Assembly: GCF_028752835.1 (NCBI RefSeq)
Contig: NZ_CP087952.1
Coordinates: 372,001-436,000, forward strand
Direction: 5' to 3'
Source: Desulfosarcina sp. BuS5
Lineage (GTDB): Bacteria > Desulfobacterota > Desulfobacteria > Desulfobacterales > BuS5
DNA: 64,000 nucleotides
This document shows positions 1-64,000 of the stretch, one piece after another. Under the pieces are notes generated by a model. The model did no database searches. It worked only from the letters and a program-made list of their open reading frames with translations, and was not told the origin of the DNA. Numbering within the stretch: position 1 is the stretch's first letter; the number at the start of each line of letters is the position of its first letter. The position numbers were made by a program, and so were the translations under genes.

Positions 1-1689
1 TAACCTGTTTTTTGCTATAACCGCATTAATAATCGAAGACCATGTGAGATCAGGCGGTCTGCTTTCAAAAAGATTCTCCCAGGTATTGTTAAATCTTGCC
101 ATATGCTCATCAAGGTAAAGCGCTTCCCCTTTATCCGCCCTGATGGTTTCAAAAAATCCGAATCCGAATAAGAGCCCCTGGTCAGTTGCAGATACGCATG
201 CCTCCTTAACAGGTTTAAGTTTCCCGTTGATCCAGAGATAGTCTTCAGGCTCAGCCTGTTTTACTTTGTCCCTGAAAACCTCCATCAACGTCCGTCCCTT
301 ATGAATGGTTTCATTGAATTCATCCAGGGGATCGGAATCGAATACAATCCCCCCTCCGGCAGAGAAAAAGATTTTATCTTTATATACGGTTGCCGTGCGG
401 ATTGCTATTGATAAATCCATGGAGCCTGAAAAACCGATATAACCTATGGAACCGGTATATATGTGACGCCTGTGCGGCTCCAGTTCATCAATAATCTCCA
501 TGGCCCTGATCTTGGGACAGCCTGTAATTGACCCACCGGGGAATGTGGCTGCAATTAGATCTATCGCATCCCTGCCTGTGTCGAGCCTCCCCTCAACAAT
601 GGAAACAAGATGATAAACATTACTGTATGCTTCAAGCATTTTATGCTGTTTCACTTTTACTGACCCGGCAGCACAGACTTTGCCGATGTCATTGCGCAAA
701 AGGTCGACTATCATGGAGAGTTCGGCGTCATCCTTTGTGCTTTTTTGCAGGTCATTTTTTAATTCATGATCTTCCTTTTTAGTTTTACCCCTGGGTCTTG
801 TCCCCTTGATGGGTCTTGTTTCGACAATGTCTCCCCTTAGCTTAAGAAATCTTTCCGGCGAGGTGGAAACTATTTGATGATCGCCGGCATTAATGAAACT
901 GAAAAATGGAGCCGGGTTATTCCTGTATAGCGTTTTAAAAAGGGAATAGGGATCACCGGTAAAGCCCATTTCAAAACGCTGTGACATATTTACCTGATAC
1001 ACATGGCCGGCTGCAATATACTCCCTGATTTTCTCGATTGCAGCAATATATTCCGGCTTGTTGAAATTTGACTTAAACCCGGCTGCATCGCCTGAAAAAC
1101 TTTTTTTTATTAATGGGTCCGCAATAATAGTTTTTCTGAAGCTGTCAAGGGTTGCATACAAACTTGAGCTCCCTTTATTTTGTAGTACCGGAATACAGAG
1201 GGTGATGGTACTGGTTGTTTTATCCTGTACTATTATAATTGAATGCGCAAAAAAAACTGAATGCGGGAGCTGTATATCATCATTGGAAGTGCGTGGAAGT
1301 TCCTCAAGAATATCTTTAAGATCATAGGAGAGATAACCAAAAAGGCCGGCGTAAACCGGTTCAGGTAGACCGGCAAGATCAAGCTGACTGACTTGCAAAC
1401 TGTAATGATTGACAATTTCTCTTAGAATATCAAAAGGGTGTCCTGTAAAATTAAATATCTGCCCATTTATGCTGATACTTATTGCGTCTCGAAAACATTT
1501 AAAACTCAGCCAGGGCTTTGCGGCAATTATGTGGTACCGTGCAGAGTCAAGATCACCTCCGCTCATTAATATCACCGTACCTGGTTTATGCGCAAACCGC
1601 GCTGCAAAAGAGATAAAATCTTCATCCAGGCTTATATGTTCGGTATAAATATCGGTAAGTCGGCCAATAATTTTTTTTATTTTATCCAT
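1..1689 (-). CDS. pabB: aminodeoxychorismate synthase component I fused to aminodeoxychorismate lyase (PabB-PabC), 3' end outside the window
   Basis: The minus frame is open from an ATG at 1689 to the window edge (563 codons visible, no stop). Residues about 1-465 are a chorismate-binding PabB/TrpE-type domain with the motif PIKGTRPRG near residue 290, typical of PabB, and PGGSITGCPKIRAMEII further on. After a short linker (FRDKVKQAEPEDYLWING) the frame continues without a break into the start of a class IV aminotransferase/PabC domain (ATDQGLLFGFGFFETIRADK, from about residue 480). The protein would make 4-amino-4-deoxychorismate with PabA and then release pyruvate to give p-aminobenzoate for folate. 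The PabC catalytic lysine is beyond the window. Such PabB-PabC fusions are known. No strong ribosome site precedes the ATG. pabA lies about 270 bp upstream on the same strand. Confidence 0.9.
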   Translation of the reverse strand, partial: MDKIKKIIGRLTDIYTEHISLDEDFISFAARFAHKPGTVILMSGGDLDSARYHIIAAKPWLSFKCFRDAISISINGQIFNFTGHPFDILREIVNHYSLQVSQLDLAGLPEPVYAGLFGYLSYDLKDILEELPRTSNDDIQLPHSVFFAHSIIIVQDKTTSTITLCIPVLQNKGSSSLYATLDSFRKTIIADPLIKKSFSGDAAGFKSNFNKPEYIAAIEKIREYIAAGHVYQVNMSQRFEMGFTGDPYSLFKTLYRNNPAPFFSFINAGDHQIVSTSPERFLKLRGDIVETRPIKGTRPRGKTKKEDHELKNDLQKSTKDDAELSMIVDLLRNDIGKVCAAGSVKVKQHKMLEAYSNVYHLVSIVEGRLDTGRDAIDLIAATFPGGSITGCPKIRAMEIIDELEPHRRHIYTGSIGYIGFSGSMDLSIAIRTATVYKDKIFFSAGGGIVFDSDPLDEFNETIHKGRTLMEVFRDKVKQAEPEDYLWINGKLKPVKEACVSATDQGLLFGFGFFETIRADKGEALYLDEHMARFNNTWENLFESRPPDLTWSSIINAVIAKNRL

Positions 1690-1740
1690 GCTAATAACAA
1701 TCCGTGCGTAACTTTTCAATAACTTCTGGAGCTCACTGAT

Positions 1741-1923
1741 GATAAAATATAAAAGGTCTGATTGTTTGAGCGTGTTAGTGAGCCTTAAGAAAAAACAGCA
1801 TATAAGACAACTAATGTTTAAAGGATATGAGTTGGCTTTTAAGCAGCCGGAATTAAAAGATAGGCCCCTGTTTTTTTCTTTAGGCTCACTAACATGCGAG
1901 TTTCAGACATTTTATATTTTATT
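1741..1923. repeat. inverted-repeat element (MITE-like) between pabA and pabB
   Basis: Imperfect inverted arms of about 45-50 bp lie at 1741-1790 and 1877-1923. They share a core (GTTAGTGAGCC / GGCTCACTAAC) and outer ends (ATAAAATATAAAA / TTTTATATTTTAT), with about 85 bp between arms. No coding sense was found in it. It could be a non-autonomous transposable element or a long RNA hairpin separating the two genes. No target duplication was established. Confidence 0.55.
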
Positions 1924-1961
1924 ATCAGTGGCGTGTATCTTGTCATTTGATTTCCCGTTCC

Positions 1962-2552
1962 TTATTTAGATGTTACATCCGTGCAAGGGCCGAGTTTCAA
2001 AAAGTTTTCAATAATCTGAAATCCGTTTTCCGTTAGAAAACTCTCAGGATGAAACTGAAGTCCATGAACCGGATAAACTTTATGGCTAAAGCCCATAGCA
2101 ACACCATCTTTACTGCGCGATGAAACGACAAGTTCACTATTATTGATATTTACCATCAGCGAATGATAACGCGCAACTTTGAAGGGTGAAACCAGACCCT
2201 TAAATAAAGCACTATGATTATGCGGTATCAGGCTTGTTTTGCCATGCATCGGGACAGGTGCGCGTACAGTACTGCCGCCAAAGGCTTCATTAATACACTG
2301 CATCCCCAGGCAAACACCGAGGATGGGGATTTTTTTGTAAAATGCCTTGACTAAATTTATGGAGACCCCGGCATGTGCGGGATCTCTTGGACCTGGGCTG
2401 ATTAAAATGTAATCAGGATTAATCGAACCTGCCTGCGTAACAGATATTTTGTCACTTCTATATACATCAATCTCAAGATTATAGCGTCTGAACATCTGCA
2501 CCAGGTTATATGTAAAGGAGTCATAATTATCGATTACCAGCAGTTTGCTCAT
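1962..2552 (-). CDS. pabA: aminodeoxychorismate/anthranilate synthase glutamine amidotransferase component II
   Basis: This is a 196-aa class I glutamine amidotransferase that supplies ammonia from glutamine to PabB (or TrpE). It starts with the family hallmark LLVIDNYDSFTYNLVQ. The catalytic cysteine is in GVCLGMQ and the His-Glu pair is in GLQFHPESFLTENG. Length is normal for PabA/TrpG. The start at 2552 has GGAG about 9 bases upstream and overlaps the stop of a 23-codon leader ORF. The neighbouring PabB-PabC gene favours a role in p-aminobenzoate synthesis, but PabA/TrpG proteins can serve both pathways and no trp genes are visible here. Confidence 0.93.
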   Translation of the reverse strand: MSKLLVIDNYDSFTYNLVQMFRRYNLEIDVYRSDKISVTQAGSINPDYILISPGPRDPAHAGVSINLVKAFYKKIPILGVCLGMQCINEAFGGSTVRAPVPMHGKTSLIPHNHSALFKGLVSPFKVARYHSLMVNINNSELVVSSRSKDGVAMGFSHKVYPVHGLQFHPESFLTENGFQIIENFLKLGPCTDVTSK

Positions 2553-2620
2553 ATCAGTAGCACTCCTTCAAATAAAAAAAAGCCACCCGGTAGAGTCTGG
2601 GTGGCTTTTGCCTGTTTCAT
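2549..2620 (-). CDS. possible 23-aa leader peptide overlapping the pabA start
   Basis: An ATG at 2620 opens a 24-codon frame (begins MKQAKATQTL, ends FEGVLLI) whose TGA overlaps the pabA ATG in an ATGA arrangement. The frame runs through both arms of the terminator hairpin at 2577-2609, so a translating ribosome would melt it, and it could couple translation to pabA. There is no run of Trp, Phe or Tyr codons, so it is not a classical attenuator peptide, and its ribosome site is weak (GAG only). It may be fortuitous. Confidence 0.3.
   Translation of the reverse strand: MKQAKATQTLPGGFFLFEGVLLI
2574..2609 (-). terminator. intrinsic terminator or attenuator just upstream of pabA
   Basis: On the minus strand GCCACCC, a 10-nt loop, and GGGTGGC are followed by eight T residues; A-tracts on the other side make it look bidirectional. 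It sits only about 20 bases before the pabA start and downstream of the promoter at 2655-2684. It is therefore either the end of the signalling operon or an attenuator in the pabA leader. The position of the promoter favours the attenuator. Confidence 0.65.
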
Positions 2621-2644
2621 AACTCAAAAATAAGAATATCTAAT

Positions 2645-2684
2645 TTGTATAAAAACTATACAAGAAAAGATTTGAAATAGTCAA
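2645..2684 (-). promoter_or_regulatory. candidate sigma-70 promoter for pabA with an overlapping palindrome
   Basis: Minus strand -35 TTGACT (2679-2684), 18-bp spacer, -10 TATAGT (2655-2660). A perfect 7-bp-arm palindrome TTGTATA-N5-TATACAA (2645-2663) covers the -10 box, as a repressor operator would. Transcription from here would run through the terminator at 2574-2609 before reaching pabA. Confidence 0.5.
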
Positions 2685-2759
2685 ATTTTTTTTGAGAAAG
2701 TCCCCAGGAATAAAATCCGGGAAGTTTCCGGATCGATTTAATTGCGAGCATTAACAAAA

Positions 2760-2996
2760 TTACCGGCCTGTAATCTCACCTTTAAGTAATTTTTTCAAAC
2801 CTTCGAGGGTCCCTTTCCATACTGCTTCTTCGCCAGCCATAATTGCCACTATAACGGATTCTTCCACACTTACCTCCAAAACAAGCTCTTCATCGCCTAT
2901 TTTAAATACCGCTTCCCCCCACCTTTCAGCCGGCAGCCCTGCAGCTTCACAGTCATAATCGGTTCTGATTTCTCCTGTCATTCTTATTTTACTCAT
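2760..2996 (-). CDS. small conserved-looking protein of unknown function at the end of the signalling operon
   Basis: A 78-aa acidic protein beginning MSKIRMTGEIRTDYDC. The start at 2996 is chosen over the in-frame upstream ATG because GGAGGG lies just upstream of it. There is no signal peptide or membrane segment. The residues alternate in a beta-rich pattern (EELVLEVSVEESVIVAIMAG) and end in a short amphipathic helix (LEGLKKLLKG). It is the last gene of the minus-strand regulator operon, about 60 bp after the double-receiver protein. I do not recognise the family; a small partner or output protein of the neighbouring receivers is only a guess. Confidence 0.65.
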   Translation of the reverse strand: MSKIRMTGEIRTDYDCEAAGLPAERWGEAVFKIGDEELVLEVSVEESVIVAIMAGEEAVWKGTLEGLKKLLKGEITGR

Positions 2997-3055
2997 ATCC
3001 CTCCTTTTTTTTTGTATTATTAGAATCTGCTGAATAATATCTCCCTGCACAACCA

Positions 3056-3829
3056 TCATGCAATCAATTCTTTAATCTTATTTAAAAGTGCATCCTGATC
3101 AACAGGTTTATCCATAAAAGCTGATACATTATAATACACCAAATCCTGATCTGCTTTCATCCCCTTGTAAGCGGAACATATGATAACAGGCAGGTTATGG
3201 TCTTGTTCCCTGATTTTTGCCACTAATTCCAATCCGTGCATGTTCGGCATTTTGATATCTGTAACAACGAGATCTATACGTTCCTTTTCAAGAATTTCCA
3301 ATGCGTTGATTCCGTTTGAGGCTATGAACAAAGTCCAGGGCAGCTTGCGCAGCATCCTGAGATAGGTTTTTATAATTTTTTCTTCATCATCAACAAAAAG
3401 AATTTGTGTTTTTGATATTTTAAAAGAGATGATGATATCCTTTACTCTCTGTGTAAGACTTTCCTTGTCATGAGCCAGAAAGATTGTGGAATTATCCGCC
3501 ACCTGGTAAAGGCGGTCTGTTATTTCAGAAGCATAAAGAATAACGGGAAGATCAGGAAATCGTTTATCAATTTTTATCAGCCGGTCAAGCCATTCCCAGG
3601 AGGAAAGACCGGGATTAAGGATTATTATATTAAAGTCGTCTTTGTTCAGTTTCAAATTTAGTCCCAAATTCAGTTCGGGCAGCTTTTCTGCCCCGGAATT
3701 GATTAAAATGTCATAATCAAGGCTTTGCAGCGCACTGCTTACCTGTTCCATGCATTTCCGGTCATCGATCAAGATATGAAAAGTTATTTTTGTTTTTGCC
3801 ATTGCGGCCCCCTGGAATGTTGATGTCAT
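3056..3829 (-). CDS. double-receiver response regulator without output domain
   Basis: This 257-aa protein has two CheY-like domains. The first (about residues 12-125) looks degenerate: the acidic pocket is incomplete (ILIDDRK) and the phospho-acceptor position reads IILNPG instead of the usual Asp. The second (about 138-257) is canonical, with LFVDDEEK, acceptor Asp in VVTDIKMPN, Ser in ICSAYKG and Lys in MDKPVD. The first ATG overlaps the upstream kinase stop by 4 bp (ATGA). A second ATG nine codons in has AGGGGG before it and may be the real start. With no DNA-binding domain it probably acts by protein contact or as a phosphate sink for the adjacent REC-kinases. Confidence 0.85.
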   Translation of the reverse strand: MTSTFQGAAMAKTKITFHILIDDRKCMEQVSSALQSLDYDILINSGAEKLPELNLGLNLKLNKDDFNIIILNPGLSSWEWLDRLIKIDKRFPDLPVILYASEITDRLYQVADNSTIFLAHDKESLTQRVKDIIISFKISKTQILFVDDEEKIIKTYLRMLRKLPWTLFIASNGINALEILEKERIDLVVTDIKMPNMHGLELVAKIREQDHNLPVIICSAYKGMKADQDLVYYNVSAFMDKPVDQDALLNKIKELIA

Positions 3830-4986
3830 ACGGGAAGTTGCACTGTAAAGAGAGTGCCTTTCCCCTTTTCTGATTTCACCTTGATTTTGCCTGAATAAGC
3901 ATTAATCATTGCTTTAACACTGGCCAGGCCTAAACCTGTCCCTTTTCCGACCGGTTTTGTGGTATAATCAGGAGAAAATATTTTTTCTAAATCCTCCTCC
4001 GCAATCCCTTCGCCTGTATCGGAAATTTTAATTATAATATCTCCGTTTTCCATACCGGTTTTTATGCCGAGACATTTTTTGTCCGAATGCTCCATCGCAT
4101 CGATTGCATTTTTAATAAGATTGTCCATGATCTGCTTGATCTGAATAGAATCTCCCTTCATAAAAGGCAGATTCTCGGTCAGGGAAATATTTTTTTCTAT
4201 TTTGTATTTAAAAATGGAATCGAGTTCAAAAAATTCCAACGCTCTTGCTATAATTTCGTTGATGTTTACTGGTTCAGTCCGGGAAGGTCCGCCCTCCCTT
4301 GCGTGATCAAGGATTGACCTTATTATTTTTTTTAAATCGCAGGCATTCTTCTTCATAATGCCGAGAAACTTTTGCAATTTATCCATATCGGGATTTGCGT
4401 TTTTCATCATCAGCTCAACAATGCCGATAGAGCCGAATACGGCCATTAAAGGATTATTCATATTGTGAACTATTTGGGATGCATATTTGCCTATCTCCGC
4501 TTTTTTTTCTATGGCCAGCAACTGATTTGTTCTTTTTTCAACTCTCTCTTCCAGCAGATTGTTATGCTCTTCAAGCCTTTGCATAAGATTTCTTTTATCC
4601 TGCTGGAGATTGAAAAGTTCAACAGCTTGTTTTGTTGTAATTTTTAATTCCGCCTCATTAAAGGGCTTGACGATATACCTGTAAAGATTGCCCTGGTTTA
4701 TCGCGTTTAATATGGTATCCGTATCAGAATGACCCGACATTACAATACGGATTATATCCGGGTATTCGGCTTTGACCCGATCCAGCAGGGTAAAACCGTC
4801 CATCCCGGGCATTGATAGATCCGTAATCACAACAGAGACATTTTCTGCATTTAATATATCAAGCGCTGCCGGCCCTCCGGATGCAAAAAAAGTTCGGCAT
4901 GGTTCAGACCTGAAAAGTCTTTTTAATGCTTTAAGAATTTTTTCCTCATCATCCACAAACAGGACTGTTCCGGTTTTATTTGTCAT
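3826..4986 (-). CDS. receiver-histidine kinase fusion (REC-HisKA-HATPase)
   Basis: A soluble 386-aa kinase. Residues about 5-120 are a receiver domain (VLFVDDEEK, acceptor Asp in VITDLSMPGMDG, Lys in IVKPFNE). A coiled coil follows (LQQDKRNLMQRLEEHNNLLE). The H-box is IVHNMNNPLMAVFG at about residue 175. The ATP-binding domain has N-box NLIKNAIDAME and G-boxes DTGEGIAEEDLEKIF and GKGTGLGLAS. No transmembrane segment is seen, so input probably comes through phosphorylation of its own receiver. It overlaps the double-receiver gene by 4 bp. A repeat-filled gap of about 186 bp separates it from the upstream REC-PAS gene. Confidence 0.92.
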   Translation of the reverse strand: MTNKTGTVLFVDDEEKILKALKRLFRSEPCRTFFASGGPAALDILNAENVSVVITDLSMPGMDGFTLLDRVKAEYPDIIRIVMSGHSDTDTILNAINQGNLYRYIVKPFNEAELKITTKQAVELFNLQQDKRNLMQRLEEHNNLLEERVEKRTNQLLAIEKKAEIGKYASQIVHNMNNPLMAVFGSIGIVELMMKNANPDMDKLQKFLGIMKKNACDLKKIIRSILDHAREGGPSRTEPVNINEIIARALEFFELDSIFKYKIEKNISLTENLPFMKGDSIQIKQIMDNLIKNAIDAMEHSDKKCLGIKTGMENGDIIIKISDTGEGIAEEDLEKIFSPDYTTKPVGKGTGLGLASVKAMINAYSGKIKVKSEKGKGTLFTVQLPV

Positions 4987-5059
4987 TATAATTAGCGCCC
5001 GAAGATGGGTTAAGATATATTTTTGATTTTAAATTTGGCATCCTTCAAATTTAGGTACG

Positions 5060-5172
5060 CGTTCCCACGCTGGAGCGTGGGAACGAGAAACCCGTAGGGG
5101 CAATCCCTTGTGGTTGCCCTTTTGTTCTTTGGGCGACCTCATTTTGGGCACCTACAAGGGGTGCCCCTACGG
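5060..5172. repeat. two nested/adjacent palindromic intergenic repeats
   Basis: A perfect 12-bp-arm hairpin (CGTTCCCACGCT-GG-AGCGTGGGAACG, 5060-5085) is followed by a second imperfect inverted repeat with arms of about 27 bp (5091-5119 and 5146-5172, ends CCGTAGGGGCA / TGCCCCTACGG). The right arm ends directly at the stop of the REC-PAS gene, so it may terminate or stabilise that transcript. Repeats of these two types are common between genes in many environmental bacteria. Confidence 0.75.
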
Positions 5173-6000
5173 TTACAGGCAGATATCCCTGAATATCATT
5201 ATGATCCCTTTGCCCTTGAATAAACCTGAAAGGGGAATAAAATCTATGTCATATTTATTATCAGATGATCCGTACCCTTTTATTCCCTTGTATGTTTCAG
5301 ACGGCAGGGCTTTTTTAATCATTTCCATTAAATCATCAGGAAAAAAACATTCTATATTGCTGCCGATCGACAGGCCCTTTAATCGGCCGTTAAAGGATCT
5401 CGCAGACCTGTTAAGGAGCGCTATCATACCTTCGTCGCTTATTCCAATTACCGGAAGTGTCAAATCTTCGAGGATGGTGCGTGAAAGCTCCAGGGCATGG
5501 TTCTGGACTTCGAGATCCCTGGTACGTTCCCGGACAAGCATTTCAAGATTCTCGTTGATTCTTTTCAATTCCGCATTCTTTTGTATAACTTCATCATGAA
5601 GTTTTTTATTGGCTTTGACAAGGTCGTACTGATCCAGGGCCTGTCTTATTTCCAGGATCAGGTTTTGATCATTCCAGGGTTTTAAAAGGAATTTATAAAT
5701 ATGCCCGCGATTTATAGATTCCGTAATGGAATCTACTTCTGTATATCCTGTTAATATAATACGGATTATATCGGGATATTGATTTTTTACTTTTTGCAGG
5801 AATTCAGTGCCGCTCATCCCCGGCATTCTGTGGTCCGAGACAACCAGGCTGATCTCTTCTGCTGCAAGTTTATGCAGGCCTTCTTCGCCCCCTGAGGCTG
5901 TCACCAGGTGATAAGCCTCCTTCCTGAGCAGGCGTTTCAAGGAATTCAGGATATTCTTTTCATCATCAACACATAATATTGTATGCTTTTTATCATGCAT
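5173..6000 (-). CDS. receiver-PAS response regulator
   Basis: A 275-aa cytoplasmic protein. The N-terminal receiver (about residues 6-125) has LCVDDEK, acceptor Asp in VVSDHRMPGMSG, Thr in LTGYTE and Lys in LLKPWND, the pattern of RpfG-type receivers. A coiled coil follows (KLHDEVIQKNAELKRINENLE, through about 165), then a PAS-like domain (about 175-275, TLPVIGISDEGMIALLNRSA). There is no enzymatic output, so it probably passes a PAS-sensed signal to a partner. It is separated by only 2 bp from the HDOD gene upstream, indicating co-transcription. Confidence 0.85.
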   Translation of the reverse strand: MHDKKHTILCVDDEKNILNSLKRLLRKEAYHLVTASGGEEGLHKLAAEEISLVVSDHRMPGMSGTEFLQKVKNQYPDIIRIILTGYTEVDSITESINRGHIYKFLLKPWNDQNLILEIRQALDQYDLVKANKKLHDEVIQKNAELKRINENLEMLVRERTRDLEVQNHALELSRTILEDLTLPVIGISDEGMIALLNRSARSFNGRLKGLSIGSNIECFFPDDLMEMIKKALPSETYKGIKGYGSSDNKYDIDFIPLSGLFKGKGIIMIFRDICL

Positions 6001-6002
6001 CT

Positions 6003-6863
6003 TTACATGTCTTTCTCTAAAAAAAACTGGCAGGCCGAGGCTATCCCTTCCCTAACTCCAGGAAGCCAATCCTCCAAGGTCTTTAATTGGGGTTTCAGTG
6101 CCAGGGCCGCTTCAGGATTGATTAAAGCAGAATCAATCTTCGCATCCTGGCTGTGGATAAAGTAATTTGATATAAAATCAGCTACATGCACAATCATCAA
6201 GAGATTTATATCGTTCGCGCCGGCTTTTACGGCATGATGGTATTTTATCGTATCGGCCAGGCCGTCCGGCAGCTTCCATTTGTGTGCCATAATAGCCCCG
6301 ATCTGCGCGTGGGTAACCGGGATTTCTTTTTTTTCGGCTTCATAAAAGGTGATGTTATTCTCATCCGCAGAAAGAATAACCTTTTTAAAAAGGCTAGGAA
6401 AATAGTGCGAAAGGATAATCTTGCCTATATCGTGCAGCAGCCCGCCGGTAAAGGCCTCTTCAGGTAAACATAAGCGGCTCTTTTCCGCCAGATGTCTGCT
6501 TGTTATCGCGACTGCAACGGAATGCTCCCAAAAATTTTTTATATCAAAATCGTCTGAAGAACCTTTGATCGAAAGCGCGTCGATGATAGCAACAGAAACA
6601 ATCGCATTGCTGATTGTATTAAAACCGAGCAGTATTATTGCACGGTCTATGTTGGCGATTTTTGATTTAAAACCGTAAAAGGATGAATTAACAAGCTTCA
6701 GGATCCTGGGAGTCATGGCCTGATCGTTTTTAATTAACGCGCTTAACTCTTTAATTGATGTATTATAATCACGGAGCATTTTGTTGACTTCCATCGCAAT
6801 TACCGGCAGGGTCGGCAGATCTTCAATGCGATCGAGTTTTTTAAGAATCGTTTTTCTGTCCAT
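6003..6863 (-). CDS. HDOD-domain signalling protein
   Basis: A 286-aa protein made almost entirely of an HDOD domain (about residues 10-215). It begins DLPTLPVIAMEVNKML and includes ILKLVNSSFYG and the HD-like stretch GLLHDIGKIILSHYFP. HDOD proteins are related to HD phosphohydrolases but usually act as non-catalytic scaffolds in regulation of motility, biofilm or cell cycle. Here the HD pair is retained. It lies between the REC-PAS and REC-HD-GYP genes with gaps of 2 and 24 bp, so it belongs to the same operon and probably to the same pathway. Confidence 0.9.
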   Translation of the reverse strand: MDRKTILKKLDRIEDLPTLPVIAMEVNKMLRDYNTSIKELSALIKNDQAMTPRILKLVNSSFYGFKSKIANIDRAIILLGFNTISNAIVSVAIIDALSIKGSSDDFDIKNFWEHSVAVAITSRHLAEKSRLCLPEEAFTGGLLHDIGKIILSHYFPSLFKKVILSADENNITFYEAEKKEIPVTHAQIGAIMAHKWKLPDGLADTIKYHHAVKAGANDINLLMIVHVADFISNYFIHSQDAKIDSALINPEAALALKPQLKTLEDWLPGVREGIASACQFFLEKDM

Positions 6864-6887
6864 ATTGGTTACTCTAACCTATCTCTG

Positions 6888-8273
6888 TCATATTGATACA
6901 TGAATTGTGCCGCCAATCAGCTTATGTTCTCCGACTTTTTTAATAGAATCGATTGCAGCCTGTTTCAAAATAGTGCCCATTGACATTAATAGCCGGCCGT
7001 CCTTTATGCGCAAATCCTCTTCCAGCACCATACCTTCCTTTAAATCATAATAATTCAGTTTTAAATGTTTCCGCTTGTTCCCCCCTGCTTCCTGCGCGGA
7101 TAGTACCCTGAATAAGCCGGTTACTACTTTTTCATCGTATTTATGTTTTATCCCGTGATGGATGATCCTTTTTGCAATTTTTTTCAGCATTATATCCGGT
7201 TCTTCAAGAACAACCTCTTTATAAACATAATCGTACTGCAGGGTCTTTGCCATAATTATTTTTGTATCCCGCGGCCACATATCGGTTATCTTGCAATAAT
7301 CTGCTACTGTCCCAATTATTCGCGTTTCCAGTGAAATTGCATCCCCTTTGATGCCACTGGGGAATCCGGAGCCATCAAGATTTTCATGATGGCAAAGTAT
7401 AATCTCACCTATTTCTCCAAGACTATCCACCGGTTCAAGGCACATAAAGGCTATCACCGGGTGCTGGCTGTACAGGCGGAACTCGTTTCCCGTCATCTGC
7501 GCTTCATCTTTTGCCAGAATTTTTTCAGGAAGCCCAAGCAGGCCTATATCGTGAATCATGCCGGCCATTTCTATCCGGTCCAGCGGTTTTTTGGAAAAAC
7601 CTAATTCAACCCCCACTTTTCTTGAAAGCCTGGCAACATGCCCCATATATTTGCCTAAATCAGGATTTAAGGTTCCGATTAAGGATGACAGGAGCCGGAT
7701 AGTATCCATAAAGCTCTTTTCAAGCTTTTTATTAATTTCCAGGAGATCCCTGCCCTTGTTTATAATCTCCCTGGTTCTCTGCTTGACCTTATTGTCCAGA
7801 TTCCTGTTTAAATCTTTCAGTTCCAGGTTCTGTTCATTGGTAAGCTCCGTGAGCCTGCGGTTTTCTGCTTGAAGCTCAAGCTGTTTCACGGCCTGCCTGA
7901 CCTGGAGGATAATATCATCATCATTCCAGGGCTTGGTCAGGTATCTGTGGATTTCGCCCTTATTAACCGCGTCAACGATTGCATCCATGTCGGAATACCC
8001 GGTAAGCAGAAACCTGATGGCATCAGGAAAGATCTCTTTCGATTTTGCCAGAAACTCAGCCCCGTTCATCCCGGGCATTCTCTGATCTGAAATAATAAGT
8101 GAAACCGGATCTTCCGCCCCATCTTTTAAGGTATGCAGAATATCAAGACCCTCCTGACCACTTGCAGCAGTCAGGATCTTGTAGCCCCCCTTGCGAAACA
8201 GCCGGCTTAATGCTTTTGTAATAGCTGTTTCATCATCAATAAGCAGGATGGTATGTTGTTTTTTTACAGACAT
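6888..8273 (-). CDS. receiver-HD-GYP protein (candidate cyclic-di-GMP phosphodiesterase, RpfG-like)
   Basis: This is a 461-aa protein. A receiver (about residues 6-130) has LLIDDET, acceptor Asp in IISDQRMPGMNG and Lys in YLTKPWND. A coiled coil leads into an HD-GYP domain (about 195-390) with HD in AGMIHDIGLLGLPEKIL, later HP in YSQHPVIAF, and HHENLDGSGFP in place of HHExxDGxGYP. The lysine usually following HDIG is replaced by Leu and GYP is GFP, so activity is likely but not certain. A C-terminal extension of about 70 residues follows. Under phospho-control it would hydrolyse cyclic-di-GMP. It lies 36 bp downstream of the REC-kinase gene. Confidence 0.9.
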   Translation of the reverse strand: MSVKKQHTILLIDDETAITKALSRLFRKGGYKILTAASGQEGLDILHTLKDGAEDPVSLIISDQRMPGMNGAEFLAKSKEIFPDAIRFLLTGYSDMDAIVDAVNKGEIHRYLTKPWNDDDIILQVRQAVKQLELQAENRRLTELTNEQNLELKDLNRNLDNKVKQRTREIINKGRDLLEINKKLEKSFMDTIRLLSSLIGTLNPDLGKYMGHVARLSRKVGVELGFSKKPLDRIEMAGMIHDIGLLGLPEKILAKDEAQMTGNEFRLYSQHPVIAFMCLEPVDSLGEIGEIILCHHENLDGSGFPSGIKGDAISLETRIIGTVADYCKITDMWPRDTKIIMAKTLQYDYVYKEVVLEEPDIMLKKIAKRIIHHGIKHKYDEKVVTGLFRVLSAQEAGGNKRKHLKLNYYDLKEGMVLEEDLRIKDGRLLMSMGTILKQAAIDSIKKVGEHKLIGGTIHVSI

Positions 8274-8309
8274 TTTCCCAAAACAGGTTAAAGGTTAAAG
8301 GCTGAAGAG

Positions 8310-9527
8310 TTATGAGTTAAAAATTATCGGAAGTTTAATTGTAAAGATCGTTCCCTTGCCTACTGTGCTCTGAACATCAATAGCGCCGTTATGTTTTTCG
8401 ATTATGTTATACGCAATATTCATGCCCAAGCCCGTTCCTTTGCCCACTTCCTTGGTGGTAAAAAAGGGATCGAATATCTTTGAAAGATTCTCTTCCGAAA
8501 TCCCGGTTCCGGTATCGCTTATTTTTATCTCTACAAAACCGTTTTCAGCTTTGGTGGATATATTGATAACACCTCGTTCCTCCATTGCCTGGGCGGCATT
8601 TACCAGGATATTCATAAAGACCTGGTTAATCTGCTGTGGATAACATTCTACAATGGGAAGGTCGCCGAATTCTTTATTTACTGTGGCAATATACTTGATC
8701 TCATTATTAACCACGTTCAGAGTCTGTTCAATCCCCTTGTTGATATCCGTTTTCTGCAATTTGTCTTTGCCGGGGTGTGCAAAATCTTTTAAAGCTATTA
8801 CGATCTTCTTAATCCGCCCGGTTCCCTCCCTGCAATCTCCGATCAGGTCTTGAATATCCTCGAGAATATAATCCAGATCTATCTCTTCTTTATAATCTGA
8901 GATCTCTTTAAGCTGAGCAGATAATGCCGCAGGCATCGTACCATCCGGCCAGGATTCTTCCATTGCTTTTTGTATGTTTTTGTATTTATTGATGAGTTCG
9001 CAAATATCGCCCGTGTAATCATCCATAGTTTTAAGATTGCTGCTTACAAACCCGGTCGGATTATTGATTTCATGGGCCACACCGGCCGCAAGCTGACCGA
9101 TGGAAGCCATTTTTTCAGACTGGAGCAGTTGGGCATTTGCCTTGTTCTGTTCGTCCTTCAACTGAATTATCCGCTCTCCCACCCTGATTCTGGCTTTTAA
9201 TTCCGCATGGTCAAACGGCTTCCTGATATAGTCGTCCGCTCCGGCTTTAAGTCCCTCAACTGCATCCCCGGCGCCGTCCCTGGCGGTTAAGAGTATGATA
9301 TACACATAATCGGCCAACTCAAAGGTTCTTACCTTTTTACAGAGTTCAAGGCCGTTCATTCCAGGCATCAGCCAGTCTGTTATGATCATGGCCGGCGCTG
9401 TTTTTTGGATTTTTTCCCAGGCCTTTTGGCCATTATCAGCCAAAACCGCTTCATACCCCGACTGTTCAACTATTTTTTGCAATAAAGCAAGTGTTACAGG
9501 GTTGTCTTCCACAATCAGTATTTTCAT
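8310..9527 (-). CDS. receiver-histidine kinase, first gene of the signalling operon
   Basis: A soluble 405-aa kinase. The receiver (about residues 1-120) has ILIVEDNPV, acceptor Asp in IITDWLMPGMNG and Lys in YIRKPFDH. A coiled coil follows, then H-box GVAHEINNPTGFVSSNL (about residue 150), N-box NILVNAAQAME and G-boxes DTGTGISEENLSKIFDPFF and GKGTGLGMNIAYNII. It resembles the lower kinase at 3826 but has a different receiver. It is the most upstream gene of the minus-strand operon that continues to 2760; the gene before it on this strand is a PIN toxin only about 27 bp away, so the promoter is not obvious. Confidence 0.92.
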   Translation of the reverse strand: MKILIVEDNPVTLALLQKIVEQSGYEAVLADNGQKAWEKIQKTAPAMIITDWLMPGMNGLELCKKVRTFELADYVYIILLTARDGAGDAVEGLKAGADDYIRKPFDHAELKARIRVGERIIQLKDEQNKANAQLLQSEKMASIGQLAAGVAHEINNPTGFVSSNLKTMDDYTGDICELINKYKNIQKAMEESWPDGTMPAALSAQLKEISDYKEEIDLDYILEDIQDLIGDCREGTGRIKKIVIALKDFAHPGKDKLQKTDINKGIEQTLNVVNNEIKYIATVNKEFGDLPIVECYPQQINQVFMNILVNAAQAMEERGVINISTKAENGFVEIKISDTGTGISEENLSKIFDPFFTTKEVGKGTGLGMNIAYNIIEKHNGAIDVQSTVGKGTIFTIKLPIIFNS

Positions 9528-9554
9528 TCCACGTTCCTCAGTGCCCGTTTTCCA

Positions 9555-9986
9555 TCAGGACTTCTCAAGAAAAGGGTTAGTAATGGTTAAATAGTTTATC
9601 ACATGTCCATGCTGCAAATCCTCACTATATAGAATAGTGCAATTTGCTTGTAATGCAGCAGTAATTATTAACGAATCATATAAGGAGTATTTCCATCGAT
9701 CTGCGATTTGCAATGCTTGAGAATAAAACTCAACACTTGGAAAAATTTCACATAGTGGTGAAAGGACATCATTCAAATATATTTTACAATCTTGTGGAGA
9801 TAATGGCGTTACAAATTTACGGGTAGCAATGTTAAAAAATTCCTGGATAACCTGATAACTGATACAGCCATTTTGTTGCATAAGTGCGCTGCGAATAAAC
9901 TGCCGAGCTGCATCCCGTTTATTGGGAGCGTTTGGGTCAAACGAGTACACGATAATATTTGTATCCAAAAAAAATTTAACGTTCAT
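9555..9986 (-). CDS. PIN-domain toxin (VapC-like ribonuclease), antitoxin disrupted
   Basis: A 143-aa PIN domain. The first acidic residue is in FFLDTNIIVYSFD, a second acidic position is in QVIQEFFNIA, and the C-terminal cluster is in SLYDSLIITAALQ and LYSEDLQHG. VapC-type toxins cut RNA (often tRNA) and are neutralised by a small partner. The start at 9986 overlaps by 11 bp the end of the antitoxin reading frame, the normal VapBC layout. That antitoxin gene is broken by an IS element, leaving the toxin open and apparently intact without a complete partner beside it. Confidence 0.85.
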   Translation of the reverse strand: MNVKFFLDTNIIVYSFDPNAPNKRDAARQFIRSALMQQNGCISYQVIQEFFNIATRKFVTPLSPQDCKIYLNDVLSPLCEIFPSVEFYSQALQIADRWKYSLYDSLIITAALQANCTILYSEDLQHGHVINYLTITNPFLEKS

Positions 9987-10046
9987 TCATTTCATCTCTT
10001 GTAAAATGTTTCCCCGGGTTAGCATAATCTAAAGAATTCATTAAAT
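9976..10046 (-). pseudogene. 3' end of the antitoxin gene cut by the IS
   Basis: A frame from the ATG at 10041 to TAA at 9976 encodes MNSLDYANPGKHFTRDEMNER, the kind of C-terminus that precedes VapC-like PIN genes. Immediately upstream the frame meets a TGA derived from the IS terminal repeat. The 5' part of the same gene lies on the far side of the IS at 12942-13109. Confidence 0.7.
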
Positions 10047-10142
10047 TTCAGACGAAATCTGAGCTGTTGAGCGGACAAATATTTTGTTATTTTAAAAGTC
10101 AAATTTTATAATCCATTGAAAAAACTGTATTTTTAATTCCGC

Positions 10143-10483
10143 AATTTGTGCATTTAGCTTGAAACAGCCTCAGGCTAAACACACAATCGCTTGTTTTAAA
10201 ACATCTATGCCTCCTCAATCGTTATTCTTGCATTTAACTCCCTATCCCTTTGTAAATACTACCATAATTTTATTCGATATGTTTTTTTAGGTCTGTAAGT
10301 CAGGTTGTCTTTTCAAAATATTTTATAGGCTTCAGTTCATTCAGCAGGCTCCAAGCTATCAACAGAAGCACATATCTATTTAAAATTACACAATTTTTTC
10401 CGGAAAGCACACTTATGCCTGGAATATCAATTTTGTGCGTTTAGCGTGAGTAAAAAATACTTGATTTTGTGCTTATAGCATGA
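10143..10483 (+). repeat. four copies of a ~20-bp motif in the IS left subterminal region
   Basis: The motif is approximately ATTTTGTGCNTTTAGCNTGA. Copies lie at about 10143-10162 (plus), about 10170-10188 (inverted), 10430-10450 (plus) and 10463-10483 (plus). The last ends on the transposase start codon. The first two form an inverted pair. They could be transposase-binding sites or an autoregulatory operator. Confidence 0.55.
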
Positions 10484-12912
10484 TAGTAATCTTGGTTATG
10501 ATACTATCAAAAAATTCCATAAAATATTTTCAATCACTGCATTCGCGCGTTTTGCAATCTATGGCAAAACTCCAATCCCAGACACCTTACTTTTATGAAA
10601 ATGAAATTTTTTTCAATCACTATGATTGTCTCCGGAGTGTTTGGGAACATGGCGTAGCCATTAAATCAGCTTGTCAAAAATTTAATATTTCACGTTCTTT
10701 TTTTTATGAAATTGAAAAAAAATTTACTGATTATGGATTACCTGGCCTTTTTACTTTTTCAGACAGTTGTCAACAGTATCCGGATTTAGAACAACTCGCA
10801 TTATTGCTAAAAAAAGGGCGTCCGTTTCTCTCCTATACTTCAATTCATCGCATTACTCAATCTGTGCCGATTACCAAAGGTCTATCTTCAACAAAATTAA
10901 TTTCAAAAATCCTTCAGTCCCATGGCTATGGTATCTCTGATATGAAAGACGATTTTAACTTCTGGGGAAGAATACAAAGGACACTCGATGTATGGGCTAC
11001 TTTTTTAAAAACGCCAGATAGGAATCATAATCCAAAAAAACGAAAAGCTACTTTTCTGATAGATCAAGATCCCTGTCATAAACGGTTGGAACTACTCAGA
11101 GAACTCTTTTCCAATCATAAGTCTACCTCAAAAGAGGTTTGCTTCCGCTTTGGAGTTTCTATGCCAACCTATTATCGTTTAATTGCAGAGTATAAACTTT
11201 ACGGGCTCTGGGCACTTATCCCCGCTCACTCACAGGGAAAGCAAAGTCTTTCTTCTGAGCTGCAATTAGCTATTATTTTGGAAAAGCTTAAACATCCAAA
11301 ATGGTCTCCGGAACTTATTATTAAAACACATAAACTTAAGATTTCCCGGTTTGCCGTACTTCGCGTCATTAAACGCTGGGGCTTGGACGATAAAAATCGT
11401 GAACCTGTTGCTCTGGATGAATATTTAGATAAAGTAAGTTACGTTGAGGATAAACCATTTCAGCCTTTCAAAAGTGCGTATCACCTTCAATCTGAGTACA
11501 CTATTTTTAATACAAGAAGAATAAATCGTCATTTTGAATTGATTTGCAATAAAATGAAAATTCGTCCTTTTCAAATTTGTGATCCAGGTCCGTTTTTATT
11601 AGCGCCATTTGTAAATGATCTGGGCGTTATCCAAGCTTTTAATACTTACGGACCAATTAAGTTAAGAGGAAAAGAAATTACAAACTTGGCTTTATTGAAT
11701 ATTTTCAGAATCCTTGCAGGATACCGCCGTATAAGCCATTTAAATAATAATCGTGATCGATCCGTAGCATTAGCAAGTGGAATTGGTATGTATGGTTCGA
11801 CTTCCAAATATTACGAAGATACTATTGCCTTTACATTTGACCAAATCCACAAACTTAGATGCGATTTAGTAGCACGAGCGAAAGAATTAGAGCTCATCGA
11901 GGGACTACAAATCGGCTTTGATTTTCATCTTAAAGAATTTTATGGAGATCATTCCGTTGAAAAACAAATTGGTAAAGGTCCAGATAAAGCCGGTAACATG
12001 GTACCAAGTTTTCGTCCCCATGTTGCTTGGGATCTTGCAACCAATGTCATCATTAATATAGCTTATTTTCAAGGCGGCACCAGAGCTCCTCGAATAATCC
12101 ATCAATTTTGCGAACAAAATATTCTTCCAATTTTAGACCCCTTAGCCGTACAAGAACTTTATATTGATTCAGAATATACCAAAGAAAAAGACTTCCATTA
12201 TTATAAGAAGGTTGTTTTTAAAAATGGTGATATTTTTATTTGTCTAAAAAAAAATAAACAAATTCTTAAATTAATCAAACCTGCTACAGACAGCGATGAA
12301 GAATGGGAACCCTTTAACAAGGATGACGAATTCAAGGCAATACAAGTCAAATTACCCAAAACAGGGCTTGAAATGAAAATTGTTATTCTTAGAGATCGAG
12401 AAAAAAAAACTGAAAACATACGGTGTTTTAGTTCTACCAACCTGCAACTTCATTCAAAAGACATTCTCCGTAAATATCGTTTTCGTTGGGTTATTGAAAA
12501 TGGGATCAAGGATCTTGTTTCCAGTTATTTTATAGATGAGATTTTTGGTCTTGATCCAGTAAAAGTTGAATTTGAATTTTATTGTGTTATGGTAGCCAGG
12601 CTTGCTTATGAGTATTTTTTAAAAGAATTAGGGGGGCAGTATTATAATAAAGTTGATGGCAATAAATGTACCCTCCAAAAAATGCGTACGCTTCTATTTG
12701 AAAAAAGAAACTGTAAAATTGAGCAGGATCATTCCGGCAACTTAATATTGACTCTTTTGGACTGGCAAAAAAAAGGGACTATTGAAGATCATGTCTCAAA
12801 AATGCTTTTATCCTTAAAAGAAAAAGGTAAAAATAAAACCTTGTGGTGGAATAATCGTAGTGTTTTTCTGCGCGCTAAAAATCAGTACGATTTTTTAAAA
12901 AGTGTCCAATAA
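10480..12912 (+). CDS. large transposase with N-terminal HTH region and DDE C-terminal domain
   Basis: An 810-aa protein filling the IS. The first ~270 residues hold two helix-turn-helix-like stretches (GVAIKSACQKFNISRSFFYE and SKEVCFRFGVSMPTYYRLI). The C-terminal half has DDE-type features: Asp in GFDFHLKEFYGDH, Asp in YIDSEYTKEK, and a YxxxRxxxExxxK-like block KYRFRWVIENGIKDL that marks IS4/IS1634-related transposases. The ATG at 10480 lies in a repeated motif; ATGs at 10498 and 10561 are alternatives. The exact IS family is not assigned; the N-terminal extension is unusual for plain IS4. It is uninterrupted and probably active. Confidence 0.82.
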   Translation: MIVILVMILSKNSIKYFQSLHSRVLQSMAKLQSQTPYFYENEIFFNHYDCLRSVWEHGVAIKSACQKFNISRSFFYEIEKKFTDYGLPGLFTFSDSCQQYPDLEQLALLLKKGRPFLSYTSIHRITQSVPITKGLSSTKLISKILQSHGYGISDMKDDFNFWGRIQRTLDVWATFLKTPDRNHNPKKRKATFLIDQDPCHKRLELLRELFSNHKSTSKEVCFRFGVSMPTYYRLIAEYKLYGLWALIPAHSQGKQSLSSELQLAIILEKLKHPKWSPELIIKTHKLKISRFAVLRVIKRWGLDDKNREPVALDEYLDKVSYVEDKPFQPFKSAYHLQSEYTIFNTRRINRHFELICNKMKIRPFQICDPGPFLLAPFVNDLGVIQAFNTYGPIKLRGKEITNLALLNIFRILAGYRRISHLNNNRDRSVALASGIGMYGSTSKYYEDTIAFTFDQIHKLRCDLVARAKELELIEGLQIGFDFHLKEFYGDHSVEKQIGKGPDKAGNMVPSFRPHVAWDLATNVIINIAYFQGGTRAPRIIHQFCEQNILPILDPLAVQELYIDSEYTKEKDFHYYKKVVFKNGDIFICLKKNKQILKLIKPATDSDEEWEPFNKDDEFKAIQVKLPKTGLEMKIVILRDREKKTENIRCFSSTNLQLHSKDILRKYRFRWVIENGIKDLVSSYFIDEIFGLDPVKVEFEFYCVMVARLAYEYFLKELGGQYYNKVDGNKCTLQKMRTLLFEKRNCKIEQDHSGNLILTLLDWQKKGTIEDHVSKMLLSLKEKGKNKTLWWNNRSVFLRAKNQYDFLKSVQ

Positions 12913-12941
12913 AGTCGTCGGCAAAATGTCCACCATACAGC

Positions 12942-13109
12942 TCAGATTTCGTCTGAATTTTCATAAGCGGCGGATTTAATGTCGGTTGTGACGTAACGCC
13001 TAAGCCACAGGCGAAATTGAGCATTTAAAGTTGTATGCTCACGCTGAGCTTTTTCGCGGGCACTATAAATCAGGTTAGGGTCTGCACTAAAGGTAATATT
13101 TTTCAACAT
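12942..13109 (-). pseudogene. 5' part of the antitoxin gene cut by the IS
   Basis: The frame starts at ATG 13109 with GGAGG just upstream and encodes MLKNITFSADPNLIYSAREK onward, an RHH/VapB-like N-terminus. After about 50 native residues it runs into the IS terminal repeat and stops at TGA 12942 (last residues ENSDEI). The truncated product would keep the presumed DNA-binding part but lose the toxin-binding C-terminus found at 9976-10041. Confidence 0.72.
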
Positions 13110-13198
13110 ATCGCCTCCTTAATTTATTCACACGCAAATAGTGTACACCAGGACAGTGTTTTGTCAAGAAAAAAGAAGACTATTCACCCTTCAACTCT

Positions 13199-16000
13199 CT
13201 ATCGCCGGGCAAATACTTTTTGTATTTCTTCGATGATTAATTTATTAGCCAGGGGCTTAAAGAGCAGATTGTCGACTCCCTCGTTTTTTACGGATTCAAC
13301 TTTATCTGCATTTTCATTTAAGCCGGTAATTACAATGATTCCGGTTTTGTCATATCTTGCATGCGAGCGGATATATTTTACAAATTCAATACCATCCATT
13401 TTTGGCATCATGATGTCGGTCAGGATAAGATCAGGCGCAAAGCTCCCCAGTTTTGCGGTGGCATCAATACCGTCCCCGGCACACATTACTATAGCGCCCG
13501 GCATCTTTCTTTTTATAAGGCGCATTATTGATTTACGTATTTTTTCTTCGTCTTCAACAACTATGATTCGTTTGCTTTTGACCGCCGACGGAAAAGATTT
13601 TTCTTTTACCGACCATTTATGGACCATCTTCTGTATATCTTCCGTTTTAAAGGGCTTTGACATATAATCGTCCATGCCTGCCTGGATACATTTTTCACGG
13701 TCGCCCTTCATGGCATTGGCGGTTAACGCTATAATCGGAATCCGCGTATGTTGATTTGAGATATCTTTTTTCAGGGTTTTTTCCCATTTTCTGATTTCCC
13801 GGGTTGCCTGCAGGCCGTCCATATTCGGCATCTGCATATCCATGAATATAATGTCATAAGCGTCTCTCCCGGTGACAAGTTCCAGTGCCTGTAAACCATC
13901 GGAAGCAATTTTAATTTGATATCCCATTCGCTTGAACATCTTTTCTCCCACTTTCTGGTTAACAGGATTATCTTCGGCATAGAGTATTTTTACAGCATGA
14001 GCCATGATCTCCTTTTTTATCGGGATGCTCCTGCTTTTCCCGGTATCCTCTTCCAGCAACCCGAAAAGCGACCTGAGCATGTTGATCATGACCCTGTGCC
14101 TGACAGGTTTGGACAGCAGGCCTGCAAATTTTGATTTGCTGCTTTTAGAACCTGGGATATGGTCAGGCGTCAGCGCTATCAGCTTTGTCTTTTCTCCGGT
14201 TATTTGGTCTATTTTTGCCGCAAGTTCCGTACCGGCCATATCTTTCAGGGTTAAATCAATAATGGCGACTTCCGGCGGGTGGTTATTAATAACTTTCAGT
14301 GCTTCTGCTCCGGTTTTGGCCAAAACAGGGATCATCTTTGCTTTTTTTATAATATTCTTTAATATTTGCAATGCTGCTTGATTATTCTCCGCGATCAAGA
14401 CTCTTTTTCCTTCGAGCCCGGATATATCCACCTGCATTTTTTGAGTTTTTCCTGAAAGATCCTTTTTAAATCGGGTTGCAAAATGAAAAATAGAGCCGTC
14501 TCCGTAACCGTAAGTTTTCTTTTCCTTTTTACTGAAGGCAGGACTTGTAACCCACATTTCGCCGCCCATCAGCGCTGCCAGTTTCCTGGAAATGGCCAGC
14601 CCCAGGCCGCTTCCTCCGTACTTCCTGGTGGTGCTTGAATCTACCTGCCGGAAGGTTTCGAAAACAGTTTCGAGTTTATCAGGCGGTATTCCGATGCCCG
14701 AATCCCTGACTGAAAAATCAAGCAAAATATTTTTATCAGTCTCTTTTGCAACAGAAACAGACAACAATACTTCCCCTTTTTCTGTAAATTTTACGGCATT
14801 ACCGGCCAGGTTTGTTATTATCTGGCGTAATTTGGTGGGATCTCCTATAAGGCCGGCCGGGATGTCATCGATAAAGCAATTAATTTCGACAGGTTTTTCA
14901 CCCAGCTTTGTTTTTGTAAGTTCACCAACCTCGCAAATCAAGTCTTCAAGATTAAACGGGATCGATTCAAGCTCTATCTTGTTGTTCTCGATCCTGGAAA
15001 GGTCGAGAATGTTGTTTATAAGCAGTAGAAGATTTTCACCGCTTTTTTTGATGGTTTCAACAGCATCTCTCTGATCCGAATTCAACTCATCTCCCAGCAG
15101 AATATCTGCAAAACCGAGGATGCCGTTCATGGGCGTACGAATCTCGTGGCTCATAGTGGCCAAAAAATCCGATTTTGCTATGTTGGCCTCTTCCGCTGCC
15201 TCTTTGGCGGCAAGAAGTTTTTTTTCAGCCATCTTCAATCTTGAGATATCATGACATTCAATAATAATGTAAGAGACTACTCCAGCCTTACTGGTTACAG
15301 GTGACAAACGGATCTCGCTATCTATCAAACCAGCTTTGGTATTCAGGCGCTCTTCATAAAAGACCCTCTCCCCCAGGGCGGCTTTGGCGATATTTTTTTT
15401 AACCCTTTTTTGGATCTCCCGGTCATAATTAAACCATCCCCCGTTCCAGGCCTTTGTCCCGATTATATCGGAACGTTTGAAACCGGCGGCTTCCGCAGCC
15501 TTTTTATTTATCATGATAAAAACGCCTCCGGTATCTATCTTCGCATTCATAGTGATGAGGTTATCCACATATCTATGAATGTCAACATTCTGTTTTATCA
15601 AATCATACTCAATCTGCTTGAGTTCAGTGATGTCATTGATTATGATTCCCAGATCGTCTCCAGTCTTGAATGCTTTTATATTGCGAATCTTGTTATGGGG
15701 TTCTATGGATATGTTAGTAAACGCAAAGGATTCGCCTGTTATTATAATTTCTTTATATTTTGCCAGCCTGTTTGTATTTGTAAGGTAAGGAGCTATTTCG
15801 GTTATATGCTTGCCGACATCCTTTTTTGAAAGGCCTAAGATAGCTTGTGTGGCCTTGTTGAATAGTTTGAGCTTCAAATTTTTGTCAAACAAGAGGTATC
15901 CTTCAAAAGCATAATCCATAAAATCGACAAAGGCATCCCGGATTTCTCCAGGCTCAATATCCGGCAGTTTGTTTAGTGAGTTTGCTTGTAAACTGTTCAT
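13199..16000 (-). CDS. hybrid histidine kinase PAS-PAS-HisKA-HATPase-REC-REC-REC
   Basis: A 933-aa cytoplasmic sensor kinase. Two PAS domains (about 20-130 and 150-265) precede the H-box ATMSHEIRTPMNGILGFAD (His near residue 285). The ATPase has NLAGNAVKFTEKG, DSGIGIPPDKLE and GGSGLGLAIS. Three receivers follow: one with Asp in AIIDLTLKDM (about 580, poorly conserved around it), a canonical one with FMDMQMPNMDG (about 718) and another with LTDIMMPKMDG (about 860). No membrane segment is visible. It is monocistronic, separated from the signalling operon by the toxin gene and the IS, and may feed the same network. Multiple receivers without an Hpt domain imply a separate phosphotransfer partner. 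Confidence 0.93.
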   Translation of the reverse strand: MNSLQANSLNKLPDIEPGEIRDAFVDFMDYAFEGYLLFDKNLKLKLFNKATQAILGLSKKDVGKHITEIAPYLTNTNRLAKYKEIIITGESFAFTNISIEPHNKIRNIKAFKTGDDLGIIINDITELKQIEYDLIKQNVDIHRYVDNLITMNAKIDTGGVFIMINKKAAEAAGFKRSDIIGTKAWNGGWFNYDREIQKRVKKNIAKAALGERVFYEERLNTKAGLIDSEIRLSPVTSKAGVVSYIIIECHDISRLKMAEKKLLAAKEAAEEANIAKSDFLATMSHEIRTPMNGILGFADILLGDELNSDQRDAVETIKKSGENLLLLINNILDLSRIENNKIELESIPFNLEDLICEVGELTKTKLGEKPVEINCFIDDIPAGLIGDPTKLRQIITNLAGNAVKFTEKGEVLLSVSVAKETDKNILLDFSVRDSGIGIPPDKLETVFETFRQVDSSTTRKYGGSGLGLAISRKLAALMGGEMWVTSPAFSKKEKKTYGYGDGSIFHFATRFKKDLSGKTQKMQVDISGLEGKRVLIAENNQAALQILKNIIKKAKMIPVLAKTGAEALKVINNHPPEVAIIDLTLKDMAGTELAAKIDQITGEKTKLIALTPDHIPGSKSSKSKFAGLLSKPVRHRVMINMLRSLFGLLEEDTGKSRSIPIKKEIMAHAVKILYAEDNPVNQKVGEKMFKRMGYQIKIASDGLQALELVTGRDAYDIIFMDMQMPNMDGLQATREIRKWEKTLKKDISNQHTRIPIIALTANAMKGDREKCIQAGMDDYMSKPFKTEDIQKMVHKWSVKEKSFPSAVKSKRIIVVEDEEKIRKSIMRLIKRKMPGAIVMCAGDGIDATAKLGSFAPDLILTDIMMPKMDGIEFVKYIRSHARYDKTGIIVITGLNENADKVESVKNEGVDNLLFKPLANKLIIEEIQKVFARR

Positions 16001-16272
16001 GGGTAAAGGGCTCTCCTCTCCTCATTTCTTATGATAAAAAGTGGCTGCAAGGGCTATTTTGTATTCTAAGAAAGATCATCGGCATTTGCTGGAAAAACTT
16101 AAAAAAATGGCAGTCTTCAGGCAGGTAAGCGTTTTTCTTGACCTGAGGTAAGGATGTCTGATATTTTAGAAACATGAAAAAAAGACAGCATAAGTGGACG
16201 TACTGATTGGTTAATTTTGTCTTTTTTAGAAAACTGTGGACTGATAACTGACTCTTGCAGAGAGGTTTAATC

Positions 16273-16512
16273 ATGCCTTTAGTTAAGTCTAAAGAAAAAA
16301 ATAGTACAGGTATTAAATCACGAGCTCTAAGCAATGTTCAACTGGAACTTATAAAATTGTATTCTACAAATTTGGAGTATGATGATTTAATGGAATTAAA
16401 AACGATTTTGGCTAATCATTTTGCTGAAAAAGCAATAAATGAAGCTGATAATATCTGGAATCAAAAGGATATGTCAGCAGATACTATGGAAGATTGGCTG
16501 AATGAAAACTAA
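16273..16512 (+). CDS. small antitoxin-like protein
   Basis: A 79-aa acidic, helical protein (MPLVKSKEKN..., ending DTMEDWLNEN). The ATG at 16273 is chosen over the upstream ATG at 16255 because AGAGG lies about 10 bases before it; both are possible. Small helical proteins of this size ending in WLNE(N) and overlapping a PIN gene are common antitoxins. Here the overlap is with a 9-codon stub (next entry), so the antitoxin appears to be an orphan. The family assignment is inferred from size and context. Confidence 0.6.
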   Translation: MPLVKSKEKNSTGIKSRALSNVQLELIKLYSTNLEYDDLMELKTILANHFAEKAINEADNIWNQKDMSADTMEDWLNEN

Positions 16513-16531
16513 TCGAAAGTTTGTCATTTAA
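16502..16531 (+). pseudogene. 9-codon stub resembling the start of a PIN toxin
   Basis: An ATG overlapping the antitoxin end by 11 bp encodes MKTNRKFVI and then TAA. PIN toxins commonly begin with a basic segment followed by VIDTN, so this looks like a toxin cut right before its first catalytic Asp. What follows (to 16600) does not resemble a PIN domain. Evidence is thin. Confidence 0.35.
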
Positions 16532-16635
16532 AAATCATGGATATATCTGAATTCAAAGGTGTTTTAGATAAGCAGCGGAAAACCAGCTAACCTTTATATT
16601 TATTTTAAACGATTTAAACCGGCCCTGACAATCAA

Positions 16636-18363
16636 TTGACAAAAATAAGCAAAAAATATGCCGAATCTGAAACAGGCGCCGTAAGAAAAGACTGGAGAGG
16701 GCGGACCAGGATTGCCCTTGTTTACCCGAACCAATACCGGGTCGGGATGTCTAATCTGGGCTTTCAAACTGTTTATCGTTTATTAAATAATATCGAGCAT
16801 GTTGTTTGCGAAAGAGCTTTTCTGCCTGATAACGGCAAAAGCGCAGGCAGCCGGATTGTTACAATAGAATCTCAAAGGCCGGTTACTGATTTTGATATAA
16901 TTGCTTTTTCGGTTTCATTTGAAAGCGATTTTCTTAATATTTTATCTTTCCTGAATATTGCCGGGCTTCCAATGCTGGCAAAGAAGAGAAGGCCGGATCA
17001 TCCCCTGATCATTGCCGGGGGAGTCGCATGTTTTCTAAATCCGGAACCGGTTGCGCTGTTTATCGACTGTTTTTTGCTGGGTGAGGCGGAGGTTCTTTTG
17101 CCCGATTTTTGTGACTTTTTTGACAGGTTGATCCTGAGGTCGAATGAGGGGAAAACAAGCTTCCTGCTTGATATTGCCAAAAACCTGCCCGGGGTTTATG
17201 TGCCGGCATTGTATCGCCCGTTTTATAATAATGACGGAACGTTTAAATTGTTTGAGCCGCTGTGTGAGGCGCCGTCTAAGGTAAAAAAAGTTTTTTTGCA
17301 GGATCTTTCTTCTGTTTCCACATGCAGCGCTGTCTTAACCCCGCATACTTCCTTTAAAAAAACATTTTTAATCGAAACCGGCCGGGGGTGCACTCATGGC
17401 TGCCGGTTCTGCAGCGCCGGGTACATATACCGGCCTCCGCGTTACCGAACCGTGTCGGCCTTGCAAAAATCTATTAAAGAGGGTCTTGAACTTACCGACC
17501 GGATAGGCTTTGTGGGAGCGGCCGTATCCGATCTGCCGGAAATAGGAGCGCTGTGCTCTGAATTCAAAAATGATAATATCAGGATATCCTTCAGCTCACT
17601 CAGGGCCGATGCGTTGACCGAAGACTTTTTATCGGTTCTCAAACAAAGCCGGGTAAAAACGGCCACCATAGCGCCCGATGCCGGATCCCAGCGCATGCGG
17701 GATGTGATCAACAAGGGCATTACCGAAGAAGATATCCTCAAAACTGCCGAAAGGCTGGTGGCGAAAGGAATACCGAATCTCAAGCTTTATTTCATGATAG
17801 GTCTTCCCCACGAAACATTTGAAGATATCGAAGAAATTGCCAAGCTTTGCAAAAAGATCAAAGATGTATTCCTGAAATCAAGCCGGATCAGGGGACGTAT
17901 CGGCCGCATAACATTGAGCATCAACCCTTTTGTTCCCAAGCCGTTCACACCTTTTCAATGGGCGGCAATGGATGAGGAGCGTATAATAAAAAAAAAGATC
18001 AACATTATAAGGGCCGAATTAAAAAAAACGGCAAATCTTCGCATAAATGTGGAGAGTCCCCGTCGGGCATATATCCAGGCCATTATTTCCAGGGGCGACC
18101 GCAGGATGGCTGAAATTTTATTGAAGGTTGTAGAAAACAGGGGAAACTGGCCAAAAACATTGAAAGAATCTCAGTTTAATCCGGATTTTTTCGTTTACCG
18201 TGAGCGGCATAATAAGGAACTTTTTCCGTGGGATTTTATTGATCACGGAATTAAAAAATCTTTTCTCCGTAATGAATACAATCTGGCCGAAAAAAATAGA
18301 ACATCGCCCCCCTGCAGGGTGGGATCATGCAGCCTTTGCGGTGTTTGCCCGGTATTGATGTGA
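16636..18363 (+). CDS. B12-binding-type radical SAM protein, TIGR03960-like
   Basis: A 575-aa protein starting at TTG 16636 (no better ATG in frame nearby). The N-terminal ~200 residues form a B12-binding-like Rossmann domain (YPNQYRVGMSNLGFQTVYRL, LLGEAEVLLPDF). The radical SAM cluster is C-x5-C-x2-C-like in ETGRGCTHGCRFCSAGY at about residue 255. It ends in a cysteine cluster (CRVGSCSLCGVC), probably a second iron-sulfur site. The overall pattern fits the TIGR03960 family, whose substrate is unsettled; members often neighbour a DUF2344 partner and ribosome/RNA modification genes, but none is seen here. It appears intact. Confidence 0.85.
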   Translation: MTKISKKYAESETGAVRKDWRGRTRIALVYPNQYRVGMSNLGFQTVYRLLNNIEHVVCERAFLPDNGKSAGSRIVTIESQRPVTDFDIIAFSVSFESDFLNILSFLNIAGLPMLAKKRRPDHPLIIAGGVACFLNPEPVALFIDCFLLGEAEVLLPDFCDFFDRLILRSNEGKTSFLLDIAKNLPGVYVPALYRPFYNNDGTFKLFEPLCEAPSKVKKVFLQDLSSVSTCSAVLTPHTSFKKTFLIETGRGCTHGCRFCSAGYIYRPPRYRTVSALQKSIKEGLELTDRIGFVGAAVSDLPEIGALCSEFKNDNIRISFSSLRADALTEDFLSVLKQSRVKTATIAPDAGSQRMRDVINKGITEEDILKTAERLVAKGIPNLKLYFMIGLPHETFEDIEEIAKLCKKIKDVFLKSSRIRGRIGRITLSINPFVPKPFTPFQWAAMDEERIIKKKINIIRAELKKTANLRINVESPRRAYIQAIISRGDRRMAEILLKVVENRGNWPKTLKESQFNPDFFVYRERHNKELFPWDFIDHGIKKSFLRNEYNLAEKNRTSPPCRVGSCSLCGVCPVLM

Positions 18364-18942
18364 AATCTATAGCCCTCTATTTCTGCGGCTTTGCTCAATC
18401 GGATCGTACAAGGCCGACCTAAATCTGAAAACCAATTCCGCGCATTTAGTTTTGAGATAGCCCTAAGGTTTGCAAGATACTGGTTCACAAACTTCCTTTT
18501 ACCATCAGTCATCATTGCATCCTGCCTGTACAAATATGATCCTTTTATTTCATCTATTTTGCTGTACCTCCACGCAAGTTTCAAACAGTTGATGTTTTTT
18601 TAACCGTTCACGGTTAAAACCTTGCAGTTCACTGTTTTTTAATAAACTTTGTGCCAATTAAAGCATGCTGATCTATGAACACAAGCAATGAGTGGCATAA
18701 CATTTGCTTTGTTATAGGTTGTTAAGTTTTTATTTTTATATCTGCTTGATTTTATAGAGAAAAAAAATTTTACAAATCATATATTTTATGCGTTTAATAA
18801 AACATATGTGTGTCAAAAAGTACAAAATTTAGCATGATTATTTCATCATATTGATCAACCAATGATTTGAAAATAAAAATAGTTTACGCTTTTTTTTAAC
18901 TCCAGCTGAACGATTTTTGCTTTTATCAGAGAGGCCTTTATA
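18364..18942. other. intergenic region without a convincing gene
   Basis: No gene is supported. A palindrome TAACCGTTCACGGTTA lies at 18601-18616; its CGTTCACGGTT core recurs at 41441. A minus-strand open frame overlapping the radical SAM C-terminus (18243-18584) has no ribosome site and no recognisable domain. The stretch from 18720 to 18930 is very AT-rich and may contain the promoter of the next gene. Confidence 0.6.
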
Positions 18943-20013
18943 ATGATTTCAGTAAGATATTTATCGAAAAAAATATTACTTTTTTTATTAGTTTTTTTCA
19001 TCTTATGCCCGGGTTCCCAGGTATTTGGATCTAAAAAAGATTATTCCCACCTGATAGAGCTTATACGATTAGAAGACAGAGAGAAACCTTTATATGTTTT
19101 TAACGCTTTTGTACCAGAGCTGGAGAATGGCTGTTTTAAAGCAACTTTTGAGTATTTTAAAGAACATCAGACTCTTGTAACTAAAATCAAGGCAGACTTG
19201 CAAAGTTCTTCAATAAGTTGGGAACTCAAAGATCTAGAGCACCGGCTGCTTTTTGTCCCTGAAACACGTTATAAATTTGCAGAATTGTATGAAAGATATT
19301 GCATTGACGTACTCTCCTTTATTTTTGAAAAAACAAGCATGCAAAATCCATATACCAGTCTTTCAACGCTCAATAATGAACTACCGGATTTGTCTGATCA
19401 TAATGGGGTAACAGCCTTTCTTGTACATAATCTTGCCAGGGAATATAATGTAACTTGCATTTTTTTCAGCCCGCAGAATAATAAAGTAAAGATAAAATTA
19501 AATGGTAAAATATTAATTGGTGAGGTCGGTTCTTATATAACAGATATATATTTGCATGATGACGGTTCACTTGAATTTGTGAGGAATAATTATACCATAT
19601 GGCAGAATAGCGCCAAGAATCCTTATACAGCCTTGATGACACCTGTTGAAGAAACTTTGCATATACTATTGCGGGAATATACGGAAAATATGATAAAGGC
19701 CGATATACTGCGGAATTCTGTTACAACCATTAATGGTATCAAGCCTATTGCAGATGGTTGGCTTGCCATAGAAGAAGCCGTGGTCGGAGGAATAGTTGCA
19801 AAATTACTCCCATGCTTTCTTGAAAAGTATTTTACAAATTTTTCTTATTCTTTGCTTGAAGAGGATCTGCAATCAAAGAATGGATTCGATAAATACCGAT
19901 ATTTAAAAAAAGGCATCAAAGTCGTGGAAAGCCTCGGTTATATGGAGGCTATCAAAATGTATCAGAATGACACGCCGACATTCAAAAAATTGCTGGATGA
20001 GGGATCTATTTAA
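18943..20013 (+). CDS. secreted or periplasmic protein of unknown function
   Basis: A 356-aa protein with a clear Sec signal peptide: basic MISVRYLSKK, a hydrophobic run ILLFLLVFFILCPGSQVFG, then SKKDYSHL. The rest is soluble-looking, with tandem aromatic-rich segments. A helix with spacing EETLHILLREYTE (about residue 225) followed by WLAIEEAVVGGI (about 268) is reminiscent of degenerate zincin-type metallopeptidase helices, but no full HExxH is present. I do not recognise the family. It stands alone between long intergenic regions, and low GC suggests accessory origin. Confidence 0.72.
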   Translation: MISVRYLSKKILLFLLVFFILCPGSQVFGSKKDYSHLIELIRLEDREKPLYVFNAFVPELENGCFKATFEYFKEHQTLVTKIKADLQSSSISWELKDLEHRLLFVPETRYKFAELYERYCIDVLSFIFEKTSMQNPYTSLSTLNNELPDLSDHNGVTAFLVHNLAREYNVTCIFFSPQNNKVKIKLNGKILIGEVGSYITDIYLHDDGSLEFVRNNYTIWQNSAKNPYTALMTPVEETLHILLREYTENMIKADILRNSVTTINGIKPIADGWLAIEEAVVGGIVAKLLPCFLEKYFTNFSYSLLEEDLQSKNGFDKYRYLKKGIKVVESLGYMEAIKMYQNDTPTFKKLLDEGSI

Positions 20014-20240
20014 AAAAGAAGGGTTTTCCCCTATAGCGCTCACCTAAACTGATACAATTGTACTCAGATAAATTGACACACCCCCATTTTTTCGCATTAT
20101 TTTTTCAAATTTCATTTTTCAATAAAATACCATCCATCCATTTCATCATTTCCAGCATGATAAGATGCAAATAGTGTAACGGGTATTTTTGATGAAAATT
20201 TACAAAATACTGTAACGCTTATTTGGACGAACACCTACTT

Positions 20241-20266
20241 CCTGCATTGTTTTGTAGGGACTACCG
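20241..20266 (+). repeat. solitary terminal repeat of the IS1-family element
   Basis: The 26 bases are identical to the right terminal repeat of the IS at 21265-22488 (CCTGCATTGTTTTGTAGG then GACTACCG). No second end or transposase goes with it, so it is a remnant of an earlier copy or of a one-ended rearrangement. Confidence 0.8.
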
Positions 20267-20426
20267 TTGACACTTTTAAAATAACAATGGGACACAGATG
20301 CATACCGATCAACACAGATAGGTTTGTTTTTTTAAAAAAAGTGTAAAGTACTTTTGAAGTGATATGAAGGATGTCAAAACAGGCATCCTTCAGAATTAGT
20401 TTACATTTACTTTGTATAAAAACTGG

Positions 20427-20517
20427 ATTTCACCGCAGAGAACGCAGAGTTCGCTGAGATATTACATTAAAAATTAAGCAGTTCCTCTGCGCTTTCTGCG
20501 TACTCTGCAGTGAAAAT
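20427..20517. repeat. inverted repeat of the ACCGCAGAGAACGCAGAG type
   Basis: Arms at 20427-20458 and 20484-20517 pair imperfectly over about 30 bp (TTCACCGCAGAGAACGCAGA against TCTGCGTACTCTGCAGTGAA). This type of intergenic palindrome is widespread in environmental genomes. No gene is adjacent. Confidence 0.75.
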
Positions 20518-20768
20518 ACCGGTCTAATATGAGGAAAAGTGTTAACTACTTTTAAGCCTCATTGAAAGACGCTGAAAAGTTCATAATTTATCCGAGAGGA
20601 TTATAAACCCCATTCTTGATCTGATAATGGGAGAAGCAATTGTATATTTCGGCCTTAATAACAATCAAACGCCCCTATTAGAGGGGGAATAGAGATGACT
20701 TCACTCTTCAGAAAGTTGAGTTATTGGTTTACTTTTTTGTGTTTACCAAAATTATTTATTTGAACTGT

Positions 20769-20847
20769 CCTTGTTCCGGCGCAAGCGCCGGAACAAGGAG
20801 CTGGACGAAGTCAGCACCGCGATTCCAGGCGGCGCAGCCGCCTGGAA
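20769..20847. repeat. two adjacent REP-like perfect hairpins
   Basis: CCTTGTTCCGGCGC-AA-GCGCCGGAACAAGG (20769-20798) and TTCCAGGCGGC-GCA-GCCGCCTGGAA (20823-20847) are perfect stems 24 bp apart, far GC-richer than their surroundings. They resemble paired REP sequences; no REP-associated transposase is present in the window. Confidence 0.75.
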
Positions 20848-20954
20848 CGTAAAGCTGAGTGGCTGGGCAACGATAACCGAAAAACTATGATAATGGTAAA
20901 AACTACCGGTCAAATGCTGCCTTTCAAAAGCGGCACGGCTTTGCCCAGTCCATC

Positions 20955-21200
20955 TCAAGCACCTGGTTGGGCATTTTGTATGTCCCATATGATGGTATCA
21001 GAACTAAAATCCTGTTTTTTTGGCCACATGATACCATGATGGGCAGGGCGAACGAGATAAAAATAAGATTTGTTTTTAAGTTCTTTGAAAGCACTGCCGT
21101 TTAAATAAGGCTTTACGTCAAAGATGCCCGAAATGCCACTACTTGTGAGGATATCAATTTGGTAATTATCAAGTGGGACGGCTTTTATTATAGTCTCCAT
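20955..21200 (-). CDS. DUF2442-domain protein
   Basis: An 81-aa protein (METIIKAVPLDNYQIDIL...). The pattern of a short beta-strand protein with GIFDVKPYLNGSAFKELKNK and a late DTIIWDIQNA fits DUF2442, a family often coded next to DUF4160 proteins in toxin-antitoxin-like pairs. No DUF4160 gene is visible. The ATG at 21200 is chosen because AAAGGTG lies about 6 bases upstream; a GTG three codons earlier is possible. Its C-terminus differs from typical copies (IQNAQPGA), so it may be slightly truncated. Confidence 0.7.
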   Translation of the reverse strand: METIIKAVPLDNYQIDILTSSGISGIFDVKPYLNGSAFKELKNKSYFYLVRPAHHGIMWPKKQDFSSDTIIWDIQNAQPGA

Positions 21201-21264
21201 ACCAATCACCTTTCATCGTAATGGATTAATTTTAAAAACTGGTTCACCCGCAACAGCCAATTTC

Positions 21265-22488
21265 CGGTAGTCCCTACAAAACAATGCAGGTGATTAAAAA
21301 GTGTCTCTGAAAACATGAATAAAAAAGATTTTTACTAAAAATTAAAATTGCTATAGACTAAAAGCAATATATTTTGTAGAGTACGGTTAAAACTCTATTC
21401 AAAGGATCGCAACCATGCAAAATACAGCAAATACAGCCCTAACACTTTTTTGTCCCGGGAAAAGCTGCAAATGTTATCAATCAACCGAGAACAAAATCAC
21501 CAAGGATGGAGTTTACATAACAAAATCCGATTTTGAGCCAAGACAAATGTTTTACTGCAATGGTGGCAAACATAGATTCTCAGAAACAGGATATTCCGAT
21601 CTTTTTGGAAAGCATGGCAGTTTTAAAGAATATGAGCAAACGGCAAAGCTAAACTCTTACGGCCTTGGCACTGATGCAATTGCCGATGTACTTCAAAAAG
21701 ATCGAAGGACAATTGAACAACGGCAAAAAGCTATTGGACAAAAAGGCCAGCAATTTCACCTATTTCTTTGTTTTACTATCGGACTTACCATTGTATTTCT
21801 CCAGATGGATGAACTATGGTCTTACCTTAAAAATAAAAGTCAACAATTATGGGTTTTTATCGCTCTTGAATCAACAACAAAATTCTGGATCGGTTTCGAG
21901 TTGGGTTCAAGAACAACTTACACTGCAAACCGTTTAGTAAAGGGCGTTAAAAAGTTGGGCAAATGGGGAAAAGATAATATATTAAAGGTCGCTGCAGATA
22001 AATTAGCGGCTTACAAAAATACGCTCGAAAACATTATGTCTGAAATTCCTTATGCTTACCTGCAAATTGTTAAGCGCCGAATAAAGCGTCGGCTTGTAAC
22101 AGTTAAAAAATATTTTGTAAAAGGTACTGTAAAAGATTTCCCCGGAAAAAGCCAAAACACCTCATTTATTAAGAGACTGAACCTTACCCTGAGGCAACAT
22201 ATCTCCTATCTTCAGAGAAAAACTCTGGGGTATTGCAAGAACAAGTTGAATTTTAGTAATGTAATGTGGATCAACTTATTCAACTATAATTACATACAAT
22301 TTCATAAGAGCTTACGAATACGAATTAACAATGAAAACGAGAAATTTATAAAAAAGTATAACCATAATACACCGGCAATGCAGATGGGACTTACGAATTC
22401 TCCACTAAACTGGAGATATCTCATTACAGTCCCAATACCTTGTAAGTAGCTGATTTTTCGAACCTGCATTGTTTTGTAGGGACTACCG
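21265..22488 (+). mobile_element. IS1-family insertion sequence with perfect ends
   Basis: A 1224-bp element with perfect 26-bp terminal inverted repeats at 21265-21290 and 22463-22488 (outer tip CGGTAGTCCCTACAAAAC). It carries a single uninterrupted transposase gene. Its right flank is an IS5-type transposase fragment. No target duplication was found, suggesting later rearrangement of one flank. Confidence 0.9.
21415..22449 (+). CDS. IS1-family transposase (single ORF, ISMhu11-like)
   Basis: A 344-aa DDE transposase. The N-terminal zinc-finger-like region has CPGKSCKCYQ and YCNGGKHRFSETG; an HTH follows (GLGTDAIADVLQKDRRTIEQ). Catalytic residues are probably in LQMDELWSYL and the C-terminal blocks RQHISYLQRKTLGYCKNK and YNYIQFHKSLRI, ending TPAMQMGLTNSPLNWRYL. 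Unlike classical IS1, no frameshift is needed: one long frame as in the ISMhu11 group. It appears intact, with the whole IS. Confidence 0.85.
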   Translation: MQNTANTALTLFCPGKSCKCYQSTENKITKDGVYITKSDFEPRQMFYCNGGKHRFSETGYSDLFGKHGSFKEYEQTAKLNSYGLGTDAIADVLQKDRRTIEQRQKAIGQKGQQFHLFLCFTIGLTIVFLQMDELWSYLKNKSQQLWVFIALESTTKFWIGFELGSRTTYTANRLVKGVKKLGKWGKDNILKVAADKLAAYKNTLENIMSEIPYAYLQIVKRRIKRRLVTVKKYFVKGTVKDFPGKSQNTSFIKRLNLTLRQHISYLQRKTLGYCKNKLNFSNVMWINLFNYNYIQFHKSLRIRINNENEKFIKKYNHNTPAMQMGLTNSPLNWRYLITVPIPCK

Positions 22489-22720
22489 AGGAGAGCTTGC
22501 CTCATATCTATGGTGTACTTTCCTTTGCAAGTTAGAAATCGCCCCTACTCTTAAAACTAAAGGTTTTCAAGTTGTACCCAAAAGATGGATCGTCGAAAGA
22601 ACATTTGGGTGGTTCCAGTGGGACAGAAGGCTTATGATTGACTATGAAAGACAAAGTTGTTCCGCTGAAACTATGGTCTATATTGCATCAATTGGAAAGA
22701 TGCTTAGACGTTACAAATAA
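22489..22720 (+). pseudogene. C-terminal fragment of an IS5-type transposase
   Basis: The frame directly abutting the IS1 right end reads LEIAPTLKTKGFQVVPKRW and IVERTFGWFQWDRRLMIDYE, then TAA at 22720. The VERTFGW..RR...DYE block is the C-terminal DDE signature of IS5/IS427-type transposases. The N-terminal two thirds are missing; they are not on the other side of the IS1 element, so insertion was followed by deletion. Confidence 0.75.
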
Positions 22721-22764
22721 TTTTTAAACAGTCTCTAAGGGCTGTTGCTCAGTTACAGGGAAAA

Positions 22765-25635
22765 CTATAAATACTCATCCCATATCTTTTTAACTTGCCC
22801 GGCAAGCTTTTTAAACTTATCTTCCGGCACATTGGCCGGTTTTTCCTGAAGATTGAGCCTGTGAACTTCCGTCCTGTATGTAATATATGTTTTTTTAAGA
22901 AAATCAGCTTTCCCTTTTTTCAGAATTTTCGTTTCAGCGAGAGAATCAAGCTGGCGGATGTTATCAGACCATTTTACCAGTTCAATATGCCTGTGCGCAT
23001 TTAAAAGCACCAAATACTGAACCAGAAATTCAATATCGACCATGCCTCCGATGCCCTGCTTTATGTTGAAATATTCAGGATCAGGTTTTCCGTGTTCTTT
23101 GCGCATCCGGCTCCTCATTGATCTGATATCTTCCTGCAAGGTTGACTTGTTGCGGGGGATGGAAAGAATCTCGCGCCTTATTTGTTCAAAACAAGTCTTG
23201 ATCATATTATCGCCGCAAATTGCCCTGGAACGTACAAGCGCTTGGTGCTCCCAAGTCCAGGCATTTTCAATCTGGTAATTCCTGAAAGAATCCACATTGC
23301 TTACAAGAATACCGGCGCTGCCGCTTGGACGGAGTCGCATGTCAATTTCATATAATTTTCCGGCAGGGGTATGGATAGTTAAAAAATGAAGAATACGCTG
23401 CCCGAGCTTGGCATAAAAATGAGCACTGTCTAAAGGCCGGATGTCAACGCCCTCTGTTTCCGCTTTTGTTCCGGCATGAAGAAATATCAGGTCAAGATCG
23501 GATCCATAGCCCAACTCAAGGCCTCCCAGTTTACCATAGGCTATAATAGCAAAACCGGTTTCACATATAGAGCCGTCCAGAATGGATTTGGGGATTCCGT
23601 GTTTATCTATCATGTAACTCCATGAAAGATTCAAAACCTTTTCCAGTACGGTTTCAGCGATATATGATAGATAATCGCTGACTTTCATAAGCGGAAAGGC
23701 TCCGGATATATCGGCTGCCGCGACACGGAGTGTATTCACCTGCTTGAAAACGGCAAGTTCTTCCATTTGCAATTCAAGATCATTATTCGGAATTCTCTCA
23801 AAATGCCGCATAATAAGTTTTTCAAGTTCATTCTTTTCGGGTGGCACATAGAGTGTGCGGGTATCGATAAGTTCATCAAGAAGTACGGGATGGCGTGTCA
23901 GAAAAGAAATAATCCAGGGACTCTCTTGGGAAAGTTTAATGAGATGGGTCAGCACATCCGGTTTTTCCAGCAAAAGGGCTATATAGCAGGTGCGCCGTTC
24001 AATTGTTTTTATCAGATCGACAATCCGTTTGAATGTAATTTCAGGCTGTTTTGAAAGCCCTGCTTTTTTTAGAACAATCGGCATCAGCCTGTCCAGCCGC
24101 TCACGTCCTTCCAGGCTCAGGGCGCAGGTGCCGGCATCATTACGCAGATAATCCAAAAGGGTATATATTGACTCCGGATCATTAAAACCCCGGTCGCCGA
24201 GGATCTGTTCCGCAAGAGCCTTATCGTCAAGTCCCTGCCAGACATCGTCAAGTTCCATGTCGAGGCTGCTGTTCCGGTTTTCATCATCCTCAAAGACCAG
24301 CAATTCATTAAAATGAGAGTGAACATTATTCAAATGTTTTTCAATAATAACTAAACAGGATTCCCAATTTTTATAACCCATTGACAAAGCAAGGCGTATC
24401 CTGCCCATATCATCAGAAGGGAGATTGTGGCTCTGCCGGTCATCGAACTCCTGGATACGATGCTCTATGTTCCTTAAAAAAATATAAGCCCCGGTCAGTT
24501 CGTCATATACTTTTTGAGGGATGCAGCCTTCAGAAAACAGAATCAAAAGAATTTTCAGAATAGACCGCTCACGCAAAATAGGCTCCACACCGCCCCTGAT
24601 GAGTTGAAATATCTGCCCGAAGAATTCTATTTCGCGTATTCCACCAGATCCAAGCTTTATATTCTTATGCAAGCCCTTTCGCTCGATTTCGCGGGAAATT
24701 TTATATTTCATCTCCCTGAGGGCGTCATATACTCCATAATCGAGATACCTGCGATAGATAAAAGGGTATAATCTTTCCAGCAGCTCCTTACCGGTACTGA
24801 AATCACCAGCCACAACCCTTGCTTTGATTAACGCATAGCGCTCCCATTCACGCCCCTGCCTCTGGTAATACTCCTCCATGGCGCTGAAACTCATAATCAG
24901 AGGACCATTTTCGCCAAAAGGTCTCAGCCGCATGTCGACCCTGAAAACAATTCCTTCAGGTGTTGTTCCGCCAAAAATTTTAAGGAAGCTGCGGCATAAC
25001 TTTGTAAAAAATTCCTCATTGCTTATGGAACGTGAACCTTGGAGAGTCTCCCCGTTTTCAGGATAAGCAAAAATCAAATCTATATCTGACGAAAAATTAA
25101 GTTCGCGGCCTCCCAGTTTGCCCATCCCCAGCACCACAATATCCTGGGGCGAACCATCAAAAGATGCCGGGATTCCATATTTGCCGCATTGCAGCTTATA
25201 GAGCCTGGAAAAAGTCAGATCAATACATGCATCTGCAAAAAATGTGAGGTCAGACATGGTTTTAAACAGATCAGCCCTTCCGCTAAGATCCCGCCAGGCT
25301 ATTCTGATCATTTCCCTGGTTCGGCGTTTGCGCAGGATTATTCCGAGTTCTTCTTCATCATCCGCATTCCGAACATCCTCCTTCAGCCTCAGGAAATATT
25401 CATCTTTTGAATATTCCCTGTAAAGGTCACCGCTGCTGAACAAATCATTAAGTAAATCAGGGAATCTGAGCAAATTTTTTTGAACAAACCTGCTGAAAGC
25501 AATAACCTTTTTCAACTCCTCGAGAAAAATATGATCATCCGGCAATGCAATATTTAATGAATCAGCCGATTCTGTTAATTCCTTAAACCTGTGATCTAAA
25601 TCTTCAATGCTGTATTCCTGCAAATTCAGTTCCAT
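22765..25635 (-). CDS. glnE: bifunctional glutamine synthetase adenylyltransferase/deadenylase
   Basis: This is a 956-aa protein of normal GlnE length. It contains both nucleotidyltransferase domains, each with the GKLGG...SDxDL signature: GKLGGRELNFSSDIDLIF (about residue 175, adenylyl-removing half) and GKLGGLELGYGSDLDLIF (about residue 705, adenylylating half). Each is followed by conserved DMRLRP(F/S)G and an IGGMVDIEFLVQ/GGIREIEFFGQ block of GlnD/E-associated helices. It controls glutamine synthetase by adenylylation in response to PII. It is flanked by mobile-element debris and an intergenic repeat and appears monocistronic. Confidence 0.97.
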   Translation of the reverse strand: MELNLQEYSIEDLDHRFKELTESADSLNIALPDDHIFLEELKKVIAFSRFVQKNLLRFPDLLNDLFSSGDLYREYSKDEYFLRLKEDVRNADDEEELGIILRKRRTREMIRIAWRDLSGRADLFKTMSDLTFFADACIDLTFSRLYKLQCGKYGIPASFDGSPQDIVVLGMGKLGGRELNFSSDIDLIFAYPENGETLQGSRSISNEEFFTKLCRSFLKIFGGTTPEGIVFRVDMRLRPFGENGPLIMSFSAMEEYYQRQGREWERYALIKARVVAGDFSTGKELLERLYPFIYRRYLDYGVYDALREMKYKISREIERKGLHKNIKLGSGGIREIEFFGQIFQLIRGGVEPILRERSILKILLILFSEGCIPQKVYDELTGAYIFLRNIEHRIQEFDDRQSHNLPSDDMGRIRLALSMGYKNWESCLVIIEKHLNNVHSHFNELLVFEDDENRNSSLDMELDDVWQGLDDKALAEQILGDRGFNDPESIYTLLDYLRNDAGTCALSLEGRERLDRLMPIVLKKAGLSKQPEITFKRIVDLIKTIERRTCYIALLLEKPDVLTHLIKLSQESPWIISFLTRHPVLLDELIDTRTLYVPPEKNELEKLIMRHFERIPNNDLELQMEELAVFKQVNTLRVAAADISGAFPLMKVSDYLSYIAETVLEKVLNLSWSYMIDKHGIPKSILDGSICETGFAIIAYGKLGGLELGYGSDLDLIFLHAGTKAETEGVDIRPLDSAHFYAKLGQRILHFLTIHTPAGKLYEIDMRLRPSGSAGILVSNVDSFRNYQIENAWTWEHQALVRSRAICGDNMIKTCFEQIRREILSIPRNKSTLQEDIRSMRSRMRKEHGKPDPEYFNIKQGIGGMVDIEFLVQYLVLLNAHRHIELVKWSDNIRQLDSLAETKILKKGKADFLKKTYITYRTEVHRLNLQEKPANVPEDKFKKLAGQVKKIWDEYL

Positions 25636-25673
25636 ATTGTTTTTCTTTTGTCCTGTTATATATAAATTTTCAG

Positions 25674-25772
25674 ATAATTACCTGATTTTAAAATTTGGCA
25701 CAAGGCCATAGGGAGTAGTGGTTCAAAATCCTGAACCCCTACTCCGACGACCGATAACGCAGTGAAATTATT
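25674..25772. repeat. dispersed ~100-bp intergenic element, copy 1
   Basis: Ends ATAATTACCTGATTTTAAAA and CGATAACGCAGTGAAATTAT match, in inverse orientation, the ends of the element at 46228-46317. The centre differs between copies but in both contains an inverted repeat of GGAGTA...TACCCC type; here GGAGTAGTGGTTCA (25712-25725) pairs with TGAACCCCTACTCC (25732-25745). Confidence 0.7.
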
Positions 25773-25890
25773 TTAGTGAAAAACGACAGAAAGGGGAAGA
25801 CTAAAATTAGCCTGCATTTAATTTTTCCCAGCCCCCTCATAGCAATCGTTCGGCTTGACAAATACACCGTAAACACGTACAATTGTACCC

Positions 25891-26280
25891 ATGAAAATCA
25901 TTGCAGATACAAATACGTTTCTTGCTGTTGCGCTAAATGAACCGGAAAAAGATTTAATTATACGACTTACTGTAAGCTGTGATTTAGTTTCTCCAGAAGT
26001 TTTGCCTTTTGAGATTGGCAACGCATTAACGGCAATGTTGAAAAAAGGCTCTTTACGGGTAGATGAGGTGGCCTCGTCGTGGGAAATCGTGCAACATATA
26101 CCTGTTGATTTACGGAGTATCAACATAAAATCTGCATTAAAAATAGCCACAGGATTTAACATATACGCCTATGATGCCTATTTTTTGGAATGTGCTGATA
26201 ACCTTCGGAGTCCATTACTTACCCTCGACCGTGGCATGAAACGGATTGCCAGGGAAATGGGGATTAAAATTTTGGAGTAA
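25891..26280 (+). CDS. PIN-domain toxin
   Basis: A 129-aa PIN protein. Acidic residues are in IIADTNTFLAVALNEPE, in LPFEIGNALTAML, in YAYDAYFLECADN and in LTLDRGMKRIARE, the four positions expected of an active PIN nuclease. It is followed 5 bp later by a Phd/YefM-like antitoxin gene, so the order is toxin first. Its ribosome site is weak. VapC-type RNase activity is inferred from the family. Confidence 0.87.
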   Translation: MKIIADTNTFLAVALNEPEKDLIIRLTVSCDLVSPEVLPFEIGNALTAMLKKGSLRVDEVASSWEIVQHIPVDLRSINIKSALKIATGFNIYAYDAYFLECADNLRSPLLTLDRGMKRIAREMGIKILE

Positions 26281-26285
26281 ATATC

Positions 26286-26525
26286 ATGAAAGTATATACT
26301 TATTCTGAAGCGAGACAGCGTCTTGCCAATATACTTAATATCGCCCGAACTGAAGAAGTTGTTATAAAAAGGAGAGGCGGGGAAACTTTTTCAATAATTT
26401 TTAGAAAAAGTTCAAAATCACCATTTGATGTTACAGGTATTAAAACCAAAGCCACCACAAACGACATTCTTGATGCAGTTAAAAAATCAAGAGAACGATT
26501 TCCCGAACCAGATGTTCAAGATTGA
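26286..26525 (+). CDS. Phd/YefM-like antitoxin
   Basis: A 79-aa protein starting MKVYTYSEARQRLANILNIA, the Phd/YefM N-terminal DNA-binding fold, followed by the strand EEVVIKRRGGETFSIIFRK and a basic/acidic tail that would wrap the toxin. It lies 5 bp after the PIN gene and is certainly co-transcribed. Antitoxins usually precede toxins; here it follows. Confidence 0.82.
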   Translation: MKVYTYSEARQRLANILNIARTEEVVIKRRGGETFSIIFRKSSKSPFDVTGIKTKATTNDILDAVKKSRERFPEPDVQD

Positions 26526-26612
26526 CGGGCAGGGGAGAGCGGTTTTGCTTTAAACAGCGTTTTGTTTTTACCCGGCACTGATTTGCACAAAAATAAATTC
26601 ACATTTTGCCAT

Positions 26613-26891
26613 TTATTTGTAGCCTGAAGATAACAGCATCCATAAACCCATCAGAACGAATAAAGCTCCAGCCCCTATTTTAATATAATGTGCCGGAATT
26701 AGTCTGCTTATGTATGAACCGAAGACAACGGCCAGCAAGGAGGTCAATACAAGCGCACCCGCCGCGCCAAGAAATACAGCTAACCGTGTTTTGTTTTCAG
26801 CTGCAAAGGCAAAGGTGGCCAGTTGAGTTTTGTCGCCCAATTCAGCCAGAAATATCATCACGAAAGTTGTAATCATCACCTTGGTATTCAT
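26613..26891 (-). CDS. GDT1/UPF0016-family membrane cation transporter
   Basis: A 92-aa half-size member with three hydrophobic segments (residues about 5-20, 38-60, 66-88) and the family signature LAELGDKTQLATFAFA. Bacterial relatives export manganese; eukaryotic relatives move Mn/Ca and protons. Half-size proteins work as pairs, but no second half is adjacent. It is divergent from arsR. No yybP-ykoY manganese riboswitch was recognisable upstream. Confidence 0.88.
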   Translation of the reverse strand: MNTKVMITTFVMIFLAELGDKTQLATFAFAAENKTRLAVFLGAAGALVLTSLLAVVFGSYISRLIPAHYIKIGAGALFVLMGLWMLLSSGYK

Positions 26892-27052
26892 CCCTTAACT
26901 CTCCATATGAACCTTCATAAATTCCCAACGAAATATTTTTATCTGTCGCAACCTTAATAAAAATTTAATTATAATACCATCCCCTTAACCTTCCTGTAAA
27001 CAGGTTCTGGGAAAAATTGTTTCTCTTTGTTTCAAGATTCAATAAAATTCAC

Positions 27053-27081
27053 TTGACGTCGAGAAGGCAGGGTATTATATT
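27053..27081 (+). promoter_or_regulatory. sigma-70 promoter of arsR
   Basis: -35 TTGACG (27053-27058), 17-bp spacer, -10 TATATT (27076-27081), about 30 bases before the arsR ATG. ArsR repressors usually bind here to control their own operon; a clear dyad was not resolved. Confidence 0.6.
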
Positions 27082-27110
27082 GCTAAAAAAGCATACATCA
27101 GGTAGTCCAT

Positions 27111-27455
27111 ATGAAAATTTTTGTTAAGGTTATGAAAACGCTGTCCGATTCTAATCGGGTAAAGATTATAAAGATGCTGCAGCATAAGAAGATGTGCGTC
27201 TGCGAGATGCGGGAGGCATTGCAACTGGCTCAACCAACCGTCTCAAAGCATTTAAAAATGCTGGAAGACGCGGGCATCGTGGCTTCGTCTAAAAATGGGA
27301 AATGGGTTAACTATTTTCTCACAGACGGCGCCAGAAATCCTTATGCCGCTTCCATATTGGGAAATCTCAGGCACTGGCTGGAAGATGAACCGGAGGTTTC
27401 AGAGTTGGTTCAAAAACTTCCTTTTATTCGGCGTGAAGATATATGTGGGAAATAA
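27111..27455 (+). CDS. arsR: ArsR-family metalloregulator
   Basis: A 114-aa winged-helix repressor. Arsenite-binding cysteines lie in the alpha-3 motif MCVCEMREAL (family ELCVCDL), followed by the recognition helix QPTVSKHLKMLEDAGIV and wing NGKWVNYFL. It would leave the DNA when arsenite binds. It heads the plus-strand accessory island. The genes directly after it are broken (permease fragment, transposase fragment, ACR3 remnant), so its original resistance operon is no longer functional here, although downstream efflux genes may still be under its control. Confidence 0.92.
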   Translation: MKIFVKVMKTLSDSNRVKIIKMLQHKKMCVCEMREALQLAQPTVSKHLKMLEDAGIVASSKNGKWVNYFLTDGARNPYAASILGNLRHWLEDEPEVSELVQKLPFIRREDICGK

Positions 27456-27546
27456 TTTTTTTACCTTATATATATTGCTAAATAGCGATTTGTTTGATTG
27501 ATACCAGCAGATTTTCAAAATTTAAAAAAGCAACCGGAGTAATATT

Positions 27547-27696
27547 ATGGGAAAAGAATTCCAGGGAAATTATTTTTTTTCGGTAAAAGCAAATTTAATG
27601 CCATATCTGTATTTACCAATCGGACTGGCTGGATTTTATTTATGGTGGCTGGTTTACGTCAGGCTTTCCTCCGTTTCATCCTGGCTGACCTATAAA
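27547..27696 (+). pseudogene. N-terminal fragment of a membrane protein, cut by a transposase remnant
   Basis: About 50 codons (MGKEFQGNYFFSVKANLMPY...) containing one hydrophobic segment (YLPIGLAGFYLWWLVYVRL) stop resembling a protein where the transposase fragment begins. The position after arsR suggests an arsenic-related permease, but the family is not established. Confidence 0.5.
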
Positions 27697-28080
27697 AGGC
27701 AATTTTCAGGCAATTGTGATAAAAGATCGTAAATTCAAAAAGAAACGGAAATCGAATCAGCCGGAGTATGCCTATTTTACTTCACTTCCATGGAAAAATG
27801 CTTTGTCCCTATATGAAGCATACAGTCGGCGGTGGACCATCGAAAACAATGCTATTAAAGAGCTGTATCAATATTGGATTTTTGAAGATTTCCATTGTGC
27901 CAAGTTTAATGCAATCCGTGCTCATATTATCTTTTCTGTTGTTATGTTTAATTTGCACATATTGTTCAAATTCAAGTATGGCAGACGTTTTTCAGAGAAA
28001 TCGATTGCTGCCAAAAGAGCACCTGGTTTTGAACCCGCTCGTGTTATCGTTTATTGTGATGATTATTTCGCCATTGGCCA
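27697..28080 (+). pseudogene. C-terminal fragment of an IS4/IS1634-type transposase
   Basis: The frame from about 27697 encodes FQAIVIKDRKFKKKRKSN and later LYEAYSRRWTIENNAIKELY, the YxxxRxxxExxxK block of IS4-type DDE transposases, ending around VIVYCDDYFAI. The N-terminal part and the left end are missing. The remaining open frame to 28243 is not transposase-like. It separates the permease fragment from the ACR3 remnant. Confidence 0.72.
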
Positions 28081-28272
28081 TTGTCTTCCCATTGTGGTGG
28101 CTGGAAGTTCCGCTGCTACCGTAAGAAACGTGCTGGAAAGCAGCAGGTGGCAGGGGGCCGGAAACTGGTTCCGGAAGGGCGCAGGGGCGGTTATCCGTAC
28201 CCTTGGACTCTATTTTATTATGAATCCGTTTTTTGTGAGTTAAAAATCATTATTTCCGACAGGAGATAATCT

Positions 28273-28883
28273 ATGGCAGCGGCAATAAGCAAACGGCTAT
28301 CCTTTCTGGATCGCTTTTTAACCCTCTGGATATTTCTGGCCATGTTTATCGGCGTGGGCGGTGGTTATATATTCTTCGATATCCGGGGCGTGATCGACCA
28401 TTTTCAGGTCGGCACCACCAATATCCCCATTGCCATCGGATTAATCCTGATGATGTACCCACCCCTTGCCAAGGTGAAATATGAGCAGTTGGGTTATGTA
28501 TTTCGTGATTTTAAAGTGCTTGCACTTTCCTTGATTCAAAACTGGGTGATCGGGCCCATCCTGATGTTCCTGCTCGCCATTTCTTTTTTGTCGTCATGTT
28601 TTTCGTATCCTTTTACCTGTCCATGAAGGCGGGCGCAACCTATGAACAGTCCACAACCCTGAGTTTTACCGCAGCGTCCAACAATTTTGAACTGGCCATT
28701 GCCGTGGCCGTGGCCGTGGCCGTTTTCGGAATCAACTCAGGCGTGGCATTCGCCGCGGTTATCGGCCCGCTGGTGGAAGTGCCGGTCCTGATCAGCCTGG
28801 TGAATGTATCCCTGTGGTTCAAGAAAAAACACTTTCCGTTTACCAGGGCGACGCCCACGGGGCGTGTGTCATGTGACGCGTGA
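28273..28883 (+). pseudogene. arsenite efflux permease ACR3 with large internal deletion
   Basis: The first 105 codons (28273 on) match the ACR3 N-terminus ([55 protein letters not shown]). From about 28606, in another frame, the C-terminus continues ([39 protein letters not shown]) to 28883. Together they give about 200 of the usual ~350 residues, missing the middle helices and the conserved transport cysteine region. A GCCGTG microsatellite lengthens the AVAVAV stretch. The gene cannot give a working pump. Confidence 0.82.
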
Positions 28884-28960
28884 ATCATAATGCGATCTTT
28901 ATGAGTAACAACATTCGTAAAATATAATACTCTATTTTCAATACCAGAAGGAGGCATTCA

Positions 28961-29566
28961 ATGGACAAAAAATTACTGAAAAAGGCATTCGAATTTCATG
29001 GCCATATCTGCTGGGCAAGCGCAGCCGGTGTTCGCGCGGGTCAGGCAGCCTTAAGGAAACTGGGAGTTCGGCGCACCGGCACGTCAGGTGAATTGCACTG
29101 TATCATCGAGATCGGGGACAACCACGGGGCACAATGCTTTGCTGACGGCGTCCAGTACGCCACAGGCTGTACACTCGGCAAGGCCAATATTGAGAAGACC
29201 GGGTGGGGCAAGCTGGCGATTACTCTGATTGACAAAAAAAGTGAAAAGGCCGTTCGCGTGTCATATAAACCTGGAAGGCATAAGCTGATCGCGGAATCAG
29301 CGTTTATGAAAAAACGTGGGCAGGGCGTGCCTCCCACACAGATTCCCGAAGAGGAAGCTTGGGCGATGGCCGATATCATATGGGAAGCGCCTGAATCCGA
29401 TGTGCTTTCTGTGGGCCGGGTGGAGTCCTATGAATGGGGAGATGATTTTGGGGAAATCATGGGCCTTGTGCCATGTGATGATTGCGGTGAGCTTGTGGCC
29501 AAGGCATATCTTCGCCTAGTAGGGGAGAAAAAGATGTGCATCCCGTGTTCGGGTTACGAGCGGTAG
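28961..29566 (+). CDS. FmdE-family protein with C-terminal zinc finger
   Basis: A 201-aa protein. The FmdE domain (residues about 5-140) has HGHICWASAAGVRAGQAAL, then DNHGAQCFADGVQYATGCT and TLGKANI. The usual HGHxCP has Trp for Pro. A TraR/DksA-like zinc finger closes it (CDDCGELVAKAY...CIPCSGYE). FmdE proteins in non-methanogens have no settled function and are often beside molybdenum or iron-sulfur enzymes. The start has GGAGG upstream. A paralogue lies 470 bp downstream. Confidence 0.88.
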   Translation: MDKKLLKKAFEFHGHICWASAAGVRAGQAALRKLGVRRTGTSGELHCIIEIGDNHGAQCFADGVQYATGCTLGKANIEKTGWGKLAITLIDKKSEKAVRVSYKPGRHKLIAESAFMKKRGQGVPPTQIPEEEAWAMADIIWEAPESDVLSVGRVESYEWGDDFGEIMGLVPCDDCGELVAKAYLRLVGEKKMCIPCSGYER

Positions 29567-29624
29567 GCCCGGGTTGGCCGTGGGTATGTGTCGTATGAGG
29601 TATAAACTATGAAAGGAAACAGCC

Positions 29625-30085
29625 ATGCTTCTCAAAAGCTACACAAAAGAAATATCAAGGCCCAAGTGCAATCCCGGATTTGAATCCGTTCACTGCACCG
29701 CCCGCCTGGATCAGGATATCGGCGCGGTTATTCCGTATCTCAATGCCGCACTGGACGGCTCCGAATACCTGAAAGACCCCCCCGGCGGTACTGTTTAAAA
29801 ACAACGGCCGGTTAATTACCGTTCAATCGGATAGCATTGCCGTCAATGCCCTCAAAGATGAAAATGAGGCCGACCGGATACTTGAATGACTTAAACGGGA
29901 AATCAACGAAACCTGGGACAAGCGCGCGGAGATCACACCAAACTATGAAAGCGCCCCCAAGCCTCAGATCATAAAGATACTGAAGAGACTGCCCAAGAAG
30001 CAACTGCAGCGAATGCGGTCAGCCCACCCGCATGGTCTTTGCCACTCAGGTAGCAGAGGGGGTTAAAGGCGCTGAGGACTGCCCG
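29625..30085 (+). pseudogene. degraded iron-sulfur (Fes-domain) protein running into an FmdE gene
   Basis: From ATG 29625 (AAAGGA upstream) the frame reads MLLKSYTKEISRPKCNPGFE, with a frameshift in a C-run near 29777, a TGA in place of Trp at about 29888, and a one-base shift near 29998. With these corrected it ends in a four-cysteine Fes-type motif ([17 protein letters not shown]) with one cysteine changed to Arg, leading without break into [16 protein letters not shown] of the FmdE-like gene. It is a decayed gene whose end has been joined to the next one. Confidence 0.72.
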
Positions 30086-30634
30086 GCCATGCCCATGGGG
30101 CTCAAAGCAGGGCTTGCTGCCATGAAGGTTCTTGGCGTGGAGCATGCAAAGGACAAAGAGTTGTTTGTAGAATCAGAGACCGGCAAGGGCCATGCTGCAG
30201 GCTGCTTCTTAGACGGCATTATGGTGGCGACCGGCTGCACCTACGGCAAATCAAATATCAAAAAACGCTATTACAACAAGATGGCCTTTACACTCATTGA
30301 CCTAAAGACGGGACTGGCCGTTCGGGTTTCTCTCAAACCGGACTTTTTTGAAAAGGCCCTTGCCTCTCCCTTTGTGCAGCAAAGAAAGGCTGGGGTGCCA
30401 CCACAAGAGATTCAACCGGAAATCGCCGACCCTCTAATCAACCGGATCATCGATTTGGATGCGGCCGAGTTTCTGGATATCGGCAATGTTCACTCTGTGG
30501 ATGTCAAAAAAGGGAAAGGCGTGTTTGAGACCAAAAGGTGCGATACATGCGGGGAAGTGACCTTTGTCAACAAACTGCGTATCAAGGGCGATGGGTCTAT
30601 GGCCTGCATTCCCTGCTCGGGTTACGAAGAATAA
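30032..30634 (+). CDS. second FmdE-family protein, N-terminally chimeric
   Basis: A 200-aa frame starting at ATG 30032. Residues 1-17 ([17 protein letters not shown]) come from the Fes domain of the degraded gene upstream; from [14 protein letters not shown] on it is an FmdE domain with [20 protein letters not shown] and ending in a zinc finger ([11 protein letters not shown]...CIPCSGYE). The native FmdE start with its HGHxCP histidines is missing, lost at the CP junction. The product would lack the N-terminal metal ligands. No ribosome site precedes 30032. It may be a pseudogene. Confidence 0.6.
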
Positions 30635-30646
30635 GGAGGAACTATT

Positions 30647-31456
30647 TTGGCATTAGGATTTGAACAGGTCGCCTTGTTATGTGGCATTTTTTTTATTGTG
30701 TCGGTCATCTTTATGATATTCGGCCAGGGGGGCGGCGCAGTTTATGTCCCCATGCTTCTGGCCTTCGGTCTGCCCCTCTACAGGTGTGCCGCCACAAGCC
30801 AGGTGTTAATCATCGTGGCCACAATTTCCGCCCTGCTCGTCTTTCAGAAGGCCGGGTTTGTAGACTGGTCGCTCGCCCTTATTGTGGAGCCCCCGACAAA
30901 CTTGGGGGCATTTTTAGGCGGATACCTTTCGCCCTGTTTTCCCGCCGCATTTTCCAAGCTTGCCTTTGCCTGCATTATTCTTATTGGCGCCTATTTCATG
31001 ATCAGGCCCATTAGAGACAGGCAAATAAAGACGGCAGGCAGAAGCGACCGCTGGTACTGTCTGGAACGTAATTTCGGAAGTGAATCATACTCGTTGAACC
31101 TTTTGGCCCTTATCCCGCTGATGATTGTAGCAGGTTTTGTGGCCGGCATGCTCGGCGTGGGCGGCGGCCTTATAAAGGTGCCTGCCCTTGTGCTCCTGGG
31201 CGGCGTGCCCATGAAGATTGCAGTCGGTTCATCCAGCCTGATGATCGGGATTACCGCACTCACAGGCCTTTTCGGTCATGCCCTGGTCGGGCATTTTGAT
31301 CCGAAACTGGCCTTGACTCTCGGTGCAGCGGTCCTTGCAGGCTCCCAGATCGGGGCAAGGCTGGGTGTGAAAATCGATAAAAAGAGTCATAAAAAATATT
31401 TTGGTTATCTGCTGGTTTTTATTGCATGCTGGATGGGCTATATGGCGTTTAAGTAG
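30647..31456 (+). CDS. TauE/SafE-family anion exporter
   Basis: A 269-aa membrane protein with about eight hydrophobic segments in two related halves, GGGAVYVPMLLAFGLPLYRC and MLGVGGGLIKVPALVLLGG, the duplicated signature of TauE/SafE exporters (sulfite, sulfoacetate or thiosulfate-type anions). It starts at TTG 30647 with AAGGAGG 6 bases before, 12 bp after the FmdE-like gene, so co-transcribed. The substrate is not deducible from sequence. It is intact in an otherwise damaged stretch. Confidence 0.9.
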   Translation: MALGFEQVALLCGIFFIVSVIFMIFGQGGGAVYVPMLLAFGLPLYRCAATSQVLIIVATISALLVFQKAGFVDWSLALIVEPPTNLGAFLGGYLSPCFPAAFSKLAFACIILIGAYFMIRPIRDRQIKTAGRSDRWYCLERNFGSESYSLNLLALIPLMIVAGFVAGMLGVGGGLIKVPALVLLGGVPMKIAVGSSSLMIGITALTGLFGHALVGHFDPKLALTLGAAVLAGSQIGARLGVKIDKKSHKKYFGYLLVFIACWMGYMAFK

Positions 31457-31575
31457 CTCCTGAAAAACCTATCCCACACAAAGCCACAAAGAACACTGAA
31501 TTTTTTTTGTTCCCACTCCGCACTGACAGAGTATGATACAAAATATGTTTACCATACCCACAGGAGCGTAGCTTG

Positions 31576-32988
31576 ATGAAACGTATCATGTTAACGATAA
31601 TCTTCGTCATCCCCTCATTGATAAGTTTTGCAGGATGCGCGTTGATCAATCCGACCAATCCCTATCCCGATGTGACGAGGACGCAGGTTCAGACGGAATC
31701 CAGGGCTGTTTCTCGATCAAAAATCGATACGGAAAATAAATCGATTACCCTCTCAGATGCCATTGGCATAGCTCTTGAAAACAATCCCAGCGTGGCCGAG
31801 GCCCGGCATGAAACCGATGCGGCTTCAGCCCGGCACGCACAGGCGTTTGCCCGCGCCCTCCCCAAAATTGACGCTACGGGCGGCTACACGCATGATATGG
31901 ATGACCAGCGCCTCATGCCGGCACACTATAACGGGGAACCGGGCGTATTCGGGGACGATATCTATTCGGCGGAGATGGTTTTGACCCAGCCGCTGTTTAC
32001 CGGCGGACGGCTGATTAATGGAATAAGTGCCGCAAAACTGCTTGAGCAGGCCGCGGTTCATCGTCTCTCCCGGACCCGCGAGGAACTGGTATTCAATGTG
32101 TCGAGCACCTTCTATACGATCCTGGCGCAAAGGGAGATCGTCGGCGCGTTAAAATTTTCTAAAAAGGCCCTGGACGAACATCTCAAACAGGTCAACAACC
32201 TGATTGCAAACAAAAAAGCGTCCAGGGTGGATCGGTTGCGGATAAAGGTCAGGATCGCAGATATCGTTCAGAGGCTGACCTTGGCGGAAAATATGCTGTC
32301 CATTCAAAAAAGAGTCCTGACCAACCTGATGGGGGCATCGGACACGAGAGGAGCGCTGACCATTACAGGGGACCTCAACAAGGGACCTTCCGGGCCGGTG
32401 GACATGGATAGAAATATCAACATGGCTTTTAAACTGAGAACGGATTACATGGCGGCTCGGGCGGCCCTGGAAGCAACGGCAAAAAAAGTTGATGCGGCTC
32501 GGGCCGGACACTGGCCCTCCATATCCCTTCAAGGCTCTTACGGGGAACGATGGTCGGATGACCCGTCCGTTTATCCACCGGGTACGAATGCCTCCGATGA
32601 TATGGGAAGAATCGGTGTTTTCGTGAATATCCCGATCTTTGAAAGCGGGTTGATCTCCGCCCGGGTTCGGGAAGAGCGGGCCGCCCTTTATGCGGCCGGG
32701 GAAAAACTCCGCGCCCTTGAACTCGGTATTCGACTGGATGTTCAAACCGCCGTCCTGAATATTGATACGGATATCAAAAGAATCCATACTACGGAAAAGG
32801 CCATTGATCAGGCAAAGGAATCCCTTAGGATCGAGAGGAAAAAGTATAACTACGGCAAGGGGTCCATCACGGATGTGCTGGACGCCCAGTCGTCCATGCT
32901 CGACTCCCAAACCAATTATTATAAGGCCCTGGTCGATTACAACACGGCCCTTGCTCAATTGCGACTGGCGACAGGAGTGATAAAATGA
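31576..32988 (+). CDS. TolC-family outer-membrane efflux lipoprotein
   Basis: About 470 aa. A lipoprotein signal peptide (MKRIMLTIIFVIPSLISFAG then Cys) anchors it to the outer membrane. Two OEP repeats follow, with SLSDAIGIALENNPSVAEAR-like start (ITLSDAIGIALENNPSVAEA), TQPLFTGGRLINGI, and the second-repeat VNIPIFESGLISARVREERA. It ends DYNTALAQLRLATG. It forms the outer channel of the tripartite pump with the next two genes; its stop overlaps the adaptor start by 4 bp. Confidence 0.93.
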   Translation: MKRIMLTIIFVIPSLISFAGCALINPTNPYPDVTRTQVQTESRAVSRSKIDTENKSITLSDAIGIALENNPSVAEARHETDAASARHAQAFARALPKIDATGGYTHDMDDQRLMPAHYNGEPGVFGDDIYSAEMVLTQPLFTGGRLINGISAAKLLEQAAVHRLSRTREELVFNVSSTFYTILAQREIVGALKFSKKALDEHLKQVNNLIANKKASRVDRLRIKVRIADIVQRLTLAENMLSIQKRVLTNLMGASDTRGALTITGDLNKGPSGPVDMDRNINMAFKLRTDYMAARAALEATAKKVDAARAGHWPSISLQGSYGERWSDDPSVYPPGTNASDDMGRIGVFVNIPIFESGLISARVREERAALYAAGEKLRALELGIRLDVQTAVLNIDTDIKRIHTTEKAIDQAKESLRIERKKYNYGKGSITDVLDAQSSMLDSQTNYYKALVDYNTALAQLRLATGVIK

Positions 32989-34172
32989 AAAGCAGGAAAT
33001 CCCGGATAATTATTATTCTCATCGTGGTTATTGTACTTATCGGCATCGGTGCGGGCCTGATAAAGAAAAAACAAAGCAAGCTGGCCAAGGCTCCAAGATA
33101 CGGTTTGTCCCCCGCAATTGTGCATGTGGCGTCCGCAAAAAACGGTGATCTTGACATTAATCTGACCTATCTTGCAGTAGTCGAGCCGTTTCAAAAGGCG
33201 GACATATCGTCCCGGGCTTCGGCATCGATTGTATCGGTCAATGTTTATGAAGGAGACCGGGTAAGACGCGGTGATATCCTCATTGTACTGGATGCAAAGG
33301 ATATTCATTCCGGTATCGATGCCGTGTCCGCCCAGGTCAAACAGGCAAAGGCGAACCTTGCGTCCAATAAAGCCACTGTTGAGGCCCTGGATAAATCAGC
33401 GGCCTATTGGGGCCGTGAGGCAATGCGGGATAGCGCCCTTGCAAAAGACGGGGCCATTCCCGAGGCCCAGGCCGAGGGAACGGTGAATAAGGCGGATGAA
33501 ATCAAAGGCCGACGGGATTCTGCCCGCCGGATGACGGATGCCCTTTACCAAACAATTCGGTCACTGGTACAGAAAAAATCCCAACTGACGGCCCAGCTCG
33601 CCTATTATATTATACCTTCCCCCCTTGACGGTGTCGTCACCCGGCGTCTGGTTGATCCGGGTGACTTGGCCTCCCCCGGAAGGACACTAATTACGGTGGA
33701 GGATACAAACCGTATGATGCCGGCATTTGATGTCCCCCAGCAGGACTTGGACCGAATTCGTGAGGGATTGCCGGTGACCTTTCAGATCAATGGAAAAGTG
33801 CTTCATGCAACGCTATCTCATCTTTTTCCGGCGCTTGCCGCATCCAGGATGGCACGGGCCGAAGTCTACATTGACGGACCGGACAAGGCCCTGTTGACCA
33901 GCGGGGCCTATGTGCCGCTAACCGTGCAACTTATGCATATCAAAGACGTCACCCTCGTGCCGCCGGCCTGTCTTGTCGCCAATCAAAATGAACAACCGTA
34001 TGTCTATGTGATTCAGGACGAGCATGTCGCAATCCGTTCGGTTGAGATATTGGGGGATGGCGGCAAACTGACGGCAATCAAAGGTGTCAAGGCCGGGGAA
34101 CAGGTGGTCCTCAACACCTTTCTGGGATGGGCGCGACTTGCACAAGGGATGCCGGTGGAGGTGACAAAATGA
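32985..34172 (+). CDS. RND efflux periplasmic adaptor (membrane fusion protein)
   Basis: A 395-aa HlyD/AcrA-type adaptor. It has an N-terminal membrane anchor (IIIILIVVIVLIGIGAGLI), a lipoyl-like half (PFQKADISSRASASIVSVNV, VRRGDILIVLD), a coiled-coil hairpin (about 95-190), a second lipoyl half (IPSPLDGVVTRRLVDPGD) and the beta-barrel and proximal domain. It links the inner-membrane RND pump to the TolC channel. It overlaps both neighbours by 4 bp (ATGA), so the three genes are translationally coupled. Confidence 0.94.
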   Translation: MKSRKSRIIIILIVVIVLIGIGAGLIKKKQSKLAKAPRYGLSPAIVHVASAKNGDLDINLTYLAVVEPFQKADISSRASASIVSVNVYEGDRVRRGDILIVLDAKDIHSGIDAVSAQVKQAKANLASNKATVEALDKSAAYWGREAMRDSALAKDGAIPEAQAEGTVNKADEIKGRRDSARRMTDALYQTIRSLVQKKSQLTAQLAYYIIPSPLDGVVTRRLVDPGDLASPGRTLITVEDTNRMMPAFDVPQQDLDRIREGLPVTFQINGKVLHATLSHLFPALAASRMARAEVYIDGPDKALLTSGAYVPLTVQLMHIKDVTLVPPACLVANQNEQPYVYVIQDEHVAIRSVEILGDGGKLTAIKGVKAGEQVVLNTFLGWARLAQGMPVEVTK

Positions 34173-37100
34173 ACCTGACCCGATTTTCCCTGAAAAACCC
34201 CTATACGATCCTGGCCTTGACGCTGGCCGTTGCAGCCCTTGGGGTATTTGCTTTTTCCCGTACGCCGACCGACCTGTTTCCAAACACGGTTCCGCCTCAG
34301 GTGGTGGTGATCACCGTGGAACCCGGCGCCGCGGCCAGGGACGTATCCGACAAGATTACGAAAATCATCGAAAAAGAGATCAACACCATCAGCGGCCTGA
34401 AAAGGATCGTCAGCACATCAAGAGACGAGGTATCGTCTGTTAACGCAGAGTTTTATTATGATAAAGCCATCGGTGATGCGGTTATTGATGTACAGAACGT
34501 AATCAGCAGGATTCGGCCGGAGCTTCCCGCAGATATTCTTGAACCTCGCATTTACAGGATTACCGATGCGACCAGGCCTCTGGTGACAGTGGCATTGACC
34601 CCAAAGGCACAGAGTAAAAAAACGCTGTTCGAGATACGACTCCTGGCGGAAAATCAGATCGAGGATGAAATCCTGAGGCTCCCCGGTATTGCGGATGTGG
34701 ATGTCTTCGGCGCACACCAGCCTGAAGTCGAGGTGCGGATTTCCCGTGACCGTTTGGTTGCGAACAAAATATCAATCAATGAAGTGATCGGGGCCTTGAC
34801 CAGGCAGAATATCTCCAGTCCTGCGGGCACCATCTATTCCGGAAAAAATGAATATCTGGTGCGGACCACCGGCGAATTTGAGAACCTGTCAGACATCTCA
34901 GCCTTCCCGATCAGGCACAATGGAAACGGCTATCTGCGTATCTCGGATGTGGCATCGGTGAGCCTGGGTGAGCACGAACAACGGAGCATCTATCATGGAA
35001 ACGGCAAGGCTGGTATAGCGATTAATGTTCTTCGCCCTAAAAACGGACCCACGGTTGCGGCCATCAAGAGCTTTAAGGCATTGCTGCCAAGGCTTGAAGC
35101 CGAGTATCCTGATATCAATTTTTCCATCACGGACGACCAGCAGCCTATTATTGACATCAATGTTCACGGTATGCGCACCAGCCTGGTCCAGGCGCTTGTA
35201 ATGACAGTCCTGATTATCTTTGTTTTTCTCGCTGATACGCGGGCGGCCATAGTGGTATCTGTAAGTATCCCTCTGGCATTTTTTATCTCATTGGTGGTCC
35301 TCTGGTTCAGCCCCTATACACTGAACATGGTAACGCTTTCCGGTCTGATAATCTCCGTGGGCATGGTGGTGGATTCATCCGTGGTTATTCTTGAAAATAT
35401 CTACCGCCACTTTCGCGCGATGAAAGAGCCGGATGCAGTGCGGGCGGCGCAGGAAGGGGCGGGGGAAGTGTCCCTGGCCATAACTGCCGGCATGTTTACC
35501 ACTGTCATTGTGTTGATACCGGTCATGTTCACCAGCGGTTACACCCAGCAGGTGATGCGTCCTTTAAATATGATGATTTCATCCACCCTGGTGGCGTCTC
35601 TGCTGGTGGCATTGACGATGATTCCGCTCATGGCGTCTAAATTTTTGGGAAATTCCCATACAAAACGAAATTCCATTGAACGGTTTTTCGGATACACCGA
35701 CAAAGGGGTTACCAGGCTGTCACAATTTTACATCAAGATCCTCAGCCGGGCGCTTAACAAACGGTTTATTACCCTGATCCTGGCCTTTGGTTTTTTTATG
35801 ATAACAATGCGCCTGGTAAAACCCTTGAACGGCGGTGAACTGATGCCGCTCATGGACACCGGCATTGCCCTGATCAATTTTGATACGCCGGGCGCCGACA
35901 CCCCGGAGCAGGTGGAGTCCGTGTTGAGGCGGGTTGAAAAAATGATCTATGAGCAACCGGGGGTGGAGATGGTATCATCCGTTGTGGGATCAGAACCCGG
36001 ACAGATCAGTTTCGGCGGGGGCGGGGCAACGAGCCAGTCCGCCAAGATCACGGTTCACCTGGTGGATAGAAAACACCGGCCGGAGACCATCTGGCAGATC
36101 GAGGACAAGTGGCGGGCGGGACTGCGAAAGATCCCGGGCGTTCGAAGTTTCCGGGTCAGCGAATACGGCGCTACCCCACTGTCCACCACCAAGGCTCCCC
36201 TTGATATTATTATCAGTGGTCCGGATACGAAAGTCATCAGTCGGCTGGCCTACAAATGCATGGCGGCTTTAAAAGGCCTTCCCGGCCTGGTCGATGTCCG
36301 GCGGAGCTGGTATGAGGACAAGGTAGAACGAGATATCCGGTTTGATCCGGCCCTTGCCCGCCTGTATCATATTACCCCGGCCGATGCCACCCTGGAGCTG
36401 AAGGCCTCGATCAAGGGAATTGCCGCAACGCAAATGCGTCTTACCGGATACCTGGATATCCCGATTAACGTGCGGTATTCCGATGCGGACATCGACAACC
36501 CGAACAAAATCAATGAGGCCTATGTGTCCACGAAATTCGGGCCGATCCCGTTGCGGGCCGTGGCAGATGTGACGGAAAGTCACGACCAGCCGTTTCTCAC
36601 CCGTGAAGGGCTGGAAAACACCATTGATGTCACCGGCGGAAACTCCATATACACCATCGCCCAGGTCGCAAAAATGGCGCATATGCGCCTTTCCAAAATC
36701 AAGGCGCCCCAAGGGTATGCCATAAAGACGTCGGGAACATCTCTTGACATGAAAAACGGCCAGAAGGAAATGGGTCGTGCGTTGATCATCGGCATCGTGC
36801 TCCTTTATTTTCTTTTGCTTGCCATGTTCAAATCTTTCGGTCATCCGATAACCATCATGGCTGCCATTCCCCTGGCCGTTGCCGGGGCAATGTGGGGCCT
36901 GCTTTTGTTTGACAAACCCATGTGCAAACCCGCCACCATGGGCTTGATCCTCCTGGGCGGGACCATTGTAAACAACAGTATTTTGCTCCTTGATTTTATC
37001 CTGGAGGCAAGGAAGCGGGGCGTGCCGAAAAAGGACGCGATCCTTCAATCGGTGCAGCTCCGGATCAGGCCCATACTGATGACGACATCATCGACAATTA

Positions 37101-37306
37101 TCGGCTTAACGCCTCTGATATTCGAGATGGCAGTAGGCCTTGAGCGGATGAGCCCCCTCGGGATCGTGGCTGCATCCGGCCTTTTAGTAGGAACCTTTTT
37201 GACCATGATCGTGATCCCGGTCGTATATTCAAGCATGGACTCGTTGGCCATTGGTGTAAAACAGGCGTATCGGTTTGTGATGGGGGAGGATGCCGTAGCC
37301 AAATAG
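34169..37306 (+). CDS. RND-family inner-membrane efflux transporter
   Basis: About 1045 aa starting at ATG 34169 (MNLTRFSLKNPYTILALTLA), chosen because of the 4-bp overlap with the adaptor; an upstream in-frame ATG at 34127 lies inside the adaptor gene. Twelve membrane segments with two large periplasmic loops. The proton-relay helix reads GLIISVGMVVDSSVVILENI, with one Asp where HAE pumps have two. TM10-11 include LGGTIVNNSILLLDFILEA. Multidrug versus metal export cannot be fixed from this; the presence of only one Asp is worth noting. Confidence 0.94.
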   Translation: MNLTRFSLKNPYTILALTLAVAALGVFAFSRTPTDLFPNTVPPQVVVITVEPGAAARDVSDKITKIIEKEINTISGLKRIVSTSRDEVSSVNAEFYYDKAIGDAVIDVQNVISRIRPELPADILEPRIYRITDATRPLVTVALTPKAQSKKTLFEIRLLAENQIEDEILRLPGIADVDVFGAHQPEVEVRISRDRLVANKISINEVIGALTRQNISSPAGTIYSGKNEYLVRTTGEFENLSDISAFPIRHNGNGYLRISDVASVSLGEHEQRSIYHGNGKAGIAINVLRPKNGPTVAAIKSFKALLPRLEAEYPDINFSITDDQQPIIDINVHGMRTSLVQALVMTVLIIFVFLADTRAAIVVSVSIPLAFFISLVVLWFSPYTLNMVTLSGLIISVGMVVDSSVVILENIYRHFRAMKEPDAVRAAQEGAGEVSLAITAGMFTTVIVLIPVMFTSGYTQQVMRPLNMMISSTLVASLLVALTMIPLMASKFLGNSHTKRNSIERFFGYTDKGVTRLSQFYIKILSRALNKRFITLILAFGFFMITMRLVKPLNGGELMPLMDTGIALINFDTPGADTPEQVESVLRRVEKMIYEQPGVEMVSSVVGSEPGQISFGGGGATSQSAKITVHLVDRKHRPETIWQIEDKWRAGLRKIPGVRSFRVSEYGATPLSTTKAPLDIIISGPDTKVISRLAYKCMAALKGLPGLVDVRRSWYEDKVERDIRFDPALARLYHITPADATLELKASIKGIAATQMRLTGYLDIPINVRYSDADIDNPNKINEAYVSTKFGPIPLRAVADVTESHDQPFLTREGLENTIDVTGGNSIYTIAQVAKMAHMRLSKIKAPQGYAIKTSGTSLDMKNGQKEMGRALIIGIVLLYFLLLAMFKSFGHPITIMAAIPLAVAGAMWGLLLFDKPMCKPATMGLILLGGTIVNNSILLLDFILEARKRGVPKKDAILQSVQLRIRPILMTTSSTIIGLTPLIFEMAVGLERMSPLGIVAASGLLVGTFLTMIVIPVVYSSMDSLAIGVKQAYRFVMGEDAVAK

Positions 37307-37324
37307 CATACGAAAGGAGTTAAA

Positions 37325-37705
37325 ATGTTTAAAAGATTTTTTTTATTGGTTTTTGTATTGTTTACATCGTTCCTAATTGGGGTCATCCGCCCTTGCCCGG
37401 TTATGGCACAGGATAAAGGTACGGACATATCAAAGGTAATTGAACTCAAGGATATCCATCTGACAAAAGGCATAGCCACTGGCATCAAGATAATGCGGGA
37501 TAATAATCGGCCGGTTGCATTTATGATTAAAGCAGCCAAAGGCTTTGCCGTGTGCGGGCATTTCAACCTGAAAACCATGGAAAAGAGTGGTATTTCTGTC
37601 ATTCAGTTTGTAGGAGTCAAATCCATTGAGGAAGCCGTGGATGCCAAGGTGGTCGATATGACCAGTCAGGCAAAAAATTTGGGCGTTAAAAAGGGATGGG
37701 TATAA
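37325..37705 (+). CDS. secreted DUF1805-domain protein
   Basis: A 126-aa protein with a signal peptide (MFKRFFLLVFVLFTSFLIGV, cleavage near VMAQD) followed by a DUF1805 domain (IELKDIHLTKGIATGIKIM, FMIKAAKGFAVCGHFNL, VKSIEEAVDAKVVDMTSQAK). The family (B. subtilis YunC) is uncharacterised and normally cytoplasmic; an exported version is unusual. It lies 18 bp after the RND gene with GGAG upstream. Confidence 0.82.
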   Translation: MFKRFFLLVFVLFTSFLIGVIRPCPVMAQDKGTDISKVIELKDIHLTKGIATGIKIMRDNNRPVAFMIKAAKGFAVCGHFNLKTMEKSGISVIQFVGVKSIEEAVDAKVVDMTSQAKNLGVKKGWV

Positions 37706-37747
37706 AAGAGGCACTTCAAATGATAATGTAACGTTTACCCTAACATC

Positions 37748-39079
37748 ATGAAACAGTTTGTCTGTACATTCATTGTCCTGTTTTTTCCCCTTCAGCCCTG
37801 TTCCGCCGGGGCATTGGGATCGTTCAGCAAAGATGACATGCTTTGGAAGGATCTCAGGATAGGACAGGCTCATATGTCAATCGGCGGCACCTTCCGGATA
37901 AGGGGTGAATTTTACGATGGATATGACCTCAAAAAATATGGGATAGAAAAAAATGAAAATTTCCTGCTTTCCCGCCTGCGCCTGGATTTTAATCTCAAAT
38001 TAGCACAAAAGCTCAAAACCTTTTTCCAGTTGCAGGATGCGCGTATCTTCGGAAGTTCCTTCGATGATGCTGATTTCAAGGTAAACAATCCGTATCACGA
38101 TGATATGGATATCCGTCAGGCGTATGTGGATTATGAACCATGGAGGGATATTGAAATCAAGCTGGGCAGACAACAGATCGCATTTGCCGATCATCGTATC
38201 TTCGGCCCGGGAAGTTGGGGAAATACCGGTCGCTATATCTGGGATGCCGCCAGGTTGAGATTCCATAATTCTTGCATAGACAGCCACTTTCTTGTGGGAA
38301 GATACATTATCAGGGACACGGACAGGTGGCCCGACAAGCATTCATCCGGACCCACTGCATATGCGAATTATACGATGATCAAAAACCTCCCTTTCGACCT
38401 TGATATTTTTTACGTGCTCAAAAAGGATGATCACCGGGATACCCAGGGTGAAAAAGGGGAAGGGAACCTGACAGCGCATAGCGTTGGATTTAGAATCGAT
38501 GGTGCCCGCGGTCCATGGGATTATGGCGCGACTTTTGTGCGTTAGTTCGGACAATGGGGGCAGGATAAAATCAGGGCTTACGGACTTGCAACAAGGCTGG
38601 GCTATACCCTTGATTTGCCCTGGCGTCCCCACCTTATGGCCTAGTTTATCAATGGATCCGGTGATGATGATCCCCACGACGGGGTAAAAGGAACATTTGA
38701 CGGGGTATTCAGCGGGGCGGATACCGTCTTGTATGGATGGATGAATCTTTTTTTCTGGAGTAACGTCCGGGAATACAGGTTGGATCTGATTTTATCTCCA
38801 GCCAAAAATCTTTCTTTTCGCAGTGAGTATCATTATTTTACGCTGGATAAAAAAAAAGACGCATGGTATTTCCCAAGTGGACCCCAACGCCGGGATTCGA
38901 GCGGTGGATCAGGAAGGGAATTGGGTCATGAAGTCGATTTGTCTTTTCACTATAAGTATGATTCATGGTTCGACCTCATGAGTGGGTATTGTTTTTTTAT
39001 TCCCGGGGAATTTATCCGCAATACCGGTCCGGCCCCTGACACCCAGTGGTTCTTCCTGCAGACCACAATTTCTTTTTAA
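37748..39079 (+). pseudogene. outer-membrane porin (alginate-export/AlgE-like) with two in-frame TAG codons
   Basis: The ATG at 37748 opens a signal peptide (QFVCTFIVLFFPLQPCSAGA) and a beta-barrel protein with RLRLDFNLKLAQKLKTFFQL, QDARIFGSSFDD, IRQAYVDYEPWRDIEIKLGR and RQQIAFADHRIFGPGSWGN, typical of alginate_exp porins. TAG interrupts at about 38543 (TFVR-TAG-FGQWG) and again at 38641 (HLMA-TAG-FINGSGDD), after which the frame stays open to a normal C-terminal QTTISF at 39079. Both sites look like CAG (Gln) to TAG changes. About 443 codons in total. Either recently dead or read through. Confidence 0.78.
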
Positions 39080-39173
39080 GGAATAAGGAAAATACCTATG
39101 ACTGTGCCAAACGGCATATAGTCTGAATGAAGCGTGCCTGAAAACAAAATAAATGCGACAAGGGGGGTAGTAT

Positions 39174-39569
39174 ATGGACTTACCAGAAAACAGACTATCC
39201 ATCAATCCGGAAAAATCCGGAGGTGGTCATTGTTCTTTCGAACATACCTGTGATTCCATTGCCTGTGGGGCATGCTGCACGGAAAAAGAAGAAAATATGC
39301 CGGGCAATAAAATAAAGGACACGCGGATCGGCCCGTTAGGGCACCTGTTCAAATTTTTCGGCTGTTGGTTTGCATTTACCGGCCTTTACAGCGTTTCCTC
39401 CGTATGTCCATTCTGCGGGCAGGCGGGATGTCCGGTCGGGGCTGCTGGCGCCGGGGTTGTCGGAGCCTTCATGGCGGCGTTGGTTCAAATGCGAAATTGG
39501 AAAATGTTTGCCAGACCCATTAATGACCGCTTCAAAAGCATTGCAATGCGATACACGCGGCATTCGTAA
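39174..39569 (+). CDS. cysteine-rich small membrane protein of unknown function
   Basis: A 131-aa protein. The N-terminal half has six cysteines (HCSFEHTCDSIACGACC). The second half has a hydrophobic region containing CPFCGQAGCPVGAAGAGVVG, rich in Cys and Gly, and a basic end. The cysteines could hold a metal or iron-sulfur cluster at a membrane. It lies between the porin and the cytochrome gene in an island of redox and efflux genes. I do not recognise the family. Confidence 0.65.
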   Translation: MDLPENRLSINPEKSGGGHCSFEHTCDSIACGACCTEKEENMPGNKIKDTRIGPLGHLFKFFGCWFAFTGLYSVSSVCPFCGQAGCPVGAAGAGVVGAFMAALVQMRNWKMFARPINDRFKSIAMRYTRHS

Positions 39570-39602
39570 ATGGGGTATAAACAGCAATAGGAGGGAAGGT
39601 AT

Positions 39603-40291
39603 ATGGCATATCTACAAGCGATCATGGTTTGCTTGTCTGTATTTTGGATGACAACTTTTGCAAACGCACAAATCCCTTCAGCGCAGGAAATCAATCAGAA
39701 GTATGAAGAAGCAAAACAGGACGCTATGGGGATTTGCCCGCCCATCAACCTGCTGGACGAACGATTTCTTTTTCAGACCTGTCATGCAAAGGCCTTTTGA
39801 CGCGAGCGGAAAATCGACGTATGAGCCGCAATACAAGATCATGGGTTTTGACGGGCAAGCGCGCCGCTACTCCGGAGTTGCGGGAATGACCGCCTCTTTT
39901 TAAGAATTTTCGTAACCTGGGTCATAACCTGCTGTGGTTTGTGGGCCTGCGGGACAGTCAGCCTGCTTTCGGTCGGTTTACCTACTTTGAAAAATTTGAT
40001 TACTGGGCCGTGTTCTGGGGTTGTGTCATCCTGGTGGGGACCGGCCTCGTGATGTGGTTCCCGCATGTGGCCGGGATACTGTTGCCCGCTATAACTCCGG
40101 ACGCATTTAATGCGTTTAAAGAGGCCCATGCCCACGAGGCCCTGCTCGCTGTTTTGGCTATATTTATCTGGCATTTTTATAATGTCCATTTTCGCCCGGG
40201 CCGGTTTCCCGGGTCGCTTTCCTGGACGCACGGCCGTGTCAGGCACAGGGAGATGGCCCGTGAGCATCCGCTTGAGATAAACACAGACTGA
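39603..40291 (+). pseudogene. degraded c/b-type cytochrome gene
   Basis: The 5' part encodes a signal peptide (QAIMVCLSVFWMTTFANAQI) and LDERFLFQTCHAKAF, then shifts frame. Later frames give TGKRAATPELRE, a stop, then KNFRNLGHNLLWFVGLRD and FTYFEKFDYWAVFWGCVILV...HAHEALLAVLAIFIWHFYNV, a membrane di-heme cytochrome b end with conserved His. At least two frameshifts and one stop, and heme-binding CxxCH sites lost (only TCHAK remains). The last piece (39941-40291) is open but unlikely to be made. Confidence 0.75.
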
Positions 40292-40350
40292 TCATCGACG
40301 GTAATGGTACCATTTTTGAAATTACCCTGATTTATAGTACGGCGTTTTAT

Positions 40351-41313
40351 CTAAAATCCCAAAAAGGCAGAGACGTATTTCAATGCTGTAAAAACAATTA
40401 TTACGGCCAGCATCCATTTGATAGCCTTGGCCGGAACAAATTTTTGACAACGCGCCCCAAAGTACATACCCGCTGCCCCGCCCAAACCAAACAAAATCCC
40501 CAAAAACCAATCCGGAGCTACCGACATGTTTGGGTAAAACTTTGCGATAGCCTGGTAGAAAGTCACCCCGGCCACTGAGGTGACAAAGGTTCCCATAAGT
40601 GCGGCTCCGGCTACGGTATAAACCGGCAACCCGAAGAAGGTCACAAAAAACGGGGCTATTATGGCACCGCCGCCAATGCCGTAAATACCGCCTACTATAC
40701 CTACAAAGAAGCTAAGTGTGAAAATTCCCCAGAATGAAACGTCAAACGTTTCATCATAGAAGGTGTATCCCAAACGTTTCAAATTAAAATGGGTCACCTT
40801 GACCACCGGCCGAAGACTGTTTTGGGATATACTTCGGCCAGCCGCCTTCGAACGGTGACGGCGCACCACCTTCTGAAACCGCCTTTCGCTGTTGGTTTTG
40901 TTGGAGTTGTACGAATTTTTTTTCAGCAGATCTCGCAACAGCTTAAGACCGATGTAAAGCAAAACTCCAGCTGCAAATAGCTTAAAATGTCTTGGATTTG
41001 GGAGGTATGCGACGCGCACGACAGCGCCGATAAAAACCCCCGGAAGCGTGCCTGCCACCACGATCCAGGTAAGAGGCCACACCATCCGACCTTCTTTGCA
41101 ATAGCGATACACCCCGCTGGGGATAGCCACGACATTGAACAGTTGATTGGTGGCGCTGACCGATGGGTTGGTGTACCCGAGGAAGGACATCTGGAATGGC
41201 AATAGAAGGAAAGCGCCTGAGACGCCTCCCATGGAGGTGAAGAAAGAAATCACGAAAGCCACCAGGGGCGGAATCCAAGGAGCGACTTCGACTCCGGCCG
41301 TCTGAAAATTCAT
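40351..41313 (-). CDS. TauE/SafE-family anion exporter (second copy)
   Basis: A 320-aa membrane protein with GGVSGAFLLLPFQMSFLGYT and VGGIYGIGGGAIIAPFFVT as the duplicated TauE motifs and a basic cytoplasmic loop (about residues 130-165). The start at 41313 (MNFQTAGVEVAP) is supported by AAAGGAG 7 bases upstream, against an in-frame ATG at 41352. It is only distantly related to the copy at 30647. Convergent with the cytochrome remnant and marks the right edge of the accessory island. Confidence 0.9.
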   Translation of the reverse strand: MNFQTAGVEVAPWIPPLVAFVISFFTSMGGVSGAFLLLPFQMSFLGYTNPSVSATNQLFNVVAIPSGVYRYCKEGRMVWPLTWIVVAGTLPGVFIGAVVRVAYLPNPRHFKLFAAGVLLYIGLKLLRDLLKKNSYNSNKTNSERRFQKVVRRHRSKAAGRSISQNSLRPVVKVTHFNLKRLGYTFYDETFDVSFWGIFTLSFFVGIVGGIYGIGGGAIIAPFFVTFFGLPVYTVAGAALMGTFVTSVAGVTFYQAIAKFYPNMSVAPDWFLGILFGLGGAAGMYFGARCQKFVPAKAIKWMLAVIIVFTALKYVSAFLGF

Positions 41314-41517
41314 AATGTTCTCCTTTAAAAATGGTTTTGATAGAACAAACACGATAAATCTAAATTGCGTATAAATATATCAAGGTATTTATTTGACTGT
41401 AAATTATTCAGAGATTCTTTACAAAACCTTTTTTTGTAATCGTTCACGGTTGCCGGTTTATGCCTGACATTTTTATCAGAGTTTCCGTTCCCATGGTTGA
41501 GTTGTTGTTGAAATTGT

Positions 41518-41581
41518 GGTAATGGTGGCCGGGCCCTAGAGACAAGGCATGCCTTGTCTCTACGGTGTTGCCACTGTTACC
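41518..41581. repeat. cruciform-type palindrome
   Basis: A perfect 26-bp palindrome (TAGAGACAAGGCA-TGCCTTGTCTCTA as two halves, 41537-41562) is flanked by outer arms GGTAATGGTGGC (41518-41529) and GCCACTGTTACC (41570-41581) that pair 10 of 12. The whole could fold into one long hairpin. Confidence 0.75.
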
Positions 41582-41982
41582 ATTGATTCCCACATAACCG
41601 GTGTTGCCGGCGTTACCGTTCTATTTTCAACCGTAAACCGTTAACGGTTACACTTTTTTTATGTAATCCAGGCTTTTTATGGAAAGGGAAGCTTCACGCA
41701 AAACCAGCGCCCGTAATTCGGTTGTTTCAACAGCAGGTAGCCGACACCTCAACCTCAACGAGGGTGATCGGGCTTGAGTATTATTCAATTGTTTTGCCGA
41801 GGTATTGCATATCGATTGCGCATAACTGCTAAAAAATATTCTTAAATATCAACATGTTAAACTTTAAAGGTCAAAGGAGTTGTATGAAAAACCAGCTTTT
41901 ACAGCTTTGAACAAATTTACTATAAGCTAAAAATACCTTGACTTATAGAAAAAAATATAATTATTGCATAATTATTTATATG

Positions 41983-42007
41983 TTTAAGGACTCGCTCAAA
42001 AATAAAT
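41983..42007 (+). repeat. one-sided copy of the GGACTCGCTC repeat end
   Basis: The 25 bases TTAAGGACTCGCTCAAAAAT followed by AAATT are identical to those at 61064-61088, the left end of the element inserted at the lipoprotein start. No right end was found here within 100 bp. Confidence 0.65.
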
Positions 42008-42107
42008 TCATGAAATCACTGCTCAACTCCAATCGCAGGTTCAGTTTCAAATTTTTTTGAATTGCCCGATGGGGAGCTTTTGGAAAATACTTAAGGTTTA
42101 ATTCATT

Positions 42108-42413
42108 ATGTTTATAATCGGTAATCTCTTTAATGCAGTTGCGCTTGTTCTTTACTATATTCTTAACATCTATATGTGGATTATCATTGCCCGGGCAGTG
42201 CTTTCCTGGGTTAATCCAGATCCGTATAATCCTATTGTACGGTTTATACACAACATTACAGAACCTGTTCTCTATAAAATCCGTACAAAACTGCCTGTTA
42301 ATTTCAGCGGGATAGATCTTTCTCCTATTATTGTTTTTCTGGCAATTATCTTTCTTCAAAAATTTGTTGTGGGGAGTCTTCAGGGGATAGCTTTTAGTTT
42401 TTTATCTAAATAG
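42108..42413 (+). CDS. yggT: YggT-family membrane protein
   Basis: A 101-aa protein with two or three hydrophobic segments (residues about 5-28 and 70-95) and the YggT core IIIARAVLSWVNPDPYNPIV and FIHNITEPVLYKIR. YggT proteins are linked to osmotic tolerance and to cell-division/DivIVA regions in many bacteria. The next gene, 17 bp downstream, encodes a DivIVA-domain protein, the usual pairing. Confidence 0.9.
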   Translation: MFIIGNLFNAVALVLYYILNIYMWIIIARAVLSWVNPDPYNPIVRFIHNITEPVLYKIRTKLPVNFSGIDLSPIIVFLAIIFLQKFVVGSLQGIAFSFLSK

Positions 42414-42430
42414 AGGAGTGGCAATTAAAA

Positions 42431-42940
42431 TTGAAAACCACACCGATCGATATACAGCAACAACAGTTTAAAGTAAAATTCAGAGGGTTTGACATCCATG
42501 CAGTCGATTCTTTTCTTGAAGAGATGGCTGACACCTTTGAAGTAATGCAGCATCAAATAGAAAATCTTAATGATAAAATCCACAGGCTTAAACTTGAAAA
42601 TCAAGGATACAAAGAACGGGAAGACACTTTTAAACGCGCCATTCTTAATTCCCAGGAAGTGCTTGAACAGATAAAGGATAATGCTAATAAATCAGCAGAA
42701 ATTATTATTGCAGACGCAGAGGTAAAAGCCGAAAAAATACTTAACAGGGCTCATAACAGGCTTTCACAGCTCCATGAAGATATTACTGAATTGAAAAGGC
42801 AGAGAATGCAAATTGAAGTTCAGATACGCTCCATAATTGAAACCCATACCAAGCTACTTGATATGGGGAAAGAAGAGACAAAAATATTGGATGACGTCGA
42901 TTCCAAGGTTAAACTGCTTAAGCATACTGATCAGTTTTAG
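42431..42940 (+). CDS. DivIVA-domain coiled-coil protein
   Basis: A 169-aa protein starting at TTG 42431 with GAGGAG 8 bases before. The N-terminal DivIVA motif is TPIDIQQQQFKVKFRGFD followed by VDSFLEEMADTFE; the rest (about 35-160) is continuous coiled coil. In Gram-positives DivIVA marks poles and division sites by sensing curvature; in Deltaproteobacteria the role is less clear. It follows yggT and is closed by a strong terminator. Confidence 0.9.
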   Translation: MKTTPIDIQQQQFKVKFRGFDIHAVDSFLEEMADTFEVMQHQIENLNDKIHRLKLENQGYKEREDTFKRAILNSQEVLEQIKDNANKSAEIIIADAEVKAEKILNRAHNRLSQLHEDITELKRQRMQIEVQIRSIIETHTKLLDMGKEETKILDDVDSKVKLLKHTDQF

Positions 42941-42980
42941 CCAATTCTGAACATCTGTAAATTTAATAGTGGCTATTTTG

Positions 42981-43017
42981 AAAAGGGTAGAGATTAAATC
43001 ATCTCTGCCCTTTTTTT
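42981..43017 (+). terminator. intrinsic terminator after the divIVA-like gene
   Basis: Stem AAGGGTAGAGAT / ATCTCTGCCCTT (42983-42994 and 43001-43012, one G-U pair), 6-nt loop, followed by a run of T (43011-43017). Confidence 0.85.
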
Positions 43018-43092
43018 GTGGCATGTAAATTGCTTTGACTAAAATAGCAAAATTCTTGAACTTTAGTTTTCATAAATTTATAGGAGTGGTTT

Positions 43093-44175
43093 ATGGCCCA
43101 AATAGATGCCTTTTTCAAGTTGATGCATGAGCAGGGTGCTTCTGATTTACATTTAGTCTCCGGTCAGCAGCCGGCTCTTAGAATCCTTGGTGATATAGAA
43201 AGAATAAAATATAAGACTCTGGACAGTGATAACCTTAGGAGCATGTTATATGAGATTGCTCCGGAAGAAAAGATAAAGGTATTTGAAGAGACTGGAGATA
43301 TAGACTTTGGATATGAAATACCAGGCGTTGCCAGATATCGCGCTAATTTTTTTATGCAAAAATATGGAGTCGCAGCGGTTTTCAGGGAAATTCCCAGTAC
43401 AATCCTGACAACTACGCAGCTAGGGCTTCCTGCTGTAATTTCAAAGCTGTCATCTTTGCCAAGGGGACTTGTTGTAGTAACTGGCCCCACCGGCAGCGGA
43501 AAATCGACTACCCTTGCAGCGATTATTGATGAAGCCAATAGTAATCGCAAAGATCATATCATCACAATTGAAGATCCTATTGAATTTGTTCATAAAAGTA
43601 AAAATTGTATTGTAAATCACCGTGAAGTTGAACTCCACACCAAATCCTTCAGCGCAGCGCTACGGGGCGCGCTGCGTGAGGATCCGGATATTATACTGGT
43701 CGGCGAAATGAGGGATCTGGAAACCATATCCCTGGCAATTGAAGCAGCGTCTACAGGGCATCTTGTTTTCGGTACACTCCATACAACCAGCGCCGCCAAA
43801 ACCGTAGACCGTATTATTGAGGTTTTCCCTTCCAGTGAACAGGCCCAGATACGTTCAACCCTCTCTGACGGCTTACGAGCTGTTATCGCGCAGGTTCTTT
43901 TTAAAAGGATCGATAAAAAGGCCAGATGCGCTGCTCTTGAAATACTTATAGCTACTCCGGCTGCCAGAAACCTTATCCGGGAGTCAAAAACCCACCAACT
44001 TGCGTCAACAATCCAGACAGGAAAAAAATACGGGATGCAGCTCCTGGATGATGCAATTATGGAACTTTATAATAAAAGATGGATCGCTGCTGATGAAGCA
44101 TATTCCAAAGCTAATGATAAGGCGCGCTTCCGGCCGCTGCTCAAGCATCCGCCTAATGATTTTACAGAAGCATAA
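43093..44175 (+). CDS. pilT: type IV pilus retraction ATPase PilT
   Basis: A 360-aa PilT-type hexameric ATPase. N-terminal domain GASDLHLVSGQQPALRILG; Walker A GPTGSGKSTTLAAIID at about residue 135; Asp box TIEDPIEFVH; Walker B ALREDPDIILVGEMRD; His box TGHLVFGTLHTTSAAKTVDR. It pulls pili back for twitching. RBS AGGAG precedes the ATG. A second, PilU-like ATPase follows after a 180-bp gap that holds a long inverted repeat. Confidence 0.94.
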   Translation: MAQIDAFFKLMHEQGASDLHLVSGQQPALRILGDIERIKYKTLDSDNLRSMLYEIAPEEKIKVFEETGDIDFGYEIPGVARYRANFFMQKYGVAAVFREIPSTILTTTQLGLPAVISKLSSLPRGLVVVTGPTGSGKSTTLAAIIDEANSNRKDHIITIEDPIEFVHKSKNCIVNHREVELHTKSFSAALRGALREDPDIILVGEMRDLETISLAIEAASTGHLVFGTLHTTSAAKTVDRIIEVFPSSEQAQIRSTLSDGLRAVIAQVLFKRIDKKARCAALEILIATPAARNLIRESKTHQLASTIQTGKKYGMQLLDDAIMELYNKRWIAADEAYSKANDKARFRPLLKHPPNDFTEA

Positions 44176-44179
44176 TATA

Positions 44180-44339
44180 GGATCGCAAATTAAATAACTT
44201 GAACAATATTATTTGTCTTTTGGCCCATCTGCTGTGTTGCATTAAAGGCCGAATACTTCGAGTATTCAACCTTTAATGCGCCTTGCAGATGAATCAAAAT
44301 CCTTCATAATCTTTGTCCAATTTATTTAATCTCCGATCC
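44180..44339. repeat. 160-bp long hairpin (MITE-like) between pilT and pilU
   Basis: The ends GGATCGCAAATTAAATAA (from 44180) and TTATTTAATCTCCGATCC (to 44339) are inverted repeats. The interior also pairs: CATCTGC, GCATTAAAGG and GAATACT on the left against AGTATTC, CCTTTAATGC and GCAGATG on the right, about a TCG loop at 44258-44260. In RNA it would form a nearly continuous hairpin and could uncouple pilU from pilT expression. Confidence 0.75.
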
Positions 44340-44355
44340 ATAGGAAGATTGTCAT

Positions 44356-45525
44356 ATGAAAAAACGTGAAATTGATCATATTCTAACTAAGATGCTCGAT
44401 GCCTACGAAAATGTGTCGGATCTTAACTTTACGGTGGGCAAACCTCTTCAGGTTGAAAGCTCGGGAGAATTGGTTCCGATCCACTTACAACCTCCTTTTG
44501 AGAGGCTAACCCCCTTTCAGACAGAAATTATCGCTTTGAATCTTATCAACAATGACCGCCGCCTTACTAACGCGCTTATTTCCAAAGGGTCCTGCGATCT
44601 GTCTTACAGTCTGCCCGGCAAAGCCCGCTTCAGGGTAAACATTTTTTCACAATCAGGAAAATATTCCATAGTATTACGGCGTCTTGAAGCAAAAGTACCC
44701 AATATTAACGAGATGAATCTTCCCAAGGTTTTTTACAAGATTGCCCAGGAAAAGAACGGTATAGTCTTTGTTACCGGAGCCACGGGCTCTGGGAAATCCA
44801 CATCCCTGGCAACAATGCTTGATGAAATAAATGAACATAAGTCGGTTCACGTTGTAACTCTTGAAGATCCTGTTGAATATCAACATCCTCAAAAAAAATC
44901 TACATTTAACCAAAGAGAACTCGGGCTTGATTTTGATTCATTCGCCAGTGGCTTGCGAGCTGCTTTAAGACAAGCCCCCAAGGTTATACTGGTCGGTGAA
45001 ATGCGTGACAGGGAGACTGTGGAAATAGGTTTAAGCGCCGCTGAAACAGGCCATCTTGTTTTAACTACATTGCATACTGTTGATGCGGGTCAAACAATAA
45101 ACCGTATATTAGGGATGTTCAACAATGAAGAGGAGAAACAGATTCGAATACGGCTGGCCGATACAATACGATGGATAGTATGCCAGCGGCTGATTCCTAA
45201 AATAGGAGGGGGGCGGATTGCAGCATTCGAAATTCTTGGCACTAATGTAAGAGTTAGAGATTCCATACTAAACGGTGAATCAGAAGGTAAAACATTTTAT
45301 GAAATCATGCAGGCCGGCAAACCTTTCGGTATGACTACATTCGATGATCATATTGCCGAGCTTTTCGGACACGGCATTATTCAGGAGGAAACCGCCATGG
45401 CCTATGCTTCACACAAGGCTGTCATGGGACGTAGTATCGATTCCTTAAAGAGTTCAAGGGGTGAAGCGACTTCTGATATTAAAGAGCTTGCAATAGATTA
45501 TCAGTATAATGAATATAAACAATGA
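44356..45525 (+). CDS. pilU: PilT-family ATPase, PilU-like
   Basis: A 389-aa PilT/PilU-type ATPase. Walker A GATGSGKSTSLATMLDEI, Asp box TLEDPVEYQHPQ, Walker B APKVILVGEMRD, His box TGHLVLTTLHTVDAGQTINR. Compared with the upstream pilT it has a longer N-terminus (KKREIDHILTKMLDAYENVS) and a C-terminal tail of about 40 residues, as PilU does. PilU assists PilT in retraction under load. The assignment as PilU over a second PilT rests on order and tail length. Confidence 0.85.
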   Translation: MKKREIDHILTKMLDAYENVSDLNFTVGKPLQVESSGELVPIHLQPPFERLTPFQTEIIALNLINNDRRLTNALISKGSCDLSYSLPGKARFRVNIFSQSGKYSIVLRRLEAKVPNINEMNLPKVFYKIAQEKNGIVFVTGATGSGKSTSLATMLDEINEHKSVHVVTLEDPVEYQHPQKKSTFNQRELGLDFDSFASGLRAALRQAPKVILVGEMRDRETVEIGLSAAETGHLVLTTLHTVDAGQTINRILGMFNNEEEKQIRIRLADTIRWIVCQRLIPKIGGGRIAAFEILGTNVRVRDSILNGESEGKTFYEIMQAGKPFGMTTFDDHIAELFGHGIIQEETAMAYASHKAVMGRSIDSLKSSRGEATSDIKELAIDYQYNEYKQ

Positions 45526-45552
45526 TCGGTTTGGGAGGTATTCTATTTTAGT

Positions 45553-46215
45553 ATGAATATTATATGTAAAAAATGTCAGGGTAAATTTAGAATAGCAGAT
45601 GAAAAAATTCCTGCGGGCAAGACCGCATCATTCCCGTGTCCCAAATGTAAAGAAACAATTTACGTTTCAGGAGAGGCAGAAGAAAAAAATATTAAGGGCT
45701 CCGTGGATGAGGGGCTTGATTTTTACAAGGCAGATGAATGCGATTACGAGTCGGATGAAAAAACTTTTGATTTTGTTGAGGAGGAAGGTAACACAGCTCT
45801 GATTTGCGAAGAAGACCCGGTCATAAAAAAAAAAATAAGCAAAGTGCTTAACCTTATGGAATACCATATTACCGAGGCTGAGAATTCAAGGGATGCATTA
45901 ACCAGGCTGAGGTACCATTCATATGATCTGGTAATCACCAATGAACGTTTCGACACATCCAACCCTGATGCAAATACGGTGCTCACATTTCTTGAGAGAC
46001 GCAGCATGGCAGACCGGCGTAATACCTGTCTGATTCTTCTAAGCAGCAGATTCCGCACAATGGATAATATTATGGCATTGCAAAAAAGCGTAAACTGTAT
46101 TATTCATATAGAAGATATTAATAATATAGATAAAATAATAGGGAAAGTCATAGCTGATAACGAATTTTTTTTTCGAACTTATAATGAGACTCTAAAGTTA
46201 GCTGGAAAAATATAG
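45553..46215 (+). CDS. zinc-ribbon protein with a receiver-like domain
   Basis: A 220-aa protein. N-terminal MJ0042-type zinc ribbon (MNIICKKCQGKFRIADEKIP then SFPCPKCKETIYV, two CxxC), an acidic linker (about 45-80), and a receiver-like fold (about 82-205: LICEEDPVIKKKISKVLNLM, DLVITNERFDTSNPD). The acceptor Asp position is Asn (ITNERF) and the Lys is not obvious, so it is a pseudo-receiver. Located 27 bp after pilU, it may regulate pilus retraction. That role is inference from position. Confidence 0.75.
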   Translation: MNIICKKCQGKFRIADEKIPAGKTASFPCPKCKETIYVSGEAEEKNIKGSVDEGLDFYKADECDYESDEKTFDFVEEEGNTALICEEDPVIKKKISKVLNLMEYHITEAENSRDALTRLRYHSYDLVITNERFDTSNPDANTVLTFLERRSMADRRNTCLILLSSRFRTMDNIMALQKSVNCIIHIEDINNIDKIIGKVIADNEFFFRTYNETLKLAGKI

Positions 46216-46227
46216 ATGTTCATATAG

Positions 46228-46317
46228 ATAATTTCACTGCGTTATCGGCCATAGGAGTATTATAGTACCCCTTTCCTTCCTCTTCCCCTGTGCCAAATTT
46301 TAAAATCGGGTAATTAT
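46228..46317. repeat. dispersed ~90-bp intergenic element, copy 2
   Basis: Ends ATAATTTCACTGCGTTATCG (46228 on) and TTTTAAAATCGGGTAATTAT (to 46317) match copy 1 at 25674-25772 in opposite orientation. The centre here is AGGAGTA...TACCCCT, again an inverted repeat but of different length. Confidence 0.7.
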
Positions 46318-46357
46318 ATGAATACCACTGTATACTTCGGGTTCGCTTAAAAATATA

Positions 46358-46513
46358 ATGACAACAGGATGTTATACTTGTAAAGATTATAGAGAAGAGA
46401 TGATGCTGCTCGGACTGAAAAAACGTCTGAATAATACAGATTTGTCTAAAGATGAGCGGCGTCTTATAAAAAAGCAAATCGAGAAGATAGAAAAGAAAAT
46501 GCAATTTGATTAA
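46358..46513 (+). CDS. 51-aa protein of unknown function
   Basis: The frame starts MTTGCYTCKDYREEMMLLGL and ends in a strongly charged helix (SKDERRLIKKQIEKIEKKMQ). A CxxC near the start suggests metal binding or a redox pair. Coding looks credible from the amphipathic helix and absence of other features, but a ribosome site is not obvious (AAAAATATAATG). It lies between a dispersed repeat and the znuC-like gene. Confidence 0.5.
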   Translation: MTTGCYTCKDYREEMMLLGLKKRLNNTDLSKDERRLIKKQIEKIEKKMQFD

Positions 46514-46576
46514 CCTGGTTTATAAAAACTGTTTCTGACTATATGTAAAATTCCTTAACTGTTGCAGGAGAAACAT

Positions 46577-47335
46577 GTGACCGGTAAAACAGATATTATA
46601 TTAAAAGATGTTTCCTTTTCTTATAATGGAGAGCCTATACTGGAAAATGTTAATCTCGAAATCGAACATGGTGATTTCTCCACAATAGTCGGCCCCAACG
46701 GAGGGGGAAAAACAACCCTGTTAAAACTACTCCTTGGGCTCCTCAAACCTGATAAAGGCGAAATCCTGATTTTTGGCGATATACCTGACCAATCTTTGAT
46801 GCGGGTGGGATATATGCCCCAGTATGCGCATCTCGATTTTCAGTTTCCTATTAATGTTATGGATGTAGTCTTGATGGGTTGCCTGGGGCGGAGCTGGTTT
46901 GGTTGGCACTCAAAGAATGACATTAAAAAGGCCCAATCTTCACTTGCGGAAGTTAAACTTGCAGATTATGCCGGCCGAAGGTTCAGCGAGCTGTCGGGTG
47001 GGCAGAGACAACGGGTTTTAATAGCCAGGGCTTTATGCTGCGATCCCGAACTTTTGCTTCTTGATGAACCTACCGCGAATATAGATCCGCAGATGGAAGA
47101 GGCTCTTATTGAAATCCTGAAAAGATTGAACCGGCACATGACGATACTCCTTGTAACACATGATATCGGTTTTGTTTCACAGGTTGTAAAAAGCGTCATA
47201 TGTGTTAATCGACAGGTTGTAATACATCCCACAAGCAGTTTAAACGGCATGCTTATCAAAGAAATTTATGGTGGTGATTTTCGTATGATTCGCCATGACC
47301 ACAGGTGTAGCGAAAAAGGTCATTACCATGCTTGA
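46577..47335 (+). CDS. znuC: metal (zinc/manganese-type) ABC transporter ATP-binding protein
   Basis: About 252 aa. The GTG at 46577 is chosen as start because GCAGGAG lies 6 bases before it; a TTG at 46562 is in the ribosome site itself. Walker A GPNGGGKTTLLKLLLGLL, signature LSGGQRQRVLIARAL, Walker B LLLLDEPTANID, His-switch LLVTHDIG. The C-terminus is His-rich (RHDHRCSEKGHYH), typical of ZnuC-like proteins. The permease overlaps its end by 8 bp. No solute-binding ZnuA gene is adjacent. Confidence 0.88.
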   Translation: MTGKTDIILKDVSFSYNGEPILENVNLEIEHGDFSTIVGPNGGGKTTLLKLLLGLLKPDKGEILIFGDIPDQSLMRVGYMPQYAHLDFQFPINVMDVVLMGCLGRSWFGWHSKNDIKKAQSSLAEVKLADYAGRRFSELSGGQRQRVLIARALCCDPELLLLDEPTANIDPQMEEALIEILKRLNRHMTILLVTHDIGFVSQVVKSVICVNRQVVIHPTSSLNGMLIKEIYGGDFRMIRHDHRCSEKGHYHA

Positions 47336-48194
47336 ATTTTGGAATGCCCTGCTTGATCCTGATAATGAATTTTTGCGTCTTGCCTTATATGTGGGTATAC
47401 TCGCCAGTTTACCTTTCGGTATTATAGGAACATACGTTGTAACCCGCAAAATCAGCTATCTTGCAGGCGCAATCTCCCATTGTGTATTCGGAGGTATCGG
47501 AGCCGGTCTTTATATTCAGGTAAAGCTGGGGTTTTTCTGGTTTGATCCTGTGTACGGAGCTGTGGCATCAGCTCTTCTTGCGGCTGTCATCATAGGGCTG
47601 GTAAGTCTCTACGCCCAGGAACGGGAAGATACTGCCATAGGCGCGTTATGGGCTGTGGGCATGGCTACAGGGCTTTTGTTTATAGATATGACACCGGGAT
47701 ATTTTGATATAACAAGCTATCTTTTTGGAGATATACTGCTGATTTCAAAATATGATCTTTGGCTGGTGATTTGTCTCGATATTTTAGTGATTGCAATTTT
47801 GATCCTGTTTTTCAACAAGCTGCTTGCTGTATGTTTTGATGGTGAGTTTGCGCGTTTGCGGGGAATAAATGCAGACGCGCTGTATATACTTCTACTCTGT
47901 CTCACGGCCTTAACCGTTGTTCTTCTTGTCAGAATGGTTGGTATTGTTATGGTTATAGCACTGCTGACCATACCGCCTGCGATTGCCGGCCTTTTTGCGA
48001 AAAGACTCTGGCAGATGATGGCTCTGGCGATAATTTTATGCGCAACGTTTACATGGTCAGGTCTTGCAATCAGTTATCATTTCAAACTTTCAAGCGGCCC
48101 TGCAATAATTGTTATTGCAGGGCTTACATACCTGATTGTTTTATCAGCCACACGAATAAAGAGGAAATGGCTGTACAGATTGATTTTTAAGTGA
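47328..48194 (+). CDS. znuB: metal ABC transporter permease (ZnuB-like)
   Basis: A 288-aa ABC-3 family permease with about eight membrane segments, KISYLAGAISHCVFGGIGAG and a family-typical DGEFARLRGINADALYILL loop, then MVGIVMVIALLTIPPAIAGL. The ATG at 47328 (AAAGGT upstream) is preferred to an upstream in-frame codon within znuC. It would import Zn or Mn with ZnuC. It converges with nifS, 4 bp apart. Confidence 0.9.
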   Translation: MLEFWNALLDPDNEFLRLALYVGILASLPFGIIGTYVVTRKISYLAGAISHCVFGGIGAGLYIQVKLGFFWFDPVYGAVASALLAAVIIGLVSLYAQEREDTAIGALWAVGMATGLLFIDMTPGYFDITSYLFGDILLISKYDLWLVICLDILVIAILILFFNKLLAVCFDGEFARLRGINADALYILLLCLTALTVVLLVRMVGIVMVIALLTIPPAIAGLFAKRLWQMMALAIILCATFTWSGLAISYHFKLSSGPAIIVIAGLTYLIVLSATRIKRKWLYRLIFK

Positions 48195-48198
48195 GGAC

Positions 48199-49368
48199 TT
48201 ATTTGATTGATTCATTCCAGAACGGGGATAACTCTCTAAGACGTTTGATAATAGGTGGTACCTTTTCGATAATGTATTTTATTTCTTTTTCAGTATTATA
48301 TTTGCTGAGACTGAAGCGGATTGAACCATGAGCCGCAGTATACGGGACTCCCATTGCGCGTAATACATGAGACGGTTCAAGGGAACCTGTTGTGCAGGCC
48401 GAACCGGAAGAAGCGCATATACCATGCTCATTCAACATCAACAGTATGGCCTCACCTTCAACAAATTCAAAACTGATGTTGGTAGTGGTCGGCAGGCGGT
48501 TTTCCCTGTTTCCGTTTATCATGGAAGACGGTACGGTCTTTAGGATTTCAGACTCAAGCATGTCCCGTAATCTCTTGATTTTTATTTTTTCATTTTCAAA
48601 ATTCTCCATAGCCAGTTCGCATGCCTTGCCCATCCCGATTATTGTTGCTACATTCTCAGTGCCCCCGCGCCTGCCGGTTTCCTGGTGCCCGCCAATCAAA
48701 AAAGGAGAAAACCTTGTCCCTTTTCTAATATAAATAACTCCTATCCCTTTCGGAGCATGAATTTTATGGCCTGACATGGAAAGCATATCTATCTGAATTT
48801 TTTGAACATCTATGGGGATTTTTCCTGCAGCCTGCACCGCGTCTGTATGAAAGACTATGCCTCTTTCAGACAACTCCCCGGCTATCTCCTCTATGGGAAA
48901 TATAACTCCGGTTTCATTATTCGCCCACATTACACTGACAATAGCAGTATCGTCGGTTATATGATCATAGAGATAATCGATATCAAGCAATCCCTCGTTA
49001 TCAACAGGAACATAAGTGATACGATGCCCGTTCCTCGATAGATCCTCGCAAAGACTTTTAATCGCCGGATGCTCAACCCTGGTCGTAATTATGTGTTTTT
49101 TCCCAGGATGGGTACGTAATGCTGCCTTAATGGCTGTATTATCACTCTCGGTTCCGCAACTGGTAAAGATAATTTCATCCGGTGAAGCATTTATCAGCGC
49201 CGCTACATTTGCCCTTGCCTCTGCTATTTTATAACCCGTTTCTCCACCGAATGAGTGCATGCTGGAAGGATTTCCATAATAATCGGAAAAGTAAGGAAGC
49301 ATTGCGTCCAGCACCTCTCCATCGACCTTTGTTGTTGCATTGTTATCAACATATATGAGTTGTTTCAC
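48199..49368 (-). CDS. nifS: cysteine desulfurase NifS
   Basis: A 389-aa PLP enzyme that takes sulfur from cysteine for Fe-S cluster assembly. The start is taken at GTG 49368 (AGAGG upstream; VKQLIYVDNNATT), inside the end of nifU, rather than an ATG 57 bases earlier. PLP lysine in MSGHKIHAPKGIGVIYI, HTDAVQAAGKI, and the catalytic Cys loop ASSGSACTTGSLEPSHVL. The family length is ~390-400. It overlaps nifU by 23 bp, a tight NifUS pair. Confidence 0.94.
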   Translation of the reverse strand: MKQLIYVDNNATTKVDGEVLDAMLPYFSDYYGNPSSMHSFGGETGYKIAEARANVAALINASPDEIIFTSCGTESDNTAIKAALRTHPGKKHIITTRVEHPAIKSLCEDLSRNGHRITYVPVDNEGLLDIDYLYDHITDDTAIVSVMWANNETGVIFPIEEIAGELSERGIVFHTDAVQAAGKIPIDVQKIQIDMLSMSGHKIHAPKGIGVIYIRKGTRFSPFLIGGHQETGRRGGTENVATIIGMGKACELAMENFENEKIKIKRLRDMLESEILKTVPSSMINGNRENRLPTTTNISFEFVEGEAILLMLNEHGICASSGSACTTGSLEPSHVLRAMGVPYTAAHGSIRFSLSKYNTEKEIKYIIEKVPPIIKRLRELSPFWNESIK

Positions 49369-50194
49369 GTTTAACCTCTTTAACATTAAGTTCCGGAGAT
49401 ACAAGTTCTTTGATTTTGTTTTCAATAAAATTTTTAATTGTAACCTGGGATGTCATGCAATTCGCACAGGCTCCGCGAAGTTTTACATATATTGTATTTT
49501 CATCCAGATCTATCAGCTCAATATTTCCACCGTCTTTTTTAAGTACAGGCTTGATCTCCTGCTCGAGTATCTCTTCTATCAGCTTAATTTTTTGTATATT
49601 CGTCATTTTTTGCGGCTTTTTCTTTTCAGATCGCTCCTTACCCTGCATAGTATCGATTATTTCTTGAATCTTCTCCACGCAGTTTCCGCATCCTCCCCCG
49701 GCCTTTACAAAATCAGTTACATCTTCAACTGATGTTAAGCTGTTCTCGGTAATTGCCCGATTAATTTCAAGGTCCGTAACCCCAAAGCATTCGCAAACGA
49801 TTTCCCCTTCGGGCTTCTGGTATGGAATACCCCGGTAATGCGCAATCGCTTTTTCAAGCGCATCACGCCCCATTACGGAGCAATGCATTTTTTCTTTTGG
49901 CAAATCACCAAGATACTTTGCAATGTAGTCATTGGTAACCTTCGCAGCATCATCTACGGTAAGGCCTCTGATTATTTCAGTCAAAGCCGAAGAAGATGCT
50001 ATGGCACTGGCGCATCCGAATGTTTGAAATTTTGCATCTATAATTTTTTCATTTTCACCTACCTTAAAGGTGAGTTTCAAGGCATCCCCGCAGGAGAGTG
50101 AGCCTACTTCACCTATCCCGTCAGCATCTTCAATAACACCTACATTACGGGGATTCAGAAAATGATCTTTTACTTTATCAGTATATTCCCACAT
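49346..50194 (-). CDS. nifU: NifU Fe-S cluster scaffold protein
   Basis: A 282-aa three-domain NifU. The N-terminal IscU-like scaffold has VGSLSCGDALKLTFKV, TFGCASAIASSSALTEI and KMHCSVMGRDAL (the three scaffold Cys); the central [2Fe-2S] BFD-like domain has IVCECFGVTDLEI and GGGCGNCVEKIQ; the C-terminal NifU domain has RGACANCMTSQVTIKNF. Full NifU with NifS serves general Fe-S assembly in many Desulfobacterota as well as nitrogenase. No nif structural genes are in the window. Confidence 0.95.
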   Translation of the reverse strand: MWEYTDKVKDHFLNPRNVGVIEDADGIGEVGSLSCGDALKLTFKVGENEKIIDAKFQTFGCASAIASSSALTEIIRGLTVDDAAKVTNDYIAKYLGDLPKEKMHCSVMGRDALEKAIAHYRGIPYQKPEGEIVCECFGVTDLEINRAITENSLTSVEDVTDFVKAGGGCGNCVEKIQEIIDTMQGKERSEKKKPQKMTNIQKIKLIEEILEQEIKPVLKKDGGNIELIDLDENTIYVKLRGACANCMTSQVTIKNFIENKIKELVSPELNVKEVKRETTHIC

Positions 50195-50267
50195 GCTTCA
50201 CTCCTTTTACAAACTTCCGATATCACAATATGAACTTTGAACAATTCCGCCCGACTGTTATTTTTAG

Positions 50268-50490
50268 TATAATTAGTGCCTGAACGAAAACTATCTATCA
50301 TTTTGATAAAATAACTATTTCCAGCTTTTTTTCTAAACGAAGATCTAAAGCGATTAGCTTTAAGGCGTTAGGTATTAGCTCTAAAAATGTTCTATTTTTC
50401 TTTTAACACCTAAAACTTCATTTAAATAAACAAACAATAACGCCTTGTTTTATTTTGATTAATAGGGTTTCCGTTCAGGCATTAATTATA
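50268..50490. repeat. 223-bp MITE-like inverted-repeat element
   Basis: Terminal arms TATAATTAGTGCCTGAACG + AAAAC (50268-50291) and GTTTCCGTTCAGGCATTAAT + TATA (50467-50490) are inverted repeats differing at 2-3 positions. The interior is AT-rich and has no gene. It looks like a non-autonomous element; no related transposase is identified here. Confidence 0.65.
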
Positions 50491-50629
50491 TAATTTATTT
50501 AATTCTCTAATACTAACTGCCGAGTTTGATTATATATAATCATTAAAGAATAAAATCAACACAGATAATTTTTATAGCATGGCCGACATATTTAAGAATC
50601 ATGACATACAACCTTTTGCAAAATAATCA

Positions 50630-50705
50630 CCCCGGCGAAAGCCGGAATCCAGTCTTTTCAAATAATTGCAAACCATCTGGACTCCGGTTTTCACCGGAGT
50701 AATGA
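50630..50705. repeat. REP-like palindrome of CCCCGGCGAAAGCCGG type
   Basis: CCGGCGAAAGCCGGAATCCAG (as two short pieces, 50632-50652) pairs with CTGGACTCCGG...CCGGAGT (50677-50700), each arm also forming its own mini-hairpin. This pattern recurs in many environmental genomes. Confidence 0.75.
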
Positions 50706-50791
50706 CTTTTGAATAGACCATCAAGTATTAAGTTGAAAAGAAAACAACAGGGATAAAGACCCATATTTTTTGGGGCTGATTTTGGCTGTTT

Positions 50792-52231
50792 TTACCAATA
50801 TTTTTTATCGTAATCGCGATAAAGCCGCTTTAAGTGCCAACCAAATTTAATACCTTTCCAAATAAATTTGTACAAATCCCTGAATGGCACTTTAACTTTG
50901 TTTATCCTTGAAGGTACATATGCGGCGCCCATTGCATACAGAATTGCAAAATAGCGATAAAAACGTCTTAACGGTAGTTTCGTCGGAAGGATCGTATGCA
51001 GACAGTCATAATAGAGACAGGGGTCTTCACAGATGAAATTGTCCTGAGAATCATGGAAGTCATTTGTTCCGGGTGGTGGTGAAAAAATTGTAAATGCGAA
51101 TTCCGCAGGAGCCATTTCCTTTATCGTTTTCTGAACAGTGATAAAGTCTTCTTCTTCAAAATCGGGATTGATCATAAGCGCTGCATGAATGTTAAGATTC
51201 AAATCTCTAAGTATCTCTCTTGCCTCTCTGTTTTGTGAAGGTGTGGCATTTTTATTGTAGGCATTTAGAGTTTCCTCTTTAAGCGATTCAAAGCCGATAT
51301 AAACGAACTCAAGTCCGGCTTTTTTCCAGAGTTTAAAAAGTTCGGGATGATTACATATGGTATCACTTCTTGCCCACGATAGATATTTTTTCTTTATCCC
51401 CCTTGCGATAAGCATTTCCGCTATTTTAGACATTCTTTTTGTGTTAATAAAAGTCTCGTCATCAACAAAATAAATATATTCCTGAGGCAAAGACTCGATT
51501 TCGTCGACGACATCCTCGACTTTTCTCTGCAAATACTTGCCGCTTGCCAGAAAGTGCACGACACAAAAACTGCAGCGATTTGGACATCCCACGCTGGTTC
51601 TGACACAGGCAATTTCCGGGAAGAGCGTTTTTGTTTTCCTGCCCGGTTCTCCATAGCAAAGACAATAATATTTAGATACATCTATCAAATCACGACGAGG
51701 TTTCGTGTTTATGCCATCCGGATGAAGTGCGGGTGGTGGTTTTTTGGCAAGTTCATCGAAATTTTCCGAAGCAGGCTGCAGAATCCACTGAGATTCGGGC
51801 AGCTTTTCTCCCCTTTCCATAGCCGCAATGATTACCTTGATTGCGGAAACTCCATCTCCACGTACAACCAAATCAAAAAGCTCAGGATACTTGCAGTCAA
51901 GAGGAATACTTGATGAATGTATTCCCCCGATACAGACTACTGCTTCCGGCAGAATTTTTTTGGCAATTGCCGCAAGTTCTTTATTAGTACGAAACTGACC
52001 GGAAAAACCTCCAAAACCTATAAAATCAGGCTGATATTCCTGAAGTGCCTTTTTAAATGCAGCAACAGGCTTTTTATGTACCGCCAGATCGCAAATTTTC
52101 ACATCATGAGGCTCCTGCACCGCACCGGCAATCAACTCCTGAGCGTAGGGCTCAAGGAGCAGCATTGTCTGCAGCCATTTGGACGTCGGCATATAAGGAT
52201 ATGGTCTGACTAATAAAATTTTAAGATTCAT
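50792..52231 (-). CDS. B12-binding-type radical SAM protein
   Basis: A 479-aa protein. The N-terminal cobalamin-binding-like domain (about residues 1-150; ICDLAVHKKPVAAFKKAL, DFIGFGGFSGQ, VVCIGGIHSSSIPLD) lacks the DxHxxG motif of cofactor-coordinating domains, as many radical SAM relatives do. The cluster motif is TSVGCPNRCSFCVVHFLASG at about residue 212. The C-terminal part (about 410-479) is basic and possibly membrane-associated. Related proteins act on lipids, hopanoids, tetrapyrroles or phosphonates; the substrate is unknown. It stands alone, flanked by repeats and a transposase remnant. Confidence 0.85.
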   Translation of the reverse strand: MNLKILLVRPYPYMPTSKWLQTMLLLEPYAQELIAGAVQEPHDVKICDLAVHKKPVAAFKKALQEYQPDFIGFGGFSGQFRTNKELAAIAKKILPEAVVCIGGIHSSSIPLDCKYPELFDLVVRGDGVSAIKVIIAAMERGEKLPESQWILQPASENFDELAKKPPPALHPDGINTKPRRDLIDVSKYYCLCYGEPGRKTKTLFPEIACVRTSVGCPNRCSFCVVHFLASGKYLQRKVEDVVDEIESLPQEYIYFVDDETFINTKRMSKIAEMLIARGIKKKYLSWARSDTICNHPELFKLWKKAGLEFVYIGFESLKEETLNAYNKNATPSQNREAREILRDLNLNIHAALMINPDFEEEDFITVQKTIKEMAPAEFAFTIFSPPPGTNDFHDSQDNFICEDPCLYYDCLHTILPTKLPLRRFYRYFAILYAMGAAYVPSRINKVKVPFRDLYKFIWKGIKFGWHLKRLYRDYDKKYW

Positions 52232-52309
52232 TAAGTAATATCACCTTTTTTTAAAAACCCGAAATTAAAATAAATGTTAGAAGGGTGCAATACAAAAAAA
52301 TGACGCCGA

Positions 52310-53155
52310 TTAAGCAGCCAGCGGCAAGTCTTTGATCGTGTTGTTATCAAACATATTTCTCTCTATTCCCAATCCGTTACGACAGGCATTTTTCAGCTTA
52401 CCTGTCAGGACTAATGAACGTAGTAAGATTACATTCTCAGCATTTTCCCGCTTCCGAAACAGTCCCGTTCCCTTGATGCGGAGATTGATGACCCGGCGAA
52501 TGACACTTTCGACAGTACCGCTGCCGGTGGGCAAGTCGTTATCACGGAATGTTTTATATTGAAATTTAGAATGATCACCAAAATAGTCATTCAATTTCTT
52601 CAAGGCAGCCTTTGGAGCGTTTCTTTTTTTGGGCAATTTTTCCCTAATAAGATCGACAATCCCTTTTATATCGCCATTCCATAGCAGTTCTCGAACCTGT
52701 GTGGAGAGCTTTTGCTTTTCCCTCTCTGTTAATTTCAAGGCATCAGATATAATCTTTTTTACAATGTTGATATTCTGTTTTGCGTGTGTATAGTCCAAAA
52801 TCCGCTTTGCGTTACTCAGATCCAGTTCGCTGATAAGCGTATCAATTCTTGGCCAAATACCTTTTCCGCCATCAGCGCAAAAAATAATTTCCGAGGCCTC
52901 CTCGAGGTTTATCCATGAGAGGTATTCCTTGAGCAGTTCAAAAAAATTATCCAAACTATCGCATGATCCATCAAGAATGGGGCTGATCGATTTGATTTTT
53001 TTGCCATTTTCGTCAAACTAAAGTGGACCCATCGGCAACCTGAACAGTCAGTTTTTCGCCAATGTTTATCTCAATACCCTGGATCAATTTGTTAAGCATA
53101 CCCTTAAATGCCGGTATTATCTGCACCAACATTGCATGAAACAAAAATCGCTGAA
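52310..53155 (-). pseudogene. ISKra4-like transposase remnant
   Basis: The intact frame (52310-52954) contains IIFCADGGKGIWPRIDTLIS, LDYTHAKQNINIVKKI and SGTVESVIRRVINLRIKGTG, the DDE-type C-terminal half of ISKra4-related transposases. Upstream, after a frameshift near 53018, about 45 codons of the preceding part continue ([29 protein letters not shown]). The N-terminus and IS ends are missing. The ATG of the last part (MDNFFELLKEYL) is internal. Confidence 0.75.
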
Positions 53156-53238
53156 TTGAGCTGCGCCGAGTAAGAATCAGAAACGATCAATACCGAAAGA
53201 TATAAGTTAAAAGCAATAACTTACAAAACCGCGGGATA

Positions 53239-53547
53239 TTAGGTGTCAGGCTCAAATGATTTGTTCGGCCTTGGTTTTTCTATAAGATAGCCGGAAACAT
53301 AACGGTACAAAACGCTATACATAAGTGTTTGATATGGAATCCCTTTTTCTACAGCAAGAGCTTGGATTTCCTCCAGAATTTTTGACGACATTCTGATATT
53401 AACTCTTTTATCCTTTTTTAAGGTTTTGTGTGCATACTGCTGATGCTTCACTATTTCTTCTTTAACATTTTGCACCGACTTCCACTCACCTCGCTCAAAG
53501 GATTCGAGAATCTCTTGTTCGTCTTTATCGAGTTTAATTTTATCCAT
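53239..53547 (-). CDS. CopG/BrnA-like antitoxin
   Basis: A 102-aa protein with the ribbon-helix-helix-like segment DKRVNIRMSSKILEEIQALA and EKGIPYQTLMYSVLYRYVSG, which is typical of antitoxins that pair with BrnT/RelE-fold toxins. It overlaps the upstream toxin gene by 8 bp and would repress the pair and neutralise the toxin. It has an acidic N-terminus (LDKDEQEILESFERGEW). Confidence 0.85.
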   Translation of the reverse strand: MDKIKLDKDEQEILESFERGEWKSVQNVKEEIVKHQQYAHKTLKKDKRVNIRMSSKILEEIQALAVEKGIPYQTLMYSVLYRYVSGYLIEKPRPNKSFEPDT

Positions 53548-53821
53548 TCTTGCCTCCTAAATAAACACGAGTGGCTTTACGACTTGGAATTATTGTTTTT
53601 AGAAACTTACCATTTTCATTTTCCACAAATGGAACAAGATAAGCATAATCATTAATTTCAACCAAAAGTAATTGTTGGTTAGGATATTTTTCTTGATTGG
53701 GATGAGCTACAATATCAAGCACATCACCTCGCTCAATATGCATGGTTATTTGCTCAAAACTCACACCACGTTCTATTTTAAGCTGTTCATTTTTTTCTTT
53801 ATTCCATCTATAATAGTCCAT
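53540..53821 (-). CDS. BrnT-like toxin
   Basis: A 93-aa protein beginning MDYYRWNKEKNEQLKIERGV, with SFEQITMHIERGDVLDIV, ENENGKFLKTIIPSRKATRV. The order of strands and the late SRKATR block resemble BrnT toxins (RelE-like fold, RNA cleavage blocking translation). The toxin precedes the antitoxin, the order of brnTA. The family match is by pattern only; it might be a distant RelE/DUF4258-type protein. Confidence 0.75.
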   Translation of the reverse strand: MDYYRWNKEKNEQLKIERGVSFEQITMHIERGDVLDIVAHPNQEKYPNQQLLLVEINDYAYLVPFVENENGKFLKTIIPSRKATRVYLGGKNG

Positions 53822-54217
53822 AAATTAAACCTAATAGAATGTGTGCCTAATGTCAACGAAAATTATGGATTGGGGGCTGAAACTAAAAAAACAGATGATA
53901 TCATTTTGCACACAACTTTGGTCATGGAAAGAAGTATTTATCTCAACTTATGATGACCCTGAATCTTTAGGGATGGCTCGGTATATGCAAAAATTTTGGC
54001 AAATACGCTGCGTATCGGCCAAAGGTCCAAAAAGTAGTTCTCAGCGCAAACCAGAAACTTACCATACCCACAAAAAAAATTTTATCTTTCTTAAACCCGT
54101 TGAAAAATAAATTTTTAATAATGCTGCCTATGGCAGTTACTTCCAAAATTAGAATTGCTGTAGGCTGTTGATTTTGGTTGACAACCTGTATGATTAAGCA
54201 TAAAAAAAGCTTTTAGT
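53822..54217. other. intergenic stretch before the tRNA
   Basis: About 396 bp. A plus-strand open frame (53841-54110) has no ribosome site, no recognisable domain and an unusual composition; it is not called. The rest is AT-rich and probably contains the tRNA promoter. No IS end was found. Confidence 0.5.
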
Positions 54218-54294
54218 CGGGACGTGGCTCAGCCTGGTAGAGCACAGCGTTCGGGACGCTGGGGTCGCTGGTTCAAATCCAGTCGTCCCGACCA
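54218..54294 (+). tRNA. tRNA-Pro(CGG)
   Basis: A 77-nt cloverleaf: acceptor stem CGGGACG / CGTCCCG, D-arm with GCTCAGCCTGGTAGAGC, anticodon stem CAGCG / CGCTG around TTCGGGA (anticodon CGG), T-arm with CTGGTTCAAATCCAG, and an encoded CCA. It resembles standard bacterial tRNA-Pro throughout. Confidence 0.97.
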
Positions 54295-54466
54295 AATTTA
54301 TAGATTTTTATGGCTGTTTGTATAAAAATACGGTTTTAAAAAATATGTGAAACTGTGGAATTAATTATGTGAAAATCTATAGGTTTTAAGATAATGATTT
54401 TGAGCATCAGAGAATGAAAAAGGCGTATTTTCATACTCCGTCAACCGATAAAGCCTATATCCGGTT

Positions 54467-55216
54467 ATGACAAATTCTATAACGCTTCTCCTGTTAAACA
54501 CTCAATTTTACATATTATTCCTCTTGTGTACCTTTATCTGCATTCCGTTTTTTGTCATAATAGTTGCAATACAGGCCTTGTTTTTATCCCACCGCAGCAC
54601 AATGGAACGGTTCCGCCGGGCGATAAAATGGTACGGAATCATTGTAATCAAAGTGTTGCCATTCCCGTTTGTACGCATAATATACGAAGATCTTGATCAG
54701 GATAAAAGTATTGTTCCGTGTATTTATATTTGTAATCACAGGTCAACCTCGGACCCTTTTCTAATGTCCCTGCTTCCGTTTGAATTGGTGCAGGTGGTTA
54801 ACAAGTGGCCGTTTCGTATACCGATTTTGGGAATATTTGCTAAATGGTCCGGGTACCTGAGCGTTAACGAGATGGCCTTTGAAGAATTCTCATCCAGGGT
54901 TTCAACGCTCTTGGATCAGGGGGTTTCCATTGCTGCCTTTCCTGAAGGTACCAGGTCCGGCGGTAAAAATATGGGCCAGTTTCACGGGGCCATGTTCCGC
55001 ATAGCCCTTCAAACCAGATGCCCTATAGTTCCTGTTTGCATTACAGGGAACGAAATGATACCATTAAAAGGCTCCCTTTTGCTAAGGCCGGGCAGAATCC
55101 GTATTCGTAAGCTAAAAGCTTTAAAATGGGAAGATTACAAAGATTTAACACCTTTTAAATTTAAAAATCTCGTCCGGAATATTCTTGCCGGAGAGATGAT
55201 CAGTGTAGAGAAATAA
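54467..55216 (+). CDS. 1-acyl-glycerol-3-phosphate-type acyltransferase (PlsC family)
   Basis: A 249-aa membrane acyltransferase. An N-terminal hydrophobic segment (FYILFLLCTFICIPFFVII) is followed by motif I NHRSTSDPFL (HxxxxD), motif II-like RIPILGIFAKWSGY, motif III FPEGTRSGG and motif IV CPIVPVCITGNE. It would transfer an acyl chain to a lysophospholipid-like or specialised acceptor. It is the first gene of the cassette running to 61908 and overlaps the ligase gene by one base (TAATG). PlsC-like genes are regular members of aryl-polyene-type clusters. Confidence 0.9.
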   Translation: MTNSITLLLLNTQFYILFLLCTFICIPFFVIIVAIQALFLSHRSTMERFRRAIKWYGIIVIKVLPFPFVRIIYEDLDQDKSIVPCIYICNHRSTSDPFLMSLLPFELVQVVNKWPFRIPILGIFAKWSGYLSVNEMAFEEFSSRVSTLLDQGVSIAAFPEGTRSGGKNMGQFHGAMFRIALQTRCPIVPVCITGNEMIPLKGSLLLRPGRIRIRKLKALKWEDYKDLTPFKFKNLVRNILAGEMISVEK

Positions 55217-56508
55217 TGACTGATGAATTATTCGGATATCATGACATAGGATTCTCTTCATCTGGTGTTATAAAAAAACTGCAGGAAAAGATTTTGCGGC
55301 GGCATCTTGTTTACTGTAAAAAGCATTCTCCACATTACAGAAAAAAATTTAAAAAATTTGATTTTGACAATTTTTCCTTAAACAGGTTACATGAGCTTCC
55401 TTTTACGGTAAAATCGGATATCAGCCGGTGCAATGAAGATTTTCTGGCTGTTGCCTGTGATAAAATAGTTGATATAGTTATGACCTCCGGGACAACCGGT
55501 CTTCCTTTGAAAATGATGTACACAGGTGCGGATCTTGACCGGCTGGCGTATAATGAAGAAAAATCTTTGGCAGGGTGCGGTATAACTGATAAGGATAGAG
55601 TACTTTTAACCTGTACTCTGGACAGATGCTTTATTGCGGGACTCGCCTATTTCCTGGGGGTACGAAGCATCGGCGCAGCAGCAGTGAGAAACGGCCAGAA
55701 CAGCCTGGAGAGTCAGGTTGAAATTATCAAGCTGATGCGGCCGACTATTATTGTGGGGGTTCCGTCCTTTTTGATAAAATTAGGTATGTATATTGCAAAT
55801 ACAGGAGCTGATCCTCGAAAAACCGGGATTACCGGCCTTGTTTGCATAGGTGAACCTGTCCGGGATATGGATCTGAAACTATTAAAAACAGGAAAAGACT
55901 TAACAAATATCTGGAATGCAAATCTCTTTTCCACTTATGCTTCTACTGAAACCGTCACTACTTTTTGTGAATGTGAGCAACAAGAAGGAGGGCACCTGCA
56001 TCCTGACCTGGCGATTGCAGAGATAGTAGATGAACTCGGCAATCCGGTGCCATCCGGCACAGCCGGAGAGGTTGTTATTACGCCACTCTCGGTGGAGGGG
56101 ATGCCGCTGGTTCGTTATAAAACAGGTGACATCAGTTTTTTGATAGATGAGCCGTGCCAATGCGGCCGATTTACGCCCCGACTGGGTCCGATTCTCGGCC
56201 GAAAAAAACAGATGATTAAATTAAAGGGGACCACCCTTTATCCTCAATCAATCTATTCAGCTCTGAACGAAATTGATGAAATAGAAGATTATTATATAGT
56301 AGTTACCTCTAAAAATTTACTTTCGGATGAGGTTGTAATTCATACAGCGGTAAATGATAAAATTTATACCGCGCAAAAAATAGCAACAAAACTTCGGGCA
56401 AAGCTGCGTGTAAAACCTGATATAGTTATTACCGATAAAAAAAATGTTGAAAAGCATATCAACCGCCCTGGATCAAGGAAACACATCCGTTTTATTGACA
56501 GGAGATAA
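55216..56508 (+). CDS. PaaK-like AMP-forming ligase
   Basis: A 430-aa adenylate-forming enzyme of the phenylacetate-CoA ligase family: VMTSGTTGLPLKMMY (P-loop), YASTETVTTFCECEQQEG, LVRYKTGDIS, and GRKKQMIKLKGTTLYPQSIY. A CxC...C metal-like group (PCQCGRF) is typical of PaaK relatives. It would activate an aromatic or other carboxylic acid as an adenylate or CoA thioester. In this cassette it may supply a starter or a tailoring acyl group; the substrate is unknown. It starts on the last base of the acyltransferase stop. Confidence 0.88.
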   Translation: MTDELFGYHDIGFSSSGVIKKLQEKILRRHLVYCKKHSPHYRKKFKKFDFDNFSLNRLHELPFTVKSDISRCNEDFLAVACDKIVDIVMTSGTTGLPLKMMYTGADLDRLAYNEEKSLAGCGITDKDRVLLTCTLDRCFIAGLAYFLGVRSIGAAAVRNGQNSLESQVEIIKLMRPTIIVGVPSFLIKLGMYIANTGADPRKTGITGLVCIGEPVRDMDLKLLKTGKDLTNIWNANLFSTYASTETVTTFCECEQQEGGHLHPDLAIAEIVDELGNPVPSGTAGEVVITPLSVEGMPLVRYKTGDISFLIDEPCQCGRFTPRLGPILGRKKQMIKLKGTTLYPQSIYSALNEIDEIEDYYIVVTSKNLLSDEVVIHTAVNDKIYTAQKIATKLRAKLRVKPDIVITDKKNVEKHINRPGSRKHIRFIDRR

Positions 56509-56517
56509 GAATATTCA

Positions 56518-57987
56518 ATGAGTTGTTCCAGCCAGATCCACAATTTTGAATTCAAAATGGAGGATATTGAAAAAGCCGTCAAAAGCGGCCGGCTCCTCTC
56601 TATGGAAATAGAAGTGACTCTTAAATGCAATTTTCGATGTCCTTATTGTTATGTGCCGGACAAGGCAGCCCCTGAAAACGAATTATCACTGGATGAGATC
56701 AAGGACGTTATTCTGCAGGCCAGGGGTTTGGGCGCCGAAAAAATTATTCTGCTGGGCGGAGAGCCCGCGATTCATCCGAATATTCTGACAATTATCCGGT
56801 TTATCAGGGATCATGCTCTGGAGGTTGAGATGTTTACCAACGGATCGATGATTACTGAAGGTTTTGCGAAAGAATTATACAAAAACCGGGTCAGGGTTGT
56901 ATTAAAAATGAATACCTTTGATGAAAAGCTTCAGGATTTGCTAACCGGCAAAAATGGTTCATTTAAGGTTATCCATAAAGCCTTAAGCAATCTCCGTCAG
57001 GCCGGATATCCATCAGAACAGACCTTCCTGGCTGTCAGTACAATCATCTGCCGGCAAAATCTCGATGAAATCCCGGAACTTTGGCGCTGGCTGCGGGATC
57101 GTGATATTGCCCCCTACTTTGAGATCATAACACCCCAGGAAAATGCTCTGACAAATGAGTGGCTGAATGTCCGCCCTGAAAAATTAAAAGATGTATTTTA
57201 CCTGGTTTCGGAAATAGACCGGAAAGAGTATGGATATGTCTGGGACCCGCAACCGCCCCTGATGGGAAACAGATGTATGCGGCATCAATTTTCCTGCCTT
57301 GTTACTTCCAGGGGCGATGTTATGCCCTGTGTCGGGATTAACATTCCGGTGGGCAGCATCAGAAAAAAAAGACTGGCCGATATCATCAAAGATAGTGAAG
57401 TACTGCAAAACCTGAAAAATTATAAACAAACAATCAAGGGTCCGTGCGGCGCATGCGAAAAGGCCGACACATGCTACGGATGTCGGGGAGCTGCCTTTCA
57501 AATGACCGGGGATTATCTTGCATCCGACCCTCTCTGCTGGAAAAATATAGATAAGAGAGATGAGATTGTGAGTCTGCCATGCCCGATTAATGGTCTTATT
57601 CCGCAAAAACCACCCATGAGGGTGGTCGATAATATCCTCATGATTGGAGAACGTACTGCCGAGGTTTCCGTAACAATCGCAGAGGATATGCCCTTTATCG
57701 GACAGGATGGAGTTATCGATGAAACTGTCTACCTGGAAATGATGGCCCAGAGTATAGCAGCGTTTAACGGTTTCATGCATGCCGGTATGACTTCTTGCTC
57801 CCATGAAGGTCTTCTGCTCGGTGCTAAAAAGCTGACAATCTCAGGACAATCAAAAGTTGGAGACAGGCTGAACATTTCAATATTCAAACAGGCGCGCTAT
57901 GGTGATTTCGGCATCATAAAAGGTATTATTACCCGGGAAGATGAAGTGATTGCCGACGGTGAGATAAAAATCTGGCAAAAAATCTGA
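56518..57987 (+). CDS. radical SAM/SPASM protein fused to an ApeP-like hotdog (dehydratase-type) domain
   Basis: A 489-aa two-part protein. Residues about 25-240 are a radical SAM domain with LKCNFRCPYCYVPDKA (CxxxCxxC) and LLGGEPAIHPN; a SPASM-like region (about 245-345) has extra cysteines (MRHQFSCLVTSRGDVMPCVG, GPCGACEKADTCYGCRG). From about residue 358 a hotdog fold begins (NGLIPQKPPMRVVDNILMIG, then VYLEMMAQSIAAFNGFMHAG, LLLGAKKLTIS), matching the 3-hydroxyacyl-ACP dehydratase-like ApeP/COG4706 type. Linking a SPASM enzyme to a fatty-acid-type dehydratase domain is unusual. It sits between the ligase (9 bp) and the LolA gene (19 bp). Confidence 0.85.
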   Translation: MSCSSQIHNFEFKMEDIEKAVKSGRLLSMEIEVTLKCNFRCPYCYVPDKAAPENELSLDEIKDVILQARGLGAEKIILLGGEPAIHPNILTIIRFIRDHALEVEMFTNGSMITEGFAKELYKNRVRVVLKMNTFDEKLQDLLTGKNGSFKVIHKALSNLRQAGYPSEQTFLAVSTIICRQNLDEIPELWRWLRDRDIAPYFEIITPQENALTNEWLNVRPEKLKDVFYLVSEIDRKEYGYVWDPQPPLMGNRCMRHQFSCLVTSRGDVMPCVGINIPVGSIRKKRLADIIKDSEVLQNLKNYKQTIKGPCGACEKADTCYGCRGAAFQMTGDYLASDPLCWKNIDKRDEIVSLPCPINGLIPQKPPMRVVDNILMIGERTAEVSVTIAEDMPFIGQDGVIDETVYLEMMAQSIAAFNGFMHAGMTSCSHEGLLLGAKKLTISGQSKVGDRLNISIFKQARYGDFGIIKGIITREDEVIADGEIKIWQKI

Positions 57988-58006
57988 CTCTACGTGGTTT
58001 TTGTTA

Positions 58007-58675
58007 ATGAAAAAAAAAGCATACCTTCTTATAATATTCTATCTTGTAGTTTTTGCCGGTTACGGCGCCTGTTTTGCTAAAGAGCCTGAAAATGTCTGTG
58101 ATGAAATCGGCGGGGTGCTGACAAGGCTTGAGCATAATATGTCGGAGATCAATAGTATCTCATCCGGCTTTGTCCAGGAAAAGGATCTGGCCCTGTTTAA
58201 AAACAGGCTTGTCATTAAAGGATTTGTTTACTTAAAAAAACCGGATCTTTTAGCCTGGTATGTTACTGAACCGCTAAGATACAAGGTAGTCATTAAAGGT
58301 GATACTATTGCTCAGTGGGATGAAGAAACAAACAAAACCCAAAAAATTTCTATTAAAAAAAATTCTGCCTTGCAAACAGTCTTTGAACAGATGAATAAAT
58401 GGTTTTCAGGTACATACGGTTCCATGACCAATGAATACCGGATCATGCTTCTCAGCCGGGCGCCGGTATCGCTCCGCTTTATTCCCAAAAATGGAACTTA
58501 TGCCTATAACGCCATCAGCAGCGTCACGGTAACCTTCCGGGATGATGAACGTTATATTAAAAAAATAGAAATCAACGAAAAAACAGGCGACCGCACAAAA
58601 CTGACATTTGTCAATACATTTTTAAACGAAACTATCGACGATGCCGCGTGGGAGGTTAAACCACGTGCTAAGTAA
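58007..58675 (+). CDS. LolA-like outer-membrane lipoprotein carrier
   Basis: A 222-aa periplasmic protein. Signal peptide MKKKAYLLIIFYLVVFAG, then a LolA-fold domain (SSGFVQEKDLALFKNRLVIK, GFVYLKKPDLLAWYVTEPL, YKVVIKGDTIAQWDEETNK). The ATG at 58007 is preferred to a TTG six bases before. Specialised LolA proteins accompany aryl-polyene-type clusters and are thought to carry a lipid product or lipoprotein across the periplasm. Its end overlaps the MMPL gene by 11 bp. Confidence 0.88.
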   Translation: MKKKAYLLIIFYLVVFAGYGACFAKEPENVCDEIGGVLTRLEHNMSEINSISSGFVQEKDLALFKNRLVIKGFVYLKKPDLLAWYVTEPLRYKVVIKGDTIAQWDEETNKTQKISIKKNSALQTVFEQMNKWFSGTYGSMTNEYRIMLLSRAPVSLRFIPKNGTYAYNAISSVTVTFRDDERYIKKIEINEKTGDRTKLTFVNTFLNETIDDAAWEVKPRAK

Positions 58676-61067
58676 GCTTTTTGGCGGTATTTTCGACTCA
58701 GCGGCAACTCATAAAAAATTGGTGGGAATAATCGCCCTGCTGCTGACCATAGCCTCCGCCGCCGGCCTTGTTTATATTCGGTTTGACAACAACGTGGAAC
58801 TGATGCTGCCCGCGAATGACGAAATCTGCAAAAGCATGCGTTTTCTGCGGGAATCGGATATCTCCGACAAGGTCATCATCTCTTTTCAGCTGAAGTCATC
58901 ACAATTTACAACGATTGATCTTATTGCAGCAGTCGACACGTTTTGCGCTTCATTAAATACGCCTCTTGTAACAGATGTGGTAACCGGTATTGCAGAATAC
59001 AATATAATGGGTGACATGCTTGATTTTTTAAAGTATGTCCCGCAGCTTACAAATCAACAAGCCCTCAATAAAATTGACCGGCAAATTTCTCCACAGGGCG
59101 TAAAAACGGCGCTTTTCAACAACTACCGCAGTCTTCTCGGCCCGGCCGGATCTTTTATGTCTGAATTTATCAGCTCCGACCCCCTCGGTATAAACTACAA
59201 ATACCTGCATTCGCTGGAAAAACTGACAAATTCATTCGGTTATAAGATAAACATCAAAAACGGCCATTTTATCAGTTCCGACGGGACCCATGCCATGGTT
59301 ATTTTAAAAACACCGGTTGTATTAACCGACGGTTTTGGATCAAAAAAACTCATAAACTATATCAAGACCCGTCTGAATGACCTTCCCGATTATGTTACGG
59401 CGGATATAATTGCCGGACATATGCATACCATCAGCAATGAGACTGTAATTAAAAAAGACATCTTTTTAACGCTTTCGATCTCCACCATTGTATTCTTATT
59501 ATTATTTTTCTTTTTTTTCAGCGACATAAAAGCTGTTCTCCTTTTTGTTATCCCATTGGTCTCCGTTCTCGCGGCGATCAATATTACCTGTCTGATCCTG
59601 GATAAGCTTTCATACTTTATTATCGGAATGGGCGGCGTGATTGCCGGTATTGCCGTTGATTATGGAATCCACGTTTATATGGCGGTTCGCACGGGAGACG
59701 GCCGGCCTGATTCGGTAAAAAAGGTCTTTAAACCGATAGTAACAGGCGCTCTGACCACCATGGGTGTTTTTGCGGCTTTCTTTTTTTCTGATGTTGCAGG
59801 ATACAGGCAACTCGCCCTGTTTTCGATTATAAGCATCCTGATATGTCTTTTATATGCTCTTTTCCTGTTGCCACACTTCCTTGGAAAAAAATCCTGCAAG
59901 TCCCAAAAAACAAGTTTAAATAAAAATCGATTTTTTAAAAAACCGGTTGCAGACCCGCTGATTGTCTGCTTCTGGGCCGGGTTTATGATATTTTTATTGA
60001 TTTCATGCCGGGGGTTAATTTTTTCCAATGACATAAAGCAATTCGACGGAAGCGCGGCGGAAGTGCTCCAGGCAGAGCAGAATTTTCATCAGGTGTGGGG
60101 CGGTGCGCGGCAGCCGGCTGTTTTTGTTGTTTCCGGCCAAACTATTGAGGCCGCTCTTGAAAAAAACGAACGTATTTATAAAATCGCCACGGAAAAAATC
60201 GGGCAAAATAATTTCACCAGTTTTGCTTCCATTTGGCAGTCTGCCAAAACAAGGCAAGAAAACCTTTTGCGATGGAACAGATTCTGGAAGGAAAACCGTG
60301 CCTCAAAACTCAAAAAACTGATTGCCCGATATGGTGAACCATATAATTTCAGGGAAGATGCTTTTTTAAATTTTTTTGATAATATTACGGCAGGTACGAT
60401 TATAAAAAACATTCCGGATCGACCGGAATTTTTTTCCGTTTTAAAAGATAGATTTGTTAAAAATAAAAAAGACGGGTTTGAAATCCTCTCTTTTTTCCCG
60501 GATGAGGAAAAATATGTCAGGCTCCTTTCAGAAGTGTGTGATGAATTCCCGGACACCTTTATTGTCTCCCGCAATCAGTTTGCAAATATTATTTCCCGGT
60601 CGATTGCCTCGGAAATTATTTATCTCGCAATTATTGCCGGTGTTATGATACCCCTGCTGGCAGTTCTACTCTTAAGGAATATCAAACTTGCGCTGCTATC
60701 GCTGATACCGGTATTAAGCAGCATTATGACAATCTGCGGAGCGCTGCCGTTAATAAAAATGCCGATGAATGCGCCCTCTGTAATCGCCGGCATGGTTGTG
60801 GTGGGTCTCTCAATTGATTACGGTATTTTCATGGTCTATACCTGTTATCATAAATTAAGAACCGGCACTTATACTGCTGTTACGCTTTCAGCGGTAACAA
60901 CGTTGATAGGCGCCGGAGTACTTGTGTTTGCAAAACATCCAATGCTCTTTTCAATCGGTATTACCCTGGTTACCGGTATCCTGGCCGGATTTACGGCCTC
61001 TATCCTTGTGATTCCGGCCATGTTCAGGCTATGGACAACAAAAAAGGAGCCCTCATTCTCATGTTAA
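58665..61067 (+). CDS. MMPL/RND-family lipid exporter
   Basis: About 800 aa with two halves of six membrane segments. GTG 58665 with GGAGG 9 bases upstream is the better start; an ATG at 58641 lies inside lolA. First half IIGMGGVIAGIAVDYGIHVY; second half VIAGMVVVGLSIDYGIFMVY, both carrying the MMPL proton-relay Asp-Tyr. Periplasmic loops at about 40-240 and 440-620. MMPL proteins export lipids; with LolA and the DUF3261-like lipoprotein it forms a plausible route from inner to outer membrane. Confidence 0.9.
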   Translation: MLSKLFGGIFDSAATHKKLVGIIALLLTIASAAGLVYIRFDNNVELMLPANDEICKSMRFLRESDISDKVIISFQLKSSQFTTIDLIAAVDTFCASLNTPLVTDVVTGIAEYNIMGDMLDFLKYVPQLTNQQALNKIDRQISPQGVKTALFNNYRSLLGPAGSFMSEFISSDPLGINYKYLHSLEKLTNSFGYKINIKNGHFISSDGTHAMVILKTPVVLTDGFGSKKLINYIKTRLNDLPDYVTADIIAGHMHTISNETVIKKDIFLTLSISTIVFLLLFFFFFSDIKAVLLFVIPLVSVLAAINITCLILDKLSYFIIGMGGVIAGIAVDYGIHVYMAVRTGDGRPDSVKKVFKPIVTGALTTMGVFAAFFFSDVAGYRQLALFSIISILICLLYALFLLPHFLGKKSCKSQKTSLNKNRFFKKPVADPLIVCFWAGFMIFLLISCRGLIFSNDIKQFDGSAAEVLQAEQNFHQVWGGARQPAVFVVSGQTIEAALEKNERIYKIATEKIGQNNFTSFASIWQSAKTRQENLLRWNRFWKENRASKLKKLIARYGEPYNFREDAFLNFFDNITAGTIIKNIPDRPEFFSVLKDRFVKNKKDGFEILSFFPDEEKYVRLLSEVCDEFPDTFIVSRNQFANIISRSIASEIIYLAIIAGVMIPLLAVLLLRNIKLALLSLIPVLSSIMTICGALPLIKMPMNAPSVIAGMVVVGLSIDYGIFMVYTCYHKLRTGTYTAVTLSAVTTLIGAGVLVFAKHPMLFSIGITLVTGILAGFTASILVIPAMFRLWTTKKEPSFSC

Positions 61068-61069
61068 GG

Positions 61070-61251
61070 ACTCGCTCAAAAATAAATTTACAGAATTGGC
61101 GCTCAGATTTAGGTTGGATTTGGACGCTCATATTGAGCAAAGCCGCAGGAATAGCGAGCTATTTCGAGGACTTTGCGGAATGAGGAGCGTGCAAAGGCAG
61201 CCTGAATATGAGATGCCAAAATGTGAAGTTATTTTTGAGCGAGTCCTCAGG
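61070..61251. repeat. MITE-like element with GGACTCGCTCAAAAATAA ends inserted at the lipoprotein start
   Basis: Terminal inverted repeats AGGACTCGCTCAAAAATAA (61067-61085) and TTATTTTTGAGCGAGTCCT (61230-61248) bound about 180 bp. The left end is identical over 25 bases with 41983-42007. The flanks ATGTTAAGG and CAGGTTGATATTG suggest that a lipoprotein start ATG TTA AGG TTG ATA was split by the insertion. Confidence 0.75.
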
Positions 61252-61908
61252 TTGATATTGATTGCAGGCTTAATACTGCTATTGAGCGGATGCGCAAATA
61301 AAATACCATTTAAAAAAGCAGTCCTTGTTCCTGTGGAAGCTGTTGATCCGGAATCGGTTCGGGACAGCTTTGAGGCATCGCTCCCGCAAAGTTTTCAATT
61401 GATCAGTTCCACAGTTTTTAAATATAAAATGCATTCGTTTGCGGCCATCGGCGTGACCGGGATTGATACCCGGAAAAAAGAATTCACCCTGGCCTGTATT
61501 AACCCGATGGGTGTCAAACTGTTTGAACTGGCAGGCGATGAACAGGGTGTTGACTGCAGATTTGCAATGAAAGAATTTACACAAAAAGGTGATTTTGCCA
61601 AAATGGTGGCAAATGATATCAGGAGCATATATTTTGATCGGATTCCGGATAAAAATGCCGAAGTTGTTAAAAAAAATAAAAAAATTATTTTTTTTCAACC
61701 TGTCAACGGCGGGACAATGGAATATCTGTTTGGGGGTACAGGGAACCTGTTGATAGAGAAAAGATTTATAAAAAAGGGGCGTAAAATCTGGTCTGTTTTT
61801 TACTTTGAATATATCTCAAAAAAGGGTAAACTGCATCCCGCGGGAATTATTTTAAAGAATTATATTTATCGATATAAACTGGTTATACGTGCAAAAGGAA
61901 ATCAATAA
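61096..61908 (+). CDS. DUF3261-like outer-membrane lipoprotein with MITE-altered N-terminus
   Basis: The open frame of 270 codons begins at ATG 61096 inside the MITE-like element; residues 1-52 (MALRFRLDLDAHIEQSRRNS...) are encoded by the repeat. A proper lipoprotein signal follows (LRLILIAGLILLLSG then Cys at about residue 66), so the native protein probably started at ATG 61061 before the insertion or now starts at TTG 61252. The mature part has SLPQSFQLISSTVFKYKMHS and VTGIDTRKKEFTLACINPMG, which resembles DUF3261 lipoproteins of aryl-polyene clusters. The stop overlaps the convergent ATPase gene by 26 bp. The starting point and present function are uncertain. Confidence 0.72.
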   Translation: MALRFRLDLDAHIEQSRRNSELFRGLCGMRSVQRQPEYEMPKCEVIFERVLRLILIAGLILLLSGCANKIPFKKAVLVPVEAVDPESVRDSFEASLPQSFQLISSTVFKYKMHSFAAIGVTGIDTRKKEFTLACINPMGVKLFELAGDEQGVDCRFAMKEFTQKGDFAKMVANDIRSIYFDRIPDKNAEVVKKNKKIIFFQPVNGGTMEYLFGGTGNLLIEKRFIKKGRKIWSVFYFEYISKKGKLHPAGIILKNYIYRYKLVIRAKGNQ

Positions 61909-63085
61909 AATTTATTCTCCGGATCCCAGCGAAATCATTACCAAAAACCTTATCCATGCTTATCACATATTTAGGATAATTATCCTTAATTCGCTTAAGA
62001 ACTGAAAATTCTCTTTCAATGGTTTCTGGTGATGCCAGTAAATAGGCAACCTGAATATATAGTTTTTTATTTTTTTTTTCAGCAATAAAATCGATCTCTT
62101 TGTTACCATATTTTCCAATATGGATATTAAATCCTCTTCTTTTAAGTTCAAGGAAGACAAGATTTTCAAGCATTCCCGAAATATCGGTCTCTTTATATCC
62201 CAGCATGGCATGCCTCAGGCTTAAATCACCGAGGTAATATTTTTCATGTAGTTCCAGCAGGCGTTTCCCTTTTATGTCATAACGGGATGTTTTATGTATC
62301 GCAAATGTAGACAAAAGATACGAAATATAATTCTGAACAGTTTCTATCCCCACTTTCATTTTTTGCGATTTGATAAAGTCGGATATCTTTTTTGCTGAGA
62401 AAATATTACCCACATTATCAAAAACATACTGGGTAATTTTTTCAAGAAGATATACGTTCCGAATACTGTTTCTTTTGATAACATCTTTTAAAAGTATGGT
62501 GCTGTATAATGAATTAATATATTGATAAATAACTTCTTCATGAAAATTAAAATGATGAATAGCAGGAAAACCTCCAAATTTCAGATACTTTAAAAATTCA
62601 GTTTCAATATCTTCTTTTTTATCATTTCTGAATAAAAGGAATTCTTCAAAGCTCAACGTATAAACAGGAAACTCGATAAATCGTCCGGAGATAAGTGTTG
62701 CTATTTCAGAAGAGAGAAGATGAGCATTTGAACCTGTAACATAGATATCGATATTACCTTGTGAAAACAATGAGGTTATTGCTTTTTCCCATTCAGCTAT
62801 TTCCTGTATTTCATCTACAAAAAGATATTTTTTCCCTTTAATACCTTTGAAACACTTGATTACATACTGGTTAAGATCTCTGTAATCGGAAATAAATTCA
62901 AAATCAAGAGACTCTTTATTGATATAAAGGATGGCATTTTTATGCTCTGGATTTTGTTTAAGCATTTCAATAATCAGTTTTATCAAACAGCTTTTTCCAA
63001 CCCGTCTCATTCCTGTAATAATTTTAATAACAGGCTTATCAATAAATGGTCTAATTTTATCTATATATAAGTTTCTTCCGTACAT
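61883..63085 (-). CDS. AAA_14/DUF4143 ATPase
   Basis: A 400-aa protein. Walker A TGMRRVGKSCLIKLIIEML, Walker B YLFVDEIQEIAEWEKAI, sensor VTGSNAHLLSSEIATLISGR and the C-terminal DUF4143 nuclease-like domain (GMLENLVFLELKRRGFNIHI, GNKEIDFIAEKKNKKLYIQV). The family is common in archaea and bacteria, often in variable regions, with no proven role. It converges with the cassette end and is not obviously part of it. Confidence 0.92.
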   Translation of the reverse strand: MYGRNLYIDKIRPFIDKPVIKIITGMRRVGKSCLIKLIIEMLKQNPEHKNAILYINKESLDFEFISDYRDLNQYVIKCFKGIKGKKYLFVDEIQEIAEWEKAITSLFSQGNIDIYVTGSNAHLLSSEIATLISGRFIEFPVYTLSFEEFLLFRNDKKEDIETEFLKYLKFGGFPAIHHFNFHEEVIYQYINSLYSTILLKDVIKRNSIRNVYLLEKITQYVFDNVGNIFSAKKISDFIKSQKMKVGIETVQNYISYLLSTFAIHKTSRYDIKGKRLLELHEKYYLGDLSLRHAMLGYKETDISGMLENLVFLELKRRGFNIHIGKYGNKEIDFIAEKKNKKLYIQVAYLLASPETIEREFSVLKRIKDNYPKYVISMDKVFGNDFAGIRRINFIDFLLHV

Positions 63086-63396
63086 GATACTTTTCTCTAT
63101 TTAGCAAAAAGGTTTCTGTATATCGAAAAGTAACAAGAAAAAAGCTGCGAGTCAATGGGAATTCCGTTTCTGGCCTTAACTTTCAGTTTCGGCCATACCG
63201 CCTGCCTGATGGCCTTGGCAGGGTAAGGAGAGGTGGCAGGCGGTAAACCTGTGTCAGTGGCTCTTATTTTGGGGAAAATCGAGGTTCTCTGACACGGTTC
63301 TATATTGGAGCCTGTCCCTTTAACGGGGCAGGTTATTTTTATTGCCGTTGAGAGGAAATAATAATTGTCGTTGATCATGAGTGAAGAAATCAGAAT
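63086..63396. other. intergenic region with hairpins
   Basis: About 310 bp. CCGCCTGCC (63197-63205) pairs with GGCAGGCGG (63234-63242). CCTGTCCC-TTTAAC-GGGGCAGG (63311-63331) is followed by TTATTTTTA and may terminate plus-strand transcription. An open minus frame across it (63097-63378) has no domain or ribosome site and is not called. Confidence 0.55.
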
Positions 63397-63642
63397 TTAT
63401 GTGGCTTTTATTGTTTGTAAATGCAGCTCATAATCTCCTTGCTTAACCCTTGACGCCCCTAATGGTTTTATTTTGCTTTTATAGGATGCCCTCCAGGGAT
63501 ACCTGCTTTTAAATTTTTGAGTACGAAATAATTCCTGGGATACCTCCTGAATGGTTACACACCCATAACGATCATCACAAAACATATCCGGGGCTACCCT
63601 TATCAGCATCAAGACACTGCAAGTATCACAGAGAATATACAT
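63397..63642 (-). pseudogene. truncated PIN-domain gene
   Basis: 81 codons starting MYILCDTCSVLMLIRVAPDM, with the first acidic PIN residue in CDTCSVL and Glu in TIQEVSQELF. Full PIN proteins are 125-150 aa; the frame ends after LHLQTIKAT and the C-terminal acidic residues are missing. Either a short variant or a decayed toxin. It starts just after the stop of the next gene on the same strand, suggesting a two-gene operon. Confidence 0.65.
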
Positions 63643-63643
63643 A

Positions 63644-64000
63644 TCAGGAAGCCGCTTTTTTCATCCTGATCAATTCATCCTTAACTGCTTTTATGTCCAG
63701 CACACTTTCAATTCCAAGCATTTCTCCCAATTTTCTATTTGTAATACTGTCAATCTGGTTGAGAATGATACTTATAAAAAGAGGACTCAACTTTGAAATT
63801 TTTGTGACATAATCTCTGGGGTCATCGCCTGCAAACAAAATATCACCAATTGTGTGAAACCTTTTTTTAAAATTTGAGTCAGCGCCTCCAATTTTGAGAT
63901 TAAAATCAGGATCAATAGTTTTAATCTGTTTTAGAATTCCAAATAAAGCATGCCTGTAAGTTTTTCCAAAAGTTTTCAGCTTGTTTACCTGAACTCCTGC
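63644..64000 (-). CDS. protein of unknown function, 5' end outside the window
   Basis: The minus frame is open from the window edge (no start seen; in-frame residues at the edge are AGVQVNKLKTFGKTYRHALF) to the stop at 63644, at least 118 codons. It ends IESVLDIKAVKDELIRMKKA. It is soluble and basic. It is directly upstream of the truncated PIN gene (stop and start one base apart), the usual position of an antitoxin, but its length and composition do not match common antitoxins. The family is not recognised. Confidence 0.6.
   Translation of the reverse strand, partial: AGVQVNKLKTFGKTYRHALFGILKQIKTIDPDFNLKIGGADSNFKKRFHTIGDILFAGDDPRDYVTKISKLSPLFISIILNQIDSITNRKLGEMLGIESVLDIKAVKDELIRMKKAAS

What the first reader, a model, noticed from the sequence alone, without database searches (positions are those of the whole stretch)
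54467..61908. Six-gene lipid/pigment cassette with a radical SAM-hotdog fusion and a LolA-MMPL-DUF3261 export module
Seen: PlsC, PaaK-like ligase, a radical SAM/SPASM protein fused to an ApeP-like hotdog domain, LolA-like carrier, MMPL exporter and DUF3261-like lipoprotein, all plus strand with overlaps or gaps under 20 bp up to the lipoprotein. Known: aryl-polyene clusters carry specialised PlsC, AMP ligase, LolA, MMPL and DUF3261 genes for an outer-membrane lipid, but also ketosynthases and ACPs. Inference: this is a related but distinct system in which a SPASM enzyme modifies an activated aryl or acyl intermediate and the hotdog domain acts on the same substrate. The absence of ketosynthase and ACP genes within the cassette is the unusual part.
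Basis: partly seen in the sequence, partly recalled or inferred. Interest (0 to 1): 0.82.

Follow-up and report, generated by a model that had tools for sequence, protein, structure and literature searches.

The report
Broken aryl-polyene-type lipid gene cluster
The six genes are the middle of a larger conserved gene cluster that probably builds and exports a pigment-like outer-membrane lipid; its oddity is one half of an enzyme fused to a radical enzyme, which in some relatives has decayed while its iron-sulfur part was kept.

Summary
The six genes are real and correctly named. The stated oddity, no ketosynthase or ACP, is largely an artefact of the window edge and an insertion. In relatives the six genes sit inside a 16-gene type-II polyketide cluster: SDR, CrtI-like oxidase, KS1, ACP, PlsC, FlxY, rSAM-hotdog, LolA, MMPL, DUF3261, ApeI-like, thioesterase, KS2, KS fragment, two B12-radical-SAM genes. 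In this genome the cluster resumes 4.4 kb past DUF3261, beyond the window, with ApeI-like, thioesterase and KS2 before the readable sequence ends. Close relatives of the upstream genes (SDR, oxidase, KS1, ACP) were not found in readable sequence.

The hotdog is the ApeP half of a split ApeI:ApeP dehydratase: it keeps the Glu and lacks the His; the ApeI-like protein does the reverse (27 of 27 examined). Three relatives have both halves in one protein.

The fusion occurs in 36 distinct loci, by record titles mainly Desulfobacterota and Omnitrophota. Its radical-SAM domain is intact in 22, all with FlxY beside it, and degenerate in 14, none with FlxY in the operon; 11 of those 14 keep all eight SPASM cysteines. 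Only 2-3 independent changes underlie this. Best reading: a new variant of aryl-polyene/flexirubin-type clusters. The radical chemistry is unknown.

The parts
54467..55216 (+). PlsC-like lysophospholipid acyltransferase (like apeD)
   Evidence: PF01553 3.6e-20; conserved in order in relatives
55216..56508 (+). FlxY-type PaaK-like acyl/aryl-CoA ligase
   Evidence: NF053551 FlxY 5.2e-145, 483 bits against cut-off 520; PaaK structure 1.5e-46
56518..57552 (+). radical SAM/SPASM domain: CxxxCxxC (C37, C41, C44) and eight SPASM cysteines intact
   Evidence: PF04055 3.5e-25, PF13186 2.8e-7; cysteines; fold Z 25.6 to SuiB over model residues 11-342
57553..57987 (+). ApeP-like hotdog half-dehydratase (Glu407 kept, His position is Phe393)
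   Evidence: 6qsr_B 1.8e-19, Z 20.0; residue counts
58001..58675 (+). LolA-like periplasmic carrier (like apeL)
   Evidence: PF03548 2.2e-13; LolA2_flexi 4.2e-30, below cut-off
58641..61067 (+). MMPL/RND inner-membrane exporter (like apeM)
   Evidence: PF03176 3.1e-6; HpnN model 8.8e-25, below cut-off
61213..61908 (+). DUF3261 LolB-like lipoprotein (like apeN); ORF opens at 61096, likely start at 61213
   Evidence: PF11659 2.9e-4, just below cut-off; lipobox LLLSGC
50792..52231 (-). B12-binding radical SAM protein, possibly a displaced accessory gene of the same kind of cluster
   Evidence: 68% identity over 477 aa to a gene inside the G274 cluster (L105); no close match in the other loci compared there
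52310..53821 (-). ORF that I read as a transposase fragment, and a CopG/BrnT-type toxin-antitoxin pair, on the side where KS1-ACP lie in relatives
   Evidence: PF12441 2.1e-8; PF04365 2.8e-6 (below cut-off); the 214-aa ORF has no Pfam match
54218..54294 (+). tRNA-Pro (CGG) directly upstream of the cassette
   Evidence: ARAGORN; no exact second copy of its last 18-28 bases in the window plus the next 4 kb
61883..63085 (-). AAA_14/DUF4143 ATPase; first gene of the stretch that separates the cassette from ApeI-like, thioesterase and KS2
   Evidence: PF13173 4e-32, PF13635 2e-16; cluster resumes at C1:438282, which would be window position 66282

Best explanation
The cassette is the tailoring/export middle of an aryl-polyene/flexirubin-type lipid cluster that has been broken in this genome. 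FlxY makes a CoA (or acyl) starter from a carboxylic acid. KS1 and KS2 with an ACP elongate it, an SDR reduces the keto groups, and the hotdog half of the rSAM-hotdog protein together with the separate ApeI-like protein forms one composite dehydratase site (Glu from the first, His from the second). No enoyl reductase was noticed in the cluster, so the chain would stay unsaturated. PlsC puts the acid on a lipid anchor, and MMPL, LolA and the LolB-like DUF3261 protein carry it to the outer membrane. The radical SAM domain probably acts on the FlxY-derived starter or an early ACP-bound intermediate and is held at the elongation site by the fusion. Shown by computation: gene content, order, homology, the reciprocal active-site residues, the co-occurrence with FlxY. 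Inferred: the biochemistry, the product, the rSAM reaction, and whether the pathway still works in this genome.
For: Fuller clusters with the same gene order in relatives. KS1 upstream in 21 of 23 loci with at least 6.5 kb held, KS2 downstream in 13 of 15 with at least 9 kb held. In this genome, past the window: ApeI-like gene C1:438282-438671, thioesterase C1:438652-439143 and KS2 from C1:439098, at 40%, 59% and 60% identity to relatives' proteins, with FabA, 4HBT and ketoacyl-synthase domains. ApeI-like protein matches 6qsr_A (3.8e-5, its best hit) and hotdog matches 6qsr_B, the two chains of one solved heterocomplex (title). Reciprocal residues: His kept and Glu absent in 27 of 27 ApeI-like proteins examined; Glu kept in 36 of 36 fusion hotdogs, with Phe at the His position in 35 and Ser in one. 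ApeP-like and ApeI-like hotdogs form one protein in L187, L188 and L192. FlxY of Chitinophaga pinensis ligates 4-coumarate to CoA in vitro (PMC3992019, abstract and passages). E. coli ape gene list has D acyltransferase, L LolA-like, M RND, N DUF3261 (PMC8253772, passages). Intact rSAM goes with FlxY in 22 of 22; degenerate rSAM lacks FlxY in the operon in 14 of 14.
Against: Close relatives of the cluster's KS1, oxidase, ACP, SDR and B12rSAM1 were not found in the readable genome: best KS1 match 36% (FabF at C1:1141 kb), oxidase only short FAD-motif matches, best SDR matches 43% and 40% whereas the cluster SDRs of L049 and L050 are 75% and 66% identical to that of L046, B12rSAM1 30% over part of its length. 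ACP-domain matches are the FabF-linked one, two in a multidomain synthase and two others, of which the small one at C1:10187 does not resemble the cluster ACP; the fifth, in an 891-aa frame, was not followed. So the pathway may be dead here. FlxY and LolA2 scores are below curated cut-offs. The G044 SDR scores marginally best with a general FabG model (297.0 bits, cut-off 273, passed) and FlxB is second (295.9, cut-off 340, not passed). The rSAM-FlxY link rests on 2-3 independent changes (sign test p 0.5), and FlxY was looked for only near the fusion, not across those genomes. FlxY exists without rSAM in a sister cluster (L192) and as a fragmented copy in L194. G262, with a degenerate rSAM, has a 43% FlxY homologue on the other strand 5.5 kb away. 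With a laxer limit (7.5 kb held downstream) KS2 is seen in 19 of 25 loci; G274, G262, G090 and G279 add to the misses, though a longer piece of G262 has a KS2-like gene at 36% (L155).
Confidence: 0.72

Rival explanations
1. A self-standing KS-less cassette: FlxY, SPASM and hotdog act on an imported or primary-metabolism acyl/aryl group, which PlsC then anchors and the Lol/MMPL module exports.
For: In this genome no close relatives of KS1, ACP, SDR and the CrtI-like gene are seen. In L132 the trio PlsC-FlxY-rSAM-hotdog stands alone among unrelated genes with 11 and 10 kb held on either side.
Against: KS2, the ApeI-like gene and a thioesterase follow in this genome after a 4.4-kb interruption; 21 of 23 loci with enough DNA have KS1 upstream; a toxin-antitoxin-type pair and an unrelated ATPase flank the cassette.
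Confidence: 0.12
2. A ladderane-like or polyunsaturated-hydrocarbon cluster rather than an aryl polyene: the CrtI-like oxidase and radical SAM enzymes would make a cyclised or highly unsaturated alkyl chain.
For: Rattray 2009 (PMC2649909, passages and section 9) describes FASII clusters with radical SAM, phytoene-dehydrogenase-like and phenylacetyl-CoA-ligase genes in Kuenenia and Desulfotalea, the latter with polyunsaturated hydrocarbons and no ladderanes detected. The Cariaco Basin paper (PMC9902471, section 10) reports clusters called ladderane in Desulfobacterota, Omnitrophota and other phyla with unknown function. One B12-rSAM protein of L046 scores weakly to the ladderane-type model (54.3 bits against 360).
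Against: FlxY and LolA are closest to flexirubin models; the hotdog is nearer ApeP than anammox FabZ by sequence profile (1.8e-19 against 6.1e-9). I did not compare with the Kuenenia or Desulfotalea genes themselves.
Confidence: 0.25
3. The cluster is a decaying remnant in this genome: nothing is made, and the six genes persist by chance or for another use of the export module.
For: Upstream half not found in readable sequence and an interruption in the middle; no match in the two same-genus and one same-family genomes sampled at the limits of 1e-30 and 1e-15.
Against: All six ORFs are intact; catalytic cysteines and hotdog Glu kept. The three kin genomes are 66-83% complete.
Confidence: 0.25

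Closest known systems
Aryl-polyene (ape) clusters, e.g. E. coli CFT073 and Xenorhabdus doucetiae
   Same: PlsC-like acyltransferase, LolA, RND/MMPL and DUF3261 export genes; ApeI:ApeP split dehydratase; KS, KR, ACP and thioesterase in the full form.
   Different: ApeP fused to radical SAM/SPASM; a FlxY-type ligase; CrtI-like oxidase and two B12-radical-SAM genes in the full form.
Flexirubin (flx) cluster of Chitinophaga pinensis and Flavobacterium johnsoniae
   Same: FlxY-type ligase and LolA2-type carrier (closest NCBIfam models); acyltransferase, exporter, several KS.
   Different: Scores below curated cut-offs; no FlxA-type ammonia-lyase recognised in the clusters seen here (not searched for as such in relatives); rSAM-hotdog fusion here, no radical SAM gene named in the passages of the flexirubin paper that I saw.
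Ladderane-type FASII clusters (Kuenenia, Desulfotalea; clusters called 'ladderane' in PMC9902471)
   Same: KS paralogues, radical SAM, phytoene-dehydrogenase-like and phenylacetyl-CoA-ligase genes together, also in Desulfobacterota.
   Different: Export module and ApeI:ApeP pair here; relation to the actual ladderane genes not tested.

Membership tests
Aryl-polyene cluster | KS/KS-CLF, KR, ACP and split ApeI:ApeP dehydratase | tested here: inconclusive
   ApeP, ApeI-like and KS2 present in this genome; close relatives of the cluster's KS1, KR and ACP not found in readable sequence, though present in relatives
Aryl-polyene cluster | LolA-RND-DUF3261 export genes and PlsC-like acyltransferase | tested here: met
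   (DUF3261 1.1 bits under its Pfam cut-off); gene list of the E. coli cluster in PMC8253772
Aryl-polyene cluster | aryl head group on a conjugated polyene carboxylic acid | not testable with these tools
   no metabolite data
Flexirubin FlxY ligase (NF053551) | score over the curated cut-off of 520 bits | tested here: not met
   483.4 bits: a near relative, not filed as a member
Flexirubin LolA2 (NF053544) | score over the curated cut-off of 125 bits | tested here: not met
   104.7 bits
Radical SAM/SPASM | CxxxCxxC in a radical SAM domain and SPASM cysteines | tested here: met
   window protein C37, C41, C44 and eight SPASM cysteines; both Pfam cut-offs passed; fold
ApeP-type half dehydratase | ApeP-like fold, catalytic Glu without catalytic His, partner ApeI-like protein with His without Glu | tested here: met
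   activity and complex not tested
Pfam ApeP-like PF22817 | score over gathering cut-off of 27 bits | tested here: not met
   14.5 bits
Pfam ApeI-like PF22818 (downstream 129-aa protein) | score over gathering cut-off of 28.5 bits | tested here: not met
   24.4 bits; FabA-like PF07977 passes with 25.8 against 23
Ladderane biosynthesis cluster | homology to the anammox ladderane genes; ladderane product | not tested
   anammox loci were not fetched

The most novel reading that the evidence does not exclude
A radical SAM/SPASM enzyme is built into one half of a split polyketide dehydratase so that radical chemistry happens on the ACP-bound chain at the elongation site. Where the FlxY starter ligase is lost, the radical core is dismantled, but the SPASM iron-sulfur domain stays as an essential structural or redox part of the dehydratase: a 'SPASM-hotdog' without radical SAM activity.
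Probability: 0.3. Interest if true: 0.8.

Novelty: new variant of a known kind. Interest (0 to 1): 0.6.

Why it matters
Little-studied bacteria of two main groups (by record titles Desulfobacterota and Omnitrophota) carry a conserved cluster whose product is unknown and which may be among those reported as 'ladderane' clusters. The reciprocal active-site residues and the ApeP-ApeI gene fusions give a directly testable model for the dehydratase. The stepwise loss of the radical SAM core with the auxiliary Fe-S domain mostly kept gives a natural series for asking what a SPASM domain does on its own.

Tried and rejected
KS-less system: rejected as the main reading after KS2, an ApeI-like gene and a thioesterase were found just past the window. 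A 13,878-aa open frame next to the window is an artefact of a stretch that reads N. Search for a tyrosine ammonia-lyase: one PF00221 protein in the genome; its Ser-His motif (sequence) suggests a histidine lyase by recalled motif knowledge, so no aryl starter source was found. tRNA-Pro as an integration site: no exact second copy of its 3' end in the window plus 4 kb. The 5' part of the DUF3261 ORF as a repeated element: no other copy of 33 bases in the window with up to 3 mismatches, no exact match of a second 25-base piece in the 195 loci then held. Composition gives no sign of foreign origin: cassette 42.2% G+C, window 42.2%. Stand-alone rSAM relatives (about 30 of 389 genomes by my count of the rows, about 60% identical) were looked at in 12 contexts (L047, L048, L110, L117-L125); none showed a FlxY hit in the stretch held; in the one annotated with Pfam (L124) the neighbours are ACP, a dehydratase, PlsY, a glycosyltransferase and an MMPL-methyltransferase fusion. 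Papers: seven searches were run. The four that could have met a radical SAM enzyme or these phyla in such a cluster (10, 54, 55, 69; listings with abstract starts, for only 15 of 72 papers) listed none whose title or abstract start describes this fusion; one search found no paper. Of PMC9902471 I saw passages and section 10. One row of the tree (L136) has a long branch, several rows, the window's among them, have under half of the columns, and the window's place is unsure. L145 is titled Bacteroidales but stands among Omnitrophota rows in the tree; a binning error is possible. My ORF picker hid the ApeI-like and thioesterase genes of G044 under a longer overlapping frame; tblastn shows them, so G044 is not among the 27 ApeI-like proteins examined.
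Full report
OBSERVATION. The ligase is closest to FlxY, the flexirubin acyl-CoA ligase (483.4 bits, cut-off 520), and the LolA to LolA2_flexi (104.7, cut-off 125), both just under the curated cut-offs; the rSAM part is closest to AhbD but far below its cut-off (142.3 of 500). The lipoprotein probably starts at 61213.

THE HOTDOG. It misses the Pfam ApeP cut-off, but a profile of six relatives finds the ApeP chain 6qsr_B at 1.8e-19, ahead of anammox and other FabZ chains at 6.1e-9 or worse. An AlphaFold2 model of the whole protein (31 sequences, mean pLDDT 86.9, pTM 0.86) matches SPASM peptide maturases and PqqE over roughly its first 345 residues and 6qsr_B, 'The Dehydratase Heterocomplex ApeI:P', over residues 352-489 (Z 20.0, rmsd 2.1, 137 aligned). 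FabZ proteins score nearly the same Z (within 1), so the fold alone does not separate ApeP from FabZ; the sequence profile does.

THE CLUSTER IN RELATIVES. In G044 (L046) the six genes lie between SDR, two CrtI-like oxidases, KS1 and ACP on one side and ApeI-like, thioesterase, KS2, a KS fragment and two B12-radical-SAM genes on the other. The same order recurs across the loci fetched, where the contigs reach far enough. Of 36 distinct fusion loci, 23 have at least 6.5 kb held upstream and 21 of these have KS1 there; the exceptions are this genome and L132. Fifteen have at least 9 kb held downstream and 13 have KS2; the exceptions are G192 and L132. With the limit at 7.5 kb it is 19 of 25, the further misses being G274, G262, G090 and G279; a longer piece of G262 has a KS2-like gene at 36% (L155).

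THIS GENOME. After DUF3261 come an AAA_14 ATPase and a gene with HTH and weak peptidase domains, with smaller ORFs between; then the cluster resumes with an ApeI-like protein (C1:438282-438671), a 4HBT thioesterase (C1:438652-439143) and KS2 (from C1:439098), 40%, 59% and 60% identical to relatives' proteins (domains). The readable sequence ends inside KS2. Upstream of PlsC are a tRNA-Pro and a CopG/BrnT-type pair. Whole-genome searches with the relatives' genes gave only distant matches: KS1 36% to a FabF, the oxidase only short FAD-motif pieces, the SDR 43% and 40%, B12rSAM1 30% in part. Between clusters the SDR of L046 is 75% and 66% identical to those of L049 and L050. ACP-domain matches (five) are one beside FabF, two inside a 2143-aa frame, one in an 891-aa frame (not followed), and a small ORF at C1:10187 that does not resemble the cluster ACP. 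CrtIb, the KS fragment and B12rSAM2 were sought only in the window, L043, L045, L035, L053 and L054. So 'no ketosynthase' is wrong for the genome, while 'no cluster ACP' is unresolved.

DISTRIBUTION. A profile search of 389 genomes of the class gave 91 with a match at 1e-30 or better, which by coverage include AhbD-like and stand-alone rSAM proteins. Twenty-two of the 389 carry the hotdog fusion; a hotdog-profile search of 389 genomes of the order, 54 with a match at 1e-15, brought up the same 22 and no further rSAM-hotdog fusion among the ORFs inspected. One more genome, G249, is cut by the contig end after FlxY and the start of rSAM. Of the 14 new, ten are titled Omnitrophota or Omnitrophica, one Candidatus Aceula, one Bacteroidales, one Pseudomonadota and one 'bacterium'. 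Total 36 distinct loci. The two same-genus and one same-family genomes sampled have no match at the limits of those searches.

SPLIT ACTIVE SITE. Thirty loci were examined and 27 ApeI-like proteins found; in all 27 the FabZ-type His (GHF) is kept and the residue 14 further on, where FabZ has Glu, is Q, M, L, K or H (the FabZ residue roles are recalled). In 36 of 36 fusion hotdogs the Glu is kept; the residue 14 before it is Phe in 35 and Ser in one, never His. The published statement that ApeI/ApeP dehydratases are heterodimers with a single active site is in PMC8041823 (passages seen). In G311, G084 and G004 an ApeP-like and an ApeI-like hotdog form one protein, which supports the pairing; of these only G004 (L192) shows it inside a full cluster with KS1, KS2 and FlxY. 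The ApeI-like protein of this genome hits 6qsr_A at 3.8e-5 but misses the Pfam ApeI cut-off.

DECAY OF THE RADICAL CORE. In 22 of 36 loci the protein has CxxxCxxC and a full barrel; all 22 have FlxY, three of them as pieces cut by contig ends, next to it on the same strand. In 14 of 36 the rSAM part is degenerate: 12 lack most of residues 110-245, three of these 12 keep CxxxCxxC, and two (G038, G303) keep most of the barrel length but not the motif. None of the 14 has FlxY in the operon; G262 has a 43% homologue on the other strand. FlxY was not searched across those genomes. Eleven of the 14 keep all eight SPASM cysteines; G178 lacks one, G038 three and G303 four. On a tree of PlsC, hotdog and KS1 (38 rows) each trait needs three changes; two independent pairs on well-supported branches, three on the best tree, go the same way; sign test p 0.5. 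This is a pattern, not a statistical proof. FlxY also occurs without any rSAM in the sister cluster L192.

MECHANISM. FlxY of C. pinensis ligates 4-coumarate to CoA in vitro (PMC3992019, abstract and passages), so a CoA-activated aryl or acyl starter is plausible here. KS, KR and the split dehydratase without an enoyl reductase would give a polyene; this step is inferred. The acyltransferase and LolA-MMPL-DUF3261 genes match apeD and apeL-M-N of E. coli by annotation (PMC8253772, passages), where anchoring and export are themselves proposals. The rSAM reaction is unknown; its co-occurrence with FlxY points to the starter or an early intermediate.

OTHER READING. Rattray 2009 (PMC2649909, passages and section 9) reported FASII clusters with radical SAM, phytoene-dehydrogenase-like and phenylacetyl-CoA-ligase genes in Kuenenia and Desulfotalea. 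PMC9902471 (passages and section 10) reports clusters called ladderane in Desulfobacterota, Omnitrophota and others, outside anammox bacteria with unknown function. I did not test homology with those loci, so kinship is possible. The SDR of G044 scores slightly better with a general FabG model than with FlxB, so the flexirubin kinship rests on FlxY and LolA.

NOVELTY. A new variant of the aryl-polyene/flexirubin kind. My literature searches listed no paper whose title or abstract start describes the fusion, in an open-access library that lacks most subscription journals.

Noticed in passing
window 50792-52231 (-): B12-binding radical SAM protein, 68% identical over 477 aa to a gene inside the G274 cluster (L105), so perhaps a displaced member of this kind of cluster.
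   Followed up: partly
L124 9657-16305 (G241) and similar contexts L048, L121, L123: A stand-alone relative of the rSAM domain (about 60% identical) beside a large MMPL protein; in L124 the MMPL is fused to a methyltransferase and lies with ACP, PlsY, glycosyltransferase and dehydratase genes: a second lipid cluster type with the same SPASM family.
   Followed up: partly
L187 8867-9757, L188 7904-8791, L192 8028-8918: Single proteins made of an ApeP-like and an ApeI-like hotdog.
   Followed up: yes
L050 3555-5300: KS2 and the KS fragment are one 581-aa protein in G038, which suggests that the two work together where separate.
   Followed up: no
L132 7942-11470: PlsC-FlxY-rSAM-hotdog trio alone among unrelated genes.
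   Followed up: no
own genome C1:1919922 and C1:3161915: Two large multidomain synthases of over 2000 aa with KS domains; the first also has two ACP-type matches.
   Followed up: no
window 21415-22449 (+): ORF with a near-identical piece (99% over 101 aa) beside the PF00221 lyase elsewhere in the genome; probably a transposase of a multicopy insertion element.
   Followed up: no
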